In this document: positions 1-64,000 of the stretch, in pieces
How positions within the stretch are numbered: position 1 is the first letter of the stretch
Layout of the letters: every line of letters begins with the position of its first letter
Source: Methylovulum miyakonense HT12
GTDB taxonomy: Bacteria; Pseudomonadota; Gammaproteobacteria; Methylococcales; Methylomonadaceae
DNA length: 64,000 nt
NCBI RefSeq assembly: GCF_000384075.1
Contig: NZ_KB913025.1
Location: forward strand, 1,458,719-1,522,718
Direction of reading: 5' to 3'
The notes under the pieces: generated by a model
Seen by the model: the letters and a program-made list of their open reading frames with translations, nothing else
The model's database searches: none
What the model was told of the DNA's origin: nothing
Program-made: the position numbers and the translations under genes

Positions 1-219
1 GCCTTTTTGGCACGCCGCGACGACTGGATGGCGCAAGGTGTCGTGTTGCATTATCTGCCGCCCTATAGCCCTGAGCTTAACCTGATCGAAATCGTCTGGC
101 GCAAGATCAAGTATGAATGGCTGCCCCTATCGTGCTATGCCAGTTACGGGACATTGAAACAGGCCGTATTGGACATCCTTTCAAAATTCGGCGATGAATA
201 CCGGGTTACTTTTGTGTAA
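1..219 (+). CDS. IS630-family transposase, C-terminal part (cut by window start)
   Basis: The reading frame is open to the left edge, so only the C-terminal ~72 residues are visible. They carry the signature LPPYSPELNLIE followed by W..IK, the end of the DDE integrase-like fold in IS630/Tc1-type transposases; the glutamate of LNLIE is the third catalytic acid. Stop at 217-219. The upstream catalytic aspartates and the left terminal repeat lie outside the window. A decayed copy of the same stretch is at 11148-11312. The element probably inserted into the cassette array. Confidence 0.85.
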   Translation, partial: AFLARRDDWMAQGVVLHYLPPYSPELNLIEIVWRKIKYEWLPLSCYASYGTLKQAVLDILSKFGDEYRVTFV

Positions 220-243
220 TTACTTACTCTTTGGAGAAACAAA

Positions 244-873
244 TTGAAAGCATCAATTTACTTAGCAGTAATCGTGTTTTTTTCTTGCACAATTCCTTTG
301 TGTGCAGCATGTGAAGAGTACAGTGATTTTGCCGTTGAAAAACTTGTTATCTCCGATATAACAATTAATTATTCACTGGTCGATGGTCAAAGTATTGTTA
401 CAACTATTGGCTCTTTGAAAAATACATCCGATTTACCCGCGGAAAATATCGTGGTCGAAGTCAAATATTTCGATGGACAAAAAAAATTGATCGATGTGGC
501 AACCGAGCCGCTTTATGGAATAAAGATACCAAAGGATCAAGAGGTTGCTTTCAGAGTTAGGGATGTAGCGGATAAAGAAAAAACCGCATATGTTTCCAAC
601 TCTGTTCGCGTGGTATCCGCTGATCAGGGCTATGTGCGTAAACCTAAAACAAATCAAAATTCATCTTTTTGGATTAATTTACTTAGCAGTTGGGGGCCAA
701 TGCTCCTATTAATTAGCGTATGGATATTCTTCATACGGAAAAATACCAAAAAAGGTTCTCCTCAGGTGAGAAGTGTAGAACTGGTAGAACAGCAAAATCA
801 AATTCTCACTCGCCAACTTGAAGTTTTTGAACGTCTTGCGGCGGCGGCTGAAAATCTCAAATCCGATAAGTAA
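244..873 (+). CDS. secreted/membrane cassette protein, FxLYD-like with FtsH-like transmembrane tail
   Basis: A 209-residue integron cassette protein. It starts at TTG 244, behind a GGAG box (232-236) at good spacing. Residues 1-22 look like a signal peptide. Residues ~30-125 have the pattern of an extracytoplasmic Ig-like FxLYD domain (GSLKNTS....ENIVVEVKYFDG). A second hydrophobic stretch, ~143-164, reads SWGPMLLLISVWIFFIRK, which closely resembles the second membrane segment of the FtsH protease. It is followed by a basic patch and a heptad-like coiled coil (VEQQNQILTRQLEVFERLAAA). There is no ATPase or protease domain. Function unknown; the topology suggests a periplasmic domain anchored by one membrane span with a short cytoplasmic coil. 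attC 916-1036 follows. Confidence 0.75.
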   Translation: MKASIYLAVIVFFSCTIPLCAACEEYSDFAVEKLVISDITINYSLVDGQSIVTTIGSLKNTSDLPAENIVVEVKYFDGQKKLIDVATEPLYGIKIPKDQEVAFRVRDVADKEKTAYVSNSVRVVSADQGYVRKPKTNQNSSFWINLLSSWGPMLLLISVWIFFIRKNTKKGSPQVRSVELVEQQNQILTRQLEVFERLAAAAENLKSDK

Positions 874-915
874 AAATATATTTCTGTTTTTGAGGCGGTT
901 TTGGCAATACTGTCA

Positions 916-1036
916 GCCCAACAAGCCAGTCAAAGGGACTGCCCGCCGTTCCGGCTGGCAAAGTTAGTTTTTTATCACAGGCAGGCGGCTCCGCTGTAAG
1001 CAATCACGCGGGCAGCCCCTTACCGTAACGTTGGGC
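916..1036 (+). repeat. attC site 1
   Basis: GCCCAAC box at 916-922, GTTGGGC at 1030-1036, 121 bp. Inner arms GGGACTGCCCGCC and GCGGGCAGCCCC are complementary, as needed for a folded bottom-strand attC. Follows the gene ending at 873. Confidence 0.92.
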
Positions 1037-1092
1037 GCACTTAAAACATGTTGTCTTAAATTTCTGATTTCCATTTTTAAAGAGTAAATTTC

Positions 1093-1584
1093 ATGACTGA
1101 TCCCGTTACCATTACTACATCTGTTCTTGCATCGTTTACTCATGCTAATAATCTTATCAAGGCTATCCTTGATGCCAGAGATACGCTTGCTAGCTTGGAA
1201 AAGCTCAATGCCCTGCAAGCTGAAATTTCTTCCATAAATACTGGCTATTTCTCGCTCCTTCAACAAAATACGTCTATGTTGGCAGAAGTAGACAATCTGA
1301 AAAAAGAAATCGCTCGCTTTGAAACATGGGAAAGCGAAAAAACACGATATAAACTGACCCAAATAGGAATGGGAGTTGTCGCCTACGCTCTTAAAGAAGC
1401 GGAGGCAAACGGAGAACCCCCGCATTGGGTATGCACAAACTGTTTCGGTAAAAGCAAGAAGTTTATCCTCAACGGTACTTTTCATAATAATATTGTCACT
1501 CATATGTGTTCACGAGATTATAAATGCACTGAATGTGGCTTTGTTGCCAAACTGGAATCAAATTCAACACCATCGTTTGTGTAG
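1093..1584 (+). CDS. coiled-coil/zinc-ribbon cassette protein
   Basis: A 163-residue protein of unknown function carried as a cassette between attC 1 and attC 2. Residues ~25-85 are predicted helical with coiled-coil character (leucine/glutamate-rich, including LAEVDNLKKEIARFE). The C-terminal third carries two CxxC pairs (VCTNCF near 113-116 and KCTECGF near 146-149), consistent with one zinc ribbon. There is no signal peptide, so it is probably cytoplasmic. ATG 1093 lies 57 bp after the attC core, normal cassette spacing; upstream AAGAGTAAATTTC is a weak ribosome-binding site. Related coiled-coil plus ribbon proteins occur in mobile DNA, but no activity is assigned. Confidence 0.75.
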   Translation: MTDPVTITTSVLASFTHANNLIKAILDARDTLASLEKLNALQAEISSINTGYFSLLQQNTSMLAEVDNLKKEIARFETWESEKTRYKLTQIGMGVVAYALKEAEANGEPPHWVCTNCFGKSKKFILNGTFHNNIVTHMCSRDYKCTECGFVAKLESNSTPSFV

Positions 1585-1631
1585 TTTTATAATCGTTACC
1601 TGCATTCTTGCGTGGCTGGTCGTACTTATCA

Positions 1632-1753
1632 GCCCAACAAGTCAGTCAAGCCAGACCCGCGCCCAAAGGCGCGGCTTAATGTCTGGGTAGGTTAATTGTC
1701 AGTGTGCTTTTTTTTAGCCCGTACGGCGCGGGCTGCTTACCGTGGCGTTGGGC
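1632..1753 (+). repeat. attC site 2 (divergent)
   Basis: GCCCAAC 1632-1638, GTTGGGC 1747-1753, 122 bp. The inner arms differ from the other sites (GACCCGCGCC...GGCGCGGGC-type), and the last part reads TTACCGTGGCGTTGGGC. Confidence 0.85.
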
Positions 1754-1780
1754 GTCTTTCAGATGAGGGTTCAATCCGCC

Positions 1781-2317
1781 ATGCATCGAACAATTATTTT
1801 TTTGCTTCTACTATTTCCAGCCATCGCATCGGCTGGTTGGATAAACAAAGCAGGGGAGCCACTACCCGACTCGGACAGTCAAAAATCAGTTGGTGACTTC
1901 GGTGCACAGCTAATTTTTGTAGGCGACGAGAACGAACTCTTCAAAAGTTGGGCAACTCCGTCCGAAACTATAGACGTAAAGACCAGTGATAAAGTTGAGG
2001 TAAATGAAGCGATCAATGCCTTCATAATTTTCAGCGGATGTAGGCCAGATAAGCAAGGAAACTGTAACGTTTCCATGCGTTTTCGTGTGCTACAGCCCGA
2101 CGGGAAGGTTTATGCTGACACGCCTCCGATGGAAGTTTGGCATGAAAAACCAGCGCCTCGCGGAAGATCTTTAGGGTTAAGTGTTCAGTATTTAAAGTTG
2201 CGCATAGAACCAAAAGATAAACTGGGCAAATATATCGTCCATGCGCAGGTTCGAGACAATCACACTGAAACAGTTCTCCAACTTCAAGCGCCTTTTATCG
2301 CAAAAAAGGTAAAGTAA
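1781..2317 (+). CDS. secreted protein of unknown function (cassette)
   Basis: 178 residues from ATG 1781. An in-frame ATG at 1763 is possible, but 1781 puts a clean signal peptide first (MHRTIIFLLLLFPAIASAG, cleavage probably after ASA), with GAGGG 1766-1770 as ribosome-binding site. The mature part is soluble and probably periplasmic, with two cysteines (SGCRPDKQGNC) that may pair. The C-terminal half looks beta-rich (MRFRVLQPDGKVY ... GKYIVHAQVRD), as in small adhesin or carbohydrate-binding-like folds, but no family is recognised. Its attC is not next to it: the 4350-bp transposon at 2385-6734 separates it from attC 3 at 6793. Confidence 0.7.
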   Translation: MHRTIIFLLLLFPAIASAGWINKAGEPLPDSDSQKSVGDFGAQLIFVGDENELFKSWATPSETIDVKTSDKVEVNEAINAFIIFSGCRPDKQGNCNVSMRFRVLQPDGKVYADTPPMEVWHEKPAPRGRSLGLSVQYLKLRIEPKDKLGKYIVHAQVRDNHTETVLQLQAPFIAKKVK

Positions 2318-2324
2318 CGCGTAA

Positions 2325-2351
2325 GGCGGATTCGCCGCTAGGCAATCCGCC
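2325..2351 (+). terminator. hairpin after cassette gene, possible terminator
   Basis: GGCGGATT (2325-2332) and AATCCGCC (2344-2351) form an 8-bp stem with an 11-nt loop just after the stop at 2317. No T tract follows, so a terminator role is uncertain. Confidence 0.35.
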
Positions 2352-2482
2352 ATAGTCTGGCGATGTTGGAGTTTCCGTATTGTGCGGTATTATGTAGCAG
2401 ACGCACAAGGAAGGAATCATGATTTAGCTATGAAATTATTAATAATGTTTTCATAACTAAATCAATTACATTTTTTAGATGA

Positions 2483-3595
2483 TTATTTTTTATTTTTTTT
2501 CGTTAGCAATTCTGGATCATTTTCCCTACTTCCGCCTTTTAAAAAATTCTCTTTACTAATAACAGTTTTTTTCAACTTTTTTTCAAGAGAACGTCTAGCA
2601 TCCCCTGCTATTTTCCCGCCAGAAGCCGCAGCTTCTTTATTTTCCTCAAATCCTTTTGCATTAATTGATATGGCAATTTGAGTCGTTGATTTTGGCTATG
2701 TCACCGTTAGTTGTTGAAAAAATTTTATGTTCGGCGCAAAGCCTTATTTAATGCGGATTGCGGCTTTCGCTGAAAGCCGCGTCATTTAAGGCTTCCACAA
2801 TTAACGGTGACATAGCCTTGATTTTTCGCCAAGCATAGTAAATATTAGCTCCAAGTCAGTCATGTGATCGCGTAGATTTTGGCTTTTCAATCCCTTAAGT
2901 TTTTTGTGGCCTTGAGCATCTATGCCAAATGTTTTTCTTGATATTACGTTTGTGAGACGACCATATTCTTGATCTTTAATGCCTCTTTTCTTCCATTCTC
3001 CCGTAAGTTCATTGCGGGTAACTATTGATCTAATTCTAGCATCAATCCAGTCATCGCTACGGCCTTGTACCTGCCATTGTAATATAGCCCGCTTTACTCC
3101 TATTTCTGGATTTTGTATTTCTTGAATCCTCTCATAACCAACTTTAGATAACCATCTTTTAAATGGCTCTGCTTTTGCAGAAGGAATAGACTGTACTATT
3201 CTAAAAAGGGTTTCTACATTCACGGCATCAGTTAATCTCATTTTTCCGTCTTGTGAAGGCATTTTCAACCTTCCGATTTTATCGGAAAGTTCATTAAATC
3301 CTTCTTTTTCAGTAAGTTGAGATTTTAGGTCAGACCAATATTTACTTGGGCGATCTGTTTCAGTAATGGCCTCTATGGCATCCACTATTGAAAAAAACCA
3401 TTCATTCTCATGAAAGACCTGCCTAACTTTTTTTCCTTTAAATAAAGCTACTTGAGATTCTCCTTCCTGAATAATGTGGTCTTCCTCTAGTTCTTGATTT
3501 TTAACCTCTTCCTTTTTAACATCGGCTATCCGTTTGATAGCCTCATCAATAGGCATATCAAGACCCAATGATTTTTCATATTTTTTATCACTCAT
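2483..3595 (-). pseudogene. Bro-N family antirepressor-like gene, split by a MITE
   Basis: The gene runs from ATG 3595 leftward. As it stands the frame ends at 2801-2803 inside the MITE (264 residues). Residues ~45-250 match the Bro-N/phage antirepressor-like family (FHENEWFFSIVDAIEAIT, KMPSQDGKMRLTDAVN, then QNLRDHMTDLELIFTMLGE). Removing the MITE (2694-2817) and one 8-bp duplication restores one frame that continues STTQIAISINAKGFEENKEA ... RENDPELLTKKNKK and stops at 2483-2485, 326 residues in all, the usual C-terminus of this family. The protein is expected to bind DNA or regulate; its role in the transposon is unknown. The truncated form may still be made. Confidence 0.85.
2694..2817. 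mobile_element. 124-bp MITE
   Basis: Terminal inverted repeats GGCTATGTCACCGTTA (2694-2709) and its complement (2802-2817), with a further internal palindrome (GCGGCTTTCGCTGAAAGCCGC, 2759-2780 region). TTGATTTT is duplicated at 2686-2693 and 2818-2825. It encodes nothing and must be mobilised by a transposase in trans. It interrupts the Bro-N-like gene. Confidence 0.88.
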
Positions 3596-3643
3596 TAGAT
3601 TAATCCTTATTCAATATTGGTGGTTAGCAATGTTTATATTCAC

Positions 3644-3874
3644 TTAATTTAACCTCACATCCCTAACCCCAAGTGCTTTCATGCACTGGGCAAAAAAGGC
3701 AAAGCTGAATGATCCCCTGTTGATTTTAGCCGCCACTGCCTTGTAAGTTTCCTCTATCCCTATTACCGCGAGGCGTTCCGTCAATTCCTCATAGCCTATG
3801 CTGGCCCTTGCCAATTCGGCTTTAAGGGTACTGCTTGCCACTTTGTTCCAGTCTTGTTCCGCTTGCTCTGTCAT
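3644..3874 (-). CDS. DUF6471-like small helical protein
   Basis: 76 residues starting at ATG 3874 (MTEQAEQDWNKV), chosen because ACGGAGAAAACCCA lies at ribosome-binding distance; a longer start at 3919 has none. The sequence (STLKAELARASIGYEELTERLAVIGIEETYKAVAAKINRG) has the DUF6471 pattern, a helix-turn-helix-like regulator-sized domain. It lies 49 bp upstream of the Bro-N-like gene on the same strand, probably co-transcribed with it, and is divergent from the transposase at 4008. It is a candidate DNA-binding regulator of the element. Confidence 0.7.
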   Translation of the reverse strand: MTEQAEQDWNKVASSTLKAELARASIGYEELTERLAVIGIEETYKAVAAKINRGSFSFAFFAQCMKALGVRDVRLN

Positions 3875-4007
3875 TGGGTTTTCTCCGTATTTTTCTTTGG
3901 TGTAAAAAATTCTACACAAATGCAGTATAAATCTCCATATTTGTTTTCATCAATCTACATACATGTTAAAATATCCCCACATTTGGAGATTAACGAGGGT
4001 AAGCAAC

Positions 4008-5027
4008 ATGGCACAACACTTCCTACTATCAGCAAAAGCCCGTTCACTGTCCTTGGTGCAAATCTTCACCCTAACCGACGATTCCGCGTTTGAATTGTTT
4101 TCCGCGTTTGAATTGTTTAAGGAATCCCGTTGGGGCGATGGTGATCCGGTTTGCCCGGCTTGCGGCCTGATTGACAAGCACTACTTCATCAAGACCCGCA
4201 AGCAATGGCGTTGCAAGGGCTATAACCATACGTTCAGCATCACTTCCGGCACTTTGTTTGCACACCACAAGCTGCCCTTGAAAATCTACTTGGGCGCGGT
4301 TGCACTGTACACCAACACCGCAAAAGGCTTTTCCGCCCTGCAATTGTCGCGGGATTTGGACGTTCAATATAAGACGGCGTTTGTGATGATGCACAAGATA
4401 CAGGAATCCCTGATGGATGCCGACACCGCCAAATTGGGCGGCGAGGTGGAGATTGACGGGGCTTATGTGAACGGTTATGTCCGCCCTGAGAACGAAAAGG
4501 CCGACCGTAAAGACTTGCGCTTGGTCGAGAACCAAAACCCTAACAAGCGTTGCATTATCACGATCCGCGAACGCGGGGAAAAAGGCGAAGGCGCGGTAAA
4601 GACCAAAACCTTCGTGGTGAAATCGGAAAACCAAGCCGACATTAAGAAATTGGCGGAAACCCATATTGACGGCGAGGCCACTATCCACGCCGATGATGCC
4701 AAATGCTATGACGCTTTACACGCCAAGTTTGACATGAAGCGCGTCAACCATCAGGAGCGTTACAAAGGTGACAGGGGCGAATGCACCAACCAAGCCGAAT
4801 CTTACTTCTCACGCTTCCGCCGTATGCACAAAGGCCAAGTGCATAAGATGGGCAACCAAAACTTGGATGCCTACGCCAACGAGTGCGGCTACCGTGAAGA
4901 TACCCGCCGCTGGTCAACCGGACAAATATTTGCGGACATTACCGGACGTTGTGCCACCAAGCCGACTTCACGGAACTGGTGTGGGTATTGGCAGGGGAAT
5001 AAGGTTGTGGATAAATTGGCGGCTTGA
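4008..5027 (+). CDS. IS1595-family transposase
   Basis: 339 residues from ATG 4008 (MAQHFLLSAKARS), with GAGGG upstream; an ATG at 3963 would add 15 residues but has no ribosome-binding site. A zinc ribbon lies at ~52-80 (CPACG.....C). The DDE-type nuclease domain contains VEIDGAYVNGYVRPENEK (first acid), IHADDAKCYDAL (second acid) and the NQAESYFSRFRRMHKG block typical of IS1595. The enzyme cuts and joins the 24-bp ends of the surrounding element. An 18-bp tandem duplication near the start (4084-4119) repeats SAFELF. No frameshift or stop, so it may be active. Confidence 0.93.
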   Translation: MAQHFLLSAKARSLSLVQIFTLTDDSAFELFSAFELFKESRWGDGDPVCPACGLIDKHYFIKTRKQWRCKGYNHTFSITSGTLFAHHKLPLKIYLGAVALYTNTAKGFSALQLSRDLDVQYKTAFVMMHKIQESLMDADTAKLGGEVEIDGAYVNGYVRPENEKADRKDLRLVENQNPNKRCIITIRERGEKGEGAVKTKTFVVKSENQADIKKLAETHIDGEATIHADDAKCYDALHAKFDMKRVNHQERYKGDRGECTNQAESYFSRFRRMHKGQVHKMGNQNLDAYANECGYREDTRRWSTGQIFADITGRCATKPTSRNWCGYWQGNKVVDKLAA

Positions 5028-5073
5028 TAAAAAACGTTATTCAAATTCATTTTTACAAAAATTGTAATATATC

Positions 5074-5095
5074 ATTTCAAGTGTATACTTGAAAT
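5074..5095. other. small palindrome after transposase
   Basis: ATTTCAAGT (5074-5082) and ACTTGAAAT (5087-5095) form a 9-bp stem with a 4-nt loop. It could be an operator or weak terminator after the transposase gene. Confidence 0.4.
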
Positions 5096-5128
5096 CAAAT
5101 GGGTAGTCTTGCAACTTTTTGCTACAAA

Positions 5129-5174
5129 ATATTTTACACTTTAATTTACATATATAAATTAAAGTGTAAAATAT
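5129..5174. other. perfect 20-bp-stem AT-rich hairpin
   Basis: The arms at 5129-5148 (ATATTTTACACTTTAATTTA) and 5155-5174 are exact complements with a 6-nt loop (CATATA). It lies 101 bp after the transposase stop and 89 bp before the GNAT-like gene. A second small hairpin GAGCC-TTT-GGCTC follows at 5178-5190. Possible roles are bidirectional terminator, regulator site, or an old insertion scar. Confidence 0.6.
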
Positions 5175-5263
5175 CCGAGCCTTTGGCTCAGGCGTCCATT
5201 GTCTGCTTAAATATTGAAAATACTAATATATTTATAATAACTAAAGTATGGAGTAAATTCATA

Positions 5264-5779
5264 ATGGCAGACATGCTAGACGCGGTTTTAGAGAAAACAT
5301 CTAGTTTTTTTACTGAAAAACTGAAAAAAGGAGTAATGATAACAAGGATAGATGAAAAATCTCTTATAGCATGGAAAGAAACATGGGATGTTATAAATAA
5401 AAGACAGCCTCCAAATGGAGGATGGGATTGGGAATATAAAAATAGTAGTTTTAATAAAAACTACGGAAAATACCTAATTGGAATTGCTGTTTGGAGTGAT
5501 GATTCATTATGTGGACTGGCACTTTGTACTAGAAGCAAGGGAAATGAAGTATTATCCATACACTATATAGAAGGGTCTCCGAATGAAAGTCATCATCTTA
5601 GAGGCAATGTATTTACGATAATAAATTCTGTATTACTGGAATACGCAACACTTATTAAAGCTAAGACCATTAGGATAATTGACCCTGTTGATAATCTTGT
5701 CGATTTTTATAAATCATTCGGATATAAATTAAGCAAAAAACTCCTGTCCAGAAGAAAATTTTGCGAAAGAGGAATATAA
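5264..5779 (+). CDS. GNAT-like acetyltransferase passenger protein
   Basis: 171 residues from ATG 5264, preceded by TATGGAGTAAATTCATA (GGAG box); longer starts upstream would cover the hairpins and lack a ribosome-binding site. The C-terminal half has GNAT features: a central beta strand (LIGIAVWSDDSLCGLALCTR), an HHLRGNVFTIINSVLLEYA helix in the place of the acetyl-CoA helix, and a terminal VDFYKSFGYKLSKK strand-helix. The classic Q/RxxGxG/A loop is weak (SHHLRGN). Substrate unknown. AT-rich compared with the transposase. It may be co-transcribed with 5781-6155 (1-bp gap). GNAT passengers in mobile elements can be toxins, but no antitoxin is recognised. Confidence 0.65.
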   Translation: MADMLDAVLEKTSSFFTEKLKKGVMITRIDEKSLIAWKETWDVINKRQPPNGGWDWEYKNSSFNKNYGKYLIGIAVWSDDSLCGLALCTRSKGNEVLSIHYIEGSPNESHHLRGNVFTIINSVLLEYATLIKAKTIRIIDPVDNLVDFYKSFGYKLSKKLLSRRKFCERGI

Positions 5780-5780
5780 A

Positions 5781-6155
5781 ATGAACGCGCTAACATGCTG
5801 CGATGATTTTAGTTTTGAAGAAAAAATCATAGCGTATCATCTTCAAGTTACTGTAACTTTGAACGACAAGCAGTCAAAATCTTCTCGTATTGTGTTTCAA
5901 AAAGACTTCCCAATACCATTAGCTATCCTTTTAGCTATTTTTTTAGCCATTATAATTATTCCAATTCTTGCTTTGTTATTTGTATTTGGGTTAATTTTTT
6001 GGGGTTTGTCATTTTCAAAAAATGACAGTTCCGAGCTAACTTATGAAGAAGCTAAAGAATATTTAAATAGTGGTAAAGGTTATCTTAATAATTTATCTGA
6101 TAAAGATAATAATGACTTGATTTTAAAGAGAGATAACGCGCCTTTAGGTTTATGA
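5781..6155 (+). CDS. small membrane protein (transposon passenger)
   Basis: 124 residues, starting 1 bp after the GNAT-like gene; AAAGAGGAATATAAA gives a good ribosome-binding site inside the end of that gene. One long hydrophobic stretch at ~47-77 (PLAILLAIFLAIIIIPILALLFVFGLI, broken by PIL) would form one long or two short membrane spans. The C-terminus is polar (YEEAKEYLNSGKGYLNNLSDK). Family not recognised. Tight coupling to the GNAT-like gene suggests a common job. Confidence 0.65.
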   Translation: MNALTCCDDFSFEEKIIAYHLQVTVTLNDKQSKSSRIVFQKDFPIPLAILLAIFLAIIIIPILALLFVFGLIFWGLSFSKNDSSELTYEEAKEYLNSGKGYLNNLSDKDNNDLILKRDNAPLGL

Positions 6156-6163
6156 TCTAAAAT

Positions 6164-6191
6164 AAAAAGCCCACATAAAGTGGGCTTTTTT
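6164..6191. terminator. rho-independent terminator, usable in both directions
   Basis: AAAAAGCCCAC (6164-6174), loop ATAAA, GTGGGCTTTTTT (6180-6191). T and A tracts on both sides suit the convergent genes ending at 6155 and 6222. Confidence 0.9.
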
Positions 6192-6221
6192 ATGCTTGAT
6201 AGAAATATCCAAGCACCCTGT

Positions 6222-6650
6222 CTAAACCATATCCCAAACACATCCTCCTGCGTCATCCTTGCCTATATTCACCACTAGGCCGCTTTTTTTCTGCCTACCC
6301 AGTATCGTTAATATCGTGGCCTGAAAGTCCCGTTCGTTGACTTCCGTTAATCCTTTACGGGACTTTGCCTCTTGGGCGATTTCCTTGGTGCTTAATGGCT
6401 TGCTTGACTCCCTCAATATATCCAATACCATCCGGTGGGCTTCGCCGTGCTTAAAGTAGAGGTTTCTTTTTTGATGCCGTTTGGCCTTGATTAAATCGGT
6501 GCTGAATTCCGGCTCGAATAGCCTGATGGTTGCGTCCAGAAGCTTAACGTCCTGCAAGAGCCGGACAACTTCCTTCCTGTGGTGGTCGACCATTCCGGCA
6601 AGCTCGGAACGCTTCGCCACCAGTGCGCTTATGACGTGGGTTTCTGCCAT
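6222..6650 (-). CDS. coiled-coil plus winged-helix-like protein (transposon passenger)
   Basis: 142 residues from ATG 6650, with CAGGAAAGTAA as ribosome-binding site. Residues 1-50 are helical and probably coiled (ISALVAKRSELAGMVDHHRKEVVRLLQDVKLLDATIRLF). Residues ~70-135 look like a winged helix (HRMVLDILRESSKPLSTKEIAQEAKSRKG, then a wing-like end GGCVWDMV). Such proteins occur in phage and transposon settings as DNA-binding regulators. The gene lies at the right end of the transposon, 60 bp inside the terminal repeat, pointing inward, and may read from a promoter close to the end. Confidence 0.65.
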   Translation of the reverse strand: MAETHVISALVAKRSELAGMVDHHRKEVVRLLQDVKLLDATIRLFEPEFSTDLIKAKRHQKRNLYFKHGEAHRMVLDILRESSKPLSTKEIAQEAKSRKGLTEVNERDFQATILTILGRQKKSGLVVNIGKDDAGGCVWDMV

Positions 6651-6792
6651 TTACTTTCCTGTTTAGGTGTATAATGGCTTGTATTTTAATGGGTTATGTT
6701 ATGGGTGGCTTTGTGCGTCTGCTACATAATACCGGTATTGTGCAGCGTTTGGGTGCAGCTGGCTTTTCCAGTTCGAACCTAAATATTCTCAT

Positions 6793-6910
6793 GCCCAACA
6801 AGTCGGTCAAAGGGACTGCCCGCCATTCCGGCTGGCGAAGTTTTTAGTTTTCAAAGGTAAGCGGCTCCTGAAAGCCATCGGGCGGGCAGCCCCTTACCGT
6901 AACGTTGGGC
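6793..6910 (+). repeat. attC site 3
   Basis: GCCCAAC 6793-6799, GTTGGGC 6904-6910, 118 bp, same subtype as site 1. It originally ended the cassette of the gene at 1781-2317, before the transposon inserted. Confidence 0.92.
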
Positions 6911-6933
6911 GCAGATTGACTGTGAGGAACTGT

Positions 6934-7350
6934 GTGTCAGTTTTGATCGACAAAAGCAAGTGGTCAAACTCAAGCCGAAGGTCGTCGGAATACTCAGGCC
7001 AGTTCCTGAACGTGGAATCTTACAGCGAATTCATTGATTACCACTGTAAAAAATGCTCTCGTCATTGCGTCTTTACACCGGAAGAACAGAAGGTCGCTTT
7101 CGAAGTGGATAAGAAAATCATTCATTATGTGCCGTCGCTTTGTTCAGAATGCTCAAACAATTACGAGGTGCTAAAAGCTCTAATCAGTAAATATCAAAGT
7201 ACTTGGAACCGTGACCGAGAGTTTTTGGCTTCGAACAGAAAATTTGTTAGCGACTGGCTACTTGCAGTTAAAGAAAAGAATTCTTATGGAAAACGAGTGG
7301 ACTTGAGCAGGGAAAGAATGTTAACTAAATTGCTCCGAGATATGCCGTGA
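6934..7350 (+). CDS. zinc-ribbon cassette protein
   Basis: 138 residues if GTG 6934 is used, which places GAGGAAC (6923-6929) as ribosome-binding site; an in-frame TTG at 6916 is possible but sits only 6 bp from the attC core. A treble-clef or ribbon-like domain: HCKKCSRHCVFTPEEQKVAFE near 37-58, with a second pair LCSEC near 75-79. This pattern (CxxC...FTxxEQ...CxxC) is that of probable zinc-ribbon proteins of unknown role. The C-terminal half is helical and charged. No signal peptide. Carried as a single-gene cassette between attC 3 and 4. Confidence 0.75.
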   Translation: MSVLIDKSKWSNSSRRSSEYSGQFLNVESYSEFIDYHCKKCSRHCVFTPEEQKVAFEVDKKIIHYVPSLCSECSNNYEVLKALISKYQSTWNRDREFLASNRKFVSDWLLAVKEKNSYGKRVDLSRERMLTKLLRDMP

Positions 7351-7490
7351 ATAGGTCTTCGCTTAAGTTTACTCCCTTAGGTCGCTGGGGAAGCACCTTC
7401 TGCGTACGAACTCATTTGCTTTCTCTGTCGTTTTGCGGCAGTGCAGTGTGACTGGTTTTTCGGGTTTTGATCTAAATCTCCTTTATACAT

Positions 7491-7610
7491 GCCCAACAAG
7501 TCGGTCAAAGGGACTGCCCGCCATTTTGGCTGGCAAAGTCAGTTTTTTTCACAGGTAAGCGGCTTCGCTGTAAGCAATCCCGCGGGCAGCCCCTTACCGT
7601 AACGTTGGGC
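7491..7610 (+). repeat. attC site 4
   Basis: GCCCAAC 7491-7497, GTTGGGC 7604-7610, 120 bp, same subtype as sites 1 and 3. Confidence 0.92.
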
Positions 7611-7727
7611 TTGGTTAGGAGCGTTTAGAGGAGTATGAATACATATTATTTTGGACGCATAAATTAAAAACACAATTTAATTGCATTGTCAATGAGTGGC
7701 CTCTAGTTATTTAAGTAAGTAAGTTCT

Positions 7728-8243
7728 ATGACATCAGCGCGGACTTGGTTTATTGCAGTATTGTTTTTCTTCTTAACCGGATGTGCAGTTAATGATTTGG
7801 GTGTGGTTAGTGTTCGTTATTTTGAAAACGATTCATGTTATTTGTTGGCCCGTGAATCCTGGGGCGGCTATTTGAGTACAAGCCCGACGGATGGAAGTTT
7901 AACTTTCGGTCATACTCAAAGGTTTATGGTTTATCCAAAACCAAAAAACTCAGCGAATTTAACGGTTAACAGCTTATTACAGCATCCGGCAAGCTATGGG
8001 TTTCATAAGGAAGTGGCTGCTAACCAAGTTGTGTTACAAGACATGCGGCCGTTTGCCTGGAGCGAAAAAAACCAAGGCCTCAGCTTGCACACCAATCCCT
8101 ATAAAATGGGTTTTACCGCAGGGATAGAAGCACGTCATATAGTCCAATTGCCTAGGGATTTTGACGGTGTTTTTATCTTCCACTATTATCAAGATAGCAA
8201 CACGGTAAAAGCAGCTGTCATACAATCTTCAACCGCCAAGTGA
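7728..8243 (+). CDS. lipoprotein of unknown function (first of a cassette cluster)
   Basis: 171 residues. The N-terminus is a lipoprotein signal (FIAVLFFFLTGC, lipobox LTGC at 16-19), so it should be lipid-anchored, with alanine at +2 favouring the outer membrane. The rest is a compact periplasmic domain with many aromatic residues and no recognised motif. It is the first gene of an unusually large cassette (7611-9921) holding three lipoproteins and a small protein, all on the + strand, suggesting an envelope-associated operon moved as one unit. Confidence 0.75.
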   Translation: MTSARTWFIAVLFFFLTGCAVNDLGVVSVRYFENDSCYLLARESWGGYLSTSPTDGSLTFGHTQRFMVYPKPKNSANLTVNSLLQHPASYGFHKEVAANQVVLQDMRPFAWSEKNQGLSLHTNPYKMGFTAGIEARHIVQLPRDFDGVFIFHYYQDSNTVKAAVIQSSTAK

Positions 8244-8331
8244 TAAGACCAAGAGAAAGAGGAGGTTTCCAATCCTATCCGATAGAACGATTTAATTTTT
8301 TACCTTTACCCGATGACAAAAGGAAGGGCGT

Positions 8332-8697
8332 ATGAAAATACTGATAACGTTAGGCTGGATAAGCCTATTGCTTTGTGGCTGCGGCGAAGCAACACACTTG
8401 GTTTATGTCCATGAAGTCTCCGTTGGAATAGATGTCGCAGCCAGCGCCGAAGGGACTGGGCGTTTTATGTTTGGCTACGATAGGGATACTTATACCATCG
8501 TACCACGCATAGCAAGTGGTCAAGATGCTGCTACATTAACCACATTCGGCTGCATTTATGCTAATGGACTAGACGAAGTCCAATTCAACCAGTTTGTCTC
8601 TAGCGGTGAAGCCGCAAAAAATATTGCCAAAAGCCCAGATACCCTAAAACAGATCAACCAGGCAATTCATGGAGGAGGCAGCACATGCAAACAATAA
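8332..8697 (+). CDS. small lipoprotein (cassette cluster)
   Basis: 121 residues. Signal MKILITLGWISLLLCGCGE with the lipidated cysteine at 16 or 18. Mature part has YVHEVSVGIDVAASAEGTGRFMFGYDRDTY, then a hydroxyl-rich helical end. The opening VYVHEVSVGIDV...G.G...GYDR resembles the opening of the next protein (FYETEKVALNVEARPDS...GSLGLKQR), so the two are probably related or subunits of one complex. GGAAGGG precedes the ATG. Overlaps the next gene by 13 bp, indicating translational coupling. Confidence 0.75.
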   Translation: MKILITLGWISLLLCGCGEATHLVYVHEVSVGIDVAASAEGTGRFMFGYDRDTYTIVPRIASGQDAATLTTFGCIYANGLDEVQFNQFVSSGEAAKNIAKSPDTLKQINQAIHGGGSTCKQ

Positions 8698-9533
8698 AGA
8701 CACATTTAATGGCATTATGGTTGGCTACTTTTTTAACGGGCTGTAACAATGCCATGTACTTTTATGAAACAGAAAAAGTTGCCCTGAACGTAGAAGCGCG
8801 CCCCGATTCGTCACAACCCGTTCAAGGTAGCTTAGGTTTAAAACAGCGTGTGGTATTGGTTGCCCCGAAAAAAACTAAATACTCTGATATCGTTTCAGCT
8901 CTGAGCAGTTTCAGTTTTAACATTATTCCTAATGATGCCAATTATTTTTTCAATCCGGTGCTGATTCAAACGGCCTTTATCACCGGAGGGGCCGCTACTG
9001 ATTTAAAGCCGCTTGAGGCAAAAGCGGCTGCCAAGGCAATAGTCCAAGATGGCGGCAACAGCACCGGAGCGGACGTAGCAATTATGGCGAATGTAGTGAA
9101 TGTTCTGCAAAAACGTAACACAAAGGAAGCTCACAAGCATTTAAGCTTACTGGATGGTCTTGCTAAAGCTATCATTCCGGCTCAGTATCCGGTTTCGATA
9201 TTTGATACACCGAATGCACCGGTGCCGCACACTCCAAATCTCATTGTCACAACAACGCTCGAAGGCAAGCCAATCCCTTTCTCTTCCGTTGATATAACTT
9301 GGGTATTGACATATTGGGATAGTCTTCAAGGCTCTGCCGATTTACTAAAAAGGGTATTTGCCGCCCCGCAAAACTATCAATTAGACGGTGGTATTCCAGT
9401 AACAAACGACATGGTTATTATTGGGTTGCAAAAGGAATATGAAAAAACCAGACAAGAACTAACGAGGCTCGCCCAAGAATTTGCAGGAGATCCGGTCTAC
9501 ACCAATGCACTTCATTACTATGTGGATAAATAA
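8685..9533 (+). CDS. lipoprotein of unknown function (cassette cluster)
   Basis: 282 residues. Lipobox LTGC at 17-20. The start ATG 8685 lies inside the end of the previous gene, with GGAGGAGGCAGCAC as a strong ribosome-binding site. The first ~60 mature residues are beta-rich and end in a GLKQRVVLVAPKK strand; the middle (ITGGAATDLKPLEAKAAAKA) is helical; the end is a long helix (QKEYEKTRQELTRLAQEF). No enzymatic motif. Together with its two neighbours it looks like a surface or periplasmic complex. Family not recognised. Confidence 0.75.
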   Translation: MQTIKTHLMALWLATFLTGCNNAMYFYETEKVALNVEARPDSSQPVQGSLGLKQRVVLVAPKKTKYSDIVSALSSFSFNIIPNDANYFFNPVLIQTAFITGGAATDLKPLEAKAAAKAIVQDGGNSTGADVAIMANVVNVLQKRNTKEAHKHLSLLDGLAKAIIPAQYPVSIFDTPNAPVPHTPNLIVTTTLEGKPIPFSSVDITWVLTYWDSLQGSADLLKRVFAAPQNYQLDGGIPVTNDMVIIGLQKEYEKTRQELTRLAQEFAGDPVYTNALHYYVDK

Positions 9534-9561
9534 ATTAAAAAACCGCTTATTTAGGAGATTA

Positions 9562-9735
9562 ATGATGTACGAAACATTATTTGAGGCTGATGATGCAGTC
9601 ACACCTGAAGAAATAAATCTTATTCTAAGCCAATATCTTGCAGGGAGATGGAGACACTTAGTGATTGTCAAAATTGACAGGATAAATAATCAACCGCCAA
9701 CAGATTCGGGGTGGCTGGCTACTTATGTTCCATGA
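9562..9735 (+). CDS. small hypothetical protein, last gene of the cassette cluster
   Basis: 57 residues from ATG 9562 (or 56 from 9565), with TTAGGAGATT immediately upstream as a clear ribosome-binding site 28 bp after the previous stop. Sequence MMYETLFEADDAVTPEEINL and an amphipathic rest; no membrane segment. Too short to assign, but the ribosome-binding site and tight spacing support it as a real gene. Confidence 0.6.
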   Translation: MMYETLFEADDAVTPEEINLILSQYLAGRWRHLVIVKIDRINNQPPTDSGWLATYVP

Positions 9736-9797
9736 TATCTAACCGTTCAAAGCCTAGCTCGGCTCGTTAATGCGTTTTACTCTGGTTACGTTGTTTA

Positions 9798-9921
9798 GCC
9801 CAACAAGTCGGTCAAAGGGACGCGCCGCCCGTTGGCGGTTTTGGAGTTTTGTTTTTTTATTAAGGTTCGGCGGCTTCGTTTCGCTTTCGTTGGCGGCGCG
9901 CCCCTTACCGTAACGTTGGGC
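9798..9921 (+). repeat. attC site 5 (second subtype)
   Basis: GCCCAAC 9798-9804, GTTGGGC 9915-9921, 124 bp. Inner arms GGGACGCGCCGCCCGTTGGC and GGCGGCGCGCCCC differ from the GGGACTGCCCGCC subtype. Shares this subtype with sites 8 and 9. Confidence 0.92.
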
Positions 9922-10462
9922 AGTCTGGGTTCGGGTGTGTTGGCTTTTTGTTTGTCGGGTTTGTAGGCCGTGGGTGGTTGTCGGTTGCCGTTGCTTGGTT
10001 ACACTGCGGGTTGGGTTAAGCGTCATCCCTGAATTCTGCGGGTTGTTGGCACTGCCGTTTCCGTCTCTGTTTTGCGTGTAGTTGGGGTTGTGGCTTGGGC
10101 TGGCTAGTGCCGTTGCGGGGGTGTTGTCCGGCATCGGTGGCTGTGCCGTTTCCCTGGGTTCTGGCAGTTTGTTTGGGTTAGGTTTTGGGCAAAGTTCAAG
10201 CTTGGCTTTTGCCTCGCGGTTGCCCTGTTTGGTTTTTCGCCTTCACTTTCGGCCTGTCGGTTTTGGGGGTCAGCTTCAAGCGGCCAAGGCTGGTTTTGGG
10301 GTTTTGTGCCTGGCGGGTTGCGGGGTTGCCATCCGTTTTGCGTGGCTGGGTGGTGGTTTTCTGCCGGGCGTTGCGGGCTGTCGGTGTTGGTGTTTTAGTC
10401 GTTGTGCGGCACTGCGGTGCAGCAGGCTTTTCCGGTGCGGGGCAAAGCGCGTCACCTTCATT
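9922..10462 (+). other. G/T-rich cassette without a convincing gene
   Basis: 541 bp between attC 5 and attC 6. The + strand is strikingly rich in G and T (stretches such as GTTCGGGTGTGTTGGC, TTTTTGTTTGTCGGG). Open frames exist on both strands but their products are low-complexity (glycine/alanine/cysteine on +, threonine/proline/lysine on -) and have no ribosome-binding site or family signature, so I do not call a gene. It is probably a non-coding cassette or one coding an RNA. Confidence 0.55.
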
Positions 10463-10581
10463 GCCCAACAAGCCAGTCAAAGGGACTGCCCGCCGTTCCG
10501 GCTGGCAAAGTCAGTTTTTTTTCACAGGTAAGCGGCTCCGCTGCAAGCAATCACGCGGCAGCCCCTACCGTAACGTTGGGC
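10463..10581 (+). repeat. attC site 6
   Basis: GCCCAAC 10463-10469, GTTGGGC 10575-10581, 119 bp. Near-identical to site 7 except for single-base losses in runs (GCGGCAGCCCCTACC against GCGGGCAGCCCCTTACC). Confidence 0.9.
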
Positions 10582-10905
10582 ACATGGCAATAAAGCTGCA
10601 AAAAATTATATATTGCTATGGTTATCTTCTCTCAATTTCCGCTTGTAGCTCATGCAACAACAGTCGATTCTAAGCTAGCTTGTGACAAGCTCGATGGCAT
10701 TTGGAATCTGTAACTGGTAAAAGTTGGTATTACAATTGCCATGTCATTGGTCACAAGAGGTTTGCAAGAGCAAAAATTTGTGGTTCTGCCAAGATGCGGC
10801 GACTGGCAAAAGTTGGTATTCAAATTGCCATGTCACTTGGTCACAAGAGGTTTGCAAGAGCCAAAATAATTTGTGGTTTTCAAATACACAACGATGTCGG
10901 CTTTC
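10582..10905 (+). pseudogene. decayed copy of the GG-W cysteine-rich cassette gene
   Basis: This stretch repeats, with many one- and two-base losses, the intact cassette at 11433-11672. It contains the same ATGGTTATCTTCTCTCAATT, the same signal-peptide region and the same CTGGTAAAAGTTGGTATTACA segment. The latter appears twice here (about 10715-10798 and 10802-10905), an internal tandem duplication of roughly 86 bp. No frame survives. Either a true degenerate duplicate cassette or a poorly resolved repeat in the assembly; the losses fall mostly in base runs. After ~10905 the sequence is unrelated to the intact copy. Confidence 0.75.
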
Positions 10906-11147
10906 AGCACCGGTCCACGTGCCTTAGCCGAACCAAAAAGACAGACGTGGATTCCCGTTCCAAGCCAGGGCCAGATGTCCGTGTTTGTGTCAATGGCAGC
11001 CGCTGGGCTCACTTGCACCCGTAGCAGAGTCGCGTACGCGTCGCGGCTGGCCGGCGCTTCAAGCTGTTTGCCGCACAGCACAGCTCGACGGCTACGCGTC
11101 GATATAACGTGCTGTCCATTATTGGTCAAGCTTCTATGACACTGCGC

Positions 11148-11312
11148 GCCTTTTTGGCACGGCCGCGTGGACTGGATGTGCGAGGTGTCGTGTTGCGTTC
11201 AGTCTGCCGGCCTATGCCGGTGGGTGCTTTCTATGCCGTGATCGGCTACGGCTGGCGCGAAGGCTAGTTGAGAGGCTGCACCCTGTCGTGCTAGGCCGGC
11301 TTACGGGTCACG
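11148..11312 (+). pseudogene. relic of IS630-type transposase 3' end
   Basis: Aligns by eye with positions 1-165: GCCTTTTTGGCAC, then GACTGGATG, GGTGTCGTGTTGC, TCGTGCTA.GCC, with many substitutions and indels. It runs straight into attC 7, whose first box is degraded (TTGCAAC instead of GCCCAAC). The relic has no open frame. The 240 bp before it (10906-11147) match nothing I recognise. Confidence 0.7.
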
Positions 11313-11432
11313 TTGCAACAAGCCAGTCAAAGGGACTGCCCGCCGTTCCGGCTGGCAAAGTCAGTTTTTTTCACAGGTAAGCGGCTCCGCTGCAAGCAAT
11401 CACGCGGGCAGCCCCTTACCGTAACGTTGGGC
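11313..11432 (+). repeat. attC site 7 (first box degraded)
   Basis: Box TTGCAAC 11313-11319, then AAGCCAGTCAAAGGGACTGC, ending GTTGGGC 11426-11432; 120 bp. Confidence 0.85.
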
Positions 11433-11448
11433 ACATGGCAATAAAAGC

Positions 11449-12033
11449 ATGGTTAAAAAATTAATATTTATATTGCTATGGTTATCTTCTCTCAATTTAC
11501 CGCTTGTAGCTCATGCAACAACAGTCGATTCTAAGCTAGCTTGTGACAAGCTCGATGGCATTTGGGAATCTGTAACTGGTAAAAGTTGGTATTACAATTG
11601 CCATGTCACTTGGTCACAAGAGGTTTGCAAGAGCCAAAATAATTTGTGGTTTTCAAATACACAACGATGTCGATTGGTTCCTTCTAAAGAAGGCCAGAAG
11701 CTTCTTTGTAAAGCGGATGGTGGGACTTGGGGCAAAGACCAGTCAGGTTTGGAACACTGCTTTTTCGAGAAAGAAAGGATTCAATGTTTAGCTGAAGGCG
11801 GTAAATGGTTACCAATGGGGATGTTAAAATTTAGCGGATGTCTTCATACCAGTCGTGATGGCGGAAAACCATGCAAAAGCTCGTCTGAATGTGAATTTGG
11901 CTGTCTCGCTGCAAGGCATTCAACCTCAAAAACCGACAACGCTCTAGGCCAGTGCGCGAAAACTGATAGTAAATTTGGTTGTAAAGCATATGTTGAAGAA
12001 GGGTCGCCCACAATAGCAGTTTGTACAGATTGA
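11449..12033 (+). CDS. secreted cysteine-rich cassette protein with repeated GG-W units
   Basis: 194 residues. Signal peptide MVKKLIFILLWLSSLNLPLVAHA. The mature protein has three similar units with C...(D/E)GG.W and a following Cys (CDKLDGIWES, CKADGGTWGK, CLAEGGKWLP), then GKPCKSSSECEFGC and a terminal CKAYVEEG...VC. Sixteen or so cysteines suggest a disulfide-bonded periplasmic or secreted protein. Short proteins with C-GG-W units are common integron cargo of unknown function. ATG 11449 is 17 bp after the attC core; no strong ribosome-binding site. A decayed copy lies upstream at 10582-10905. Confidence 0.8.
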   Translation: MVKKLIFILLWLSSLNLPLVAHATTVDSKLACDKLDGIWESVTGKSWYYNCHVTWSQEVCKSQNNLWFSNTQRCRLVPSKEGQKLLCKADGGTWGKDQSGLEHCFFEKERIQCLAEGGKWLPMGMLKFSGCLHTSRDGGKPCKSSSECEFGCLAARHSTSKTDNALGQCAKTDSKFGCKAYVEEGSPTIAVCTD

Positions 12034-12051
12034 TGGACTGGTTCTTTCTCA

Positions 12052-12174
12052 GCTCAACAAGTCGGTCAAAGGGACGTGCCGCCCGTTGGCGGTTTTGTAG
12101 TTTTGGTTTTTATCAAGGTTTGGTGGCTTCGTTTCGCTTCCGTTAGCGGCGCGCCCCTTACCGTAACGTTGGGC
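12052..12174 (+). repeat. attC site 8
   Basis: GCTCAAC 12052-12058 (one change from GCCCAAC), GTTGGGC 12168-12174, 123 bp, second subtype. Confidence 0.9.
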
Positions 12175-12233
12175 AGTCTTATCATAAACAACATGTTATT
12201 ATCAGCTTATCTAAATAATATTTGTTTTTACTT

Positions 12234-13107
12234 ATGAAAAAAGAAGTTATCGTTACGCTTCACGCTGCTTTTGAGGAAATAGTTAGAACACACCCAGATT
12301 CAGGGCTAGAGTTTTGGCTTGCTCGTGAACTTCAGCCTATTCTAGGCTATACAAAATGGGAAAATTTCGCAAAAGTAATTGATAAAGCTAAAAAATCTTG
12401 CGAAACCTCTGGAAATAACATAACGGATCATTTTCTTGATGTCAGGAAGATGATAGAAATCGGCAAAGGCGGCACGAGAAATTGATGATGTTGCTCTAAC
12501 CAGATACGCTTGCTATCTGATTGCCCAAAATGGCGACCCAACTAAAGACCCTATAGCATTTGCCCAAACTTATTTTGCAGTACAAACCAGAAAACAAGAG
12601 ATTATTGAGAAACGTCTTGCAGAAACAGAGCGGCTTACAGCAAGAAAAAAATTAACAGCATCTGAAAAACAGCTTTCCGGGATCATTAACGAGCGGCTCG
12701 GAAGCGATAAAAGTTTTGCTGTTATTAGAAGTAAAGGAGACCAAGCTCTTTTTGGCGGTATCACAACACAGCAAATGAAGGAAAGATTGGGTGCTCCACA
12801 AGGAAGGCCACTAGCGGATTTCTTGCCTACTATAACTATCAAGGCAAAAGATTTTGCAACGGAAATAACGAACTTTAACATTAACAAAGACGACAATATT
12901 AGAAGCGAAAAAGATATTACAAGTGAGCATATAAAAAACAACAGCGATATTCGTGGTGTTCTCATTGGTCGTGGTATCGTTCCAGAAAAACTTCCTGCCG
13001 CAGAAGACCTTAAAAAAATCGAACGCAGACACGGCTCGGAAGAAAAGAAGCTCTCTAAGAAAACAGAATCATTAGAAAATTTGTTTCCACACCAAGATGA
13101 TGAATAG
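12234..13107 (+). pseudogene. dinD: dinD, DNA-damage-inducible protein D, frameshifted
   Basis: Starts at ATG 12234 (MKKEVIVTLHAAFEEI). The first ~84 residues read FWLARELQPILGYTKWENF and ...[11 protein letters not shown], the DinD N-terminus (Bro-N related). One extra G near 12468-12473 (GGCGGCACGAG) shifts the frame and the first frame stops at 12483-12485. The next frame continues directly as [22 protein letters not shown]...[12 protein letters not shown] and runs to a TAG at 13105-13107, abutting attC 9. Corrected length would be about 290 residues, normal for DinD, an SOS-induced protein. The shift may be real or a sequencing error. No LexA box could be confirmed. Confidence 0.85.
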
Positions 13108-13229
13108 GCCCAACAAGTCGGTTAAAGGGACGCGCCGCCCGTTGGCGGTTTTGGAGGTTGGTTTTTATCAAGGTTTGGTGGCTTCGTTTAGGCTTAGTTA
13201 GCGGCGCGCCCCTTACCGTAACGTTAGCC
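13108..13229 (+). repeat. attC site 9
   Basis: GCCCAAC 13108-13114 directly after the dinD stop codon, GTTAGCC 13223-13229 (core GTTRRRY kept only in part), 122 bp, second subtype. Confidence 0.88.
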
Positions 13230-13250
13230 TATTTCTAATCAAAAATCTCT

Positions 13251-14007
13251 ATGCAAGCTCGATTCTTCGCTGATCCCAAATCCATTCTTGGTACGTTGGC
13301 TCGAATTTTCGCCTCCGAAGGAGCAGCAAGGGAGGTTGCTGTACTCACATACTCGGCACCTGACCTCGTAGAAACCCACTACGACAATTGGAACGGAGGC
13401 ACATCTTTATCTACATGTGCCGTTAAGCCTCTATCCACAACTTCAGGACGGAATGGGGTTTATAGAACAATCCATTTGCGATAAAGCGCAAGTCTTTCTC
13501 GATCAATTTCCTAACGATCAGCTTACTCAAGTAAAAATTATTCCTGCCGTTATCGAAGACCCGCAATGGCGTGAAAAGGCAGCGGCTTGGTTAACAGGGG
13601 CGAAACTTACTAATCAAGGGCGCGTTCGCTCCAACAACGTCGCGCCATTGAGTGTTGACGGTTTATTATTCAGATCACAAGCTGAAATTCATCTCTATCG
13701 CTCACTGAAAGCTTTCGGCGTTTCATTTGCTCCTCTACCTGTTTTTGTACGCGGCGGAGAAAATTATCGGCGTATCGAACCAGACTTTTTCCTAATACAC
13801 GGAGGAATAGCTATGGTTGTCGAAGTGGATGGCGACACCGTACACCAAGAAACACCTGCCGAAGCCCATGCACGAACATCAATGCTCCAACTCGAAGGGG
13901 TTCATGTCGAACGAATTCAGTCAAGTGAATGTGATTCTGCTGAAAAGGCCAAAGCCGCTGCACAAAAGATTCTTGCAGTTATTGAAAAGTTGAGAGTTGC
14001 TCGATAA
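13251..14007 (+). pseudogene. PD-(D/E)XK-like nuclease-domain cassette protein, frameshifted
   Basis: ATG 13251 opens MQARFFADPKSILGTLARIF. The frame changes near 13400: the first runs ...YDNWNGGTS and then out of sense, the second reads HLYLHVPLSLYPQLQDGMGF and continues to TAA 14005-14007. Removing one base around GGAGGCACATC joins them into about 251 residues. The C-terminal ~120 residues resemble restriction-endonuclease-like (PD-(D/E)XK/DUF559-type) folds: RSQAEIHLYRSLKAFGV (Glu), RIEPDFFLIH (Asp), MVVEVDGD (Glu; the usual Lys is replaced by Asp). A role in DNA defence is possible but not shown. Its attC is the split site 14021-14668. Confidence 0.7.
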
Positions 14008-14020
14008 AGTGCTTTCATGT

Positions 14021-14668
14021 ACTTAACAAGGCCGTTTTACCCGAGACCGGTTCAGTTACGATGCCGGACAAGACCGGCACACCTGTCCGCAAGGCAAGCC
14101 GTTGACCTTACGCGGCAAGCCTTTGCAAAAAAACGACAAATGGATCAGCCGCTACCAAAGCAAAACCTCTGATTGCAGCCAGTGCCCGCTACGCGAACAG
14201 TGCCTGGCCGAAAAAGCGGCCGCCCGGCAAATCACCCGCTGGGAACATGAGGCGGTGGCCGAACGCCACCAGCAACGCATGCACCAAAACCCCAACCGCA
14301 TGAAACGGCGCGGGGTCATGGTTGAACATCCTTTTGGCACCCTCAAACACCGTGCCGGCATGCACCATTTCCTGATGCGCGGACTGGCAAAATGCCGCGG
14401 GGAATTTAGCCTGATGGCCATGGCTTATAACTTTACCCGGGTACTGAACATTCTCGGTGTGGGTGCGCTCAGGGGTCATTGCGCCCGGCGTTCAGAAAAC
14501 GCCCTAAAAAATGCAAAATATGCGTAAAAAAAAGACGGGGCAAGCGTTTTTTCCACTAAAAACGGCTTGTCACAGACAAATAACCGGCGCGATTTAAAAA
14601 ATGCGGCTAAGAATCGCTTTACAGATCCGCTGGATTTTGGATATTTTTACAGTCTCGTAACGTTGGGC
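14021..14668 (+). repeat. attC split by an IS fragment
   Basis: ACTTAAC 14021-14027 followed by AAGGCC matches the left box (RYYYAAC) and CGTAACGTTGGGC ends at 14668 like every other attC. The ~630 bp between contain the IS1182-type transposase fragment. The two halves probably belonged to one attC before insertion and deletion. Confidence 0.55.
14039..14527 (+). pseudogene. IS1182-family transposase, C-terminal fragment
   Basis: Open frame from about 14039 with no start codon at its head: RFSYDAGQDRHTCPQGKPLT, then C.QCPLR..CL zinc-type cysteines, and the family signature VEHPFGTLKHRAGMHHFLMR...MAMAYNFTRVLN (the glutamate being the last of the DDE triad). About 160 of some 450-500 residues remain, so it is inactive. 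Downstream 14528-14655 is probably the IS right end. Its arrival broke an attC (see 14021-14668). Confidence 0.85.
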
Positions 14669-14747
14669 AATTCTCATAGATTTGTTACTCACTTGTCTTT
14701 TACCCTTTGAAATGCGAATCTTCGCAACCCAATAATGCCTTTATATT

Positions 14748-14766
14748 GGTACTGATATTTAGTACC
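14748..14766 (+). promoter_or_regulatory. inverted repeat upstream of hicAB, possible operator
   Basis: GGTACT (14748-14753) and AGTACC (14761-14766) flank GATATTT, ending 8 bp before the hicA start. HicB antitoxins autoregulate by binding such palindromes, so this is a candidate operator. Confidence 0.5.
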
Positions 14767-14774
14767 ATGCATCC

Positions 14775-15026
14775 ATGAAGCGCAAACACCAAAAAACTCT
14801 TGAAGCGATTTTTACACATCCAGTTAGCGGCAATATCCAATGGCGCGACGTCGAAGCACTGTTTATGGAACTGGGGGCTGATATTAGCGAACGCGAAGGT
14901 TCGCGGGTCGCTGTGGTACTGTTTAGCGAAGTGCGGGTATTCCATCGTCCACATCCTTCGCCCAATACCGATAAGGGAGCTGTGGTGTCAATTCGCAAGT
15001 GGCTAAATGACAATGAGGTAACTTAA
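14775..15026 (+). CDS. hicA: HicA-family toxin
   Basis: 83 residues. HicA-type mRNA interferase: KHQKTLEAIFTHP, IQWRDVEALFMELGADISE, then FHRPHP with the conserved histidine region. It folds as a double-stranded RNA-binding-like domain, cleaves mRNA and is neutralised by HicB. The ATG lies just after a palindrome (14748-14766). The stop codon overlaps the hicB start by 1 bp (TAATG). The cassette also carries its antitoxin, as is common for TA pairs that stabilise integron arrays. No lesion seen. Confidence 0.9.
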   Translation: MKRKHQKTLEAIFTHPVSGNIQWRDVEALFMELGADISEREGSRVAVVLFSEVRVFHRPHPSPNTDKGAVVSIRKWLNDNEVT

Positions 15027-15361
15027 TGATTAACATAATGAAAATTCAAGGTTATAAGGCGGTCATTACCTATGATCCCGATATTGCCCTGTTTAGGGGT
15101 GAGTTTGTCGATCTGAATGGTAGTGCCGATTTTTATGCGGCTGATGTGGAAGGGCTTAAGCGCGAAGGAGAAGTATCCCTCAAGGTGTTTCTGGATGTAT
15201 GCCGCGAAAAAGGCATGGAATCACGCAAAGCCTTTTCCGGTAAGTTCAATGTGCGTATTCCGGCTCATTTGCACGCTGATATTGTTAGTGCGGCTACGGC
15301 ACAAGGCAAAAGCCTGAACCAGTGGATCACTGAGGCACTGAGCCGCGAGGTTGGCGTTTAA
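15026..15361 (+). CDS. hicB: HicB-family antitoxin
   Basis: 111 residues from ATG 15026 (an internal ATG at 15038 is also possible). The N-terminal partially degraded RNase H-like HicB domain reads KAVITYDPDIALFRGEFVDLNG..DFYAADVEGLKREGEVSL; the C-terminal ribbon-helix-helix part reads GKFNVRIPAHLHADIVSAA and SLNQWITEALSREV, for DNA binding. It binds HicA and the hicAB promoter. Translationally coupled to hicA. attC 10 follows 23 bp after the stop. Confidence 0.9.
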   Translation: MINIMKIQGYKAVITYDPDIALFRGEFVDLNGSADFYAADVEGLKREGEVSLKVFLDVCREKGMESRKAFSGKFNVRIPAHLHADIVSAATAQGKSLNQWITEALSREVGV

Positions 15362-15384
15362 GCTCTATGCCATGCGCTCTTTTG

Positions 15385-15502
15385 GCCTAATAAGCCAGTC
15401 AAAGGGACATGCCGCCCGTTAGTGGTTTTGAAGTTTGGTTTTTTATCAAGGTTCGGCGGCTTTGTTTCGCTTTCGTGAGCGGCGCGTCCCGTAACGTTAG
15501 GC
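15385..15502 (+). repeat. attC site 10
   Basis: GCCTAAT 15385-15391, GTTAGGC 15496-15502, 118 bp. The two boxes have changed together (complementary), which keeps the site foldable. Confidence 0.88.
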
Positions 15503-15569
15503 TAAAAGCCATTTTTCAAGCGTATACAAGCCGAATGATATAGCATTACAAATTCACTGAGGAGAACCA

Positions 15570-15959
15570 ATGAAACGATCCACATTTTTGACTTTAGCAG
15601 CCACGGTAGCTTTGGCAGTTGGCGCCTTCGCGCTCTTCGCACCTGCAATGCTACTGGCAACCAAAGGCGTATCAAGTTCAGCGGCTGAGGTTTGGGTTCG
15701 AGAAGTTGGAGTTATTCTCCTAGCAGTCGGTGCGACCGCCCTCATGGTTAGAAATCACGAAGACTCCCCTACGCTTCGCGCTTTCTTGATGGGTAATGCA
15801 GCCATTCAGATCGGGTTATTCCCGATCGAAATACTCGCATACCGTGAAGGAACAATAACGGCACTTTCTGGCATTGTACCAAATTCAATCATCCATCTTT
15901 GTCTGGCAACGGGGTTCATTTACTACCTTGCTAAAATGTCTAGGCAAAATACTGGCTAA
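15570..15959 (+). CDS. four-span membrane protein (cassette)
   Basis: 129 residues with ACTGAGGAGAACCA as strong ribosome-binding site before ATG 15570. Four hydrophobic stretches (about 7-30, 45-60, 73-90, 100-120) predict an inner-membrane protein with short loops; WVREVGVILLAVGATALMVR and NSIIHLCLATGFIYYLAK are typical. No family named with confidence; small four-span proteins of this shape are frequent cassette cargo. The stop overlaps GGCTAAC (15954-15960), the first box of what may be an old attC. Confidence 0.75.
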   Translation: MKRSTFLTLAATVALAVGAFALFAPAMLLATKGVSSSAAEVWVREVGVILLAVGATALMVRNHEDSPTLRAFLMGNAAIQIGLFPIEILAYREGTITALSGIVPNSIIHLCLATGFIYYLAKMSRQNTG

Positions 15960-16070
15960 CATTGCGCTCAAGGGGGCGCTTTTTCGTGGCGGTTTTGAAA
16001 GTTTGTTGTTTTTCCAGCAACAATTGCGCTTATGGGCAAACGAAGCTATGTACGTCGCTGGTAAAACCAA

Positions 16071-16136
16071 GCCCAACAAGGCGCTCAAGCGGGATGCGGC
16101 GAAGAGCCGCCGGCACCCTTTAGCTCTGCGTCGGGC
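16071..16136 (+). repeat. short attC of a different type
   Basis: GCCCAAC 16071-16077, AAGGCGCTCAAGCGGGATGC, a central GCGGCGAAGAGCCGC stem, CACCCTTTAGCTCTGC, then GTCGGGC 16130-16136 (GTTGGGC with one change); 66 bp. This is the compact attC type of other lineages, so this cassette was probably acquired from elsewhere. 15960-16070 looks like leftover of another site. Confidence 0.6.
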
Positions 16137-16175
16137 GGTTCTTGACACTGCGGCTGTTGTACCTACAATGTAACC

Positions 16176-16534
16176 ATGATTAAGTTCGAATGGGATACCA
16201 TAAGACAGCGGCTAATCAGAAAAAGCATGGTGTTTCTTTCGAAGAAGCCAAGTCTGTTTTCTATGACAAATTTGCGGCGCAGTTTTATGATAAAGGCCAT
16301 TCGGATGACGAACATCGTTTCTTGATGTTGGGCTTTAGTTGTGAATCCAGCAAACTTAAGAAGTCGGTTACTATCCGGTTGGGCGAAGATGTGGTCGGTC
16401 ATTTCAAAGAAATGTCTGAAGGCACGGGTGTGCCCCATCAAATCCTCATCAATTTATATCTTCGGGACTGTGCGCGCCAGCATCGGACAATTGACATTTC
16501 TTGGCAATCAAATTCAAAAGCCATTTCGAGCTAG
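16176..16534 (+). pseudogene. brnT toxin / CopG-type antitoxin, frameshifted and fused by deletion
   Basis: ATG 16176 begins MIKFEWDTI, the BrnT opening. The frame then shifts; from ~16205 another frame gives ANQKKHGVSFEEAKSVFYD and DEHRFLMLGFSCES, the BrnT core. Instead of the C-terminal half of BrnT, the frame passes straight into SVTIRLGEDVVGHFKEMSEG and HQILINLYLRDCARQHR, the C-terminus of a BrnA/CopG-like antitoxin. So an internal deletion removed the toxin's end and the antitoxin's start. The toxin should be dead. attC 11 follows. Confidence 0.75.
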
Positions 16535-16632
16535 TAAGTTATTGTTGGCCTTACGCGGTTTCTCTCCGTTACCGTTTGCACCGTGCAGGACTATCAATTT
16601 TTCTAGGACGGGGCAAATGTTCTCACTTTCAT

Positions 16633-16744
16633 GTCCAACAAGTCAGTCAAAGGGAGATGCCGCCTGTTGGTGGTTTTGGAGTTTAGTTTTTTATCAAGGT
16701 TCGGCGGCTTCGTTAGCGGTGCGCACCTTACCGTAATATTAGGC
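16633..16744 (+). repeat. attC site 11
   Basis: GTCCAAC 16633-16639, ATTAGGC 16738-16744, 112 bp, with CCTTACCGTAATATTAGGC at the right end. The core has A for G, so recombination may be impaired. Confidence 0.8.
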
Positions 16745-16763
16745 CTAGCAAAGGAAACTCATT

Positions 16764-17576
16764 GTGAACCCCATCGCGAAGTTGGCACCAATTGGCGTCT
16801 ACGACTCGGGCGTCGGTGGGCTGTCGGTGCTCCAGGCACTGAGGGCGAAGCTGCCGGGCGAGTCATTCGCTTACGTTGCAGACAGCGCCAACGCGCCATA
16901 CGGTGACCGGTCGCCACAGTTCATTGAAGCCCGCGCTAGGGAAGTTGCTGGTTTTTTGGTGGGGCACCACGCAAAGGCGCTGGTGATCGCCTGCAACACG
17001 GCCAGTGTCGTCGCGTCAGGACACCTGCGTGCCGCTTATGGGCTACCCATCATCGCGATGGAACCGGCTATCAAGCCCGCCACGCTGGTCACGAAGTCCA
17101 AAGTGGTGCTCGTATTGGCTACCAGCAACACGATCCGCAGCCAATCGGTTGCCCGTCTTTGCCACACATACGGCGTGGATACGCGCGTCATCCTGCAACC
17201 GTGTCCGGGGCTCGCCAATCAGGTTGAGCGCGGCCAATTCGATCATGAGGCGACGCGGCAACTCTTGGAGAAGTATTTGCACCCAGGCCTCGCGGCGGGC
17301 GCAGACACCATTGTCCTAGGCTGCACCCACTATGCGTTCATCATCGGCGAAATTGCGAGGGTTGCTGGGCCGTCCGTTACTGTCGTTGAACCATCCGATG
17401 CCATTGCCCGGCAACTCGCGCGCGTCCTCGCGTCCTCGTCACGCACACCTGAGAATGGCGCCTCCACAACGACGTTCTATACCTCTGGCTCCACGCGCGC
17501 GTTGTCAGACTTCCTCGCATCCATCGGGGAGCCCTCAACGGAGGTGCATGCGCTGCCCCCGCCCCGTTTACGTTGA
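16764..17576 (+). CDS. murI: glutamate racemase
   Basis: 270 residues from GTG 16764, with AAAGGAAACTC upstream, 20 bp after the attC 11 core. Converts L- to D-glutamate for peptidoglycan. Signature VYDSGVGGLSVLQALR (13-28), catalytic cysteines in IACNTAS (Cys77) and LGCTHY (Cys187), ADSANAPYGDRS at 40-50; normal family length. The GC-rich coding sequence (many CGC, GCC, CTC codons) differs clearly from the AT-richer cassette genes around it, suggesting transfer. It stands alone, not with the usual murI neighbours, and is likely a second copy or cassette-borne gene. Confidence 0.93.
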   Translation: MNPIAKLAPIGVYDSGVGGLSVLQALRAKLPGESFAYVADSANAPYGDRSPQFIEARAREVAGFLVGHHAKALVIACNTASVVASGHLRAAYGLPIIAMEPAIKPATLVTKSKVVLVLATSNTIRSQSVARLCHTYGVDTRVILQPCPGLANQVERGQFDHEATRQLLEKYLHPGLAAGADTIVLGCTHYAFIIGEIARVAGPSVTVVEPSDAIARQLARVLASSSRTPENGASTTTFYTSGSTRALSDFLASIGEPSTEVHALPPPRLR

Positions 17577-17933
17577 AACTTAGGCAACTTTTAAGACGCA
17601 TTCCGTAGGGTACAATAGGTGATAGCCGTATTGTGCAGGTGGGCATTCAAGTATCCGGCTCTTATAGGCAAATGGGCCGGGTTGCGGTTGAGTGGATGCA
17701 GAGGGGGAGGGCTAAGGACAGGGCAATTGCCGGGTGGCCTAACCCGGCGACATCGGAACCCCATTATTAGCTATGCCAGGGTATCGCCGTTACCCTTATC
17801 CAAGGCGGGGCTTATTTTCTACTGCGGGTTTGTTGGGAAGGTATGCTATCGGCCTGCTTATGTAGTTGTCGTGATCAACCCGGCGGTTGGTGAAAATCAG
17901 CGGGAAAGAAACACACTGGATGCTTTTTTAGGC
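17577..17933. other. intergenic region, one imperfect hairpin
   Basis: 357 bp. GGTACAATAGGTGATAGCC GTATTGTGC (about 17609-17638) forms an imperfect hairpin of the common GGTGCAATA/TATTGCACC intergenic repeat type. An open frame over 17619-17963 has no ribosome-binding site or signature; I do not call it. Confidence 0.4.
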
Positions 17934-18251
17934 CTATCTGGCCATCCCGTTACCTACGTATGAACCGGCAGCGGCACCAAGACCTGATGCGATTGGATTG
18001 CCTGCGCCCAGTTCGTAGCCTAAAACGCTACCTATGACACCTCCAGCCAAACCTTGGTGGGAACGCGGGTCGTAACTGTTGTAACGAGGTGGGGGGGCGT
18101 ATTGTGGCGCCCTCTCGTAATAAACCCGTTCGACCGGTCTGTAGTAATGGTGGCCATGCCGGTGGCCATGATGTTCGTGCTCATCCCCATCGGCTGAGGT
18201 AAGTGGCGAAAACGCCAGGCAAAACAAGGTAAAAATTGTAATTCTAAACAT
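17934..18251 (-). CDS. histidine-rich periplasmic protein with glycine zipper
   Basis: 105 residues on the - strand, with AAGGGGTGCCAAC before ATG 18251. Signal peptide MFRITIFTLFCLAFSPLTSA, then a histidine-rich stretch (DEHEHHGHRHGHHYYRP) that could bind metal, a proline/tyrosine-rich linker, and a glycine-zipper segment (GLAGGVIGSVLGYELGAG...GLGAAAGSYVG) like the Gly-zipper/rickettsia 17-kDa families of envelope proteins. It is on the strand opposite to the cassette genes, so it is probably not a cassette. Confidence 0.8.
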   Translation of the reverse strand: MFRITIFTLFCLAFSPLTSADGDEHEHHGHRHGHHYYRPVERVYYERAPQYAPPPRYNSYDPRSHQGLAGGVIGSVLGYELGAGNPIASGLGAAAGSYVGNGMAR

Positions 18252-18546
18252 GTTGGCACCCCTTGAAATTAGGAAATAATTCAGTTGCAGAAGATTCTAT
18301 AGAATATTTCTGAATTCTTGATTAGGGGTGGATTAGGAATTGATTAAAATTTAAAGGGCCATGGGCAACCACCCGTTATCAAACCGAAATTTTAATGGGT
18401 AACATAAGCCTTAAATTGGGGGGCCGGTTCCGGCATGTGCTTGGTAATGCTATGGTGGTGATCACGGGCATTTTTAGGCGCCTGCTTGGCTTTAGGGGTT
18501 TTTTCAGGGCGTTGTTATTGAAGATTATTTCTAATCAGATTGTAAA

Positions 18547-19113
18547 ATGGATCGCAGCTATTTTAGCAGTATCGACAACCTCAAAGAATTTACCTTACCA
18601 TTGCGGGATGGGGTGTTGGTCGATTTTAGGCCTGTCCGGCCTGACGACAAAGAAACAATACAAAAAGGCATGTTGCACTTATCCATAAAATCGCGCAACT
18701 TCCGCTTTTTTTCCCCGATCTTAAAGCTATCCGATGCCCAATTGCGTGATTTTACAGAAATCGATCAACACAATCATGTTGCATGGATTGCGCTTGTCCA
18801 CCATGGAAGCGAACATCGGGGGATTGGGATAGCCCGGTTTATCCGTATTCAGAATCAGCCCGCGATAGCCGAATTTGGGGTGGTAGTCATCGACAGTTAT
18901 CAGCATCGGGGTCTGGGAACGCTTCTGCTTGCGGTGCTTGATCGGATGGCAAGCATAAAAGGCATTGAGGTGCTAAGAGGCTTCGTCCTTGCCGATAACG
19001 TGGTTATGAGAAATTGGCTGGGTAGGCTAGGTGCGGCTGAGGTATGTGAAATTGACCGCTACCGCATGGACTTAACTGTTAACGGTGACTTATTTTCTTT
19101 AATGGATTGGTGA
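18547..19113 (+). CDS. GNAT-family N-acetyltransferase
   Basis: 188 residues. GNAT fold with LRDGVLVDFRPVRPDDKETI at the start, a central AEFGVVVIDSYQHRGLGTLLLAVL (acetyl-CoA loop QHRGLGT) and a C-terminal MRNWLGRLGAAEV. The opening resembles the GNAT domain of Pat-type protein acetyltransferases, e.g. the C-terminus of the protein at 55769-58450, so protein or small-molecule acetylation is possible. Start ATG 18547 has no strong ribosome-binding site. Substrate not predictable. Confidence 0.85.
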   Translation: MDRSYFSSIDNLKEFTLPLRDGVLVDFRPVRPDDKETIQKGMLHLSIKSRNFRFFSPILKLSDAQLRDFTEIDQHNHVAWIALVHHGSEHRGIGIARFIRIQNQPAIAEFGVVVIDSYQHRGLGTLLLAVLDRMASIKGIEVLRGFVLADNVVMRNWLGRLGAAEVCEIDRYRMDLTVNGDLFSLMDW

Positions 19114-19207
19114 TGGCCAAAGAAACGCCCCATCACCGGGAGGGCGGCGGTTGGGTAACTGGCCGTCCTACCCAAAGGTTCTCCCATAAAGTCGAATAGC
19201 GCAAGTT

Positions 19208-20113
19208 ATGCCATCCACAAATCAAATTAAACTAATATTGTTTTCGCAGCATGGGATGGCTGACAATAACAAGGCGATGGGAATACTAGCCAATAAAGTA
19301 GCCCCTCCCCAATCTTATGTCATCGCCCCAACTCTCGGATTCATCGAGACTTATTTTGAAATTGAACCCCTTATCCGCAAGGTGGAGCAAGCTGCCGGAC
19401 AAGCGTTGCAACAAAATCCTGATACCCCTGCGCGGATCATCGCCACGTCACTGGGTGGTGTCATTTGGGTGGAAGTATTATCAAGGCATCCAGAGTGGTG
19501 GGGGCGGTTTGAATCTCTGGTCTTGTTGGGTTCGCCTATTGGTGGTGCTGACTTGGCAAGAATGGTTGACCCTTTTGGTTGGGGCATCGGTATGGCGAAG
19601 CATCTTGGCCAAAGTCGCCGAGCTCTAGCCGAGCGGCTTGCCGTTAAAATACCCACCTTGGTTGTTGCGGGGAACACCACCGATGGGGGTGATGGCACTG
19701 TCCCGATTGAGTCCACCAAACTTAAACATGCCCATTTTATATGCTTGGATGGCGTGGATCATCCTGGGCTTAGAACCCATCCTGCGGTCGTTAAAGTGAT
19801 TCAAGAGTTTTGGTCGCAGCCTAGAGAACCGTTCCCTGTATCTGAAGAAAACGTGGCCTCAAAACTGATAGCGCATTTCAGGTCTGTGCCGGGCATCACC
19901 GATGCAAGTGAGAAAGGTTTTTCCCGTGCAAAAAATGTATTTTCTTTCGCTGACGGGGCTAGCATTCGAATTTGGACGAATCTATTAGGCGTTAACCATA
20001 TTTTTATAGCCAATAACCATGGGAATTGTGAATACGCCGCTTTTGTTGGCTGGATCCATTCTGCCGGTCTTCAACGGGCAATAAGTACCGCAATCCAATC
20101 TTTCCAAGATTAA
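19208..20113 (+). CDS. alpha/beta hydrolase
   Basis: 301 residues. IATSLGGVIW (nucleophile Ser in GxSxGG-like ATSLGG, about residue 79), LVLLGSPIGGADLARM, TLVVAGNTTDGGDGTVPIES (acid region) and CLDGVDHPGLRTHP (histidine) lay out a catalytic triad of a serine hydrolase. No signal peptide, so cytoplasmic. The last ~85 residues (VPGITDASEKGFSRAKNVFS to the end) form an extra small domain not needed for catalysis. Substrate unknown; lipase/esterase-like. Next gene starts 38 bp downstream. Confidence 0.82.
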   Translation: MPSTNQIKLILFSQHGMADNNKAMGILANKVAPPQSYVIAPTLGFIETYFEIEPLIRKVEQAAGQALQQNPDTPARIIATSLGGVIWVEVLSRHPEWWGRFESLVLLGSPIGGADLARMVDPFGWGIGMAKHLGQSRRALAERLAVKIPTLVVAGNTTDGGDGTVPIESTKLKHAHFICLDGVDHPGLRTHPAVVKVIQEFWSQPREPFPVSEENVASKLIAHFRSVPGITDASEKGFSRAKNVFSFADGASIRIWTNLLGVNHIFIANNHGNCEYAAFVGWIHSAGLQRAISTAIQSFQD

Positions 20114-20151
20114 GCTTTATTGCGTTTGGTGACAACCCGGACACGGGGGTA

Positions 20152-20427
20152 TTGGATTTAGGGCCGTCGGGTACGAAAAAGCTAATTGAGGCCCTTGGAA
20201 GCGCCTTTGTCATAATAGGCGCCTGGATATTAATCTATAGCCCAAAACGCATAGCCAATATTGATCCAAAATTGCGCCATATATCCATATTCGACATGTC
20301 ACGTTCCGGGCAAAAACACAGGAAAATTCCCTTTGATTTGATTGCAGAAATTGCCATAGAGCACTTGGAAACTGACCCTGATAGCCGTTTTGACCGTTAC
20401 GGGCTTGGGTATCCCTTCATTTATTGA
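20152..20427 (+). CDS. hypothetical small membrane protein, possibly truncated
   Basis: 91 residues if TTG 20152 is the start. One hydrophobic stretch at ~16-28 (SAFVIIGAWILIYSP), then a cytoplasmic region (SRSGQKHRKIPFDLIAEIAIEHLETDPDSRFDRYG). The layout looks like the middle of a larger membrane protein of the PH-like/photosystem-assembly kind with both ends missing. No clear ribosome-binding site; a remnant is as likely as a gene. Confidence 0.4.
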   Translation: MDLGPSGTKKLIEALGSAFVIIGAWILIYSPKRIANIDPKLRHISIFDMSRSGQKHRKIPFDLIAEIAIEHLETDPDSRFDRYGLGYPFIY

Positions 20428-20622
20428 CAGGCGGGCCGGTGAGATACGCGACCGCTCATGGCATAGGGATAAGATTACAAAAATTAGAGCTGGCGTGACC
20501 GCAAACATGTAGTTGGGGCTTATTCAGTTTTGCCTGGGCCTTTGTGCTTCAGTTGCAATTTTGTAGTTTGGCTTTTATAGTTGTTTCGATTTTAATCAAC
20601 CCTCTCTATTAGGAGAAAATTA

Positions 20623-21279
20623 ATGCGTAATTTTTTTGCAATTTGTTCTTTACTTTTGTTCGGGCTGTCCTCGGTTGAGGCCGCCGTAATCGTGCAATAT
20701 CCTTTCACTACAGACTTAAATCCTTCCGTATTGGGAACTGGGGTTCAAAGCAGTTCTTATGATGGTAGCAATTTAAGCAATTCATATATTGGAGATGATG
20801 GCTATGGCAACGTTCTCGAGGCTTATCCTTCATTAGGTTCTACAAGTTACGGTAGCGCCGAAACCAATAATAGCTTCTTTAGCATCGCCGTAACCGCCAG
20901 TGGTGGAAACTATTTGAATTTGGGGACTTTGCAGTTCGAAGTCGGCAAAGGTGGCAACAGCGACCCTCGTGGCTACTTTATCCGCTCTAGTGTTGATGGT
21001 TTTGCCAGCGACCTATTTTCCACCCTGCTTCCATCGGGTACACAACAGGCACCGGGTCTTCAAACTATTGACCTCTCCAGCCTGTCTATATTTCAGAACC
21101 TTTCTTCAATCGATTTTCGATTTTATGTTTTTACCCCTAGCCCATCTGGTAATTCCGTCGATTTTAGAAATCTGGAATTAAGCAGTTCTAATCTACCTGA
21201 ACCTTCAGCACTATTGCTGATGATGATTGGAGGCTTGTACCTAGCCGGTAGGCGTGCTTCCCTTAAGCCCTTAAAATAA
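20623..21279 (+). CDS. PEP-CTERM sorting-domain protein
   Basis: 218 residues with TTAGGAGAAAATTA before ATG 20623. Signal peptide MRNFFAICSLLLFGLSSVEA. The mature part is serine/glycine/asparagine-rich and beta-sandwich-like (FRFYVFTPSPSGNSVDFRNLEL). The C-terminus LPEPSALLLMMIGGLYLAGRR is a classic PEP-CTERM: PEP motif, membrane span, basic tail. Such proteins are processed by exosortase (EpsH/XrtA) and usually belong to exopolysaccharide systems; no exosortase gene is in the window. attC 12 follows at 21385. Confidence 0.9.
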   Translation: MRNFFAICSLLLFGLSSVEAAVIVQYPFTTDLNPSVLGTGVQSSSYDGSNLSNSYIGDDGYGNVLEAYPSLGSTSYGSAETNNSFFSIAVTASGGNYLNLGTLQFEVGKGGNSDPRGYFIRSSVDGFASDLFSTLLPSGTQQAPGLQTIDLSSLSIFQNLSSIDFRFYVFTPSPSGNSVDFRNLELSSSNLPEPSALLLMMIGGLYLAGRRASLKPLK

Positions 21280-21384
21280 GCAGCATGGCAAGGTAACTGT
21301 GAAGGTTGGGTTTCGTCCTTTTGCGGCCCAATTTTTCAGGCGGCTATGTGGTTGGTGATGGTTAGGCTTTAATGATACTGGCTA

Positions 21385-21501
21385 GCCCAACAAGCCAGTC
21401 AAAGGGACGCGCCGCCCGTTGGGGGTTTTGAAGTTCCATTTTAAGTTCGGTGGATCCGTTTAAGTCCTGTAGGCGGCGCGCGCCTTACCGTAACGTTATT
21501 C
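21385..21501 (+). repeat. attC site 12 (right box degraded)
   Basis: GCCCAAC 21385-21391, AAGCCAGTCAAAGGGACGCG, ending CCTTACCGTAACGTTATTC, where GTTATTC 21495-21501 replaces GTTGGGC. The pair no longer match, so the site is probably inactive. Confidence 0.8.
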
Positions 21502-21563
21502 AGCTAAAGAAGCCGTTAGAAGTCCAAAAAACCACAAGCCATTTTGATAGTCGAGGATTAAAT

Positions 21564-21986
21564 ATGAAGCAGGCTTTAATCGTCTACCCTGTGTTTGCAG
21601 TTGTATTGCTCACTTTTGTAATCGGTATCTGGATGCTCAGGCTCAGAATCAGGGCTGTTAAGGAGGAGGGCTTAAATCCGGGGTATTTTCTTCTAAATAG
21701 AGGGGCCAAGCTACCCGATGGGCTGGCAAAGGTAACCCAACATTACGATAACCTCTTTGAAATGCCCGTCCTGTTTTATGTGGCCTGCTTATCTGTTCTC
21801 GCCACCAATAGCGCCGACATTGTTTTCCTTTGTTTGGCTTGGTTTTTTGTTGGGGCTAGGTATGCCCACGCTTACATTCACACCACCTATAACGGCTTAA
21901 AGCACAGGAGGCTTGCTTTCTTGGCAGGCACGTCAATTGTCGCCGCCATGTGGATTAAGCTATTCATCCAATTGCTTGCGGCGTAG
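21564..21986 (+). CDS. MAPEG-family membrane protein
   Basis: 140 residues from ATG 21564 with GTCGAGGATTAA upstream (an upstream in-frame start would run into attC 12). Four membrane spans; NRGAKLPDGLAKVTQHYDNLFEMPVLFY and FVGARYAHAYIHTTYNGLKHRR are the MAPEG signatures (membrane-associated eicosanoid/glutathione metabolism, trimeric glutathione-binding). In bacteria the role is usually unknown; detoxification is suspected. It is close behind attC 12, so it could be a cassette, but no intact attC follows; only a relic (22131-22180). Confidence 0.85.
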   Translation: MKQALIVYPVFAVVLLTFVIGIWMLRLRIRAVKEEGLNPGYFLLNRGAKLPDGLAKVTQHYDNLFEMPVLFYVACLSVLATNSADIVFLCLAWFFVGARYAHAYIHTTYNGLKHRRLAFLAGTSIVAAMWIKLFIQLLAA

Positions 21987-22130
21987 TTTCGCAACGATTG
22001 GATATACAGGGTTGGTGGTGGCAACTGGCAATAGATGATTGCCGGCTTGTAGCCCCAACGGCCGGGATGCACGGTAGCAAGCCATAGCCAGCCGTCATCC
22101 TGGATGCCTGTTAATGCGGTGGCCGATCCT

Positions 22131-22180
22131 GCCCCGTCCGGCGGTTTTGAAGTGTGGCTTTATCAAGGTTCGGCGGCTCC
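22131..22180 (+). repeat. attC relic
   Basis: CCCCGTCCGGCGGTTTTGA and TATCAAGGTTCGGCGGCTCC match the middle of second-subtype attC sites (compare 15410-15470), but both end boxes are missing. Behind the flavin-reductase-like gene, TTACGGTAAATATTAGCCC (22848-22866) also resembles an attC right end. Confidence 0.6.
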
Positions 22181-22266
22181 CCCTTGTCGCTTAGAGGGGT
22201 CTTTTGCTATTGTCGGGCGTTGAAATAGCGGCGCCCGTGCGCAACCATCCGCGAAGGATTCATCCC

Positions 22267-22803
22267 ATGCCGAAAAAACGCTTTCCTCTGCCCAATGTGT
22301 ATGCCCTGCTGGAGCCTGGGCCTGTTCTCTTATTGACAACCGCCCATGGGTCACAGGCCAACGTCATGACGATGTCTTGGCACTCCATGCTGGAGTTCGA
22401 GCCACCCTTGGTTGGCTGTGTCGTCAGTGACCGGAGCCATTCGCACACGCTCCTTTTGGCGTCCAAAGAGTGTGTCCTGAACATACCGACCGAGGAGATC
22501 GCGGAGAAGGTTGTGGGCTGCGGCAACACGACCGGAGCCAAGGTCGACAAATTCAGCAAATTCGGGCTCTCGCGCAGCGCGGCGGAATCTGTCTCCGCTC
22601 CCTTGCTCGACGACTGCTTCGCCAGTCTCGAATGCCGGATCGCCGACACAGGGATGGCCCGGAAGTATTCGTTCTTCGTCCTGGAAGTTATCCATGCTTG
22701 GGTTGACCCGAATATCGGGGAGCCCCGCACTCTCCACCATCGGGGGTACGGCAGCTTTATGATTGCCGGGGAGACCATCACGCTACCGTCGAAGATGAGA
22801 TGA
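22267..22803 (+). CDS. flavin reductase-like (FMN-binding) protein
   Basis: 178 residues from ATG 22267 with CGAAGGATTCATCCC upstream. Fold and motif of the DIM6/NTAB flavin reductase family: LLTTAHGSQANVMTMSWHS...EFEPPLVGCVVSDRSH...LASKECVLNIP and the C-terminal YSFFVLEVIHAWVD. It binds FMN and may reduce flavin or act on an unknown substrate. GC-rich codon use compared with neighbours. May be co-transcribed with the AhpD-like gene 77 bp downstream. Confidence 0.88.
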   Translation: MPKKRFPLPNVYALLEPGPVLLLTTAHGSQANVMTMSWHSMLEFEPPLVGCVVSDRSHSHTLLLASKECVLNIPTEEIAEKVVGCGNTTGAKVDKFSKFGLSRSAAESVSAPLLDDCFASLECRIADTGMARKYSFFVLEVIHAWVDPNIGEPRTLHHRGYGSFMIAGETITLPSKMR

Positions 22804-22879
22804 ACAATTAATGGTGGCGCAGCATGCATAGGGTTGCTGGCGCCTTTTACGGTAAATATTAGCCCATCCACAGAGTGTT

Positions 22880-23332
22880 ATGGAAAGTCGGATCAATTTA
22901 GGCAAAGTGGCGCCGGAGTTATACCAAGCGGTGGCCAGTCTTGATCGCCAAGCAAATGCACTCGCTACAACAGCAGGGATCGCTGAAGGTTTCTCGCATC
23001 TATTGCGTCTTCGTGCGTCCCAGATAAACCAATGCGCTTTCTGTATCAGGCTCCATACACGCGATGCATTGGCGAATGGCGAATCTATAGGCCGTATTAG
23101 TGTTTTGCCCGCTTGGCGAGAAACCCAATATTTTAATGAAAAAGAACGGGCCGCCCTCGCGCTTTGTGAAGCTGTGACGCTAATTTCGGTGGGGCAGGTA
23201 CCGGACTCTGTCTACGCGGAAGCCGCTGCCGTGCTCTCACATGAGGAAATTGCCGCAGTCGAATGGCTTGGCATAGCGATCAACGCTTGGAATCGGATCG
23301 CCATATCCAGCCGGTATCCAGTAAACCCGTAA
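22880..23332 (+). CDS. carboxymuconolactone decarboxylase / AhpD-family protein
   Basis: 150 residues. Helical AhpD-like core with the CxxC pair in INQCAFCIRLHTRDA (near 47-57, with the following His), then LPAWRETQYFNEKERAALALCEAVTLI. The CxxC...H motif is the redox centre of alkylhydroperoxidase D-type proteins; alternatively a peroxidase-like protein of unknown substrate. Follows the flavin reductase-like gene, a plausible redox pairing. Confidence 0.88.
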   Translation: MESRINLGKVAPELYQAVASLDRQANALATTAGIAEGFSHLLRLRASQINQCAFCIRLHTRDALANGESIGRISVLPAWRETQYFNEKERAALALCEAVTLISVGQVPDSVYAEAAAVLSHEEIAAVEWLGIAINAWNRIAISSRYPVNP

Positions 23333-23445
23333 GATGGCGGCAAAGCGGTGTAGGCCCGTCCGGCAAGGTCAAGGGTAGGGCTGCCTGATGGATCAGCGGC
23401 GGTATTTAAGGGTCTTGCCGTGAGCGCGGACTAGACTTCGATTTA

Positions 23446-24195
23446 ATGAACACATTACCGGGACAAATAATGGGTGTAAAAGAACATTACGAGCACCATC
23501 TTGGCGATTTTTATTCGTGGATGGTTGGTGATTTCGAGACCAAGCAACAAGAGCATCAACTGTTTTTAGAAGCTAACCAGCTCTTTCCGCGTTCCACAAA
23601 GATGGCCTTGGATCTCGGCGCCGGGCACGGTATCCAAAGCGTATCCCTAGCCCGGCTAGGCTATACGGTAATCGCCATTGATTTTAATCGGCAGCTCTTG
23701 GCAGAATTGGAACTTAACAAGCGGCAATTCGCGATCACCGGCATTAATGACGATATTCGCCGGGTAAGGGAATATGCCGACCCTCAGCCCGAAGCCATTA
23801 TTTGCTGGGGTGACACGCTCACGCATCTTGAAAGTTCCGAAAGCGCCAGGCAATTCATCATCAACTGTTGTGGCATATTGGCCGATAACGGAAAACTGAT
23901 ATTGGCCTTCCGTGACTATTCAACAGAACTTGTTGGCGACAACCGGTTCATTCCGGTAAAAAGCGATGACACCAAAATACTGACTTGTTGCTTGGATTAT
24001 GAAACTGACAAAGTGCGCGTCACCGACCTTTTACATGTCAAAACGGCAAATGGTTGGCAACAAAAAGTGGGCTCGTATTATAAAGTGCGCCTTGCACCCA
24101 AAGACATCGTGGCAACCATTGTAGAATGTGGTTTGGCTGTCACGTTTAACGAAGTGGTCAACCGCATGGTCACCATCATTGCAGTCAAGCAGTGA
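23446..24195 (+). CDS. class I SAM-dependent methyltransferase
   Basis: 249 residues from ATG 23446, or 241 from ATG 23470. Motif I ALDLGAGHGIQSVSLARLG and the following acidic VIAIDFN bind S-adenosylmethionine; AIICWGDTLTHL is motif II/IV-like. Cytoplasmic; substrate unknown. Sequence before the start has no strong ribosome-binding site. A 321-bp MITE begins 38 bp after the stop. Confidence 0.88.
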   Translation: MNTLPGQIMGVKEHYEHHLGDFYSWMVGDFETKQQEHQLFLEANQLFPRSTKMALDLGAGHGIQSVSLARLGYTVIAIDFNRQLLAELELNKRQFAITGINDDIRRVREYADPQPEAIICWGDTLTHLESSESARQFIINCCGILADNGKLILAFRDYSTELVGDNRFIPVKSDDTKILTCCLDYETDKVRVTDLLHVKTANGWQQKVGSYYKVRLAPKDIVATIVECGLAVTFNEVVNRMVTIIAVKQ

Positions 24196-24232
24196 AAACA
24201 TGGCTTATCCCAACAGGCACATCATTTAATAA

Positions 24233-24553
24233 CTGACGTTACGCAGTAACGTAGTTTTTATCCCGTTTGCCGTGTCGAGCACCGCAGTATTGGTCGGGAC
24301 TAGCCCGAAGGGGTGCGGCATGGATGCCGCACGGCGGCAAAGGGGCAGGAAGCCCCTTTTGCCGCCCCCCGACCAATGCGAGGAGCGCAAGACATCAGCG
24401 GCAACCGGGCCGCCTTTTCTTTGGATACTTTCTTTTGGCGGCGCAAAAGAAAGTATCTCGCTTTCGGGTGCGAGAACCCGATTAAAAAAACATCGCGATA
24501 GCGACTCTACTTTGTTTATTTTCAACTCGCAGAAAAAGTCTGCGTAACATCAG
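24233..24553. mobile_element. 321-bp MITE-like element
   Basis: Ends CTGACGTTACGCAG (24233-24246) and CTGCGTAACATCAG (24540-24553) are inverted repeats with one mismatch. TTAATAA is directly repeated outside (24226-24232 and 24554-24560). Inside are two long hairpins: GGCGGCAAAGGGGC...GCCCCTTTTGCCGCC (24332-24367) and GATACTTTCTTTTG...CAAAAGAAAGTATC (24424-24457). No gene. It separates the methyltransferase from dtd. Confidence 0.75.
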
Positions 24554-24568
24554 TTAATAACCCATCTT

Positions 24569-25015
24569 ATGATCACTATCATCCAACGCGTCACCGCCGC
24601 TAAAGTGACCGTCAACCATCAGGACATCGGCGAAATCGGCACGGGCATTTTGGCTTTGGTTGGCGTGGAAAAGCCGGATACCCGCCAGGATGCGCACAGG
24701 CTGTTGGAGCGTATTTTAAGTTACCGGATTTTTGCCGATGACAATGACCGTATGAATTTGAGTTTGCGGGACATTAACGGTGGTTTGTTGTTAGTCCCCC
24801 AATTCACCCTGGTTGCCGATACCCAAAAGGGCAGCCGCCCCAGTTTTACGCCCGCCGCACCGCCGGAACAAGGCCGCGAATTATTCGCGTATTTGCAAGG
24901 CCTGGCGCAGGCGGCCTACGCCAATGTAGCCTTTGGCGAGTTTGGCGCGGATATGCAGGTTTCTTTGGTCAATAACGGGCCGGTCACCTTTACCTTGCGG
25001 ACGCATCACCCCTGA
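24569..25015 (+). CDS. dtd: D-aminoacyl-tRNA deacylase
   Basis: 148 residues. Removes D-amino acids from mischarged tRNA. Starts MITIIQRVTAAKVTVNHQDI; the family motifs GGLLLVPQFTLVADTQKG (usually SQFTL) and NNGPVTF (the cross-subunit GP-cis-Pro motif) are present. Full length, cytoplasmic homodimer. No strong ribosome-binding site directly upstream, where the MITE ends 15 bp before the ATG; the MITE may have altered its promoter. Confidence 0.95.
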   Translation: MITIIQRVTAAKVTVNHQDIGEIGTGILALVGVEKPDTRQDAHRLLERILSYRIFADDNDRMNLSLRDINGGLLLVPQFTLVADTQKGSRPSFTPAAPPEQGRELFAYLQGLAQAAYANVAFGEFGADMQVSLVNNGPVTFTLRTHHP

Positions 25016-25121
25016 TTCGCCAAGGCGGGCCAGCCATAGGGTCCTGCCAGGCATCCTCAAATTCATCATCAAGGTGCCTGTATCCCGTATAATTCCATTT
25101 TTAATTTGAGAACCCCAGATC

Positions 25122-25886
25122 ATGACCATTTCCCTCGTTGAACTTGAAACCATTGTGCGTGAAGCAGGGCAGATTGCCCTTGCGCATTTTAAAGATTTGA
25201 AGAATACGGAAATCCACAAAAAAAATCCGCGTGATTTTGTCACCGCCGCCGATCTTGCGGTGGAAGCCTATTTGCAGGCCACACTGACGAAAAAATACCC
25301 CCGGTATGGTTTTTGGGGTGAAGAGGGCGGGCAATCGGCGGATCAGTCCGCACGTTGGGTCGTTGATCCGATAGACGGTACCCATTCGTTTTCCAGAGGC
25401 CAGTATTTTTGGGCAATCAGCGTGGCTTTGGAAATTGATGGCGAGCTGATGGCGGGTGCGGTTTATGCCCCTGCTTTGGATGATTATTACACGGCGGCAA
25501 AAGGGCGGGGCGCGTTTAAAAACGGCGTGGCCATTAACGTGTCTGACGAAAGCGGTTTGGCGGATGCCATGGTGGCGACAGGATTCGCGTGCTTGCGTTC
25601 GTATTTGACCGACAATAATCTGGAGCGGTTTGGGCGCATTGCCCAACGGACGACGGGGCAGAGGCGGTTCGGTTCGGCGGCGATGGATTTATGCCTGGTT
25701 GCCGATGGCCAGGTCGATGCGTTTTGGGAGCAGGAATTGAATTTGTACGATGTCGCCGCGGGCGCGTTGGTCGTCCTGGAAGCGGGCGGTACGGTCACGG
25801 ATTTCCAGGGTAATCCGGGCGTGTTCCCTAAGCAAATTTTGGCGACCAACGGCAAAGTCTTGGCGGAAATTTTGACGTTGATGTGA
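25122..25886 (+). CDS. inositol monophosphatase-family phosphatase
   Basis: 254 residues. Metal-dependent phosphatase fold: DFVTAADLAVE (40s), GEEGG (Glu), WVVDPIDGTHSFSRG (the WxDPIDGT motif binding metal) and the C-terminal LYDVAAGALVVLEAGG. Could be SuhB-like, a CysQ-like or histidinol-phosphatase type; sequence alone does not settle the substrate. A decayed copy of the last ~80 codons lies at 32428-32663, behind the RTX block, on the same strand. Confidence 0.9.
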   Translation: MTISLVELETIVREAGQIALAHFKDLKNTEIHKKNPRDFVTAADLAVEAYLQATLTKKYPRYGFWGEEGGQSADQSARWVVDPIDGTHSFSRGQYFWAISVALEIDGELMAGAVYAPALDDYYTAAKGRGAFKNGVAINVSDESGLADAMVATGFACLRSYLTDNNLERFGRIAQRTTGQRRFGSAAMDLCLVADGQVDAFWEQELNLYDVAAGALVVLEAGGTVTDFQGNPGVFPKQILATNGKVLAEILTLM

Positions 25887-25901
25887 GGCTTGAAAACGCC
25901 A

Positions 25902-25932
25902 GCGCCTTTCAGGTTTAAGGCCTGAAAGGCGC
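25902..25932. terminator. strong hairpin between convergent genes
   Basis: GCGCCTTTCAGG (25902-25913) and CCTGAAAGGCGC (25921-25932) form a perfect 12-bp stem with a 7-nt loop, between the phosphatase stop and the RTX gene stop. No long T tract, but position suits a bidirectional terminator. Confidence 0.7.
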
Positions 25933-25992
25933 GTCGCCAAGCGCCGGGTGTTTGGTGTTCACCTGTTCCTGATACGGCAAATGGGCCATCAC

Positions 25993-28900
25993 CTAAATGA
26001 CCATAAAGTCGGCATTGGTCAGCGCAAGGTTTATGCCCAATTGTGCAATTTGCACCTTGGCGCCCGCGCCATTTCCGTCCGCATCATAGGCCAATGCCCC
26101 GGTCGTGGGGGTGTAAATGATATAATCATCCGCCCCGATGGCCGCCGCCGCTTTCACAAATAGGGCGCTATCCAATGTCCCTGTGGTTGCCAATTTGGCG
26201 AAAATGGCGTTGTCCAGTTGGATGGTGTCGTCATTTACGGTAAAGTCAGTGATGATGTCAATATTTTCCGTTGGCGAAGCGTTAAAGCGGAAGCTGTCCA
26301 TGCCGGGCCCCCCTGTCAATTTATCATTGCCTAGGCCACCTACCAGCAAATCAAAACCAATCCCCCCATCCAAGCTATTGGCCGCACTGTTGCCAATGAG
26401 GGCGTTGCCTTGCGTATTGCCTATGCCGTTAATGGCGGCATCGCCTGTGAGGAAAAGGTGTTCGACATTGATAGGCAGCGAATATGACGCGCCGGACTGG
26501 ATTTGGTCGATGCCGGAATCGGCATTTTCTAGGACGCTATCTTGGCTGAGGTCAACGACATAGATGTCATTGCCCAAGCCGCCTTTTAGTGTGTCAATGC
26601 CCATTCCGCCATTCAAGATATTGTCGCCGCTAGTCCCGGATATCTCGTTTGATAGGGTGTTGCCCGTGCCATTGATGTCTTCGATACCTAGCAAGGCGAG
26701 GTTTTCCACGTTCGCGGACAAGGTAAAGCTTGCAGAAGATTTGACCATATCAATGCCTTCATTGGCCGCTTCGATGACCGTATCGCCAGTGACATCCACC
26801 ACAAAGGTGTCGTCGCCTTCACCGCCGTTGAGCTTGTCCGTGCCCGTATTGCCGAACAAGGTGTCGTTGCCCGCCCCGCCGGACAGCGAATCATCGCCGC
26901 CCCAGCCGCTAAGGACATTGTCGCCCCGGTTACCGATGATGATATTGTTGGCGTTGTTGCCTGAGCCATTGATGTCCTCATCCCAGAGTTTCACGGGTTC
27001 TAAAGTATAAATCGAATAAGCTCCGGATACGTTGGCCGCTGCTTTGAATTGGCTGATAGGCACAAAACGGGTCATGTCATTGACTTTGTGCCGCCCCGAA
27101 TCGGCGATATAAAAACCCATCAGTTGGCCTTTGTCCGTCGTATCGCTGTCGTTATAAACCACGCCAGTGATCGTGATGGCGTGGTTGACTGCGCCGTTGC
27201 CCGTGTAAGTAGGTTCACCCCACAGTTTGCCAGCATTGACGCCTAGGATCACGCCGCGCCCGCTCATGACTAAGTTGGCCAAGCCTTGCTCGTTGTAGCC
27301 CCACAACAAGTCGTTGCGCATCCCAAGTGCGGATAAGATAGCCTGTTGCTCGGCTGGAGTCGTGCCGCCACGATCGTAATTCGGCAAGTTGGGGTCTTTC
27401 AGAGTCCAATTGTTGTTGATGGCGAAATGGATCACATCACTTTCTGTAGTCGGTTTGCCCGCTTGGGTCATCAGGTTGGAGATGGCCGTCAAAGAACAAG
27501 TGCCTAAGAAACCGTCAACGGCATCGCCTTGGATGTAATCCAGTTCGTTCATTTTGGGGTAGCCGTACACCAGCACATCTGTATTATCGACCTTCCCCGA
27601 TTCCGGTTTGGAAAAATCCAACAGCACCAAGTCTTCGGTATTGGCATCCAAGGCGTAGCTGATGGTGCTTTGCACCCGGTCCACCCCTTCGCCCGCCAAT
27701 TCGACAACCTGGTCGCCGACATTATCGACATAATAGGTGTCGTTGCCTTCGGCACCAATCATCGTGTCCGCACCAGTGACACCATCCAAAATGTTTCCGG
27801 CATTATTGCCGATGATTTTGTTGTTCAGTTTATTGCCCGTGCCATGGATCCAAAGGCCATCCAACAGCCGCAATTCTTCAATGTTCTGGTTGAGCAGGTA
27901 ATTGCTGCTGCTGATGACCGTGTCGTAACCGGCCCCAGCCTCTTCCGCGATGCTGTCGTTGACGCTGTTGACAATATAAATGTCATTGCCATTACCGCCT
28001 TGCATGTCATCAGCACCCGCGCCGCCGTCCAAATAATCGCTGCCTTCGCCGCCCAACAGAAAATCCTTACCCGCGCCGCCATAGAGCCAATCGCCATCGG
28101 TTTCATCCGCCATCAAGCTTTGTTTTTCTTCATTATAGGCTGTGAAACCGACCAGCACGTCATCGCCATTGCCGCCATACAGCACATCGTTGCCGACTTG
28201 GCCGAACAGATTGTCATTGCCATCTTCGCCATAGAGCTTGTCATTGCCAGCTCCGCCCTGCAACTCATCATCACCCGCTTCGCCAAACAACCAATCATTG
28301 CCCAGTCCGGCGATGGCAACGTCATTGCCGTTGCCGCCATACAGCCAATCGTCATCGGTTTCGCCCGCCGCCAACGTCTTTTTGGGTTCGTTGGAAGCCG
28401 TGAAACCCATCAGGAAATCATCGCCGTCCCCTCCCCATAACTTGTCATTGCCGGTTTGCCCGAACAGATTGTCTTCGCCCGCCTCGCCCACCAGTTGGTC
28501 ATTGCCATAGCCGCCTGTCAACTGGTCGTTGCCGTCGCCGCCGAAGGCCTTGTCATCGCCGTGCCAACCATCGACAAAATCGTTGCCGCTGCCGCCGTCC
28601 AAGGTGTCGTTGCCCAAGTCGCCGAACAGGTTGTCATTGCCGTTACCGCCGTATAAGGTGTCATTGTCGGTTTCGGTGCCTGACAGGCTTTGTTTGCTTT
28701 CATTGCTGGCCGTGAAACCCACCAAAATGTCATCGCCATCGCCGCCCCATAAGGTGTCGTTGCCCGTCTGGCCGAACAGCTTGTCGTTTTGGGTCTCGCC
28801 GGATAAGCGGTCATTGCCATAGCCACCTTGCAGTTCATCAGCACCCCAGTCACCGAACAGGCTATCCGCCCCGGCATCGCCGAAAAAGGTGTCGTCGCCC

Positions 28901-30756
28901 ACGCCGCCATCCAGTATGTCATCCCCAACATCCCCCACCAGCTGATCTGCTCCTGCACTGCCGTACAAGGTGTCATTACCAGCATCGCCCCAAAGGAAGT
29001 CGTCACCCTCTCCGCCATCCAATCGGTCATTGCCCAAACCACCCGACAAGGTATCCGCACCGGCTTCACCGTAGAGGAGGTCATCATCGATTTCGCCAGC
29101 ATTGAGCGTTTGCTTGGCCTCGTTAGAAGCGGTAAAACCTTGTAAAAAGTCGTTGCCGCCACCGCCCCACAAAATATCATTGCCCGTTTGCCCAAACAAA
29201 CGGTCATTATCCACGCCGCCCACCAGCCGGTCATTGCCATAGCCTCCTTGTAGCTGGTCTAAGCCTGCGCCACCGAACAACCTGTCATCGCCATCTTCGC
29301 CCAACAACGAATCGTCCTGGTTGCCACCATCGACATAATCATTACCCGACCCGCCATAAAGCGTATCCACCCCATTCCCCCCATAGAGATAATCGATGTC
29401 GTTTTCGGCATCCAAATAATCGTTGCCTTCGCTACCGTTGAGCACGTCCATGCCATTGCCGCCGAACAGCGTATCATTGCCGATGCCCCCGTCGAGAGTG
29501 TCGGCACCGTCCTGCCCGTTCAGTTGGTCATTGCCGTCTTCACCGTAAAGATTGTCATCGCCCGCATAGCCGAGCAATGTATCATTGCCGATGCCGCCCC
29601 AGATATTGTCGGCGCGGGTGCTGCCGCCCACTGTGTCATCGCCGTTGCCGCCCAGGAAATTGATGGCCTTGGTGGCGTCGAAAGGGGAGCCATCAAGGAA
29701 ACTGATGTCAAAAGTGTCCTTGCCGTCGGTGCCGACAATATTTTTCTCGTCTTGGGTAATTTTGGTCAGCTTTATACTGTTGTCATTGGTATCAACCCAA
29801 ATCCAAATCCTCCCATAAAGCGAGTAAGCATTGCCGTTGTCCCTTAAGGTGCGGTAATTGCTGGCCGGTACGCTTTCAACTTTATTCTCCACAGTTGGCA
29901 GACCCAGCACTCCTGGTTGGATAATAGATGTTGGCGGCGTATCATCGCCCGTGGTGGGTGGCAAAGGGGCGGCAGGAACTTTAAGGCTGCTGCCGCGTGT
30001 GTAAAAACCGTAGTCGGCGGCGGCGATGGCGGCGATGCCGCGCTCGGCCAGGGTCTTGACTTCCCAGGCCTCGGCCATGCCGTTCTCGTTGGTGTCAGAC
30101 CAAGCCTTAAGCCCGGCCAGTTCGCCATCCGCCAGCTTGCCGTCGGCGTTATCGTCCATCGCCGTTAGCAAACCAATATTCAGGCCATAGTTGTTGCTGT
30201 CCAAAAGCACCGGGGTACGGGCGGCGATGGAGAGGCTGTTATCGGTGGCCGGGTTTTGGCTATCGTAAAAGGCGCCGATGGGGGTGTTGAAATTTAGACC
30301 GAAGTTGTAGTCTTCGAAGCCGGGCAATAATGTTGATGACTGGTCGGATACCATCCAATTAGATGCCAAATTCATCACTTGGTTGTACTCGAAATCATTG
30401 AACAAGCCATCATTGTGGAAATTGAATGCCTGTTTATCTAAATTTATAACATCATAGAAAACGTCGGCAAGAGATGCTCCATCAGATAATACCCTTCCGG
30501 TGGCTACTGCGGCACTTCCGATGACCGCACCTGCATAATAGGAAACAGCGACAGCACCAAGCCCCGCATGTATCTCAGATAACAGCCCCGCATGAATAAG
30601 TTCGCCAACGGTAACGGTTGTTCCGTATTTCTCTACAAGGGCTATTAAGGGGCCAGTAGTTGCAAGTGCTGCCACTAATGAGGTGTATAAAGAGGGGGGA
30701 ACGGGAAGACCCAAAGCGGTCATGTTTTCGTTAAAGTAAGTTGAAAAATCGGACAT
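25993..30756 (-). CDS. RTX calcium-binding protein with embedded papain-like domain
   Basis: 1587 residues, probably exported by a type I system. No Sec signal; helical N-terminal region (1-180), an EF-hand-like pair DDNADGKLADGE and DTNENGMAEAWE (200-232), a long array of GGxGxDxLxG nonapeptides from ~370 to ~1020, then a separate domain ~1065-1245 with GTCSLTAISNLM (Cys ~1087), AVNHAITITGV (His ~1192) and FYIADSG (Asp ~1219), laid out like a C39/papain-like cysteine peptidase. More RTX repeats follow and a C-terminal secretion-type region ending NLALTNADFMVI. The end is shared with the protein at 52686-55550. Calcium drives folding outside the cell. GGAGTG lies before ATG 30756. No type I exporter genes nearby. 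Confidence 0.9.
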   Translation of the reverse strand: MSDFSTYFNENMTALGLPVPPSLYTSLVAALATTGPLIALVEKYGTTVTVGELIHAGLLSEIHAGLGAVAVSYYAGAVIGSAAVATGRVLSDGASLADVFYDVINLDKQAFNFHNDGLFNDFEYNQVMNLASNWMVSDQSSTLLPGFEDYNFGLNFNTPIGAFYDSQNPATDNSLSIAARTPVLLDSNNYGLNIGLLTAMDDNADGKLADGELAGLKAWSDTNENGMAEAWEVKTLAERGIAAIAAADYGFYTRGSSLKVPAAPLPPTTGDDTPPTSIIQPGVLGLPTVENKVESVPASNYRTLRDNGNAYSLYGRIWIWVDTNDNSIKLTKITQDEKNIVGTDGKDTFDISFLDGSPFDATKAINFLGGNGDDTVGGSTRADNIWGGIGNDTLLGYAGDDNLYGEDGNDQLNGQDGADTLDGGIGNDTLFGGNGMDVLNGSEGNDYLDAENDIDYLYGGNGVDTLYGGSGNDYVDGGNQDDSLLGEDGDDRLFGGAGLDQLQGGYGNDRLVGGVDNDRLFGQTGNDILWGGGGNDFLQGFTASNEAKQTLNAGEIDDDLLYGEAGADTLSGGLGNDRLDGGEGDDFLWGDAGNDTLYGSAGADQLVGDVGDDILDGGVGDDTFFGDAGADSLFGDWGADELQGGYGNDRLSGETQNDKLFGQTGNDTLWGGDGDDILVGFTASNESKQSLSGTETDNDTLYGGNGNDNLFGDLGNDTLDGGSGNDFVDGWHGDDKAFGGDGNDQLTGGYGNDQLVGEAGEDNLFGQTGNDKLWGGDGDDFLMGFTASNEPKKTLAAGETDDDWLYGGNGNDVAIAGLGNDWLFGEAGDDELQGGAGNDKLYGEDGNDNLFGQVGNDVLYGGNGDDVLVGFTAYNEEKQSLMADETDGDWLYGGAGKDFLLGGEGSDYLDGGAGADDMQGGNGNDIYIVNSVNDSIAEEAGAGYDTVISSSNYLLNQNIEELRLLDGLWIHGTGNKLNNKIIGNNAGNILDGVTGADTMIGAEGNDTYYVDNVGDQVVELAGEGVDRVQSTISYALDANTEDLVLLDFSKPESGKVDNTDVLVYGYPKMNELDYIQGDAVDGFLGTCSLTAISNLMTQAGKPTTESDVIHFAINNNWTLKDPNLPNYDRGGTTPAEQQAILSALGMRNDLLWGYNEQGLANLVMSGRGVILGVNAGKLWGEPTYTGNGAVNHAITITGVVYNDSDTTDKGQLMGFYIADSGRHKVNDMTRFVPISQFKAAANVSGAYSIYTLEPVKLWDEDINGSGNNANNIIIGNRGDNVLSGWGGDDSLSGGAGNDTLFGNTGTDKLNGGEGDDTFVVDVTGDTVIEAANEGIDMVKSSASFTLSANVENLALLGIEDINGTGNTLSNEISGTSGDNILNGGMGIDTLKGGLGNDIYVVDLSQDSVLENADSGIDQIQSGASYSLPINVEHLFLTGDAAINGIGNTQGNALIGNSAANSLDGGIGFDLLVGGLGNDKLTGGPGMDSFRFNASPTENIDIITDFTVNDDTIQLDNAIFAKLATTGTLDSALFVKAAAAIGADDYIIYTPTTGALAYDADGNGAGAKVQIAQLGINLALTNADFMVI

Positions 30757-30780
30757 GCTTACACTCCTAAAATTAAAGAT

Positions 30781-31092
30781 TTATAAGTTATTATTTTCTA
30801 ACTCAGATTTTATTGCTAACACGCTTTCTTTTGCCCCCTTTAGACTAATATTGTTGCCGTATATTTTTCTGTAGCATTTTATTGCCAAAGCAAACTCACC
30901 CTGCGTCAAGAGCTTTTTCACATACTCAAGGCTTTCCATTCCTTTCAGCGGATAAATTCCTTTCTTACGAAGCCAGGCAATTTTTATTAAAGAATAAATA
31001 CGGCCTATTGTAAAAATACACGCTGTAAATAAATATATAATACTTAAGGCCTTGAAAGGATCAGGGGGCTGGATTATGTCTTGCAAAATCAT
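30781..31092 (-). CDS. small membrane-anchored protein of unknown function
   Basis: 103 residues from ATG 31092 (MILQDIIQPPDPFKALS). A start at 31122 would add ten residues. One membrane span at ~17-38 (IIYLFTACIFTIGRIYSLI), then a basic linker and a helical cytoplasmic end (EYVKKLLTQGEFALAIKCYRKIYG), which recalls a short TPR-like hairpin. 24 bp upstream of the RTX start on the same strand, so possibly co-transcribed with it. Confidence 0.6.
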   Translation of the reverse strand: MILQDIIQPPDPFKALSIIYLFTACIFTIGRIYSLIKIAWLRKKGIYPLKGMESLEYVKKLLTQGEFALAIKCYRKIYGNNISLKGAKESVLAIKSELENNNL

Positions 31093-31257
31093 ACTCCTAA
31101 GCCGGATGGAGGATGTCCCCATCCGCAATGTTTCCGGTAAGGTTCAAATGGTGGCGGCATCAAAAAAATGTCCGGGCGGTTGCAAACCCAGTCCATCAGG
31201 TGCCGTACCGTATTCGCTAAAATTACAATTTGATGAAACTGTCATGTCATTTCTCTT

Positions 31258-31351
31258 CAGCCGGGTAGGGTGGGCACACGCTTTTCGTGCCCACGCGAAA
31301 AATCCGCAATGCAAACGGTGGGCAAAAAAGCCTGCCCACCCTACCCGGCTG
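31258..31351. repeat. 94-bp inverted-repeat element
   Basis: CAGCCGGGTAGGGTGGGCA (31258-31276) and its exact complement (31333-31351), with GGGCAC..GTGCCC inside. This GGGTAGGGTGGGCA type is a common dispersed intergenic palindrome. Confidence 0.75.
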
Positions 31352-31400
31352 CTTTTTCAGTGGTAATCCACTGAAATGTATTTTCGTTGTATTGCATAAC

Positions 31401-32045
31401 TCATCCTCCAACATGATCTTTGCATAAAATTAAAAACCACTGCGGTTCAATGCGCCGCAGCAAACATTCGCCAGAAGCCCAATCTTCCGGCCAATCACCA
31501 TCCAATTGTTCCAGCACACGCCATGGCCGACGCTGACCGTCGGCAAACTGCATAGCCCCCAACAGTTTCCCCTGTTCAATGCGCGGTTCGGGCAAGGGGA
31601 AATACAAGTAACCTTTCAGCCGGTTGACCCAAGGCCATTCTTTTCCGGCTCCTGCAATATACATCGTACTCTCCACATAAAACCGCCACGCCCATTCGTG
31701 GTTGCTGGCTGGTTCAACGGTGCGTGATGATGAATAAACACTTGGCGGCCAAGGAATCATGTTATAAAAATAATCGATCCCATGCCGTGCCTTCCAAGCT
31801 GGTTTATTGAGAAACCCCGCATAATTCGTCTGAGACATTGCCTGATCTTTGGCGTCATCAAAATCCTGCCGGTGCTGATTGAAGCTATCAATCATTTTTT
31901 GGTCGGCAGGCAACTTTTTGAAGTTAAGGGCCTGATGGTAGTTAGCCCACGCATCCCAGCACTTAGAAAAATATTCAAATCCTTTGCAAGATCCTTCTGG
32001 GTCAATATTCCTAACTTGCCAATAAATGAGCAAAATTCCAACCAA
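31401..32045 (-). CDS. hypothetical membrane-anchored protein
   Basis: 214 residues. The N-terminus MVGILLIYWQVRN is a short hydrophobic anchor. The rest is tryptophan- and aromatic-rich (NHEWAWRFYVESTMYIAGAG, RLKGYLYFPLPEPRIEQGK, GDWPEDWASGECLLRRIE), suggesting a compact soluble periplasmic domain. No family recognised. It may lie in one transcription unit with 30781-31092 and the RTX gene, making it part of the RTX block. Confidence 0.6.
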   Translation of the reverse strand: MVGILLIYWQVRNIDPEGSCKGFEYFSKCWDAWANYHQALNFKKLPADQKMIDSFNQHRQDFDDAKDQAMSQTNYAGFLNKPAWKARHGIDYFYNMIPWPPSVYSSSRTVEPASNHEWAWRFYVESTMYIAGAGKEWPWVNRLKGYLYFPLPEPRIEQGKLLGAMQFADGQRRPWRVLEQLDGDWPEDWASGECLLRRIEPQWFLILCKDHVGG

Positions 32046-32896
32046 AAAAAAGCCATTTTAATGTTGTCGTAAGCACATGAATTATTTTCATTTTTCAAAT
32101 ATCCTGCTAGCAGGCGATGCCCAACTTTTCATTGCGCCAATTCTTGAGCGGCATTAATGGCGAGTCCGGTGGTGTTTTCATGATGTTTCCCCATTGGGCC
32201 ATTTCACGGCACCTTCTGTTGCGAAGGTCTAATTTCATAGGGCTTTGGGTCGGCAGGCTATCCTAATTTCCAGAAATTGTCTAACATTTAAAATAAGATG
32301 ACTAACAGCTAAAACACCTCATCCGCCACAGCCATTTCTTTCATTTTTGCGGTATCCATGAACGATAACTAAGTGCGACCCGGTATCAATGCGGAATATG
32401 GGCCATTTGCTGTAGTAGTTTGAAAACATTGCCCGACAGACAACAATGCCCCGGCTTGGCGGCGATGAGTTTATGCTTAGTTGCCAATGGTCAAGTCGAT
32501 GCGTTTTGGGGGTAAGAATTGAATTTGTATGATGTCGCCTGGCGCGTTGGCCGTTCAGGAAGCGGGGGTCGGTGACGGGTTGCCAAGGCAATCCTGGTGT
32601 TTCCCCAAGCAGGTTTTGGCGGCTGACGGTGTGGTTTTGCTTGGGGTTTTGATCTTGATGCGGGTGTGGGGGCGGGCGGTAAAAGGCCTGCTTTGTGGCT
32701 TGGTTATCGGGGGCAAACCAAGGTTGCCCCGAAGAACCCTTGGTTGGATGTTTCCAATAATACCTATCCGGCCAAATTGGTTTTAAGCCCATCTGTCGCG
32801 AAGGGCATGACATTTTGCCGGCACAGCTTTTCGTGGTTCAACAGAAGCTAGGGTTTTAAGCGGCTTAGCGGTTATTGCCTAAGGTGCAGGGAAGCG
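32046..32896. other. 851-bp region without an intact gene
   Basis: Apart from the phosphatase relic at 32428-32663 I see only open frames without ribosome-binding sites or family signatures. TTTTATGTTG-like AT-rich sequence at 32046-32110 may hold the promoter for the leftward gene at 32045. Confidence 0.5.
32428..32663 (+). pseudogene. decayed copy of the phosphatase gene 3' end
   Basis: Matches 25636-25886 in the same orientation: GGCGGCGATG, TTTATGC, GGTCAAGTCGATGCGTTTTGG (compare GGCCAGGTCGATGCGTTTTGG), GAATTGAATTTGTA.GATGTCGCC, then CAATCCTGGTGTTTCCC. Many substitutions and indels; no frame left. It and the intact gene bracket the RTX block (25887-32427). Confidence 0.85.
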
Positions 32897-33403
32897 TTAA
32901 TAAGCCGGGTCACTAGGCTTGGGCTTTAAATTCTCAGGATCTTTTTGTTGGAGGCTGTCGCCTGTTATGAACCCAAATAAGCCTGTAAATTTTTCCCATA
33001 GAGTCCTGTCCAAATTCCGCTTAGGCACAATCACGGTGGTTTCGCGCGGTGGTTTGATAACCGGCACGGCGGCTGGCCTTAGATCGCCTTGGATACCGGC
33101 AAGCTCATCGCCACTAAAAACCAGCGAAATCCTTTTTTGCACGGTATCTTGTCCGCTGACTTTATCGGAATAGATATAATCCCACCGCGACTGGTGAAAC
33201 ACGTCTTTCAGCATCGGCGACCCCATGATGTACAGCACTTGGCGTTTATTCATGTGCGGTTTGAGCTGGTCTATCATGTCTTGCTCGACAATATTCCCCT
33301 GCTGGATTTCCAGCGTGTACACTCCCGGTAAATGGTTCAAAACGGTGGAGCAGGACGCGAGGGTTAAAGACAGCAGACAAACGGAAAAAAGCGGTTTACT
33401 CAT
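32897..33403 (-). CDS. bamE: outer membrane protein assembly factor BamE
   Basis: 168 residues from ATG 33403. Lipoprotein signal MSKPLFSVCLLSLTLASC (lipobox LASC, Cys18). The SmpA/OmlA (BamE) domain reads PGVYTLEIQQGNIVEQDMID and MNKRQVLYIMGSPMLKDVFH; BamE is a small lipoprotein of the BAM complex that inserts beta-barrels in the outer membrane. The C-terminus is longer than in E. coli (to ~168) and proline-rich. Divergent from fur, the standard gammaproteobacterial arrangement. Confidence 0.95.
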   Translation of the reverse strand: MSKPLFSVCLLSLTLASCSTVLNHLPGVYTLEIQQGNIVEQDMIDQLKPHMNKRQVLYIMGSPMLKDVFHQSRWDYIYSDKVSGQDTVQKRISLVFSGDELAGIQGDLRPAAVPVIKPPRETTVIVPKRNLDRTLWEKFTGLFGFITGDSLQQKDPENLKPKPSDPAY

Positions 33404-33551
33404 TGGGCCGGCGACATGGAGTGAAAAGGCAAAATCATACAGGATGTTAAACAATTATCCTATAAAACTGTCATGCCTTGAACGCCTGAAAAAGGCTACA
33501 ATGGGCGCAATTCCCACTTACCGCCGACAAAATTAGTTTAGGAGCTTAACA

Positions 33552-33968
33552 ATGGAATCCCATGATTTAAGAAGTGCGGGCTTAAAGGTCACACTGCCCC
33601 GTGTCAAGATTCTGCAAATTTTAGAGAAACAAATTAATGAACGGCATTTGACCGCCGAGAAAGTGTATAAGATTTTGTTGAGCGAAAATGAAGAAATTGG
33701 TTTGGCGACCGTTTATCGTGTGCTGACCCAATTTGAGGCGGCAGGGCTAGTGACCCGCCATCATTTCGAAGGTGGCAACTCGGTGTTTGAATTGTCGACC
33801 GCCGACCACCATGACCACATCATGTGCATGAAATGCGGCAAAGTCGATGAATTTAGCGACGATGTCATTGAAGCCCGGCAAAAGGAAATTGCTGACAGAC
33901 TTGGTTACGAACTGACCGACCACGGCCTTTACTTATACGGTTTCTGCCCCCAGTGCAGGAAACATTGA
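33552..33968 (+). CDS. fur: ferric uptake regulator Fur
   Basis: 138 residues with TTTAGGAGCTTAACA before ATG 33552. N-terminal winged helix (LRSAGLKVTLPRVKILQIL...EIGLATVYRVLTQFEAAGLV), then HHFEGGNSVFELSTADHHDH with the metal-binding histidines, and C-terminal CMKCGKV and CPQC zinc pairs. Represses iron-uptake genes when loaded with Fe2+. Transcribed away from bamE; the 148-bp gap carries both promoters. Confidence 0.97.
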   Translation: MESHDLRSAGLKVTLPRVKILQILEKQINERHLTAEKVYKILLSENEEIGLATVYRVLTQFEAAGLVTRHHFEGGNSVFELSTADHHDHIMCMKCGKVDEFSDDVIEARQKEIADRLGYELTDHGLYLYGFCPQCRKH

Positions 33969-33992
33969 TCCCTCCCCTTACCGACATCCTTC

Positions 33993-35240
33993 ATGTTTAA
34001 ACCCTTGATTTTTTATATTGGCCTGCGTTACACGCGGGCGGAACGGCGCACCCAATTCATTTCTTTCGTCACCTTGGCCTCGGTGTTGGGCATCGCCTTA
34101 AGCGTCGTGGCCCTGATCACCGTGTTGTCGGTGATGAACGGCTTTGTCGAACAAATCAGTGCGCGGATGCTCAGCATGACCGCCCATGCGACCATGACCG
34201 GACGCTACGGTCAGCTCGACAACTGGCAAGAGCTGGAGCAAAAGCTCGCGGGTACGGCGCATGTGCAAGGCGTGGCTCCGTTTATCAATGGCCAAGTGAT
34301 GATTAACGCCGACAGGCGCGTCAGCGGCACGGTGTTGACGGGCGTGTTGCCGGAGTCGGAAGCGAAAGTGTCGGAAGTCGCCGAAAAAATGACTTCCGGC
34401 AAATTGTCCGATCTGGTTGCCGGACAATATGGCATTGTTTTGGGCCAAGAGCTCGCCAATTATTTGGGCGTGATGACGGGCGACAAAATCACCGTCATCA
34501 GCCCGCAAGTCAATTCCACGCCTGCCGGGGTCGTGCCACGGATGCGCCGCTTCACCGTCGTCGGCACCTTCAATGTCGGCATGTACGAATATGACCGCAA
34601 CATGGCCTTTGTGCACATTGACGATGCGTCGAAACTGTTCCGTATGGACGGGGCGGTGTCGGCGGTGCGCATCAAACTTGATAACCTGCTGGACGCCCCG
34701 CAGATCACCCAGGAACTGGCGGAAAAGTTTTACGGTGATTACCAAGTCAGCGACTGGACGAAAGCGCACGACAATTTCTTCCAAGCCATCAAAATGGAAA
34801 AGCGGGTGATGTCGATTATCTTATTGATGATGGTCGCCGTGGCGGCGTTTAACATCGTCTCCACGCTGATTATGGTCGTTACTGATAAACGCGGCGACAT
34901 CGCCATCTTAAAAACCCAAGGTCTGACTGCCGGTTCGGTCATGGGCATTTTTATGGTGCTGGGTACGGTGATTGGTTTGGTCGGTACGGTATTGGGCGTC
35001 ATTGGCGGCGTGTTGCTGGCGTGGAATATCGCCGACATCATCAAAACTGTTGAAAACACTTTTGGCATTAAATTCCTGTCCGCACAAGTCTATTACATCA
35101 GCGATCTGCCTTCGAAACTGATCTGGACGGATGTTTACGTCATCGCCAGCATGGCGTTTTTGCTGTCCTTACTCGCCACCATTTACCCCGCTTGGCAAGC
35201 GTCGAAAGTCAATCCGGCGGAGGTGCTGCGTTATGAATAA
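33993..35240 (+). CDS. lolC: lipoprotein-releasing ABC transporter permease LolC/LolE
   Basis: 415 residues. First membrane span ~25-48 ([30 protein letters not shown]), a large periplasmic domain (MacB-like), then three spans from ~270 ([38 protein letters not shown] and [20 protein letters not shown]) with the end [13 protein letters not shown]. With LolD it extracts lipoproteins from the inner membrane and passes them to LolA. Only one permease gene is present, so it may work as the single LolF-like homodimer or have a LolE elsewhere. Overlaps lolD by 8 bp. Confidence 0.93.
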
Positions 35241-35913
35241 ACCGATTTTATCCTGCCAAAACCTCACCAAACGCTATACCCAAGGCGAGTTGGACGTTGA
35301 GGTCTTAAAAGGCGTGAACCTGCACATCGGCATCGGCGAACAGGTCGCCATCATGGGCGCCTCCGGTTCCGGCAAAAGCACCTTGTTGCATTTGCTAGGC
35401 GGATTGGACAAACCCACAGGCGGCAATGTGGTTTTGGATGGCATGGATTTGAATAAAATCGGCAGCCGCCAACAAGCCAAACTGCGCAACAAATCGCTAG
35501 GTTTCATCTACCAATCCCACCATTTGCTAGGTGAGTTCACCGTCTTGGAAAATGTCGCCATGCCTTTGTTGATTGCAGGCGAAGCGGTATCTGAGGCCAA
35601 ACACCGCGCCACCGCCTTGTTGCAACGCGTCGGCCTAGGCCACCGCATCGCCCACAAACCCGGCGAACTCTCCGGTGGCGAACGCCAACGTGCCGCCGTG
35701 GCAAGGGCGTTAATCAACAAACCCGCCGTGATTCTGGCGGACGAGCCCACCGGCAACCTCGACAGCAAAACCGCCGAACAGGTCTACCAACTGATGCTGG
35801 AGCTAAACCAAGAACTGCAAGTGAGCTTTTTGGTCGTCACCCATGACCATGAACTGGCGGCGAAAATGGGTAAGGTGTTGCATATGGAGGATGGGGTGAT
35901 TGTGGGGGGGTAG
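35233..35913 (+). CDS. lolD: lipoprotein-releasing ABC transporter ATPase LolD
   Basis: 226 residues from ATG 35233 ([17 protein letters not shown]). Walker [13 protein letters not shown], signature [15 protein letters not shown], Walker [13 protein letters not shown] and the H-loop VVTHDHE are all intact. Energises LolC/E. Start lies within the end of lolC, giving translational coupling. Confidence 0.96.
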
Positions 35914-35945
35914 TTAAAGCGTTTCATCAACCTATTTAAAGCAAC

Positions 35946-36350
35946 ATGAGCGAAACAAAACCTTTAGCAGAAGTTGTTGTTATTTTAAACAATGATGAGG
36001 AAATAGAAGGTGCTTGTAGAACGCTTAATGAATTGGCAGAGGATGTTTCCGCTGAAATATTAACCGCTTATATTCAGTGTTCAGAAAATGATCTTCGACA
36101 TAAGATTTATATGGAAGCGACTCAAGAAGCTCTTTTGAGAGTTTTTGGTTGGAAATTGCAAAGGGTGAAATTTTACGATAGCAGTGAAGATGCTGGTAAA
36201 TATCCTGATGCTTATTTCTGGCAGGAATTAAATGAACCAGTCTTACCTAAGCCACTACAAGGGATGATTCGGACAATGGGGCTTGTCCAGCCAGGCCGCA
36301 GTGATAATGGTAGTGCAGATAATATTTCGTACGAGATTTCATGTTGCTGA
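35946..36350 (+). CDS. hypothetical protein
   Basis: 134 residues, ATG 35946 with TTTAAAGCAAC upstream. Acidic, soluble and probably cytoplasmic: AEVVVILNNDEEIEGACRTLNELAED and ATQEALLRVFGWKLQRVKFYD. A C-terminal tail is low-complexity (GRSDNGSADN). Family not recognised. AT-richer than lolCD. No partner gene is evident, although a TA pair follows. Confidence 0.6.
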   Translation: MSETKPLAEVVVILNNDEEIEGACRTLNELAEDVSAEILTAYIQCSENDLRHKIYMEATQEALLRVFGWKLQRVKFYDSSEDAGKYPDAYFWQELNEPVLPKPLQGMIRTMGLVQPGRSDNGSADNISYEISCC

Positions 36351-36436
36351 GCTTTAATTTACAAAGTTGGTTAAAAATTGTTTCTAGGCGGTGTCTATAT
36401 TGAACCTGTCACCTAACATTTTTGGAGGTGTTTACT

Positions 36437-36658
36437 ATGATTGCTGTATCTGAAGAGTTAGAACAATCTTTTTTGCAATTGGCAGAAATTGAGCATAAAC
36501 CCGTTAACAAGCTCGTTGAAATGGCTTTGACCGCATTTTTAGAAGATTATCATGATGCCCGTATTGCCGAAGCTGCAATAGAAAGGCTTGAGCGTGGTGA
36601 ATCTAAGCTTATTTCTTTGGAGGATGCCGAAAGGATGCTAAATGAAATGGACGGTTAG
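36437..36658 (+). CDS. RelB/StbD-like antitoxin
   Basis: 73 residues from ATG 36437, with TTTTTGGAGGTGTTTACT as a strong ribosome-binding site. N-terminal ribbon-helix-helix-like part (MIAVSEELEQSFLQLAEIEHKPVNKLVEMALTAF) and an acidic toxin-binding C-terminus (ERGESKLISLEDAERMLNEM). Its end overlaps the toxin start by 17 bp, standard for type II pairs. It binds the toxin and represses the operon. Confidence 0.85.
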   Translation: MIAVSEELEQSFLQLAEIEHKPVNKLVEMALTAFLEDYHDARIAEAAIERLERGESKLISLEDAERMLNEMDG

Positions 36659-36908
36659 CTTTGATAAATACGCCCTTAAGGAATTATCAAACCTGGATAA
36701 GCAAGATAGAAATAGGATTTTGAAGTTTCTTAAAGTCGATGTCTTGGCCCTTGAAAACCCGCGTCAGCTTGGCAAAGCCTTAACGGGTAAATTCAAGGGA
36801 ATGTGGCGTTATCGGGTTGGTGATTACCGGGTTATCTGCCAGATTGTTGATAGTGAATTAGTGGTTTTGGTGGTTGGGATAGGGCATCGTTCAACTGTGT
36901 ATAAATGA
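36642..36908 (+). CDS. RelE-family toxin
   Basis: 88 residues. RelE-like mRNA interferase fold: FDKYALKELSNLDKQDRNRILKF, then PRQLGKALTGKFKGMWRYRVGDYRVIC and a closing VGHRSTVYK. The arginine/lysine/tyrosine residues near 60-70 and 80-88 are the usual catalytic set. Inhibits translation at the ribosome unless bound by the upstream antitoxin. Frame intact. Confidence 0.9.
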   Translation: MKWTVSFDKYALKELSNLDKQDRNRILKFLKVDVLALENPRQLGKALTGKFKGMWRYRVGDYRVICQIVDSELVVLVVGIGHRSTVYK

Positions 36909-36920
36909 GGAATTGCGCTG

Positions 36921-37025
36921 GTTCCCAAGCTCTGGCTTGGGAATACAACTCTAAAAAGTTCTAGCTTCGGGAATACTGGAAGCCGAAGCTTCCAGAACCG
37001 CATTCCCAAGCTGGAGCTTGGGAAC
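36921..37025. repeat. GTTCCCAAGC inverted-repeat element
   Basis: GTTCCCAAGCTCTGGCTTGG (from 36921) and CATTCCCAAGCTGGAGCTTG (from 37001) are two palindromic units, with a central GAAGC hairpin between. The same GTTCCCAAGC...GCTTGGGAAC motif is a dispersed intergenic repeat type. It sits between the RelE gene and 37032. Confidence 0.7.
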
Positions 37026-37031
37026 GAGTGA

Positions 37032-37763
37032 ATGGTGCTAGAAAAAACATTTTGCAATGTCGAGCCAAAGATGATTATTAAAATATCTAGTTATGATTGG
37101 AATCCCAAGGGTTTAGTTAGATCAGCAGTTGAAGACTATATACGGTTTATTCACCATGTTACCGCTCAATCAGCCTCTGCCAGTCCTGATTGTCAAGCCG
37201 TTGTCGACAAGATTCACAACCTCGGAAAATTATTGGACACCTTCGACAAGCGCGATGAATATGAGGAAGCTTTCGGGAAGGAGTGGGGACGAACCTTCGA
37301 ATACAGGAGCTGCTGCTCTCAAGAAATTATCGAAACAGAGCGACTTTTATCATTCTCTGAAATGAATGTTGACGTAAGAAAGTGTTTTGTTCTTGCGTTA
37401 GAGAGACATCCCATAGACATGCGCCAAAGTGAAGAAGATGAAGCTAAGTATGGGCATCCTTTAGTTGATAAAGCAAAACAGCGTCTATCCTTAATAAATG
37501 AATTTCCGCTTAATCAACCTATTCGGATGTATGACATGATTATGCCAGTTGAAGTTGAAGAAGATGAACTGGACTTAATTATAGAAAGTGTCAGCTTTAT
37601 ATTTGCACCTTACGATATGTTTCAATGGAAAAGTGACATTCCACAATTGCATGAGTGCGCTAAAGAATGGTTTTCTTCCAATGCATCGAAGGATGGTAAT
37701 GATTTGGCGTTGCTAGATATAACATTGGAGGAATATATTTCGATTAAGGCATCCAAAAGTTAA
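37032..37763 (+). CDS. hypothetical protein
   Basis: 243 residues if ATG 37032 is used; 230 from ATG 37071 (MIIKISSYDWNPKG), which starts without the N-terminal tail. Acidic, helical (YIRFIHHVTAQSASASPDC; KIHNLGKLLDTFDKRDEYEE) and no signal peptide, motif or membrane span. The family is not recognised. It stands between repeats and a TA relic, so it may be accessory. Confidence 0.6.
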   Translation: MVLEKTFCNVEPKMIIKISSYDWNPKGLVRSAVEDYIRFIHHVTAQSASASPDCQAVVDKIHNLGKLLDTFDKRDEYEEAFGKEWGRTFEYRSCCSQEIIETERLLSFSEMNVDVRKCFVLALERHPIDMRQSEEDEAKYGHPLVDKAKQRLSLINEFPLNQPIRMYDMIMPVEVEEDELDLIIESVSFIFAPYDMFQWKSDIPQLHECAKEWFSSNASKDGNDLALLDITLEEYISIKASKS

Positions 37764-37832
37764 ACGGTAGTGCCATATGTTTATATCGCCTACAGTGTTC
37801 GATATGGAATCATTTGATTGGAGACTGAAGTT

Positions 37833-37919
37833 ATGCGTTTGAAAGCAATTCAGGAGATTGAAATTTTACATATTGTCAATTTAACTAAGCCGCTATCAGC
37901 TCGAAATATCAAATTTTAA
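37833..37919 (+). pseudogene. fragment of a ParE-type toxin gene, C-terminus only
   Basis: ATG CGT TTG AAA ... reads QEIEILHIVNLTKPLSARNI and ends TAA 37917-37919. It is nearly the C-terminus of the toxin at 44004-44306 (QVEILHIINLTKPLSARNID). Only 28 residues remain. The IS701/IS4-like element inserted 6 bp after its stop. Confidence 0.85.
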
Positions 37920-37925
37920 TAATCT

Positions 37926-39072
37926 AGAAGTTACGCATTGACGACAGCCTGAAAATCTGGGCTCAAGTGGCTCATGGTAGGCATTAGTCGACCAATGAAC
38001 CCTGCAATGACCCCGTTGAACAGGTTACGCTGGACGCTATAACAGTTATCTATCAAGGACATGGCACTGAGTTTCTGGAGTTGGACATAGCCGCATAGGG
38101 CGGCGAACAGGTGGTTTCGGATGGCGTTCTTGCTGCGCACCTGGAAATGTTCGATGTTGCAGACCTGCTTTATGGCGCGGTGGTACTGCTCAATATGCCA
38201 GTGCTTGTCGTGCTGTTCGGTGAAGGTTTTCCGGCCGACGGCGGCGAGCTGGTCGTCATCGGGCAAGAAAACCGCATAATGGCGTGGCTGGTCTTTCAGC
38301 CAGGTCCGGAACAGTTTCACGTTGCCGAAGTCCTTGAGCCAGACCAGCAGGCCGTCATCGGGGATGTCGAGCTTTTGCACCTGCGTCCACTGGCCTTTGT
38401 CCACGGACACGGTGCGGTTGCTTTCGATGGCGAACAGCCCACCCCGCTGGTGGTTTTTCACCCGCTTCAGGTTGTCCGCACCGCTGTACCAGCTGTCGCC
38501 GGTCACGAAAGCGGGCTCCAGCCCCCAGGCCAGGACTTCTTCCAGCATGTCGCGGAAGTAGTCGTTTTTGGTCTTGCCTTCCGATTTGTACCCTCTGGGG
38601 CATAAATCATAGACGCGGAAGTTGACGGGCAGGTGCTGCCCGTTGGTGTCGGTGTAATACAGCGTGACCAGGCTGATGCCCTTCACGGAACGCTTGTGCT
38701 TGCCGGACTAGAAGTAGCCGACGAAAGCCAGGTATTGGCTATACGGCTTGTCCAGCACGCTGTCGTCGACGCTCAACGTGCCGCCTTTCAGGATCAGGAG
38801 CGGCGCGGATTCGTTGTACAAATCCTTGCCCTCGTAGCGTTCCCGTTGCAGGAAGCGGGTTGCGCTATCGTGGGAAATCTCCATCACCTCACCCAGACGG
38901 CGGCAACTGCCGTATTTGGGTTCGCCCAGCAGGAAGCTGATGTACATCGGCAAGGTGCAACGGGCGGTGCTGGGGCGGGTGATTGTCCTGATCATGGTTT
39001 GGCCTTCCGGTGGCGGCTGCTTGGGGAATTTTAAAATTCATATTATAACTTGGCTGTCAATGCGTAACTTCT
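37926..39072 (-). mobile_element. IS701/IS4-like insertion sequence, 1147 bp
   Basis: Terminal repeats AGAAGTTACGCATTGAC at 37926 and its complement ending at 39072. ATAATCT is directly repeated on both sides (37919-37925 and 39073-39079), a 7-bp target duplication. Contains one transposase gene on the - strand. The ends resemble those of the 321-bp MITE at 24233 in sharing GTTACGCA. Confidence 0.9.
37931..38995 (-). pseudogene. transposase with one in-frame stop (IS701/IS4-like)
   Basis: A DDE transposase of about 354 codons read from 38995 to 37931. A single TAG at 38708-38710 interrupts the frame between LAFVGYF and SGKHKRSVKGIS; both sides are in the same frame. Catalytic acids: VDDSVLDKPYS, FVTGDSWYSGADN and HWHIEQYHRAIKQ. 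A point mutation or a sequence error is the simplest cause; read-through or an ATG restart at 38686 would only give the C-terminal part. Family assigned from the conserved blocks; the IS701/IS4 choice is tentative. Confidence 0.85.
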
Positions 39073-39307
39073 ATAATCTTAGTGAGGGTCGGTCATTGCC
39101 CTGAAAACCTAAATCCTTGGTCTTAATAGGGCTTAGTGATTTTAACGCGTGGCAAGATCCGAATCTCTGGCGCGCTTGTTGTAGGGGCGGGCGGTTGTCC
39201 GCCCTTTTTGGGTTGTAGGTAAATTACAAGTATTCCGGCGAGCCGCCGCTCGCCGCTACGGAAGCCATTTCTAAATCACATCAATACTTCAGAAATCCCG
39301 CCATCCC

Positions 39308-41569
39308 ATGACCCTCATCGCCCCAGCCTTTCTTGCCGGAATTTTGCTGGTGCAACAATTCGCTGTTTTGCCATCCCCTAACTGGCTAATTCTCTGCTCA
39401 ATAGCCGCTAGTGTCGCCACTTACCACCGCTACCATCCCGCCACTTTTTTCTGTTTAGGCATCCTCTGGGCAACGCTGTTTGCCAATCTGCACTTAAACG
39501 ACCGTTTGCCCGCATCGTTAGCGGGAATTGATACCGTCATCACTGGAACCATCGCCGATTTGCCGGAAATTAGCGATAACCTCGTCCGTTTTGATCTTAC
39601 CGTCAACTCTGCTCCAGCGCAGATCCCAGCGAAGATCCGTTTAAGTTGGCAAGATTTCGACCACACGCTTAAGGCCGGACAACAATGGGTATTCACCGTC
39701 AAACTCAAGCAACCGCATGGAACGCTGAACCCTGGCGGTTTTGATTATGAGCGTTGGCTGTTTACCGAGGGCATAGGCGCGACGGGTTTTGTCCGGCCTT
39801 ATCCTAAGCCTGTGTTGTTGGCGCAAGCCCCGCGCTTTTCTATTAGCCATAGTCGCCAGGCTATTAATGACCGCTTGTCGGCCTTGCCCATCAACCCCGG
39901 ACACATCGCCTTGCTGAAAGCCCTCACCATCGGCTTTGGCAATGATTTGACCCCGGCGCAATGGGATATTTTCCGGAAAACGGGGACGACGCATTTAGTG
40001 GTGATTTCCGGTTCGCATATCGCCTTGGTTGCAGGTTTGGTGTATTGGCTGGTGCTGAAACTGTGGGCGAGGACGGGTGTGTTGGTATGGTCTCCGCCAC
40101 GGGTTGCGGCTGTGGTGGCGTTGGCGGCGGGGGGATTTTATGCGGCCTTGGCGGGTTTTTCGGTGCCTACGCAACGCGCCGTGGTGATGCTGGCGGTGCT
40201 CATGCTGGGGATTATTTGGCAACGGCCTGTGCGGCCTTTCCATGCGTTAATGTTAGCCTTATTCGCCGTGTTGGTGTATGACCCGTTGGCGGTGTTGTCG
40301 CCGGGGTTCTGGTTGTCGTATGGCGCGGTGGCGGTGATTGTCTATGCGGTCAGCGGGCGTTTGGGACGCTTGGGTTTTTGGCGGGAAATGCTGTATATCA
40401 ATGGCTACACCTCCTTAGGATTGGCGCCGCTATTGTTGTTTTTCTTCCAGCAAGTGTCGGTGTGCGCGCCGTTGGCCAATGCGTTTGCCGTGCCTGTGAT
40501 CAGTTTTTTGCTGGTGCCGATGGCGTTAATTGCGACGTTGTTGCTGTTGGTTTATGAGCCGCTGGCAAATGGTCTGATGCTGGTGTTGGATTACGGTTTG
40601 CAAGGCCTGATGCTGGCCTTGGCGTGGTTCGCCGATTTGCCGGTCGCCATTATCAATCGTCCGCAACCGTCTGGTTGGGCGTTATTGTTGGCGTTGCCGG
40701 GTTTGCTGTGGTTGTTGGCCCCGCGTGGCATTCCGGCGCGGTATCTGGGTCTGGTGATGCTGTTGCCTTTGCTGTTTCCTGACGGCAAAAAACTACAAGA
40801 TGGCGAGCTGAAAATGACTTTGCTGGATGTCGGGCAAGGCTTGGCGGTGGTGGTGCAAACGGCGGGGCATACTCTGGTTTACGATACAGGCGCGAAATAT
40901 TCCCCGCAAAGCGACAGCGGCCAACAAATCGTCTTGCCGTTTTTGCGCCAGCAAGGCGTGGCGCATTTGGACGGCCTGACTATCAGCCACGGCGACAATG
41001 ACCATATCGGCGGCGCGGCTTCGGTGTTACGTGAAATGTCGGCGGACACAGTCTTGACCAGCGTGCCGGAACAGCTTGCCAGTTACGCCCCCGTGCGTTG
41101 TGTCGCCGGGCAAACGTGGCAATGGGACGGGGTCGGTTTCAGCGTGTTGTCGCCGCCAGCCACTGCGTTCGTATCCGACAACAACAATTCTTGTGTCGTG
41201 AAAATCACGTCCGCTTACGGTTCGGTGTTGTTGACGGGCGACATTGAAGCCGAGGCGGAAATCTGGCTGCTGAAAACCTACCGTGAACAACTGCGTGCCG
41301 ATGTGCTGGTTGCCGCGCATCATGGCAGCAAAACGTCTTCGACTTATTCTTTCCTGCAAACCGTTTTGCCAAATGCCGTTTTGATCCCCGCCGGTTTCCA
41401 CAATCAATTCGGCCATCCCCACCCCAAAATCCTGCAACGTTATCGGGAAATGGGCCTGCCATGGCTGAATACGGCGGAAAGCGGCGCCATCACGTTGGCT
41501 TATCAAAAAGCGGGCAGGGTGCTGGAAAGTTTTAGGCAGATCGGGGCGCGGTATTGGCATTTTCGGTGA
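39308..41569 (+). CDS. comEC: ComEC/Rec2 DNA-uptake channel protein
   Basis: 753 residues. N-terminal spans (1-50), a DUF4131-like domain (~70-190), the Competence domain with about eight spans (~200-490), then a metallo-beta-lactamase-like domain (~495-740): LLDVGQGLAVVVQT, SHGDNDHIGGAASVL, LLTGDIEAEAEIW, VLVAAHHGSKTSS. It forms the inner-membrane channel for single-stranded DNA in natural transformation. Full length and intact. Together with the integron array it would support acquisition of DNA, though expression is unknown. Confidence 0.95.
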   Translation: MTLIAPAFLAGILLVQQFAVLPSPNWLILCSIAASVATYHRYHPATFFCLGILWATLFANLHLNDRLPASLAGIDTVITGTIADLPEISDNLVRFDLTVNSAPAQIPAKIRLSWQDFDHTLKAGQQWVFTVKLKQPHGTLNPGGFDYERWLFTEGIGATGFVRPYPKPVLLAQAPRFSISHSRQAINDRLSALPINPGHIALLKALTIGFGNDLTPAQWDIFRKTGTTHLVVISGSHIALVAGLVYWLVLKLWARTGVLVWSPPRVAAVVALAAGGFYAALAGFSVPTQRAVVMLAVLMLGIIWQRPVRPFHALMLALFAVLVYDPLAVLSPGFWLSYGAVAVIVYAVSGRLGRLGFWREMLYINGYTSLGLAPLLLFFFQQVSVCAPLANAFAVPVISFLLVPMALIATLLLLVYEPLANGLMLVLDYGLQGLMLALAWFADLPVAIINRPQPSGWALLLALPGLLWLLAPRGIPARYLGLVMLLPLLFPDGKKLQDGELKMTLLDVGQGLAVVVQTAGHTLVYDTGAKYSPQSDSGQQIVLPFLRQQGVAHLDGLTISHGDNDHIGGAASVLREMSADTVLTSVPEQLASYAPVRCVAGQTWQWDGVGFSVLSPPATAFVSDNNNSCVVKITSAYGSVLLTGDIEAEAEIWLLKTYREQLRADVLVAAHHGSKTSSTYSFLQTVLPNAVLIPAGFHNQFGHPHPKILQRYREMGLPWLNTAESGAITLAYQKAGRVLESFRQIGARYWHFR

Positions 41570-41582
41570 AAATAATATTTGT

Positions 41583-41713
41583 CCACGAAAGACACGAAAA
41601 CCACGAAAAGCTTCAATACATAAATGACAAAACGTTATGGAACGGGTATCAACCCCGTTCCAGTGTTTGTGATCTTTTCCGCTTTTTTTTCGTGCTTTTC
41701 GTGTCTTTCGTGG
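41583..41713. repeat. inverted-repeat element with nested GGAACGGG repeat
   Basis: CCACGAAAGACACGAAAA (41583-41600) and its exact complement (41696-41713). Between them lies one copy of a second dispersed repeat, AACGTTATGGAACGGG...CCCCGTTCCA (41631-41662). Between comEC and nrdR. Confidence 0.8.
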
Positions 41714-41835
41714 AGAATCTCTATTCAAAGACAATAAAAACCATAAGCACCCAAAAAATGTTATAAAATAACGGGTTTTGAAAATTACCGCCGGAGCTTT
41801 CCGGTCAATAATAATAAGGATCACGGCTAAAAATT

Positions 41836-42294
41836 ATGCGATGTCCTTTCTGTGGCGCACAAGATACCCGCGTACTGGATTCTAGGTTGGCGAATGAAGG
41901 CGACCAAGTCCGCCGGCGCCGTGAATGCAATGTTTGCAAAGAGCGTTTCACCACCTTTGAAGTGGCGGAATTGACGATGCCGCGCGTCATTAAGCGTGAT
42001 GGCAACCGCGAACCGTTTGACGAAAAGAAGCTCCGTTCAGGGATGCTCAAGGCTTTGGAAAAACGCCCCGTGGATGGCGATGCGATTGAAGCCGCCGTCA
42101 ACCGGATCAAAAAAGACTTGATGGTGATCGGCGAACGGGAGATTTCCGCGCAGGAGCTGGGCGAAAAAGTCATGAGGGAATTGAGCGGCCTCGACCATGT
42201 CGCCTTCGTGCGTTTCGCCTCGGTTTACCGCAGTTTCCAAGATGTCAGCGAATTCACGCAAATGATCGCCGACCTGCAACAGAAAAACCCATGA
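41836..42294 (+). CDS. nrdR: transcriptional repressor NrdR
   Basis: 152 residues. Zinc ribbon [17 protein letters not shown]..........[12 protein letters not shown], then the ATP-cone domain [22 protein letters not shown] to ~130. Senses (d)ATP and represses ribonucleotide reductase genes. First gene of the rib cluster; its stop overlaps the ribD start (ATGA at 42291). Confidence 0.97.
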
Positions 42295-43385
42295 GCAACA
42301 CCGCCCGCGATGATGCGCGGTTCATGGCAAAGGCCTTGCAATTGGCACGCAACGGACGCTACACCACCGACCCGAACCCTCGCGTCGGCTGTGTCTTGGT
42401 CAGGGATGGCGACATCATCGGCGAAGGCTGGCACCAACAGGCGGGCTATGGCCATGCCGAAGTCGAAGCCCTAAAAACCGTAGCCGACGCGCATGGTGCG
42501 ACCGCCTATGTCACGCTGGAGCCCTGTAGCCACCACGGCAAAACTCCGCCGTGTTGTGACGCGCTGGTTAACGCCGGAGTCCGCCGCGTCGTTGCCGCTA
42601 TGCAAGACCCGAATCCCTTGGTTTCTGGGCGAGGTTTGGCAAACTTGCAAGCCGCCGGGATCGAGGTTGCCGTTGGTGTGCTCGAAGCCGATGCCCGCGC
42701 CTTAAACCGTGGTTTCATCAAGCGCATGACTGAAAACCGCCCGTTCGTCCGCAGCAAATTGGCGATGAGCTTGGACGGACGCACGGCGATGGCTTCCGGT
42801 GAAAGCCAATGGATCACCTCGCCGCAAGCACGGGCCGATGTCCATCGGTTACGCGCCGAAAGCTCGGCGATATTGACGGGCGTCAACACTGTATTAGCGG
42901 ACGATCCGGCTTTGACAGCGCGGGTCGATTTTACTGTCTTGCAGCCGATACGGGTCATTTTAGACAGCCGCTTGCAAACGCCGCCAGCTGCACAAATGGC
43001 GAAACTGCCAGGGCGTTCGTTAATCCTGACCTGCTCGGACGATGCCGAAAAACGGCGGGATTTGCAGGATGCAGGTTTTGAAGTGCATCGTTTGCCGGAT
43101 AATAAAGGCTGCTTGGATTTGCCCGAAGTCATGCGCTTTTTGGCTGCCCAGCAGATAAATGAAGTCCTAGTCGAAGCAGGCGCGGTGTTGAATGGCGCAT
43201 TATTGGCGGCAAATTTGCTGGATGAAATTATTATCTACATGGCCCCTTCGATTATGGGCGATCAAGGACGCGGCTTGTTCCATTTGCCGGAGGTTCTGAA
43301 AATGGCGGATAAGAAAGAATTGAAGCTGTTGGATGTCCGGCAGGTGGGTGGGGATTTGAAGTTAACGCTGCAACCGAATTGGTAA
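42291..43385 (+). CDS. ribD: bifunctional riboflavin biosynthesis deaminase/reductase RibD
   Basis: 364 residues. N-terminal deaminase with zinc site HAEVEAL (His/Glu ~51-53) and [15 protein letters not shown] (Cys ~76, 85); C-terminal reductase ([22 protein letters not shown] to [19 protein letters not shown]). Performs the second and third steps of riboflavin synthesis. Followed by antitoxin/toxin genes instead of directly by ribE. Confidence 0.96.
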
Positions 43386-43625
43386 ATGGGGTTCATCATG
43401 CCATTAAAAAAACACTTTCCAATTGTTATTGAACAAGATGCCGATGGCTTCTACATTGTCAGTTGCCCGTTGTTCCAAGCGTGCCGAAGTTATGGCAAAA
43501 CTATTGATGATGCCTGGAGCAATATTCGAGAGGCGATCGGGCTTTGTTTGGAAGAACAGGATGATCAGCAAAATGGACCCGCGAATATTTTTATCGGTGT
43601 CCGGGATATTGAGCTGGCAGTTTAA
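43386..43625 (+). CDS. HicB-family antitoxin-like protein (orphan)
   Basis: 79 residues from ATG 43386, or 75 from ATG 43398 (MPLKKHFPIVIEQDADGFYI). The HicB fold reads VIEQDADGFYIVSCPLFQACRSYGKTIDDAWSNIREAIGLCLEEQ. No HicA toxin is next to it. The same frame stays open after its stop for ~100 codons (43626-43937) as RYKYWLDINGKIPERIQIIK and similar, with no start or known family; I do not call that a gene. Located 1 bp after ribD. Confidence 0.8.
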   Translation: MGFIMPLKKHFPIVIEQDADGFYIVSCPLFQACRSYGKTIDDAWSNIREAIGLCLEEQDDQQNGPANIFIGVRDIELAV

Positions 43626-43752
43626 CAACGTTATAAATATTGGCTAGACATAAACGGCAAAATACCGGAACGCATTCAAATCATAAAAAAGCATGATGGC
43701 GATAACCTATTGATTCTTGAATTATTAACTGCATTATTCTATTTAGGTAAGC

Positions 43753-44004
43753 ATGATGAACACAGCAGAACAAATTTATCAAAACGTACAAGAATTCCCC
43801 GAATCTTTGGCATTGGAAGTTTTGCATTTTGTCGAATTTCTGAAAAGCAAAAATTCATCTATCAACGAGTTGGTATTAGAGCGCAAGATTCAACAAGGCA
43901 TAGAGCAAGCCGAGAATGGCCTAGGAGTTACGCTTGATGATGCGTATGTTGATAATTTGAACCAACGGGTTCAGCAACGCCTTGCCGCAAACCAGAAAAA
44001 CTAA
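43753..44004 (+). CDS. DUF2281-like antitoxin
   Basis: 83 residues (ATG 43753 or 43756). MNTAEQIYQNVQEFPESLALEVLHFVEFLKSKN has the DUF2281-type opening of short antitoxins; the C-terminus is acidic/helical (EQAENGLGVTLDDAYVDNLNQRV). TAGGTAAGC precedes the start. Its stop overlaps the toxin start by 1 bp (TAATG), which supports the pairing. Confidence 0.8.
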   Translation: MMNTAEQIYQNVQEFPESLALEVLHFVEFLKSKNSSINELVLERKIQQGIEQAENGLGVTLDDAYVDNLNQRVQQRLAANQKN

Positions 44005-44306
44005 TGCAAGCGTATGAAGTGAAAATCATGCCTCAAGCGGATGAAGAGCTTGAAGATATTGCGTATTTCATCGCCTTGGATAGTCCACAAACAAGCCAAC
44101 GGTTTGTTAATGAATTAATTACTGCGTTCACCAAAATACTCGGATATTTTCCAGAAAGTGGTTCTGTTTATAAGGCGGATATCCGGAAGTTCTCCTACAA
44201 AGGTTACACCGCCTTTTATCGGATCAACGTGTTGAAAAAACAGGTTGAAATTTTGCATATTATCAATTTAACAAAGCCCTTATCCGCGAGAAATATTGAT
44301 TTTTAA
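44004..44306 (+). CDS. ParE/RelE-family toxin
   Basis: 100 residues. ParE-type fold: YEVKIMPQADEELEDIAYFIALDSPQTSQRFVNELITAFTKILGYFPESG, then KFSYKGYTAFYRINVLKKQVEILHI. Expected to act on gyrase or the ribosome; family alone does not tell which. The C-terminus is duplicated as a fragment at 37833-37919. Located between ribD and ribE in the riboflavin cluster. Confidence 0.88.
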   Translation: MQAYEVKIMPQADEELEDIAYFIALDSPQTSQRFVNELITAFTKILGYFPESGSVYKADIRKFSYKGYTAFYRINVLKKQVEILHIINLTKPLSARNIDF

Positions 44307-44328
44307 CCCTTTTTAATTTAAAGAATCC

Positions 44329-44985
44329 ATGTTCACAGGCATCATATTAGCCATAGGCAAAATCTCTGCCATCGAGCGCAAATCCGGCGATTTCCGTTTG
44401 AAGATCGATACGGGCAAATTGCCGCTCACTGGCACGCAACTGGGTGACAGCATTGCCGTCAACGGAGTGTGCCTGACCGCCATCGAATTGGGGGCGCGGC
44501 ATTTTTGCGCCGATGTTTCCAACGAGACCTGGGAGCGGACGACCTTGAGCCGGGTTACGGTTGGCACGCCTGTCAATCTGGAACTGGCGTTGACGCCTTC
44601 CACACGCATGGGCGGGCATATCGTCAGCGGGCATGTTGACGGTATCGGCAAGATTATTGGCAGGAAACCTGATGCGCGTTCGGTGCGCTTTACCGTGCAA
44701 GTTCCTGTCGAACTGGCGAAATATATCGCCGAAAAAGGCTCGATTTGCATCAACGGCATCAGTTTGACGGTCAACGAAGTGGATGGCGCAACTTTTGGTG
44801 TCAACATTGTCCCGCATACCTTGCAGGAAACGACCTTGGATGACGCGGTGGTGGGCAGTTTGGTGAATCTGGAAGTGGATATTTTGGCGCGGTATATGGA
44901 GCGGTTGATGAAGGGCGAAGCGGCTGCGCAGCCTTGCGGTGGGGTCACCGAGGATTTATTGAAAAGAAGCGGGTTTTTAGGTTGA
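44329..44985 (+). CDS. ribE: riboflavin synthase, alpha subunit
   Basis: 218 residues. Two repeated lumazine-binding barrels: MFTGIILAIGKISAIE...GVCLTAIE and the second from ~100 (GHIVSGHVDGIGKII; INGISLTVNEVDG). Combines two 6,7-dimethyl-8-ribityllumazine molecules into riboflavin. Full length and intact, at the usual place before ribBA. Confidence 0.96.
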   Translation: MFTGIILAIGKISAIERKSGDFRLKIDTGKLPLTGTQLGDSIAVNGVCLTAIELGARHFCADVSNETWERTTLSRVTVGTPVNLELALTPSTRMGGHIVSGHVDGIGKIIGRKPDARSVRFTVQVPVELAKYIAEKGSICINGISLTVNEVDGATFGVNIVPHTLQETTLDDAVVGSLVNLEVDILARYMERLMKGEAAAQPCGGVTEDLLKRSGFLG

Positions 44986-44991
44986 ACTGGG

Positions 44992-45024
44992 CCGGAATGG
45001 TTTTTTACCTGTTCCGTAACGTTT
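44992..45024 (-). repeat. dispersed GGAACGGG repeat, one copy
   Basis: CCGGAATGGTTTTTTACCTG followed by TTCCGTAACGTTTT is the reverse-strand form of the repeat seen at 41631, 55705 and 62007. Confidence 0.6.
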
Positions 45025-45053
45025 TATTCATTATCAGTATGTGAAAAGGTAAG

Positions 45054-45076
45054 GGACTGGGGTTCAAACCCCGTCC
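45054..45076 (+). other. hairpin between ribE and ribBA
   Basis: GGAC-T-GGGG, loop TTCAAA, CCCC-GTCC: a stem with one bulge. The GGGGTTCAAACCCC look recalls a tRNA T-arm, but no rest of a tRNA is present. May act as an attenuator or terminator; no T tract follows. No FMN riboswitch consensus was seen in this gap. Confidence 0.45.
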
Positions 45077-45147
45077 GGCTGTGATTGGGATACAGCGGTT
45101 TTTTGGGTTATGCCCTGCAGGCACATCCTGCAACTATTTGGACAATT

Positions 45148-46248
45148 ATGAACACTATTGAAGAAATCATCGAAGATTTACGGCAAGGCAAAATGGTCAT
45201 CATCATGGATGACGAAGACCGCGAGAATGAAGGCGACTTGGTGATGGCGGCTTCCTTCACCCGCCCTGAAGACGTCAATTTCATGGCGCGGTACGGTCGT
45301 GGCCTGATTTGCCTGACCTTAACGCCAGAGCGTTGCCAGCAATTGCGTTTGCCGTTGATGGTCAATGAAAACAAAACGCCGCATTCCACCAACTTCACTG
45401 TGTCCATCGAAGCGGCGACGGGCGTGACCACCGGCATTTCCGCCGCCGACCGCGCCCGCACCATCCAATGCGCTGTCGCCGCCGCTGCCAAGCCGGATGA
45501 TCTGGTGCAGCCCGGGCATATTTTCCCGCTGATGGCGAAATCCGGTGGGGTGTTAAACCGTGCCGGACACACCGAAGCGGGCTGCGATTTGGCGCGTCTG
45601 GCAGGTACCGAGCCTGCGGCGGTCATCGTCGAAATCCTTAATGAAGACGGCTCAATGGCGCGTCGGCCTGATTTGGAAGCGTTTGCCCGGCAGCACGGCC
45701 TGAAGATCGGTACCATTGCCGATTTGATCCATTACCGCATCCAGCATGAAAATACGCTGGAACGTATCAGCGAATGCGCTTATCCTACCGAGTTCGGTGA
45801 ATTCCGGCTATATGCTTACCAAGACCGCAATGACGACAATCTGCATCTGGCTTTGGTGATGGGGCCGGTGTCCGGTGATGAACCTGTGCTGGTGCGGGTC
45901 CATGCACGGAACCTCCTGGACGATGTGTTTTCATCCCAGCGTAGCGATTGCAATATGCCGATCCGCTTGGCGATGCAAAAAATCGCCGAAGAAGGGCGCG
46001 GCGTGTTGGTGGTGATCCGCCAAAGCGAAAACAACAAAGCGTTGGCCGAGCTGATCCACAGTTATCAATTGGAAGATAACGGCATTGCCCATTCAGGGCA
46101 AGCCAGCGATCCTGATTGGCGCACTACAGGTACGGGAGCACGGATTTTGGCGGATTTGGGAGTGCATAAATTAAAAGTTTTAGGGACGCAGAAAAAATAC
46201 ATCGCCCTATCGGGGTTTGATTTGGAAGTTGCCGAGCATGTCGGTTGA
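45148..46248 (+). CDS. ribBA: 3,4-dihydroxy-2-butanone-4-phosphate synthase with degenerate GTP cyclohydrolase II domain
   Basis: 366 residues from ATG 45148. Residues 1-205 form the RibB domain: DDEDRENEGDLVMAA (active-site acids), HTEAGCDLARLAG and ATGVTTGISAADRA. The C-terminal domain has the RibA fold, but where active GCHII has ECLTGD, SLRCDCG and EGRGIGL, this one has RNLLDD, SQRSDCN and SENNKAL, losing most zinc and catalytic residues. So it should make DHBP only, as in RibB-with-inactive-RibA proteins; the cell needs a ribA elsewhere. Confidence 0.93.
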   Translation: MNTIEEIIEDLRQGKMVIIMDDEDRENEGDLVMAASFTRPEDVNFMARYGRGLICLTLTPERCQQLRLPLMVNENKTPHSTNFTVSIEAATGVTTGISAADRARTIQCAVAAAAKPDDLVQPGHIFPLMAKSGGVLNRAGHTEAGCDLARLAGTEPAAVIVEILNEDGSMARRPDLEAFARQHGLKIGTIADLIHYRIQHENTLERISECAYPTEFGEFRLYAYQDRNDDNLHLALVMGPVSGDEPVLVRVHARNLLDDVFSSQRSDCNMPIRLAMQKIAEEGRGVLVVIRQSENNKALAELIHSYQLEDNGIAHSGQASDPDWRTTGTGARILADLGVHKLKVLGTQKKYIALSGFDLEVAEHVG

Positions 46249-46269
46249 AATTTATCAGTAGAGGACATC

Positions 46270-46746
46270 ATGTCAAAAATAAAAACGTATGAAGGGATTT
46301 TTGCCGCACAAGGCGGGAAATTTTGTATCGTCGCCTCACGCTTTAACAGTTTTATTGTTGAGCAGCTTGAAGGCGGTGCGATAGACGCGCTGGTGCGGCA
46401 TGGCGTAAATAAGGACGACATCCATCTGGTCAAAGCCCCCGGCGCGTTTGAATTGCCGATGGTGGTGCAACGCATTGCCGCCAGCAAAAAATATGACGCG
46501 ATTATCGCCGTCGGTGCCGTGATACGCGGTGGCACGCCACATTTTGAATATGTCGCGGGCGAATGCGTGAAAGGTCTGGCGCATGTGTCCTTGCAATATG
46601 ATGTGCCGGTCAGTTTTGGTGTGTTGACGGTTGACACCATTGAACAGGCGATAGAACGCGCCGGCACCAAAGCCGGCAATAAAGGTGCGGAAGCGGCTTT
46701 GTCTGCTATCGAAATGGTCAGCCTGTTTAAAAATTTGGAAATCTGA
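46270..46746 (+). CDS. ribH: 6,7-dimethyl-8-ribityllumazine synthase
   Basis: 158 residues with GTAGAGGACATC before ATG 46270. Lumazine synthase motifs: [84 protein letters not shown]. Condenses DHBP with the pyrimidine intermediate; forms a large shell. Its stop overlaps nusB by 1 bp. Confidence 0.97.
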
Positions 46747-47186
46747 TGAGCCAAGCCCGCACCAATGCACGGAAAGCCGCCGTACAGGCCTTGTACCAAT
46801 GGCAAATGACCGGACAAAACCTAAACTTGATCGAGCAGCAATTTGGTGAAGAAGATTGGCTGAAAGACGCCCAGAAAAGCTATTTTAAGGAATTGTTCCA
46901 TGGAGTGCCGGAGCATCTTGATGAAATTGACCAAGCCTTGGCGGAATTTGTCGACCGTGATGTGGACTTGATCGACCCGGTCGAACGGGCGATTTTGCGC
47001 CTGGGCACATACGAATTGCTGTACCGCCTGAACATGCCTTATAAAGTCGTGCTGAACGAAAGCATCAACCTGGCCAAATGTTTTGGCGCGGACGGTAGCC
47101 ATAAATATGTCAACGGCATACTCGATAAGATTGCACGCGAGAAACGGGGTGTGGAAATGCAGGCCAAGCAACAGGCTGCGCAATAA
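46746..47186 (+). CDS. nusB: transcription antitermination factor NusB
   Basis: 146 residues. All-helical NusB fold: ARKAAVQALYQWQMTG, YFKELFHGV, LDRV/DLIDPVERAILRLGTYELLYR, and VVLNESINLAKCFGADGSHKYVNGILDKIA. Acts with NusE in rRNA antitermination. Classic position after ribH. Confidence 0.97.
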   Translation: MSQARTNARKAAVQALYQWQMTGQNLNLIEQQFGEEDWLKDAQKSYFKELFHGVPEHLDEIDQALAEFVDRDVDLIDPVERAILRLGTYELLYRLNMPYKVVLNESINLAKCFGADGSHKYVNGILDKIAREKRGVEMQAKQQAAQ

Positions 47187-47194
47187 GGCTATCC

Positions 47195-48130
47195 ATGCCA
47201 CTGTCTGAATTCGGTTTAATCCAACGTTTTTTTACCCGGCAAACCATCACCCACCGCTCCACGGTGTTGGGCATAGGTGATGATTGCGCATTGTTGGACA
47301 TCCCCGACGGCTACCAATTGGCGGTCACCACCGACACCATGGCCGAAAACGTGCATTTTTTTGCCGGAACCGATCCCCAAGCCTTGGGGCATAAATTGCT
47401 GGCGGTTAACCTTAGCGACCTTGCCAGCATGGGCGCACAGCCGTTGTCCGTGACTTTGGCATTGACTTTGCCGAATGTTGATGAGGTGTGGCTGGCGGCA
47501 TTTGCCCGGGGCTTTTTAGATTTGGCGGCGCAGTTTGATGTGGATCTGGTCGGCGGTGACACCACCTCCGGCGCGTTGACCTTGACGGTGCAGGCGATGG
47601 GCTTAGTCCCTCGCGGGCAAGCTTTGTTACGTTCCGGCGCACAAATCGGCGATGACATTTATCTGAGCGGCCATATCGGTGATGCGGGACTAGGTTTAAA
47701 AATCTTGCAAGGCTATGCCTGCGCGCAACCGGAAGCGGCCTTAGACCGGTTCCACCGACCATTGCCCCGTGTTGGCACGGGCTTGGCTATCCGCCCTTTC
47801 GCCACGGCGTGCATCGACCTTTCCGATGGCTTGGCGGGCGATTTGGGGCATATCCTAAGAATGAGCCAGGTCGGCGCGTGTTTGGATTGGGAATCCCTGC
47901 CCTTATCTGATCCGGTGCTGGCGTATATCCAAGAAACGGGTGATTGGCGAATGCCTTTGGTGGCGGGTGATGATTACGAGCTGTGTTTTACCGTCAACCC
48001 CAAAAACGCGGCATTCGTTCCCCGTGGCTGCCGGAAAATTGGCGTGATAGACGCAAACCCCGGTTTGCGGATTCTCAAAGAGGCTGCCATTCAACCCCTA
48101 ACGGCAAAAGGCTATGAACATTTTTCTTGA
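47195..48130 (+). CDS. thiL: thiamine-monophosphate kinase
   Basis: 311 residues. Opens MPLSEFGLIQRFFTRQ and shows GIGDDCALLDIP (ATP/Mg), VTTDTMAENVHF, HKLLAVNLSDLASMGAQP, DLVGGDTTSG, then CIDLSDGLAGDLGHI. Makes thiamine diphosphate. Overlaps pgpA by 17 bp. Confidence 0.96.
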   Translation: MPLSEFGLIQRFFTRQTITHRSTVLGIGDDCALLDIPDGYQLAVTTDTMAENVHFFAGTDPQALGHKLLAVNLSDLASMGAQPLSVTLALTLPNVDEVWLAAFARGFLDLAAQFDVDLVGGDTTSGALTLTVQAMGLVPRGQALLRSGAQIGDDIYLSGHIGDAGLGLKILQGYACAQPEAALDRFHRPLPRVGTGLAIRPFATACIDLSDGLAGDLGHILRMSQVGACLDWESLPLSDPVLAYIQETGDWRMPLVAGDDYELCFTVNPKNAAFVPRGCRKIGVIDANPGLRILKEAAIQPLTAKGYEHFS

Positions 48131-48626
48131 TGCGGTCGGTGCCAACAAACTGGCGCCCAGACAGATTTTAAAAGACCCGGTTTTGTTCCTGGCTTTCGGT
48201 TTTGGTTCGGGATTGGCAAAAAAAGCTCCTGGCACGTTTGGCACGGTCGCCGCCATCCCAGTGTATTGCCTGTTTGCGCAAAGCAACCTGTTGGTTTATA
48301 GCATCCTGACGTTGCTGGTGACGGTTGTCGGCATTTGGATATGCGGGGTTGCCGCGGACAAATTGGGCGAGCATGATTTTGGCGGCATCGTCTGGGATGA
48401 AATCGCAGGTTACTTGATCACCCTGTGGCTGGTGCCGTTTAGCTGGGCGGCGGTGTTTTGGGGATTCATATTGTTCCGCATTTTCGACATCCTCAAACCT
48501 TGGCCTATCCGTTGGCTAGACCGCAATATCCACGGCGGGTTGGGCATTATGCTGGATGATGTGTTGGCAGGGATATTTGCTGGCTTGTTATTGTGGCTGA
48601 TGGCGGGGCAGGGCTGGTTGCATTAA
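48114..48626 (+). CDS. pgpA: phosphatidylglycerophosphatase A
   Basis: 170 residues. PgpA motif FGFGSGLAKKAPGTFGTVAA near the N-terminus and DFGGIVWDEIAGYLITLWLVP (metal site Asp-Glu), plus several membrane spans; the end is LDDVLAGIFAGLLLWL. Dephosphorylates phosphatidylglycerophosphate to make phosphatidylglycerol in the inner membrane. Last gene of the cluster; a hairpin follows at 48627-48653. Confidence 0.96.
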   Translation: MNIFLDAVGANKLAPRQILKDPVLFLAFGFGSGLAKKAPGTFGTVAAIPVYCLFAQSNLLVYSILTLLVTVVGIWICGVAADKLGEHDFGGIVWDEIAGYLITLWLVPFSWAAVFWGFILFRIFDILKPWPIRWLDRNIHGGLGIMLDDVLAGIFAGLLLWLMAGQGWLH

Positions 48627-48653
48627 AGGATGTTGGGTAAGCCCCAACATCCT
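48627..48653 (+). terminator. terminator after pgpA
   Basis: AGGATGTTGGG (48627-48637) and CCCAACATCCT (48643-48653): an 11-bp stem and short loop right behind pgpA, with a weak T run (GTTTGG). Confidence 0.7.
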
Positions 48654-48687
48654 GTTTGGTCGTATCGCCTACTGTTTTATCAGTATT

Positions 48688-48876
48688 TTAAATAGGGATG
48701 TCATCGACTTTCTCGGCGGCTTCATCAATCGCATCATGGGCGGTGTTGCCAACGCCAGGCACAATAGAAACCACAGCACCACCGACCCGCATAGGCACGG
48801 TTGCGACCTTAGTTAAAACGCAGCCCTGTAACGCACTGGCAAGCAATGCCAGCAACAACCCATTTTTTAACTTCAT
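48688..48876 (-). CDS. small lipoprotein (DUF6726-like)
   Basis: 62 residues. Signal MKLKNGLLLALLASALQGC with lipobox LQGC (Cys19). The mature part VLTKVATVPMRVGGAVVSIV and GNTAHDAIDEAAEKVDDIPI is typical of the DUF6726 small lipoproteins of gammaproteobacteria. TTAGGAGTCAAAC lies before ATG 48876. Function unknown. Confidence 0.8.
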   Translation of the reverse strand: MKLKNGLLLALLASALQGCVLTKVATVPMRVGGAVVSIVPGVGNTAHDAIDEAAEKVDDIPI

Positions 48877-49001
48877 GTTTGACTCCTAAATAATGGACAA
48901 CGAAAACGTACAATAACTTGTCTGGCAGGAAACGGCAACCGCGTTGAACTTTTTTGTCTAACCAGCCTCCTTTGCACTTCCGCCCTCTGTCCCAGAACTT
49001 C

Positions 49002-50735
49002 ATGAAACCTTCACTGAGCCGTTGTTTCCCTGCCTTGATATTTTTTGCCTGCTGCGTTTTATCGGCGTGTGGCACCCTTAGTAACCCAGCCTCCCTTCAG
49101 GCGGGGGCTTTCAAACTGGAAAAAATCTTCCCGACCGCCCGTTTCCCCTCCCTAACCTTCAATGCCAGTATTATTGCGTCACCAGTGTTGGATGTGTCGC
49201 ATGGCCAACCGCGCTTGATCGTTCCGGTGTCTGACGGTGAGGTCGCCGCGCTGGATGCCGGAACCGGGACCTTGCTCTGGAAACTCAAAGTCCCCAGAAA
49301 CGAAGGCCAGGAAGTCCAGCTGATCGCCACGCCTGTCATGATCGGTGACAAACTGGTGGTTTCGTACCAATGCCTGGAACAAGGTGTGCGCACCCGCCAT
49401 CAACTTGCCGTGATTGACTTAAAAAACCATCGCTTCGATGACCGTTTTCCGGTCTTGACCGTCACTGCCGGACAAGCAACCGCAGACGGCAAAGCCACGG
49501 TTAAATTTAACCCGCCCACCGCTTATTCCCATGCCGCGTTGAAACATATCAACCGGCCCGGAACCCGGCAAGGATATGTTTATGCCGCGTATGGCAATGC
49601 CGCTGACGTGCAGCCTTTCCACGGTTGGGTCTTTGAAATTGATATGGATGCTTGGCAACAACAGGGTGCGGAAAAAGCCATCAAAAACGTGTTGTTGACC
49701 ACAGCCGAAGCCGATTGCCCGGTAACCATGGAGTACGGTACACAAGAAATGGTTTGCGGAGGTGGGGTCTGGGTGCCGTCCGGGCCGCTGGTGACCGAAA
49801 CCAAGGATGACGTGGATTTATTTATCCCCACCGGTAACGGGCAAGTGGATTTGTTGCGCCATGATTATGCCAATGCCGTCATGCGCGTGAAGCCTGGCTT
49901 ACAATTTGATGCGGGTTGTGATGCGCAGCTTTGCGCCAATTTCAACCCGGTAAAACCCGACGAAGCCTGCCTGGCTTCCTGCAAAAATTTGTTTATCCCG
50001 CGCTTGGCGAAAGGCAACGCGCCGATAAAACCGCCCTACCATGAATGCGACGACAAAGATTTTTGGGAATGTTTGGCGTGGATGGATTACGACTTGGGCG
50101 CGAACACGCCAGTCAAAATAGCTATGCCTGATGGCCGTGAAGTTTTGGTGCAAGCTGGCAAAGATGGCGGGGCTTATCTGATGGATGCCGGGCATTTGGG
50201 GACACAATATGACCGTTTGCAAGTCGCGCCCTTATGTGGCTCGCCTACCGATTTATGCAAGCTAAGCTGGGCGGGGATGATTGTCACGCAACCCGTGCAA
50301 ACCCAAGTTGATGGTGACCCGGTCGTGGTTATCCCCGCGTTCAGTGCCGACCAGACCCATCCGTCCGGCGTGACCGCGTTAAAAATTGTTTTGGAAAATG
50401 GCCAGCCTAAATTCAAGCCCTTCTGGAAGTTTCCCGAAAGCCAACATCCCGAAGCCTTGAAAATGTTCAGGAGCCATCCGTCGTTTCCCGTGCTGACGGC
50501 ACATTTGGGGGGGCAGGAAATTATTTGGCTGGTTGACATCGGAACCCACGGCACGCTTTACGGGATCCGCGCCAAAGACGGGGCCATGGTCGCCAAACAA
50601 ACCCTGCAAGGCACGGGGCGGCAATTGACCATGCCCTTGATTGTCGGTGATAAGGTTTATTTGGTTTCCAAGATGCCGGATACGGGCAAGGCGGGGCTTG
50701 AGGCCTACCGTATTGGCTGGGAAATAAAACGATAG
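49002..50735 (+). CDS. PQQ-like beta-propeller lipoprotein
   Basis: 577 residues from ATG 49002 (a longer in-frame start at 48954 would put a hydrophilic tail before the signal). Signal MKPSLSRCFPALIFFACCVL with lipobox LSAC, Cys ~24. The rest is a predicted propeller with repeating blades (SPVLDVSHGQPRLIVPVSDGEVAALDAGTGTLLWKLKV; VLVQAGKDGGAYLMDAGHLG; LVDIGTHGTLYGIRAKDGAM). Several cysteines (CDAQLCANF, CLASCKN, CDDKDFWEC) suggest disulfides. It may be an outer-membrane propeller enzyme or a structural protein; cofactor use is not shown. Confidence 0.8.
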   Translation: MKPSLSRCFPALIFFACCVLSACGTLSNPASLQAGAFKLEKIFPTARFPSLTFNASIIASPVLDVSHGQPRLIVPVSDGEVAALDAGTGTLLWKLKVPRNEGQEVQLIATPVMIGDKLVVSYQCLEQGVRTRHQLAVIDLKNHRFDDRFPVLTVTAGQATADGKATVKFNPPTAYSHAALKHINRPGTRQGYVYAAYGNAADVQPFHGWVFEIDMDAWQQQGAEKAIKNVLLTTAEADCPVTMEYGTQEMVCGGGVWVPSGPLVTETKDDVDLFIPTGNGQVDLLRHDYANAVMRVKPGLQFDAGCDAQLCANFNPVKPDEACLASCKNLFIPRLAKGNAPIKPPYHECDDKDFWECLAWMDYDLGANTPVKIAMPDGREVLVQAGKDGGAYLMDAGHLGTQYDRLQVAPLCGSPTDLCKLSWAGMIVTQPVQTQVDGDPVVVIPAFSADQTHPSGVTALKIVLENGQPKFKPFWKFPESQHPEALKMFRSHPSFPVLTAHLGGQEIIWLVDIGTHGTLYGIRAKDGAMVAKQTLQGTGRQLTMPLIVGDKVYLVSKMPDTGKAGLEAYRIGWEIKR

Positions 50736-50736
50736 C

Positions 50737-51444
50737 TTATGCCGTGAAATAATGGCTGTAGGCCTGATAAGCGGCGAACCCCGCCAGCACTAAAAAAATG
50801 CCCCCGCTGATTTTGTGCAAGAGCACCAGCGGGATTTTTTGTAACAACGTCCTGCCAGCGATGATGCCCATCGCCGATGTGGACGCCAAGGCCAAAGTTG
50901 AACCTAGCCATACCCCTAAAGGCGCTGTGGTGCTGCTTAAGGCGACGACGGCCAACTGGGTTTTGTCACCAAACTCGGCGAGGGTAATCAACAGGAAGGT
51001 CGTCAGAAAAATCCCATGGCCGCTCATTACCTTGACCTCGGTGTCCTCATCTTCCTCTTCCACCCGCAAAGCATGTAGGCCAAAGGCGGCAAACAGCACG
51101 GCAACCGTTGCCGCGACGATATAAGCCGGTAACCAACTGGCAATCGCCGCCCCAAACACAACGGCCAGGCTATTCAACAAAACAAACGCCGCGATGGCTC
51201 CCAGCAGCACCGGCAGGGCTTTATGCTTGGCCGCCAAGGTCATGCACACCAACTGGCTTTTATCGCCAATTTCTGCGGCGGCGATCAGGGCAAAACTGGT
51301 GGCTGACGTGGTGCTTAGCTCGGTGATGTTGCTGATCGTGAGCAGTGATATTGCATGTTGCAGGGCGTCCTGCGCCAAGTCGGGGAGGTTGCTTGCTGTG
51401 AGTGTGGTGAAGAGGTCTTGTAAATGTTTAAGGGTATTTTCCAT
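50737..51444 (-). CDS. TMEM165/GDT1-family (UPF0016) metal transporter
   Basis: 235 residues. Two repeated halves each with the motif E-x-G-D-K-(S/T): AAEIGDKSQLV and LAEFGDKTQLAVVAL. Around six spans with a cytoplasmic acidic loop (EEEDEDTEVKV). Family members export or import Mn2+ or Ca2+. Upstream of it on the - strand is the ZIP transporter (gap 51445-51546), so both may be metal homeostasis genes of one unit. No yybP-ykoY riboswitch consensus was recognised in the gap. Confidence 0.9.
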   Translation of the reverse strand: MENTLKHLQDLFTTLTASNLPDLAQDALQHAISLLTISNITELSTTSATSFALIAAAEIGDKSQLVCMTLAAKHKALPVLLGAIAAFVLLNSLAVVFGAAIASWLPAYIVAATVAVLFAAFGLHALRVEEEDEDTEVKVMSGHGIFLTTFLLITLAEFGDKTQLAVVALSSTTAPLGVWLGSTLALASTSAMGIIAGRTLLQKIPLVLLHKISGGIFLVLAGFAAYQAYSHYFTA

Positions 51445-51546
51445 GATGGCCTTTGGGGATACAGGCTAAGTGGTGGCGTGCAAAAATGCTGCGCACCACC
51501 GGATTTTATTGGGTTTGCGCTAAAAAAACGGTGGCCGTGATTGGCA

Positions 51547-52497
51547 TTAACCTAAGGCGTTATCCAGGATCATCATGATGATAAACCCAACCATCAACGC
51601 AAACGTCGCATAGCGCGAACGGCCATTGGAATGGGTTTCCGGGATGATTTCTTCACTGATCACAAACAACATGGCCCCCGCCGCAAAGCCCATCGCTATC
51701 GGCAGGATAGGTTGGAAAACCGTCACCATCGTAATGCCCAATAAGCCGCCAACGGGTTCTACCAAGCCAGTCAAGGTGGCAATGCCTACCGCCCGCCAGC
51801 GGTTATAACCTAAACCAACCAAAGGCAAGGCCACCGCCAAACCTTCGGGGATGTTTTGCAAGGCAATCGCCACGGCTAACACCACGCCATTTTTCATTTC
51901 CCCTGAACCAAAACTAACCCCGACCGACATGCCTTCAGGGAAATTGTGGATGGTGATGGCGATGATGAACAGCCAGATTTTATTGAATGACCTCAGTTGG
52001 GTGTCGGAAACCGAATCAAAATGCACATGTGGCAATTGGCGGTCGGCGTAATGCAGGAACAAGGCGCCGATTAGCATGCCCGCAGAAACCACATAAATGC
52101 CGTTACCGGGCCAAATCAGATTGCCGTAATTCATGCCCGGCACCAGCAACGAAAACGCGGTTGCCGCCAACATCACCCCGGCCGCCGCCCCTAGCATGCT
52201 GTTGAACAGGTTATTGGAGATTTTTTTAAAAAACAACGCGGGCAATGCGCCCAGGCCAGTCGCCAATCCGGCGAGGATGCTGGCGAAAAAGCCAATCACG
52301 ACAATTTTGCCGAAAATCAGGTACAGGCCACCGAACACCACGATTTGCGAGAGCAAAAACAATCCCGCCACCGTCGCCCAGCGTTTGCTTGGCGGCAAAG
52401 CCATCAGCTGTTGGTAGTGGGTACTGGCTTGCAGGCGGTTGAATTGGGTTTGCAGGCTGTGTTGGCAACGGCTTGCCGTGTCGGTTAGGAATGTCAT
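51547..52497 (-). CDS. ZIP-family metal transporter
   Basis: 316 residues. Eight-span ZIP core with HNFPEGMSVGVSFG and QNIPEGLAVALPLVGLG (the two metal-binding motifs in spans 4 and 5) and SEEIIPETH near the C-terminus. N-terminal ~40 residues are cytoplasmic and polar. Imports Zn2+ or Fe2+/Mn2+; specificity not predictable. Neighbour of the GDT1-type transporter on the same strand. Confidence 0.92.
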   Translation of the reverse strand: MTFLTDTASRCQHSLQTQFNRLQASTHYQQLMALPPSKRWATVAGLFLLSQIVVFGGLYLIFGKIVVIGFFASILAGLATGLGALPALFFKKISNNLFNSMLGAAAGVMLAATAFSLLVPGMNYGNLIWPGNGIYVVSAGMLIGALFLHYADRQLPHVHFDSVSDTQLRSFNKIWLFIIAITIHNFPEGMSVGVSFGSGEMKNGVVLAVAIALQNIPEGLAVALPLVGLGYNRWRAVGIATLTGLVEPVGGLLGITMVTVFQPILPIAMGFAAGAMLFVISEEIIPETHSNGRSRYATFALMVGFIIMMILDNALG

Positions 52498-52685
52498 GGT
52501 GGCACCTGTATGGGCGTGGGTTAAACGGACTGGACATTATATCCAAATACCCGCTTTTGATACGGTTATTGATATTCCGGATAGCCGTATGGTTGTTCGC
52601 GGTTTGGGCAAAAAGCTTTTCCAAGATTTAATGCCCTTTGCCCCAGGGCGTAAAGCACAGGGAAACCCGAAAGGTTTAGGCCGCC

Positions 52686-55550
52686 TTAAATCACCATAAA
52701 ATCCGCATGGGTCAAAGCCAAATTCACGCCCAAGGCCGCAACCTGCACCGCCGTGCCTGCACCGTTCCCATCGGCATCATAAAATAATGCGCCCGTGCTC
52801 TTGTTGTAAACGATGAAATCATTGGCATCAGCTGCCGTAGCCCCCACCTTAAAGTTAGCCATATTTAGAACCCCTGTGGCCGTTAGTTTGGTGAAGATGC
52901 CATTTTCTAGCTGTATCGTGTCATCAACCACGGCAAAATCAGTGATTTTGTCGATATTAGCGGCCAGTGCCGTGTTGAAGCGGAAGGCATCTTTTCCTGC
53001 CCCGCCTGTCAATGTGTCATTGCCCAAGTCGCCGATTAAGGTGTCGTTGCCAGCACCGCTAGACAACACATTATTCACCGCATTGCCGACCAGGATATTC
53101 GCCAAACCGTTGCCTGTGCCATTGATGGCGGTTGAGCCTATTAAAATCAGGTTTTCGACATTGGCCGCTAAAGTACGGCTGGCTGAAGTGTAAATGGAAT
53201 CAATGCCGCCACCGATGGCTTCGGTCACCACGTCGCCGCTGGTATCGGCGATATAAACATCATTGCCCGCCCCGCCGACTAGCGTATCGTTGCCGCTGCC
53301 ACCGTCGATACGGTCATTACCGTTGCCGCCATTCAAGGTGTCATTGCCTGCATCGCCGTAAAAGCTATCATTCCCCGCCGTGCCGGACAGCGTGTCCGCA
53401 TTCGCCGTGCCGATTTTGACAATGCCGACCACCCCGCTGGCGGCACTGGCCTTGCTTTCGTGAGTGCCGCCCTGGTCGGTATAACTGGCGGTGACGGTCA
53501 GGGTATGCGCCACATCGCTGGCTTTTAGCAAATAGGTTTTGCCCGTGCCTAAGACGGTAGCGCCTGTCTTCCACGTGTAGGTGATGGCCCCCAAACCATC
53601 GGCATCGGTTAAGGTATTGCTGGCGGTGAGGGTTTGGCCTTGAGTCGCTAGCCCCGTGATTGAAACGTTACCCACGGGGGCATCGTTGACAGGTGTGATG
53701 TGGACGGAGGTTGAACCTAACACCGATAACACTCCACCCGTGCCTTGTCCGCCCGTGTTGCCATCGCTGAACGTCCAGTCGATTTGAACTGAGGCGGGCG
53801 GGGTGTCGGAGGTGTTTTTGTAGGCTAATGACGATAATGCGGCATTGACCCGCGTTTGGGTGGCATTGCTGTTGAAGGTGATTTTCAGTATGCCGTTGCT
53901 GTTGCTGACACTGCCGATAGCCACGCCGGATAACAGCACATTGCCGACATTGAAGCTTAAGTTACCACTACCAGAAAATATATCTTGGCTGTTTGCGCCA
54001 CTGTGCCGGGTTAAGGTGATGGATGCATCCTTGTAATGGCCTTTGTTGGCAAGTTCGGCATCGTAGATTTTTACAGAATTGTCCAATACGGCTGCCAACC
54101 CGCCTTCGGTATAACTGGCCTGGCCGTCAAGGCTGTTGATGATGCCAAAGCTTGTGTCTAAGCTGCCATCCGAGTTGTAACGCGCTAAGGCAATGTCATC
54201 GTCTTTGCCATTATTGCTAGTGCCCACCACCAGAATTTTGCCGTCGGCGTTTACGCTAACCGCGTATCCATTATCATCGAATGAACCAAAATCCGTTATT
54301 ACTTTGCCATTACCGTTAAAACTGGTGTCCAGCATACCGTTGGTGTTGTATCTCACTAAGGCAAAATCACGATGGCCGTCTTTTTCACTCGTGCCTGCCA
54401 CGAGGATTTTGCCGTCAGCTTGTAAGGCCACAGAGTTGGCATAATCATTGGAAGAATTCAAGTCGGTTCGGGTTTCGCCTCCAACACCAAAGCCAGTGCC
54501 GAAAAAGCTAGCATCTATGCTGCCATCGCTTTTGAAGCGGGCGATGACAAAATCGTAATCGCCTTCGTAGAAATATGAGCCGGCAACGAGAATTTTACCA
54601 TCCTCTTGCAGAACCATAGACCGACCATATTCACCGATATTGGAAGGTTTGAAGATTCCAAAACTAGCAACGACTTTGCCGTTGTCGCCAAAGCTGGTGT
54701 CTAATGAACCATTGTCGTTATAACGGGTTAAGGCAATGAATTCGTTTGTGTAGTTTTGGGTTAGGTCGCGGGATGAATAATGGTCTGCGGTACTGCCCGC
54801 CACTAGAATTTTGCCATCGGTTTGCACTGCAACCGAATAGCCTTTGCCATAGGAATTTCCAAAATCAGTAATGGCTATTCCGTCACCATCAAAGTTGGTG
54901 TCCAAGGAACCATCGTTGTTGTAACGCACCACAGCAAAGTCAGTTGTAAAATCAAAATGGACACCATGATTATGGAAATAACCCGCAACAAGTATTTTGC
55001 CGTCGGTTTGTAGGGACATGGAAGTGCTTACTATGTAATCAAGGGGAGTGGAGGTTCTGTCACCGCCAAAAGTGACATCCAAAGAACCGTTGGTATTGTA
55101 ACGAGTTATGAAAGCGTTATCGTTAACCGCTAAGATTTTGCCGTCAGTTTGGACAGCAACTGATTGGATTCGATCAGAATAGCCAAAATCGGTTGTGACT
55201 TTACCATTTCCAGAAAAACTGGTGTCCAATTTTCCATTACTGAGATAGCGCACTAAGGCAAAATCTGAATGGCTGCCAGTCCAGCTTGTTGTCCCCGCCA
55301 CTACTATTTTGCCATTGCTTTGTAAGGCCATGGAGTAAGCCCCGTCATCAAAAGCACCAAAGTGGGTGGTCACTTTGCCTTGGGCGTTAAATGAAAAACT
55401 GGGTGCTGTATTCACCGCCGAATCCGCCAGCAACCTAGTTTTCATCTCCACCGGGTACAAAATCGGGTCATTTGCCGCTGCTTCGCTAGCCGCAGCATCC
55501 ACTGCGATTAGCGAATCCACCATCCCCTTGCCGTAATTTTTCTTGTTCAT
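52686..55550 (-). CDS. secreted delta-60 repeat / RTX protein
   Basis: 954 residues. About eight repeats of the delta-60 type from ~50 to ~480 (e.g. SVALQADGKILVAGTS...DFALVRYNTNGMLDTSFNGNGKV), beta-sandwich/cadherin-like domains ~480-710 (NDAPVGNVSITGLATQGQTL), then RTX nonapeptides (GGNGNDRIDGGSGNDTLVGG) and a secretion-type end, NLALTHADFMVI. The C-terminal ~120 residues are nearly those of the protein at 25993-30756, so both use the same type I exporter, not encoded here. Function outside the cell unknown (adhesin or matrix protein likely). Confidence 0.9.
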   Translation of the reverse strand: MNKKNYGKGMVDSLIAVDAAASEAAANDPILYPVEMKTRLLADSAVNTAPSFSFNAQGKVTTHFGAFDDGAYSMALQSNGKIVVAGTTSWTGSHSDFALVRYLSNGKLDTSFSGNGKVTTDFGYSDRIQSVAVQTDGKILAVNDNAFITRYNTNGSLDVTFGGDRTSTPLDYIVSTSMSLQTDGKILVAGYFHNHGVHFDFTTDFAVVRYNNDGSLDTNFDGDGIAITDFGNSYGKGYSVAVQTDGKILVAGSTADHYSSRDLTQNYTNEFIALTRYNDNGSLDTSFGDNGKVVASFGIFKPSNIGEYGRSMVLQEDGKILVAGSYFYEGDYDFVIARFKSDGSIDASFFGTGFGVGGETRTDLNSSNDYANSVALQADGKILVAGTSEKDGHRDFALVRYNTNGMLDTSFNGNGKVITDFGSFDDNGYAVSVNADGKILVVGTSNNGKDDDIALARYNSDGSLDTSFGIINSLDGQASYTEGGLAAVLDNSVKIYDAELANKGHYKDASITLTRHSGANSQDIFSGSGNLSFNVGNVLLSGVAIGSVSNSNGILKITFNSNATQTRVNAALSSLAYKNTSDTPPASVQIDWTFSDGNTGGQGTGGVLSVLGSTSVHITPVNDAPVGNVSITGLATQGQTLTASNTLTDADGLGAITYTWKTGATVLGTGKTYLLKASDVAHTLTVTASYTDQGGTHESKASAASGVVGIVKIGTANADTLSGTAGNDSFYGDAGNDTLNGGNGNDRIDGGSGNDTLVGGAGNDVYIADTSGDVVTEAIGGGIDSIYTSASRTLAANVENLILIGSTAINGTGNGLANILVGNAVNNVLSSGAGNDTLIGDLGNDTLTGGAGKDAFRFNTALAANIDKITDFAVVDDTIQLENGIFTKLTATGVLNMANFKVGATAADANDFIVYNKSTGALFYDADGNGAGTAVQVAALGVNLALTHADFMVI

Positions 55551-55704
55551 AAGCGTGTCCTTATTGTTTGAATTTAAAAAACTTGTAATGCCGTGTCTAG
55601 CCGCATATTTGATTCAATAGTTAGGCCGGGCATGCTGTTTATGCTGAGCGGGGCGGGTTTTCGTTACCCCGTCCTAAACGTTTTAAGATGCCGGTAACCC
55701 ATTG

Positions 55705-55736
55705 AAACGTTAGGAAACGGGCAACAAACCCGTTCC
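55705..55736 (+). repeat. dispersed GGAACGGG repeat, one copy
   Basis: AAACGTTAGGAAACGGGCAAC followed by AAACCCGTTCC; inverted halves GGAAACGGG/CCCGTTCC. Confidence 0.65.
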
Positions 55737-55768
55737 AGCGTATGCCTATCAATTGCCCGCTTTGTTTA

Positions 55769-58450
55769 TCAAACCCGCAAATCCTTCACCACCCTTACCA
55801 CATCAAGCGTATCAGCCACTGTTTCGACACTAAACCCCAGTTTTTTCAGCAGCGATAACATGCCGCTATTCACAGCCAACACTTCCGCTTCAAAAAACGT
55901 GATGCCTTTGTTTTTGGCGGTTTGCATCAGGGCGTTCATGAGCTTTGTGCCTATTCCCAGACAATGGCAATCGTCCGCCACCACCAAGGCAAATTCGACC
56001 GAATGGCCGTCGGGATTTTTGATATAACGCCCCACGCCGAGTTCGTTAGGCATATTGGCATCCTCGGTCACGGCGACAAACGCCATTTCGCGGTCATAAT
56101 CAATTTGCGTGAAGCGCACGACCATTTCCGGGGTCAATTCATGCAGGGCTTGGCGGAAACGGAAGTGTTTGCTTGTTTCGGACAAGCGGTGGACAAAATC
56201 CTTTTCCATCACGGCGTCTTCAGGGCGGATGGGGCGGATGGTGATGTTGGTGCCGTTGGTCAGTTGGTGATGCTGGGCCAGTTCATGCGGATAAGGATGT
56301 ATCGCCATGTGCGCATAACGGTTCAGTTGGTGCGAGACTTCGGCTTTGATACGGGCATCGACGGCAACCGCGCCGTTTTCGTCGACAATCAGCGGGTTGA
56401 TGTCCAGCTCCAAGATCTCCGGCAACTCGCTGACCATGGTCGAGACATTCAGCAACACGTCGACCAAGGCTTGGGTGTCGGCGGGCGGTAATTGCCGGAA
56501 GGCCCGCAAATATTTGGCGGCTTTGGTTTTCGCCAGCATCTGTTCGACCATGTAGGCGTTCAACGGCGGCAGGGCGACCGCGCTGTCCTTCAATATTTCC
56601 ACCATCGTGCCGCCCAAACCGACGCTGATGGCCGGGCCGAACACCGGATCCCTGACCACGCCGATCATGATTTCCCGCCCGCTAACCGCTTTGAACATCG
56701 GTTCGACGGTCATGCAGACTTCTGTGATTTCAGGATGCTTTTGTTTAATGGCGGTTTCCATTTCGACGAAGTGGCGCGATATGTCCAGCACGCTGCCGAT
56801 GTTCAGGCGCACCCCGCCAATATCGGATTTATGGCTGAATTCGGCCATATTGACTTTCAGCACCACCGGGAACCCCAGGGTCTCGGCGGCGATCATCGCG
56901 TCTTTGGCGTTGGAGACTTTAATGGTTTGCGTCACTTTGATATGGAACGCCGCCAATACCGCTTTCGCTTCCTGTGCGGTCAGCACTTGGCGGCCTTCCG
57001 CCAGTACCCGTTCGATGATCAACCGCGCCCCCGCCACATCCGGCGTTGCCAAGTCGTCGCCCGGCATAGGGATTTGTTTCAAGAGGATTTGGTTTTGCAT
57101 GTAATGCGCCAGAAAGGAAAACGCATCCACCGCCACTTCCGGCGTACTGAAGTGCGCGACATTGCTGTTGGCGAACAGGTTGCGGCCTTCCTGCACCCGC
57201 GCCCCGCCTGTCCAGGTCGCCAATACCGGCTTTTTGCTGGCTTTTGCACCGTCGATAATGCTGTGCGCGACTTGGGTGGGGTTGGTCATCGCTTGCGGGG
57301 TCAAAATCACCAAAATGCCGTCGATGTTGTCATCGGCGAGGCACACGTCCAAGGCTTGTTGGTAACGTTCGGAGGTGGCGTCGCCGAGAATATCGACCGG
57401 GTTGGCGTGCGACCAATGCGGCGGCAACACGGCGTTTAAGGCGGTGATGCTGGCTTCGCTAAGCCCCGCCATTTTCACGCCGACATCTTCGGCGCGGTCG
57501 GTCGCCATCACACCGGGGCCGCCCGCATTGGTGATGATGGCCAGCCGGTTGTCCTTCACGACATAGTTGTTCGCCAAAATCCGCGCCGCCGAAAACAGTT
57601 CGGTGATGCTATATGCCCGCACCACGCCGGCCCGTGCAATCGCCGCATCAAACACATGGTCACCGCCGACCATCGCCCCGGTATGCGACATCGCCGCCTT
57701 GCAGCCCGCTTCGTGGCGGCCAGATTTGATCAGGATTACGGGTTTCAAGCGTGCCGCGGCTTTCAGCCCGCTCAAGAAGCGGCGGGCATCGCGGATGCCT
57801 TCGACATACATCAAAATCCCTGTGGTTTTGCTGTCGGTCGCCAGATAATCCAGCACCTCGCCAAAATCAATGTCCGCCGCCCCGCCCATGGACACCACGG
57901 TGGAAAAACCGATGTCCTGGGATTTGGCCCAGTCCAAAATTGCCGTGCACACCGCGCCGGATTGCGACAGCAAAGCCAAGCTACCGTCTTTGACAACACC
58001 GTCGCCAAACGTGGCGTTCAAGTGCCCGTTAGGGCGGATGACTCCTAAGCAATTAGGGCCGATGATGCGGATGCTGTAACGGTGGGCAATGTCCAGCACT
58101 TCCTGCTGCAAGCGTTTGCCCTCGTCACCCAATTCGCCAAACCCTGCGGTGATGATGATAATGGAAGTGACGCCTTTTTCGCCGCATTGGCGGACTATGC
58201 CGGGCACGCTGGGCGCGGGCGTGGCGACCACCACCAAATCCAAGTCTTCGGGGACTGACGTCAAATCAGGGTAGGCCTTCAAGCCTAGCAAGGTGTCGCG
58301 TTTGTTATTGACAGGATACAACCCGCCTTGGAACCCGGCCTCCTGCATATTGAGCAATAGCCGGTAACCCACGCTGTCTTCGCGCTCGGACGCGCCGACA
58401 ATGGCGACGGTTTTAGGGGTGAAAAAACGGCTTAAATAATGTGGGCCCAT
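55769..58450 (-). CDS. acyl-CoA synthetase (NDP-forming) / GNAT acetyltransferase fusion (PatZ-like)
   Basis: 893 residues. N-terminal CoA-binding (FTPKTVAIVGASEREDSVGYR), CoA-ligase (to ~460), ATP-grasp (~480-700, HKSDIGGVRLNIGS and FGPAISVGLGGTMVEIL), then a GNAT domain from ~735 (TIRPIRPEDAVMEKDFVHRL to the acetyl-CoA loop CHCLGIGTKLMNALM). This is the Pat/PatZ architecture, which acetylates lysines such as those of acetyl-CoA synthetase. The synthetase half usually lacks the catalytic histidine but senses metabolites; I did not verify that residue here. TAAAGGAGCCACC lies before ATG 58450. Confidence 0.93.
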   Translation of the reverse strand: MGPHYLSRFFTPKTVAIVGASEREDSVGYRLLLNMQEAGFQGGLYPVNNKRDTLLGLKAYPDLTSVPEDLDLVVVATPAPSVPGIVRQCGEKGVTSIIIITAGFGELGDEGKRLQQEVLDIAHRYSIRIIGPNCLGVIRPNGHLNATFGDGVVKDGSLALLSQSGAVCTAILDWAKSQDIGFSTVVSMGGAADIDFGEVLDYLATDSKTTGILMYVEGIRDARRFLSGLKAAARLKPVILIKSGRHEAGCKAAMSHTGAMVGGDHVFDAAIARAGVVRAYSITELFSAARILANNYVVKDNRLAIITNAGGPGVMATDRAEDVGVKMAGLSEASITALNAVLPPHWSHANPVDILGDATSERYQQALDVCLADDNIDGILVILTPQAMTNPTQVAHSIIDGAKASKKPVLATWTGGARVQEGRNLFANSNVAHFSTPEVAVDAFSFLAHYMQNQILLKQIPMPGDDLATPDVAGARLIIERVLAEGRQVLTAQEAKAVLAAFHIKVTQTIKVSNAKDAMIAAETLGFPVVLKVNMAEFSHKSDIGGVRLNIGSVLDISRHFVEMETAIKQKHPEITEVCMTVEPMFKAVSGREIMIGVVRDPVFGPAISVGLGGTMVEILKDSAVALPPLNAYMVEQMLAKTKAAKYLRAFRQLPPADTQALVDVLLNVSTMVSELPEILELDINPLIVDENGAVAVDARIKAEVSHQLNRYAHMAIHPYPHELAQHHQLTNGTNITIRPIRPEDAVMEKDFVHRLSETSKHFRFRQALHELTPEMVVRFTQIDYDREMAFVAVTEDANMPNELGVGRYIKNPDGHSVEFALVVADDCHCLGIGTKLMNALMQTAKNKGITFFEAEVLAVNSGMLSLLKKLGFSVETVADTLDVVRVVKDLRV

Positions 58451-59051
58451 GGTGGCTCCTTTGTGAAAGAATTAAATAGGCCAAGGGTAGCATTTTTGGG
58501 GTTATCCCTGATTAAATTTTCGTGAAAAAAAACGATGCAAGGGGCGGCTTCATTTCCCGAATGGTTAATCGTGGGTGGTTAGGCATCTGTATCCAAATTG
58601 CCTAAGGTGTGGTTTATTTTGTGCCGTTGGCCGTGGTATTTTGGGGGTGGCAGGTCTTTGGGCTTATCCGGCGCCATCATCCACGTATCCCGCATAGGCG
58701 AAAGTACAGGTGTCCGCTTGGCGGATGCTCTAGTGCTCAGTCAATGTTGAATGGTCAGTATTATTTTCGTAGGGGCGGGCGGTTGCCCGCCTGATCGCTA
58801 CGGATGTTGGCACAGGCCATAAACAAGGCGGACAACCGTCCGCCCGGGTTTAGGCTGGCCCGACAAAAAATCAATGACCGGGCATTAGGGTGTTTCCGCA
58901 CTATTTCAATGCGGTATTTTCCTTTGTGATGTATCTAATATTTTGTTTTTATAGAAATTCTATTATTAAGCATGAATTTTGCATATTAAATGCGGCAAAC
59001 TACGGCTAGGTAATTTTTCACATTCTGATGCGGTAAAGCTGAGGTAATTTC
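58451..59051. other. intergenic region with GGGCGGGCGGTTG repeats
   Basis: 601 bp. GTAGGGGCGGGCGGTTGCCC (58769) and GGCGGACAACCGTCCGCCCG (about 58830) make an inverted pair; a similar GGGCGGGCGGTTGTCCGCCC stretch is at 39186-39204. The stretch from 58880 on is AT-rich and probably holds the promoter of the gene at 59052. No gene seen. Confidence 0.5.
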
Positions 59052-61163
59052 ATGACAGAAAAAAAAGTAAGCCCCAGTCTGAGTCACTTTTTGGAGGATA
59101 AGGAGCGCATGTTGGGCGCCCTGATGAGGAACCTTAAGGGGATGGTGTATTGTTGCCTGCCCGATGAGCATTGGACGATGGTGTTTGTCAGCGATGGCTG
59201 TCTGGGGCTCACGGGTTACGCCGCCGAAGATTTTCTGTTTAACAAAAAAATCACTTATGAAGAGATGACGTTTGTGGATGACCGGGCGTGGGTGCGCAAG
59301 AGGATTGAAAAATCCATATTGCTCAGCGAACACTTCGAAGTGGATTACCGCATTACCCATGCCGATGGCAGCATCCGCTGGGTGCATGAAAGTGGCGGGC
59401 CAATCTTCAACGAACACGGCGGGCTGGAAGCTTTGGAAGGGTTCATTAAGGACATTACCCAGCATAAGCAAAACGAACTGCTAGCGAACGAGGCGGAGGA
59501 GCGTTACCGTTCCATTTTTGAAAATGCCATTGAAGGGATCTACCAGACCAGCCCTTCCGGGCAGTACCTGAATGTCAATCCGGCTTTGGCGCGGATCTAT
59601 GGTTACGATTCGACTAGCGAGCTGATGCGCAGCATTTGCGATATCCAAAACCAGCTTTATGTCGATTCCGGCAAACGTGCCGAATTTGCCGGGTTGATGA
59701 AGGCGCGCGGGCAGGTACAAAACTTCGAGGCTCTGGTTTACCGCAAGGACGGCGATATTATCTGGATCTCGGAGAACGCCCATGAAGTCCGTGATGCCAG
59801 CGGTAAGCTGCTGTACTATGAAGGCACGGTGGAAGACATTTCTGAGCGCAAAAACTATGAGCGCCAGATAGAATTCCAGGCAACCCATGATAGCCTGACG
59901 GGCTTGCCCAACCGCACCTTGCTGGCTGACAGGCTCCAGCAGTGCATGGGCTTTACGGATTGTTACGGCGGCAAGTTGGCGGTGGCCTTTATCGACCTTG
60001 ACCAGTTTAAGCATATCAATGACAGCATGGGCCACCATATCGGCGATGAGCTCTTGGTGACGATGGCGGGGCGCTTATCGGCTTGCGTGCGTGAATCTGA
60101 CACGGTGATACGCTTAGGCGGGGATGAATTCGTGCTGCTGTTGACCAGCCTCCAGAAAATTGATGACATCACGCAATCTATGCAGCGCATCCTTGCCGCC
60201 GTGTCCGCCCCTTGGATGGCTGAGGGGCGCGATTTTGTCATTTCTTGCAGTATCGGGATTGGCATCTACCCTGGCGATGGGGCGGACCCCAACACCTTGC
60301 TCAAAAATGCCGACACGGCGATGTACAAAGCCAAGCAGTTGGGCCGCAACAATTTCCAGTTTTACACCCACGAGCTCAATGAGGTGTTGACGGAACGGAT
60401 GGAGATTGAATATCGCTTGCGCCGCGCCATAGAAAACGAAGAATTCCTGCTGCACTACCAGCCCAAAGTGGACTTCGCAACGGGCAAGGTGTGCGGTGCC
60501 GAAGCCTTGCTCCGTTGGCAGCCCCCCGGTGAAAGCATGATCCCGCCTATGAACTTTATTCCGGTGGCTGAAGAAACCGGGCAGATCGAAGAGATTGGCC
60601 TGTGGGTGCTGATGGCCGCCTGCCGCACGGCCAGCGGATTTAAAAAGCTGATGGGGCGGCCTGTCCCCATTGCCGTCAACGTGTCGCCGCGCCAGTTCCG
60701 GCAACATAATCTGGTCAGTATCGTGGAGTCGGCACTCAACAGCACCGGGCTAGACCCGCAATGCTTGGAATTGGAAATTACCGAGAGCTGCCTGATCCAA
60801 GACACCAGTTATTTCATCAAAACGCTGCATGACCTCAAAGCCCTTGGCATCAAGCTGGCGATTGACGATTTCGGCACCGGCTATTCCAGCATGGCCTATC
60901 TCAAGGACTTTCCGGTTGACCGGCTGAAAATTGACAAGGTGTTTGTCGGTAATCTGGAAACTGAATCGACCAATATCGCCATCCTTAAGGCCATCATCGC
61001 GCTTGGGCACGGCTTGGGCATAAAGGTGGTGGCCGAAGGCGTGGAAACGACCTACCAGCAGGCGTTCTTGCATGGGATAGGTTGTGACGAATTTCAGGGC
61101 TATTATTTCAGCAAACCCCTTCCGGTTGACGCGTTTGTGGATTTGCTGGCTAAAAACATGTGA
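59052..61163 (+). CDS. PAS-PAS-GGDEF-EAL cyclic-di-GMP turnover protein
   Basis: 703 residues with TGAGGTAATTTC before ATG 59052. Two PAS domains (~25-140 and ~150-270, DYRITHADGSIRWVHESGGP and VYRKDGDIIWISENAHEVRD), a GGDEF domain (~290-440) with RLGGDEFVLLL intact, and an EAL domain (~455-695) with AEALLRWQ, ELEITESCLIQ, AIDDFGTGYSS, LKIDKVFV and VAEGVETTYQ intact. Makes or breaks cyclic di-GMP in response to a PAS-bound signal. No membrane span, so cytoplasmic. Confidence 0.96.
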   Translation: MTEKKVSPSLSHFLEDKERMLGALMRNLKGMVYCCLPDEHWTMVFVSDGCLGLTGYAAEDFLFNKKITYEEMTFVDDRAWVRKRIEKSILLSEHFEVDYRITHADGSIRWVHESGGPIFNEHGGLEALEGFIKDITQHKQNELLANEAEERYRSIFENAIEGIYQTSPSGQYLNVNPALARIYGYDSTSELMRSICDIQNQLYVDSGKRAEFAGLMKARGQVQNFEALVYRKDGDIIWISENAHEVRDASGKLLYYEGTVEDISERKNYERQIEFQATHDSLTGLPNRTLLADRLQQCMGFTDCYGGKLAVAFIDLDQFKHINDSMGHHIGDELLVTMAGRLSACVRESDTVIRLGGDEFVLLLTSLQKIDDITQSMQRILAAVSAPWMAEGRDFVISCSIGIGIYPGDGADPNTLLKNADTAMYKAKQLGRNNFQFYTHELNEVLTERMEIEYRLRRAIENEEFLLHYQPKVDFATGKVCGAEALLRWQPPGESMIPPMNFIPVAEETGQIEEIGLWVLMAACRTASGFKKLMGRPVPIAVNVSPRQFRQHNLVSIVESALNSTGLDPQCLELEITESCLIQDTSYFIKTLHDLKALGIKLAIDDFGTGYSSMAYLKDFPVDRLKIDKVFVGNLETESTNIAILKAIIALGHGLGIKVVAEGVETTYQQAFLHGIGCDEFQGYYFSKPLPVDAFVDLLAKNM

Positions 61164-61266
61164 CCCCTCTTTTTTAGAAATTGGCCGGAATTGCTATTGG
61201 ACTGAGGGGGGGCATCTGGTTGTGCCTTTGGGGGCGTACATCATACGCTTTCCCCGTCAGGCCATC

Positions 61267-61677
61267 TTACCTCGTTTTAGCGTCTTCAATTTCCCCCAAA
61301 AATTGCGTGACCCAGCCTTCAACACGCGGCAAGCAACCGTTTAGCGAGGCCTGCTTTTCTGGGATGGCGAAGTAGTCGGGTTCGTGGAGGTAGGGGTTAG
61401 TGATCCTGCCGACATCCATCGCATCGTGGCTGAGGTCGACGATACGCCCGTCGATAATATTGTACTGATGTTCATAATGCCCATGGATAGCCCCGCCAAA
61501 CACACAGCTCATAAACAAACTGCCATATTTGCAAGCCCCGGAGAGGTCGTTAGGCGGGATGACGCCACGTTCGGCAGCTTGTTCGCACCATTTTCGGAAC
61601 ACAAAATCTTTGGCTAGGGCAAAACGTTCATAGGAATAGGCAAGCTGTGCTTCGCGTTCTAGCGTCCAATCGGTCAT
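61267..61677 (-). CDS. conserved hypothetical protein
   Basis: 136 residues. MTDWTLEREAQLAYSYERFALAKDFVFRKWCEQAAERG and SGACKYGSLFMSCVFGGAIHGHYEHQYNIIDGRIVDLSHDAMDVG. A family of this size occurs in methanotrophs and pseudomonads, sometimes labelled transcriptional regulator without proof. The order Cys (GACKYGS), His (HYEHQY), Asp (VDLSHD) recalls a papain/transglutaminase-like triad; this is only a pattern. Cytoplasmic. Confidence 0.7.
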   Translation of the reverse strand: MTDWTLEREAQLAYSYERFALAKDFVFRKWCEQAAERGVIPPNDLSGACKYGSLFMSCVFGGAIHGHYEHQYNIIDGRIVDLSHDAMDVGRITNPYLHEPDYFAIPEKQASLNGCLPRVEGWVTQFLGEIEDAKTR

Positions 61678-61806
61678 GTGAAGGGCCCGGATAATGGTGG
61701 TAGGTCTTCAATGATAAATTGAAGGGAGGCTTATAGCGTACCATGAGATGCCTAAAATTGTGGGGGACTTTCGCGGGAATGGTTTTTTGCGGGACGAGGT
61801 TTGTTA

Positions 61807-61963
61807 CCAATGCCGTTAAGTTAAACCGTTCATGCTTCGACAGGCTCAGCACGAACGGTTTAACTTAGGGGTGTCGGATTTTCCATTCTTCCTTCGACAG
61901 GGCTCTCCTGAGGTATCGAAGGGCTCAGGACGAACGGAAAAATCCTTAACTTAACGGCATTGG
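61807..61963. mobile_element. 157-bp MITE
   Basis: Terminal repeats CCAATGCCGTTAAGTTAA (61807-61824) and its exact complement (61946-61963). GTTTGTTA is duplicated at 61799-61806 and 61964-61971. Inside are two CTTCGACAGG-CTCAG-type palindromes. It lies inside a copy of the dispersed GGAACGGG repeat: removing it restores GACGAGGTTTGTTACCCTATCC, the reverse form of that repeat. Confidence 0.88.
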
Positions 61964-62006
61964 GTTTGTTACCCTATCCTTAACGTTTAGCCCGTGTGGA
62001 TAGGTC

Positions 62007-62038
62007 AAACGTTACGGAACGGGTAGCAAACCTATTCC
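62007..62038 (+). repeat. dispersed GGAACGGG repeat, one copy
   Basis: AAACGTTACGGAACGGGTAG followed by CAAACCTATTCC; compare 41631, 44992 and 55705. Confidence 0.65.
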
Positions 62039-62061
62039 GGATAAAGGTTGGTGGGGCTAAG

Positions 62062-62568
62062 TCAATGGGGTTTTTCTTGTGCCCGGTGCCGCCACTTGGC
62101 CACATCCAAGCCATCCAGCAAACCGTCGGCAAACTCACATGCCGCCGCCAAATGTGTTTCAGCGGCTGCACTCAAACCCTCGCCCAATTCAAATGATTCC
62201 CCCTTGATGCTCAACAAAAAACAGGGGGGCGGAGTTTGTTTTTTTATGCTTTGATAAACGGCCAACACCGCCGCCGGGCTCATGGCGTGGGTGGTGTAAC
62301 TGTCATCCCTGGCGGGCGCGAGCTCGACAAAATCAAAGGCATGGCCGCACACGACCGATGCGTCGACAAACAACACTAGCTCGCGGTTTTCCAAATCCAG
62401 CGCATGTTCGATTTGCAATTGGAAATCGGAGAGTATCTCTACGGCACGCAAAACCGGTTTTTCACGCCGTTCGATGTATTCCAACAGCAACGGCCCCAAA
62501 GCATCGTCACCACGGCTAAGGTTGCCATAGCCAAAGACCAAAACAGGCTTAGTTTCAGGCACGCTCAA
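62062..62568 (-). CDS. hoxW: hydrogenase maturation protease HoxW
   Basis: 168 residues. HyaD/HoxW-type endopeptidase: LVFGYGNLSRGDDALGPLLL (metal-binding Asp) and DASVVCGHAFDFVEL, SYTTHAMSPAAVLAVYQ with His. It cuts the C-terminal tail of the hydrogenase large subunit after nickel insertion. Its start lies inside hoxH (14-bp overlap), as expected for the dedicated protease. Confidence 0.93.
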   Translation of the reverse strand: MSVPETKPVLVFGYGNLSRGDDALGPLLLEYIERREKPVLRAVEILSDFQLQIEHALDLENRELVLFVDASVVCGHAFDFVELAPARDDSYTTHAMSPAAVLAVYQSIKKQTPPPCFLLSIKGESFELGEGLSAAAETHLAAACEFADGLLDGLDVAKWRHRAQEKPH

Positions 62569-64000
62569 TCTCGCCGTCGCTGTGCTTGACCAATTTGTCG
62601 ATCAACACGCCGTCAACATCGCGCAATTCCAATTGCAACGGCATTTTGCCGACCGCGTGGGTGGCGCAGGACAGGCACGGGTCATACGCACGTATCGCCA
62701 CTTCCAGGTTGTTGAGCAGTGGTTCGGTCAACTCGCGCCCGGAGAGGTATTCGGCGGCGACTTGGCGCACCGATTCGTTCATCGCCATGTTGTTGCTGGT
62801 GGTGGACACGATCAGGTTGGCTTTGGTGACGATGTCGTTTTCATCGACTTGGTAATGGTGGAACAAGGTGCCGCGCGGGGCTTCAATCACGCCGATGCCT
62901 TCGTAACGTTTCTCACCTTGCGCGACCAGCTCGCCGCTGAGTAAATCACCATCGTGCAACAAGTCTTTGATGCTTTCCGCGCAGTGCAAGACTTCAATCA
63001 GCCGCGCCCAATGGAAGGCCAACGTGCTATGCACCATCGCCTCGACCGCCAGGGATGGTGGGAGTGCGGCAGCGGATAGGGAATCCGCGCCGCCGCCGTG
63101 GGCTTTGAATTCGACCCGCGCCGCTTCCGCCAACGGCGTGTTGATAAAATCACAGTTGTTCACCCGCGCCAAGGGCCCGACGCGGTACCAGCCATCTTCC
63201 TTGCCTTGCGACAGCAGGTAAGGGAATTTCATATAGGTCCACGAGCGCACTTCTTCGTGGATCAGGTCGTTATAGCAGCAATAATCGAAATGGTCGGTGA
63301 TGGTTTCGCCAGCGGCATTTTTGGCGCGGATGCCGCCGTGGTACAACTCCAACGCGCCGTCAGATTTCACCAAGCCCAGATAATTGCTGCGGATGGTCGC
63401 AAACTCATCGTAATACGGCAGGTTGGCGCAATGGACTTTTTTAATCAAAGCCACCGAATCAACAGCCCATTGGATGATCTGGTCAATATCCGCCAGCAGA
63501 TAATCGCGCTCTTCCTTGCTCAGGGCTTTGTTCATACCGCCCGCAATCGCGCCCGTGCCATGCACCCGTTTGCCGGACACCATACGGATCACCTCTTGCC
63601 CGTATTTGCGCATCTTCACGCCTTGCAGGCCAATGTCAGGATAATCCGTCAGCACCGCGATGATGTTGCGCTTGCCGATGTCGCTTTCAAAGCCAAACAA
63701 CAGATCAGGGCTGGAGAGATGGAAAAAATGCAGGGCATGGGATTGCAACACTTGCCCGAAATGCAGCAGGCGGCGCAGTTTGTCGGCCGACACGGGCAAA
63801 CTTTCCGGGTCAACGCCGACCAGTTGGTCTATGGCTTTGGCCGCCGCCAAATGGTGGCTGACCGGGCAAATGCCGCACAGCCGCTGCACCAGCACCGGCA
63901 ATTCCCAATACGGGCGGCCTTGGATGAAGCGTTCAAAGCCACGGAATTCCACGATATGCAAACGGGCTTGCTGGACTTTGTTGTTTTCGTCCAGCAATAA
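62555..64000 (-). CDS. hoxH: NAD-reducing NiFe hydrogenase large subunit HoxH (cut by window end)
   Basis: 482 residues visible; the N-terminus lies beyond position 64000. The L1 motif RLCGICPVSHH and L2 motif DPCLSCATHA bind the NiFe centre (two CxxC pairs). The start VEFRGFERFIQGRPYWELPV is typical of group 3d bidirectional hydrogenase. The last 30 residues after the L2 His are the tail cut off by HoxW. Couples H2 oxidation to NAD(P) reduction with HoxFUY, presumably encoded further right on the - strand. Confidence 0.96.
   Translation of the reverse strand, partial: LLLDENNKVQQARLHIVEFRGFERFIQGRPYWELPVLVQRLCGICPVSHHLAAAKAIDQLVGVDPESLPVSADKLRRLLHFGQVLQSHALHFFHLSSPDLLFGFESDIGKRNIIAVLTDYPDIGLQGVKMRKYGQEVIRMVSGKRVHGTGAIAGGMNKALSKEERDYLLADIDQIIQWAVDSVALIKKVHCANLPYYDEFATIRSNYLGLVKSDGALELYHGGIRAKNAAGETITDHFDYCCYNDLIHEEVRSWTYMKFPYLLSQGKEDGWYRVGPLARVNNCDFINTPLAEAARVEFKAHGGGADSLSAAALPPSLAVEAMVHSTLAFHWARLIEVLHCAESIKDLLHDGDLLSGELVAQGEKRYEGIGVIEAPRGTLFHHYQVDENDIVTKANLIVSTTSNNMAMNESVRQVAAEYLSGRELTEPLLNNLEVAIRAYDPCLSCATHAVGKMPLQLELRDVDGVLIDKLVKHSDGEIERA

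Follow-up and report, generated by a model that had tools for sequence, protein, structure and literature searches.

The ISNha5 group of insertion sequences (ISs) is defined by CGG ends, an 8-bp target duplication, and a length of about 3.4–7.9 kb. ISNha5 itself is an IS1595-family transporter IS with transcription-regulator passengers (PMC11891212), a type attributed to Siguier, Gagnevin and Chandler 2009, which PMC11891212 and PMC3129680 both cite, and the 8-bp target duplication is a stated feature of the IS1595 family (PMC8101967). Among other elements, Tn7-like transposons carry many defence systems as cargo (PMC8649781), and the prophage defence protein BstA contains a KilA-N domain and has homologues without phage genes nearby in 15 of 72 cases (PMC8585504).

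The element described here occupies 4,350 bp (positions 2385–6734) of a 64,000-nt stretch of Methylovulum miyakonense HT12 (NZ_KB913025.1, 1,458,719–1,522,718 of the forward strand), hereafter called the window, to which all coordinates refer. Judged from sequence, it is probably an autonomous single-unit ISNha5-like transporter IS, a compact shuttle whose two cargo slots often hold anti-phage or toxin-antitoxin genes. Its CGG ends and length are consistent with the ISNha5-group definition given above, and it shares with the ISNha5 type an IS1595 transposase and passengers inside one pair of IS ends. The described passengers include transcription regulators, and a regulatory role may likewise be proposed for the DUF6471, winged-helix, and Bro-N proteins of the window element. 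Exchangeable slots, a DUF6471/winged-helix core, and defence cargo, as seen in the window group, do not figure in the descriptions of the ISNha5 type consulted here. The first-pass annotation did not recognize this kind of element as described, whereas transporter ISs with regulator passengers are already in print (PMC11891212); for the defence-loaded version of the IS1595 architecture, no description was found in the open literature searched, among the matches listed. The window group resembles the Tn7-like transposons of PMC8649781 in that its cargo includes defence systems, but its single DDE transposase belongs to a different family and its elements mostly measure 3–10 kb; targeting genes were not recognized in the window element.

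Core genes and cargo slots

The features of the element and its surroundings are as follows (strand in brackets; a dot where none applies):

1632–1753 (+) attC-like site upstream of the host cassette, core-site motif only
1742–2317 (+) ORF of the cassette that received the insertion, from the ORF listing
2377–2384 (.) target duplication GTATTGTG, 8 bp, left copy, directly outside the left end
2385–2408 (+) left terminal inverted repeat CGGTATTATGTAGCAGACGCACAA, 24 nt, 100% complementary to the right arm
2483–2692 (−) rest of the Bro-N gene on the far side of the MITE, similar to the tail of homologue L074
2686–2693 and 2818–2825 (.) target duplication TTGATTTT flanking the MITE
2694–2817 (.) nested MITE, 124 bp, 25-bp ends (92%), splitting the Bro-N gene
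2801–3595 (−) Bro-N gene, front part, 264 aa, slot 1 cargo, Pfam Bro-N 3.7e-8
3644–3874 (−) DUF6471 small protein, core gene divergent from the transposase, PF20075 5.9e-26
4008–5027 (+) IS1595-family transposase, 339 aa, core gene, open and full length
5264–5779 (+) putative GNAT-fold protein, 171 aa, slot 2 cargo, phrog_4350 2.3e-14 and fold comparison
5781–6155 (+) 124-aa protein with a single long hydrophobic segment, slot 2 cargo, from the ORF listing
6164–6190 (.) terminator-like hairpin where the 3' ends of the 124-aa and winged-helix genes face each other
6222–6650 (−) long helix plus winged-helix protein, core gene at the right end, model pLDDT 87
6711–6734 (−) right terminal inverted repeat, 24 nt, 100% complementary to the left arm
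6735–6742 (.) target duplication GTATTGTG, 8 bp, right copy, directly outside the right end
6793–6910 (+) attC-like site closing the host cassette, core-site motif only

The perfect ends, the duplication, the intact IS1595-type transposase, and the insertion inside a cassette had all been read correctly in the first-pass annotation. The transposase matches the Pfam profiles DDE_Tnp_IS1595 (3.3e-43) and, at its N-terminus, Zn_ribbon_IS1595 (4.2e-13), and scores 152.8 bits against NCBIfam transpos_IS1595 (cut-off 75).

Forty related loci were tested for ends with a score that rewarded target duplication. Six (L024, L045, L046, L052, L055, and L066) were excluded for unconvincing ends, L004, L007, and L023 were included on the strength of their inverted ends only, L005 was counted once together with its second copy L006, and L020, L044, and L003 duplicate L005, L008, and L019. 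This delimited 33 distinct elements of 1.1–9.8 kb including that of the window; under this score, the 8-bp duplication is exact in 26 of them and agrees in 7 of 8 bases in 2 more. Outside this set, L087, L091, and L092 are three further elements with exact duplications, L093 has ends without a duplication, and no boundaries were set for L088, L089, and L090. Of the 33, 28 carry cargo, so the ends do not flank the transposase alone in every other copy, the outcome that the first-pass annotation had named as refuting its reading.

By profile matches across these elements, the recurrent core is the DUF6471 gene, the winged-helix gene, and the transposase. DUF6471 occurs in 18 of the 33 elements and in none of the 5 simple ones, and the winged-helix profile is matched in 28, 24 of which have the gene in the convergent position seen in the window. 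All five genes initially counted as passengers are present, but these two belong to the core. The divergently encoded DUF6471 protein, for which a search of open papers returned no publication, probably controls transposase expression; a role at the ends or in regulation is likewise probable for the winged-helix protein.

Slot 1 lies between the left end and DUF6471, slot 2 between the transposase and the winged helix, and their contents would be exchanged wholesale between elements. The nearest relative of the window element, L019 from the same genus, shares DNA with it in three blocks only: the left 42 bp (to about 2426), DUF6471 plus transposase, and winged helix plus right end. The intervening slots are unrelated, with no similarity on either strand. 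As the exchange boundaries are visible within tens of bases, the capture of passengers can be tested. In L007, L008, L047, L063, and L067–L071, among others, the winged-helix gene directly adjoins the transposase and leaves slot 2 empty.

In the window element, slot 2 holds a putative GNAT-fold protein and a predicted membrane protein, a pair with no assigned activity. The first-pass call of a GNAT-like gene agrees with the fold comparison, in which a middling model (pLDDT 63) gave GNAT acetyltransferases as top Foldseek matches (probability ~1.00, TM 0.37–0.50), but found no counterpart in Pfam. Plasmids (47 records) and four E. coli phage records carry relatives of the GNAT protein, none of which reaches 60% identity, and no relative was found among viral contigs; no repeated partner gene stood beside them in three neighbourhoods examined. 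The 124-aa protein was assigned no family by Pfam, PADLOC, NCBIfam, or PHROG profiles.

Defence-family matches in the cargo

The exchanged cargo, as judged by profile matches rather than function, often appears to consist of anti-phage or toxin-antitoxin genes. Such families are matched in 11 of the 28 cargo-bearing elements, a lower bound, as single scans covered 19 of the 90 cargo ORFs with PADLOC and about 50 with Pfam; they comprise restriction-modification, BstA, anti-phage dCTP deaminase, PD-Lambda-2, RmrA, HicAB, Panacea, and defence candidates. This list, which includes the PADLOC match of the Bro-N gene to the candidate PDC-S13, bears out the earlier impression of a defence rather than resistance flavour. 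Pfam recognized P63C and HicAB, RhuM, IrrE-type proteins, type III Res and Mod, a methylase with a specificity subunit, an Eco57I-type pair, a deaminase, and Panacea; PADLOC recognized BstA (3.9e-117, L019 slot 1), RmrA (3.5e-148, L053), and PD-Lambda-2_B (1.1e-40, L021), as well as the candidates PDC-S05 (2.7e-98) and PDC-S45 (9.7e-18). Four of ten cargo proteins lacked a PADLOC match (the L004 P63C protein, the L061 Panacea protein, and proteins of 306 aa in L047 and 317 aa in L049), as did the window GNAT and 124-aa proteins and a 389-aa protein of L053. Named defence families occur in seven elements, namely restriction-modification in L025, L047, and L048, BstA in L019, dCTP deaminase in L054 (above the NCBIfam cut-off), PD-Lambda-2_B in L021, and RmrA in L053, most of them putative as complete systems: in L047 no restriction subunit was identified, and L021 and L053 have one recognized gene each. 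Within the ORFs scanned, 16 of the 28 elements have no recognized defence gene, and L065 has a weak match only.

It is possible, though we hold it tentatively, that this IS1595 lineage of Gamma- and Alphaproteobacteria is a dedicated two-slot anti-phage exchange platform, with a fixed DUF6471/transposase block, an equally fixed winged-helix end, and swaps at core-gene boundaries, in which unrecognized cargo such as the GNAT and membrane-protein pair would represent undescribed defence or toxin-antitoxin systems. As a rather unlikely alternative to the shuttle reading, the elements would be general transporter ISs whose slots accept any gene, defence genes being present merely as common mobile-DNA content. 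The non-defence cargo is in keeping with such open slots: L026, a more distant element, has an inverse autotransporter domain, and other elements carry an inositol monophosphatase, a ParA-like ATPase, and many proteins that match no family. For the comparison with flanking DNA, PADLOC was run on 90 of the 93 cargo ORFs, those of the L006 copies being omitted, and on 90 of 312 flanking ORFs, the first 90 in a random draw of 140. The cargo ORFs were called by a simple longest-first procedure at ≥70 or ≥90 aa, such that small ones may be spurious. At the ORF level, at least 13 of 90 cargo ORFs (19 of 90 scanned singly) and 5–7 of 90 controls gave matches, which is not significant (Fisher 0.08–0.24); the families matched number 147 for cargo versus 7 for flanks, a figure inflated by families overlapping on the same protein. 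Against the general reading stand the seven elements with named families versus a single control match better than 1e-30, a WYL regulator; at that cut-off, which was picked after the data were seen and with a second control at 8.9e-30, 10 cargo matches (one inferred from the pooled table) face 1 control (0.009). The excess of defence genes in the cargo is suggestive only.

The constant mobility genes of these relatives and their changing, often phage-fighting cargo suggest that a little-studied transposon group moves such genes between bacteria. If the enrichment holds in a larger census, the ends would become a route to new defence systems, and any sequence between two CGGnnTTATGTAGCA ends, outside the core genes, would be a defence-system candidate.

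The Bro-N gene of slot 1

Slot 1 of the window element held a Bro-N defence-candidate gene that is no longer intact. Its front part matches PDC-S13 at 1.1e-90, covering positions 4–218 of the 286 in the profile, after which the MITE follows, and also matches phrog_15286 (2.9e-65); PDC labels denote defence candidates rather than proven systems, and no paper on PDC-S13 was found in a search of open papers. The Bro-N domain had been noted in the first pass, which overlooked the 124-bp MITE that supplies the last few residues and the stop of the front ORF. Because it is split in this way, the gene is probably dead; an uninterrupted PDC-S13/Bro-N homologue is carried by a separate, different IS1595-type element (L094). 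The MITE has at least 18 full-length genomic copies at ≥98% identity, the window copy included (40 of 59 candidates scored). It resembles an IS1595-family MITE in its 8-bp duplication, and this genome has IS1595-type transposase matches bordered by short stretches that match the MITE ends; the repeat is nothing unusual.

Bro-N and KilA-N are antirepressor-type DNA-binding domains, and an ORF of about 300 aa is frequent in slot 1. It is accordingly conceivable, if rather unlikely, that the element itself, and not the cell, benefits from the Bro-N, P63C, RhuM, and BstA proteins, which would act as phage-type antirepressors in its regulation or immunity, a reading to which the weak match of RhuM to the phage anti-repressor Ant (0.0016) would also point. 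Restriction-modification and deaminase cargo misfit a regulatory role, and BstA homologues were found to confer protection from phage (PMC8585504). The L019 slot 1 protein, which matches the BstA profile, lies in a 4-kb transposon, unlike the BstA described there, which sits beside a prophage repressor.

Mobility and genomic setting

The mobility of the window element is well supported by its anatomy. In the mechanism we favour, that of an autonomous transporter IS, the transposase would act on the 24-bp ends and carry the whole intervening segment to new sites, where 8 bp are duplicated. Elsewhere in the set, L005 and L006 are identical 3,243-bp copies in one genome with different duplications, which indicates that the unit moves together with its cargo. 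A degenerate, immobile relic is improbable: the element is present in a single copy, its Bro-N gene is interrupted, and an 18-bp in-frame tandem duplication (4082–4118) adds 6 residues to the transposase that are absent from its nearest relative (L003), but the ends are perfect, the target duplication is exact, and the open transposase can be aligned along its length with the other full-length transposases (31 in the alignment, including those of the window element and L006).

The compound transposon of the first-pass annotation, two ISs bracketing a passenger block, recalls L048, where two transposase genes lie within a single pair of ends, but it is refuted for the window element by the one transposase and the one perfect pair of ends without flanking IS copies, the 24-bp end occurring twice in the 4.69-Mb single-contig genome at ≤3 mismatches, both times in this element, and a reversed control pattern not at all. 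Nothing was found to support a phage-borne origin: at E 1e-20, the 50,697 phage records contain no relative of the transposase, and viral contigs, in a search that reaches close relatives only, contain none of the transposase or of the winged-helix protein.

The element is inserted in an integron-type cassette, with a gene between attC-like core-site pairs. The exact empty site was not found among 251 genomes of the order (two candidates scored per genome), the nearest match being a 76% similar cassette end without insert; the integron integrase gene lies 2.6 Mb from the cassette. Terminator-like hairpins occur at five sites in the element, with 3.9 expected by chance.

The window element and its insertion site

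The element, whose end pair is unique in the 4.69-Mb genome when up to 3 mismatches are permitted, is bordered on both outer sides by the 8-bp duplication GTATTGTG. The insertion site is a gene cassette, with the second and third of the six attC-like sites of an integron-type cassette array on either side, and the element lies downstream of the cassette's own ORF:

2385-6734, IS1595-type transposon with perfect 24-bp inverted ends
916-1036, attC-like site
1632-1753, attC-like site
6793-6910, attC-like site
7491-7610, attC-like site
9798-9921, attC-like site
10463-10581, attC-like site

The integron integrase of the genome (G000:C1:4071082-4072026) is 2.6 Mb distant from the array. The transposase ORF is open and encodes an IS1595 DDE domain and a zinc ribbon (Pfam, NCBIfam); the gene contains an 18-bp in-frame tandem duplication at 4082-4118 that is not found in the nearest relative, L003. 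Because a Methylococcaceae bin of the same genus holds the closest relative of the element, and Methylobacter, of the same family, the second closest, the host is by kinship a methanotroph.

The element group and its exchange slots

A search for ends at 40 loci, scored to favor inverted ends, the end motif, and a duplication, delimited 34, corresponding to 33 distinct elements including that of the window, with lengths of 1,132 to 9,782 bp. The 8-bp duplication is exact in 26 of these and matches at 7/8 positions in two others, and exact duplications also border three elements delimited later and not counted among the 33 (L087, L091, and L092). Five of the 33 are simple elements, containing the transposase with or without a winged-helix gene (L007, L063, L064, L067, and L070); the other 28 carry extra ORFs, including the distant member L026, with a transposase 35-40% identical and an autotransporter domain. 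Named gammaproteobacterial hosts are Methylococcaceae, Methylobacter, and Thiothrix; the plasmid records are alphaproteobacterial, one bin is labelled Anaerolineales, and the remaining carriers belong to the same order, class, or phylum. With the own or query genome counted, the transposase occurs in 8/251 genomes of the order (E 1e-40), 3/369 of the class (1e-60), 17/398 of the phylum (1e-60), and, using a more distant carrier's own transposase as the query, 12/289 of that carrier's class (1e-70); the group is therefore sparse but wide in distribution. The transposase on the Anaerolineales-labelled contig (L004), which is possibly misbinned, is 85% identical to that of the window. At another locus (L093:5579-8884), the ends match at 23/24 positions, and the flanking 8-mers are mutually reverse-complementary rather than direct repeats.

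The window element and its same-genus relative L019 share element positions 1-42, 1259-2644 (81%), and 3816-4350 (79%), and a comparison of both strands at E 0.01 found no similarity beyond these three blocks and the inverted ends. Likewise, L021 and L023 have the DUF6471-transposase block in common, together with 27 bp at the left end and 55 bp at the right end. This block sharing indicates that cargo is swapped at two places bordered by the ends of core genes, between the left end and DUF6471 (slot 1) and between the transposase and the winged-helix gene (slot 2); elements whose winged-helix gene directly adjoins the transposase have no slot 2 cargo. Two identical 3,243-bp copies in one genome (L005 and L006), with different duplications, are direct evidence that the unit moves together with its cargo.

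According to profiles built in this analysis, DUF6471 is present in 18/33 elements, all cargo-bearing (0/5 simple elements), and is always divergent from the transposase. The winged-helix gene is present in 28/33, convergent near the right end in 24 and 3' of the transposase in the same direction in four (L048, L054, L057, and L065); at the threshold used, L026, L058, L060, L061, and L064 gave no match. In the confident model of the winged-helix protein (pLDDT 87), a helix of 44 residues precedes the winged helix. The top fold matches, all with E values above 0.001, were for the most part DNA-binding domains of the winged-helix type. The search of open papers found none on DUF6471. Both proteins may serve as regulators or end-binding helpers.

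Defence-type cargo

Defence-type genes, including HicAB and Panacea, were recognized in 11/28 cargo-bearing elements. L065 gave only a weak match (PDC-S07, 7.1e-13), and the remaining 16 had no recognized defence gene among the ORFs scanned.

Cargo of the elements by locus (Pfam, NCBIfam, PHROGs, and PADLOC; PDC-S labels are phage-defence candidates)
Window: Bro-N PDC-S13
L019: BstA and RhuM/PDC-S05
L025: type III Res and Mod
L047: methylase and specificity subunit (type I S domain in Pfam; type IIG as best PADLOC match), no restriction subunit recognized
L048: Eco57I-type restriction-methylase and methylase
L054: anti-phage dCTP deaminase, above the NCBIfam cut-off
L053: RmrA
L021: PD-Lambda-2_B
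L004: HicA and HicB adjoining a P63C protein
L061: Panacea antitoxin
L023: trypsin-like PDC-S45
L068: inositol monophosphatase (example without a recognized defence gene)
L050: ParA-like ATPase (example without a recognized defence gene)

The 9.8-kb element at L048:5946-15727 has perfect ends and one 8-bp duplication around its Eco57I-type pair and two transposase genes, of which one is fragmented; it could be one element inside another.

At 1e-5, 90 cargo ORFs matched 147 PADLOC families, versus 7 for 90 flanking ORFs, a contrast that overstates the case because several families overlap on one protein. Counted per ORF, at least 13/90 cargo ORFs (19 of the 90 were scanned singly) and 5 to 7/90 flanking ORFs matched, a difference that falls short of significance (Fisher 0.08 and 0.24). 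At 1e-30 or better, a cut-off picked post hoc, there were 10 cargo matches, one taken from the pooled table, versus one control (Fisher 0.009), with another control narrowly missing at 8.9e-30. The excess of defence genes in the cargo is suggestive of a possible defence bias.

Members of the ISNha5 group measure about 3.4-7.9 kb and have CGG ends, and the window element is consistent with both features. Transporter ISs have already been published, among them the IS1595-family ISNha5, whose passengers include regulators (PMC11891212, PMC3129680), and no description of a fixed core with exchange slots and a run of defence genes was found in the open papers searched; therefore, as far as these papers extend, only this version of the transporter IS is new.

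Passengers of the window element

The slot 2 pair comprises a putative GNAT-fold protein (pLDDT 63 for the single-sequence model; Foldseek probability about 1.00 to GNATs, but TM 0.37-0.50; no Pfam match) and a small hydrophobic protein without a family. GNAT relatives are located on plasmids and E. coli phages, and the three neighbourhoods examined have no shared partner gene.

The Bro-N ORF terminates within a 124-bp IS1595-type MITE (2694-2817) with ends GGCTATGTCACCGTTA and its own duplication TTGATTTT, and the frame past it resembles the tail of L074, a viral-contig Bro-N homologue 71% identical over residues 1-259; the gene is thus split and probably inactive. The genome contains at least 18 full-length MITE copies (98% identity or more), and short matches to the MITE ends flank IS1595-type transposase matches in the same genome, for example, around G000:C1:4254045-4255097.

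Near the Bro-N homologues L095-L097, neither a transposase match nor the TTATGTAGC core was found. An uninterrupted Bro-N PDC-S13 homologue (59% identity over 1-259) in another genome of the same order is the second gene of a distinct 2,011-bp IS1595-type element (L094:5244-7254), with end bases matching 24/24 and the duplication TTATTTTA. The L094 transposase is recognized by the profile made in this analysis but shares only 28% identity with that of the window; the same kind of passenger has thus entered two distinct IS1595-type lineages.
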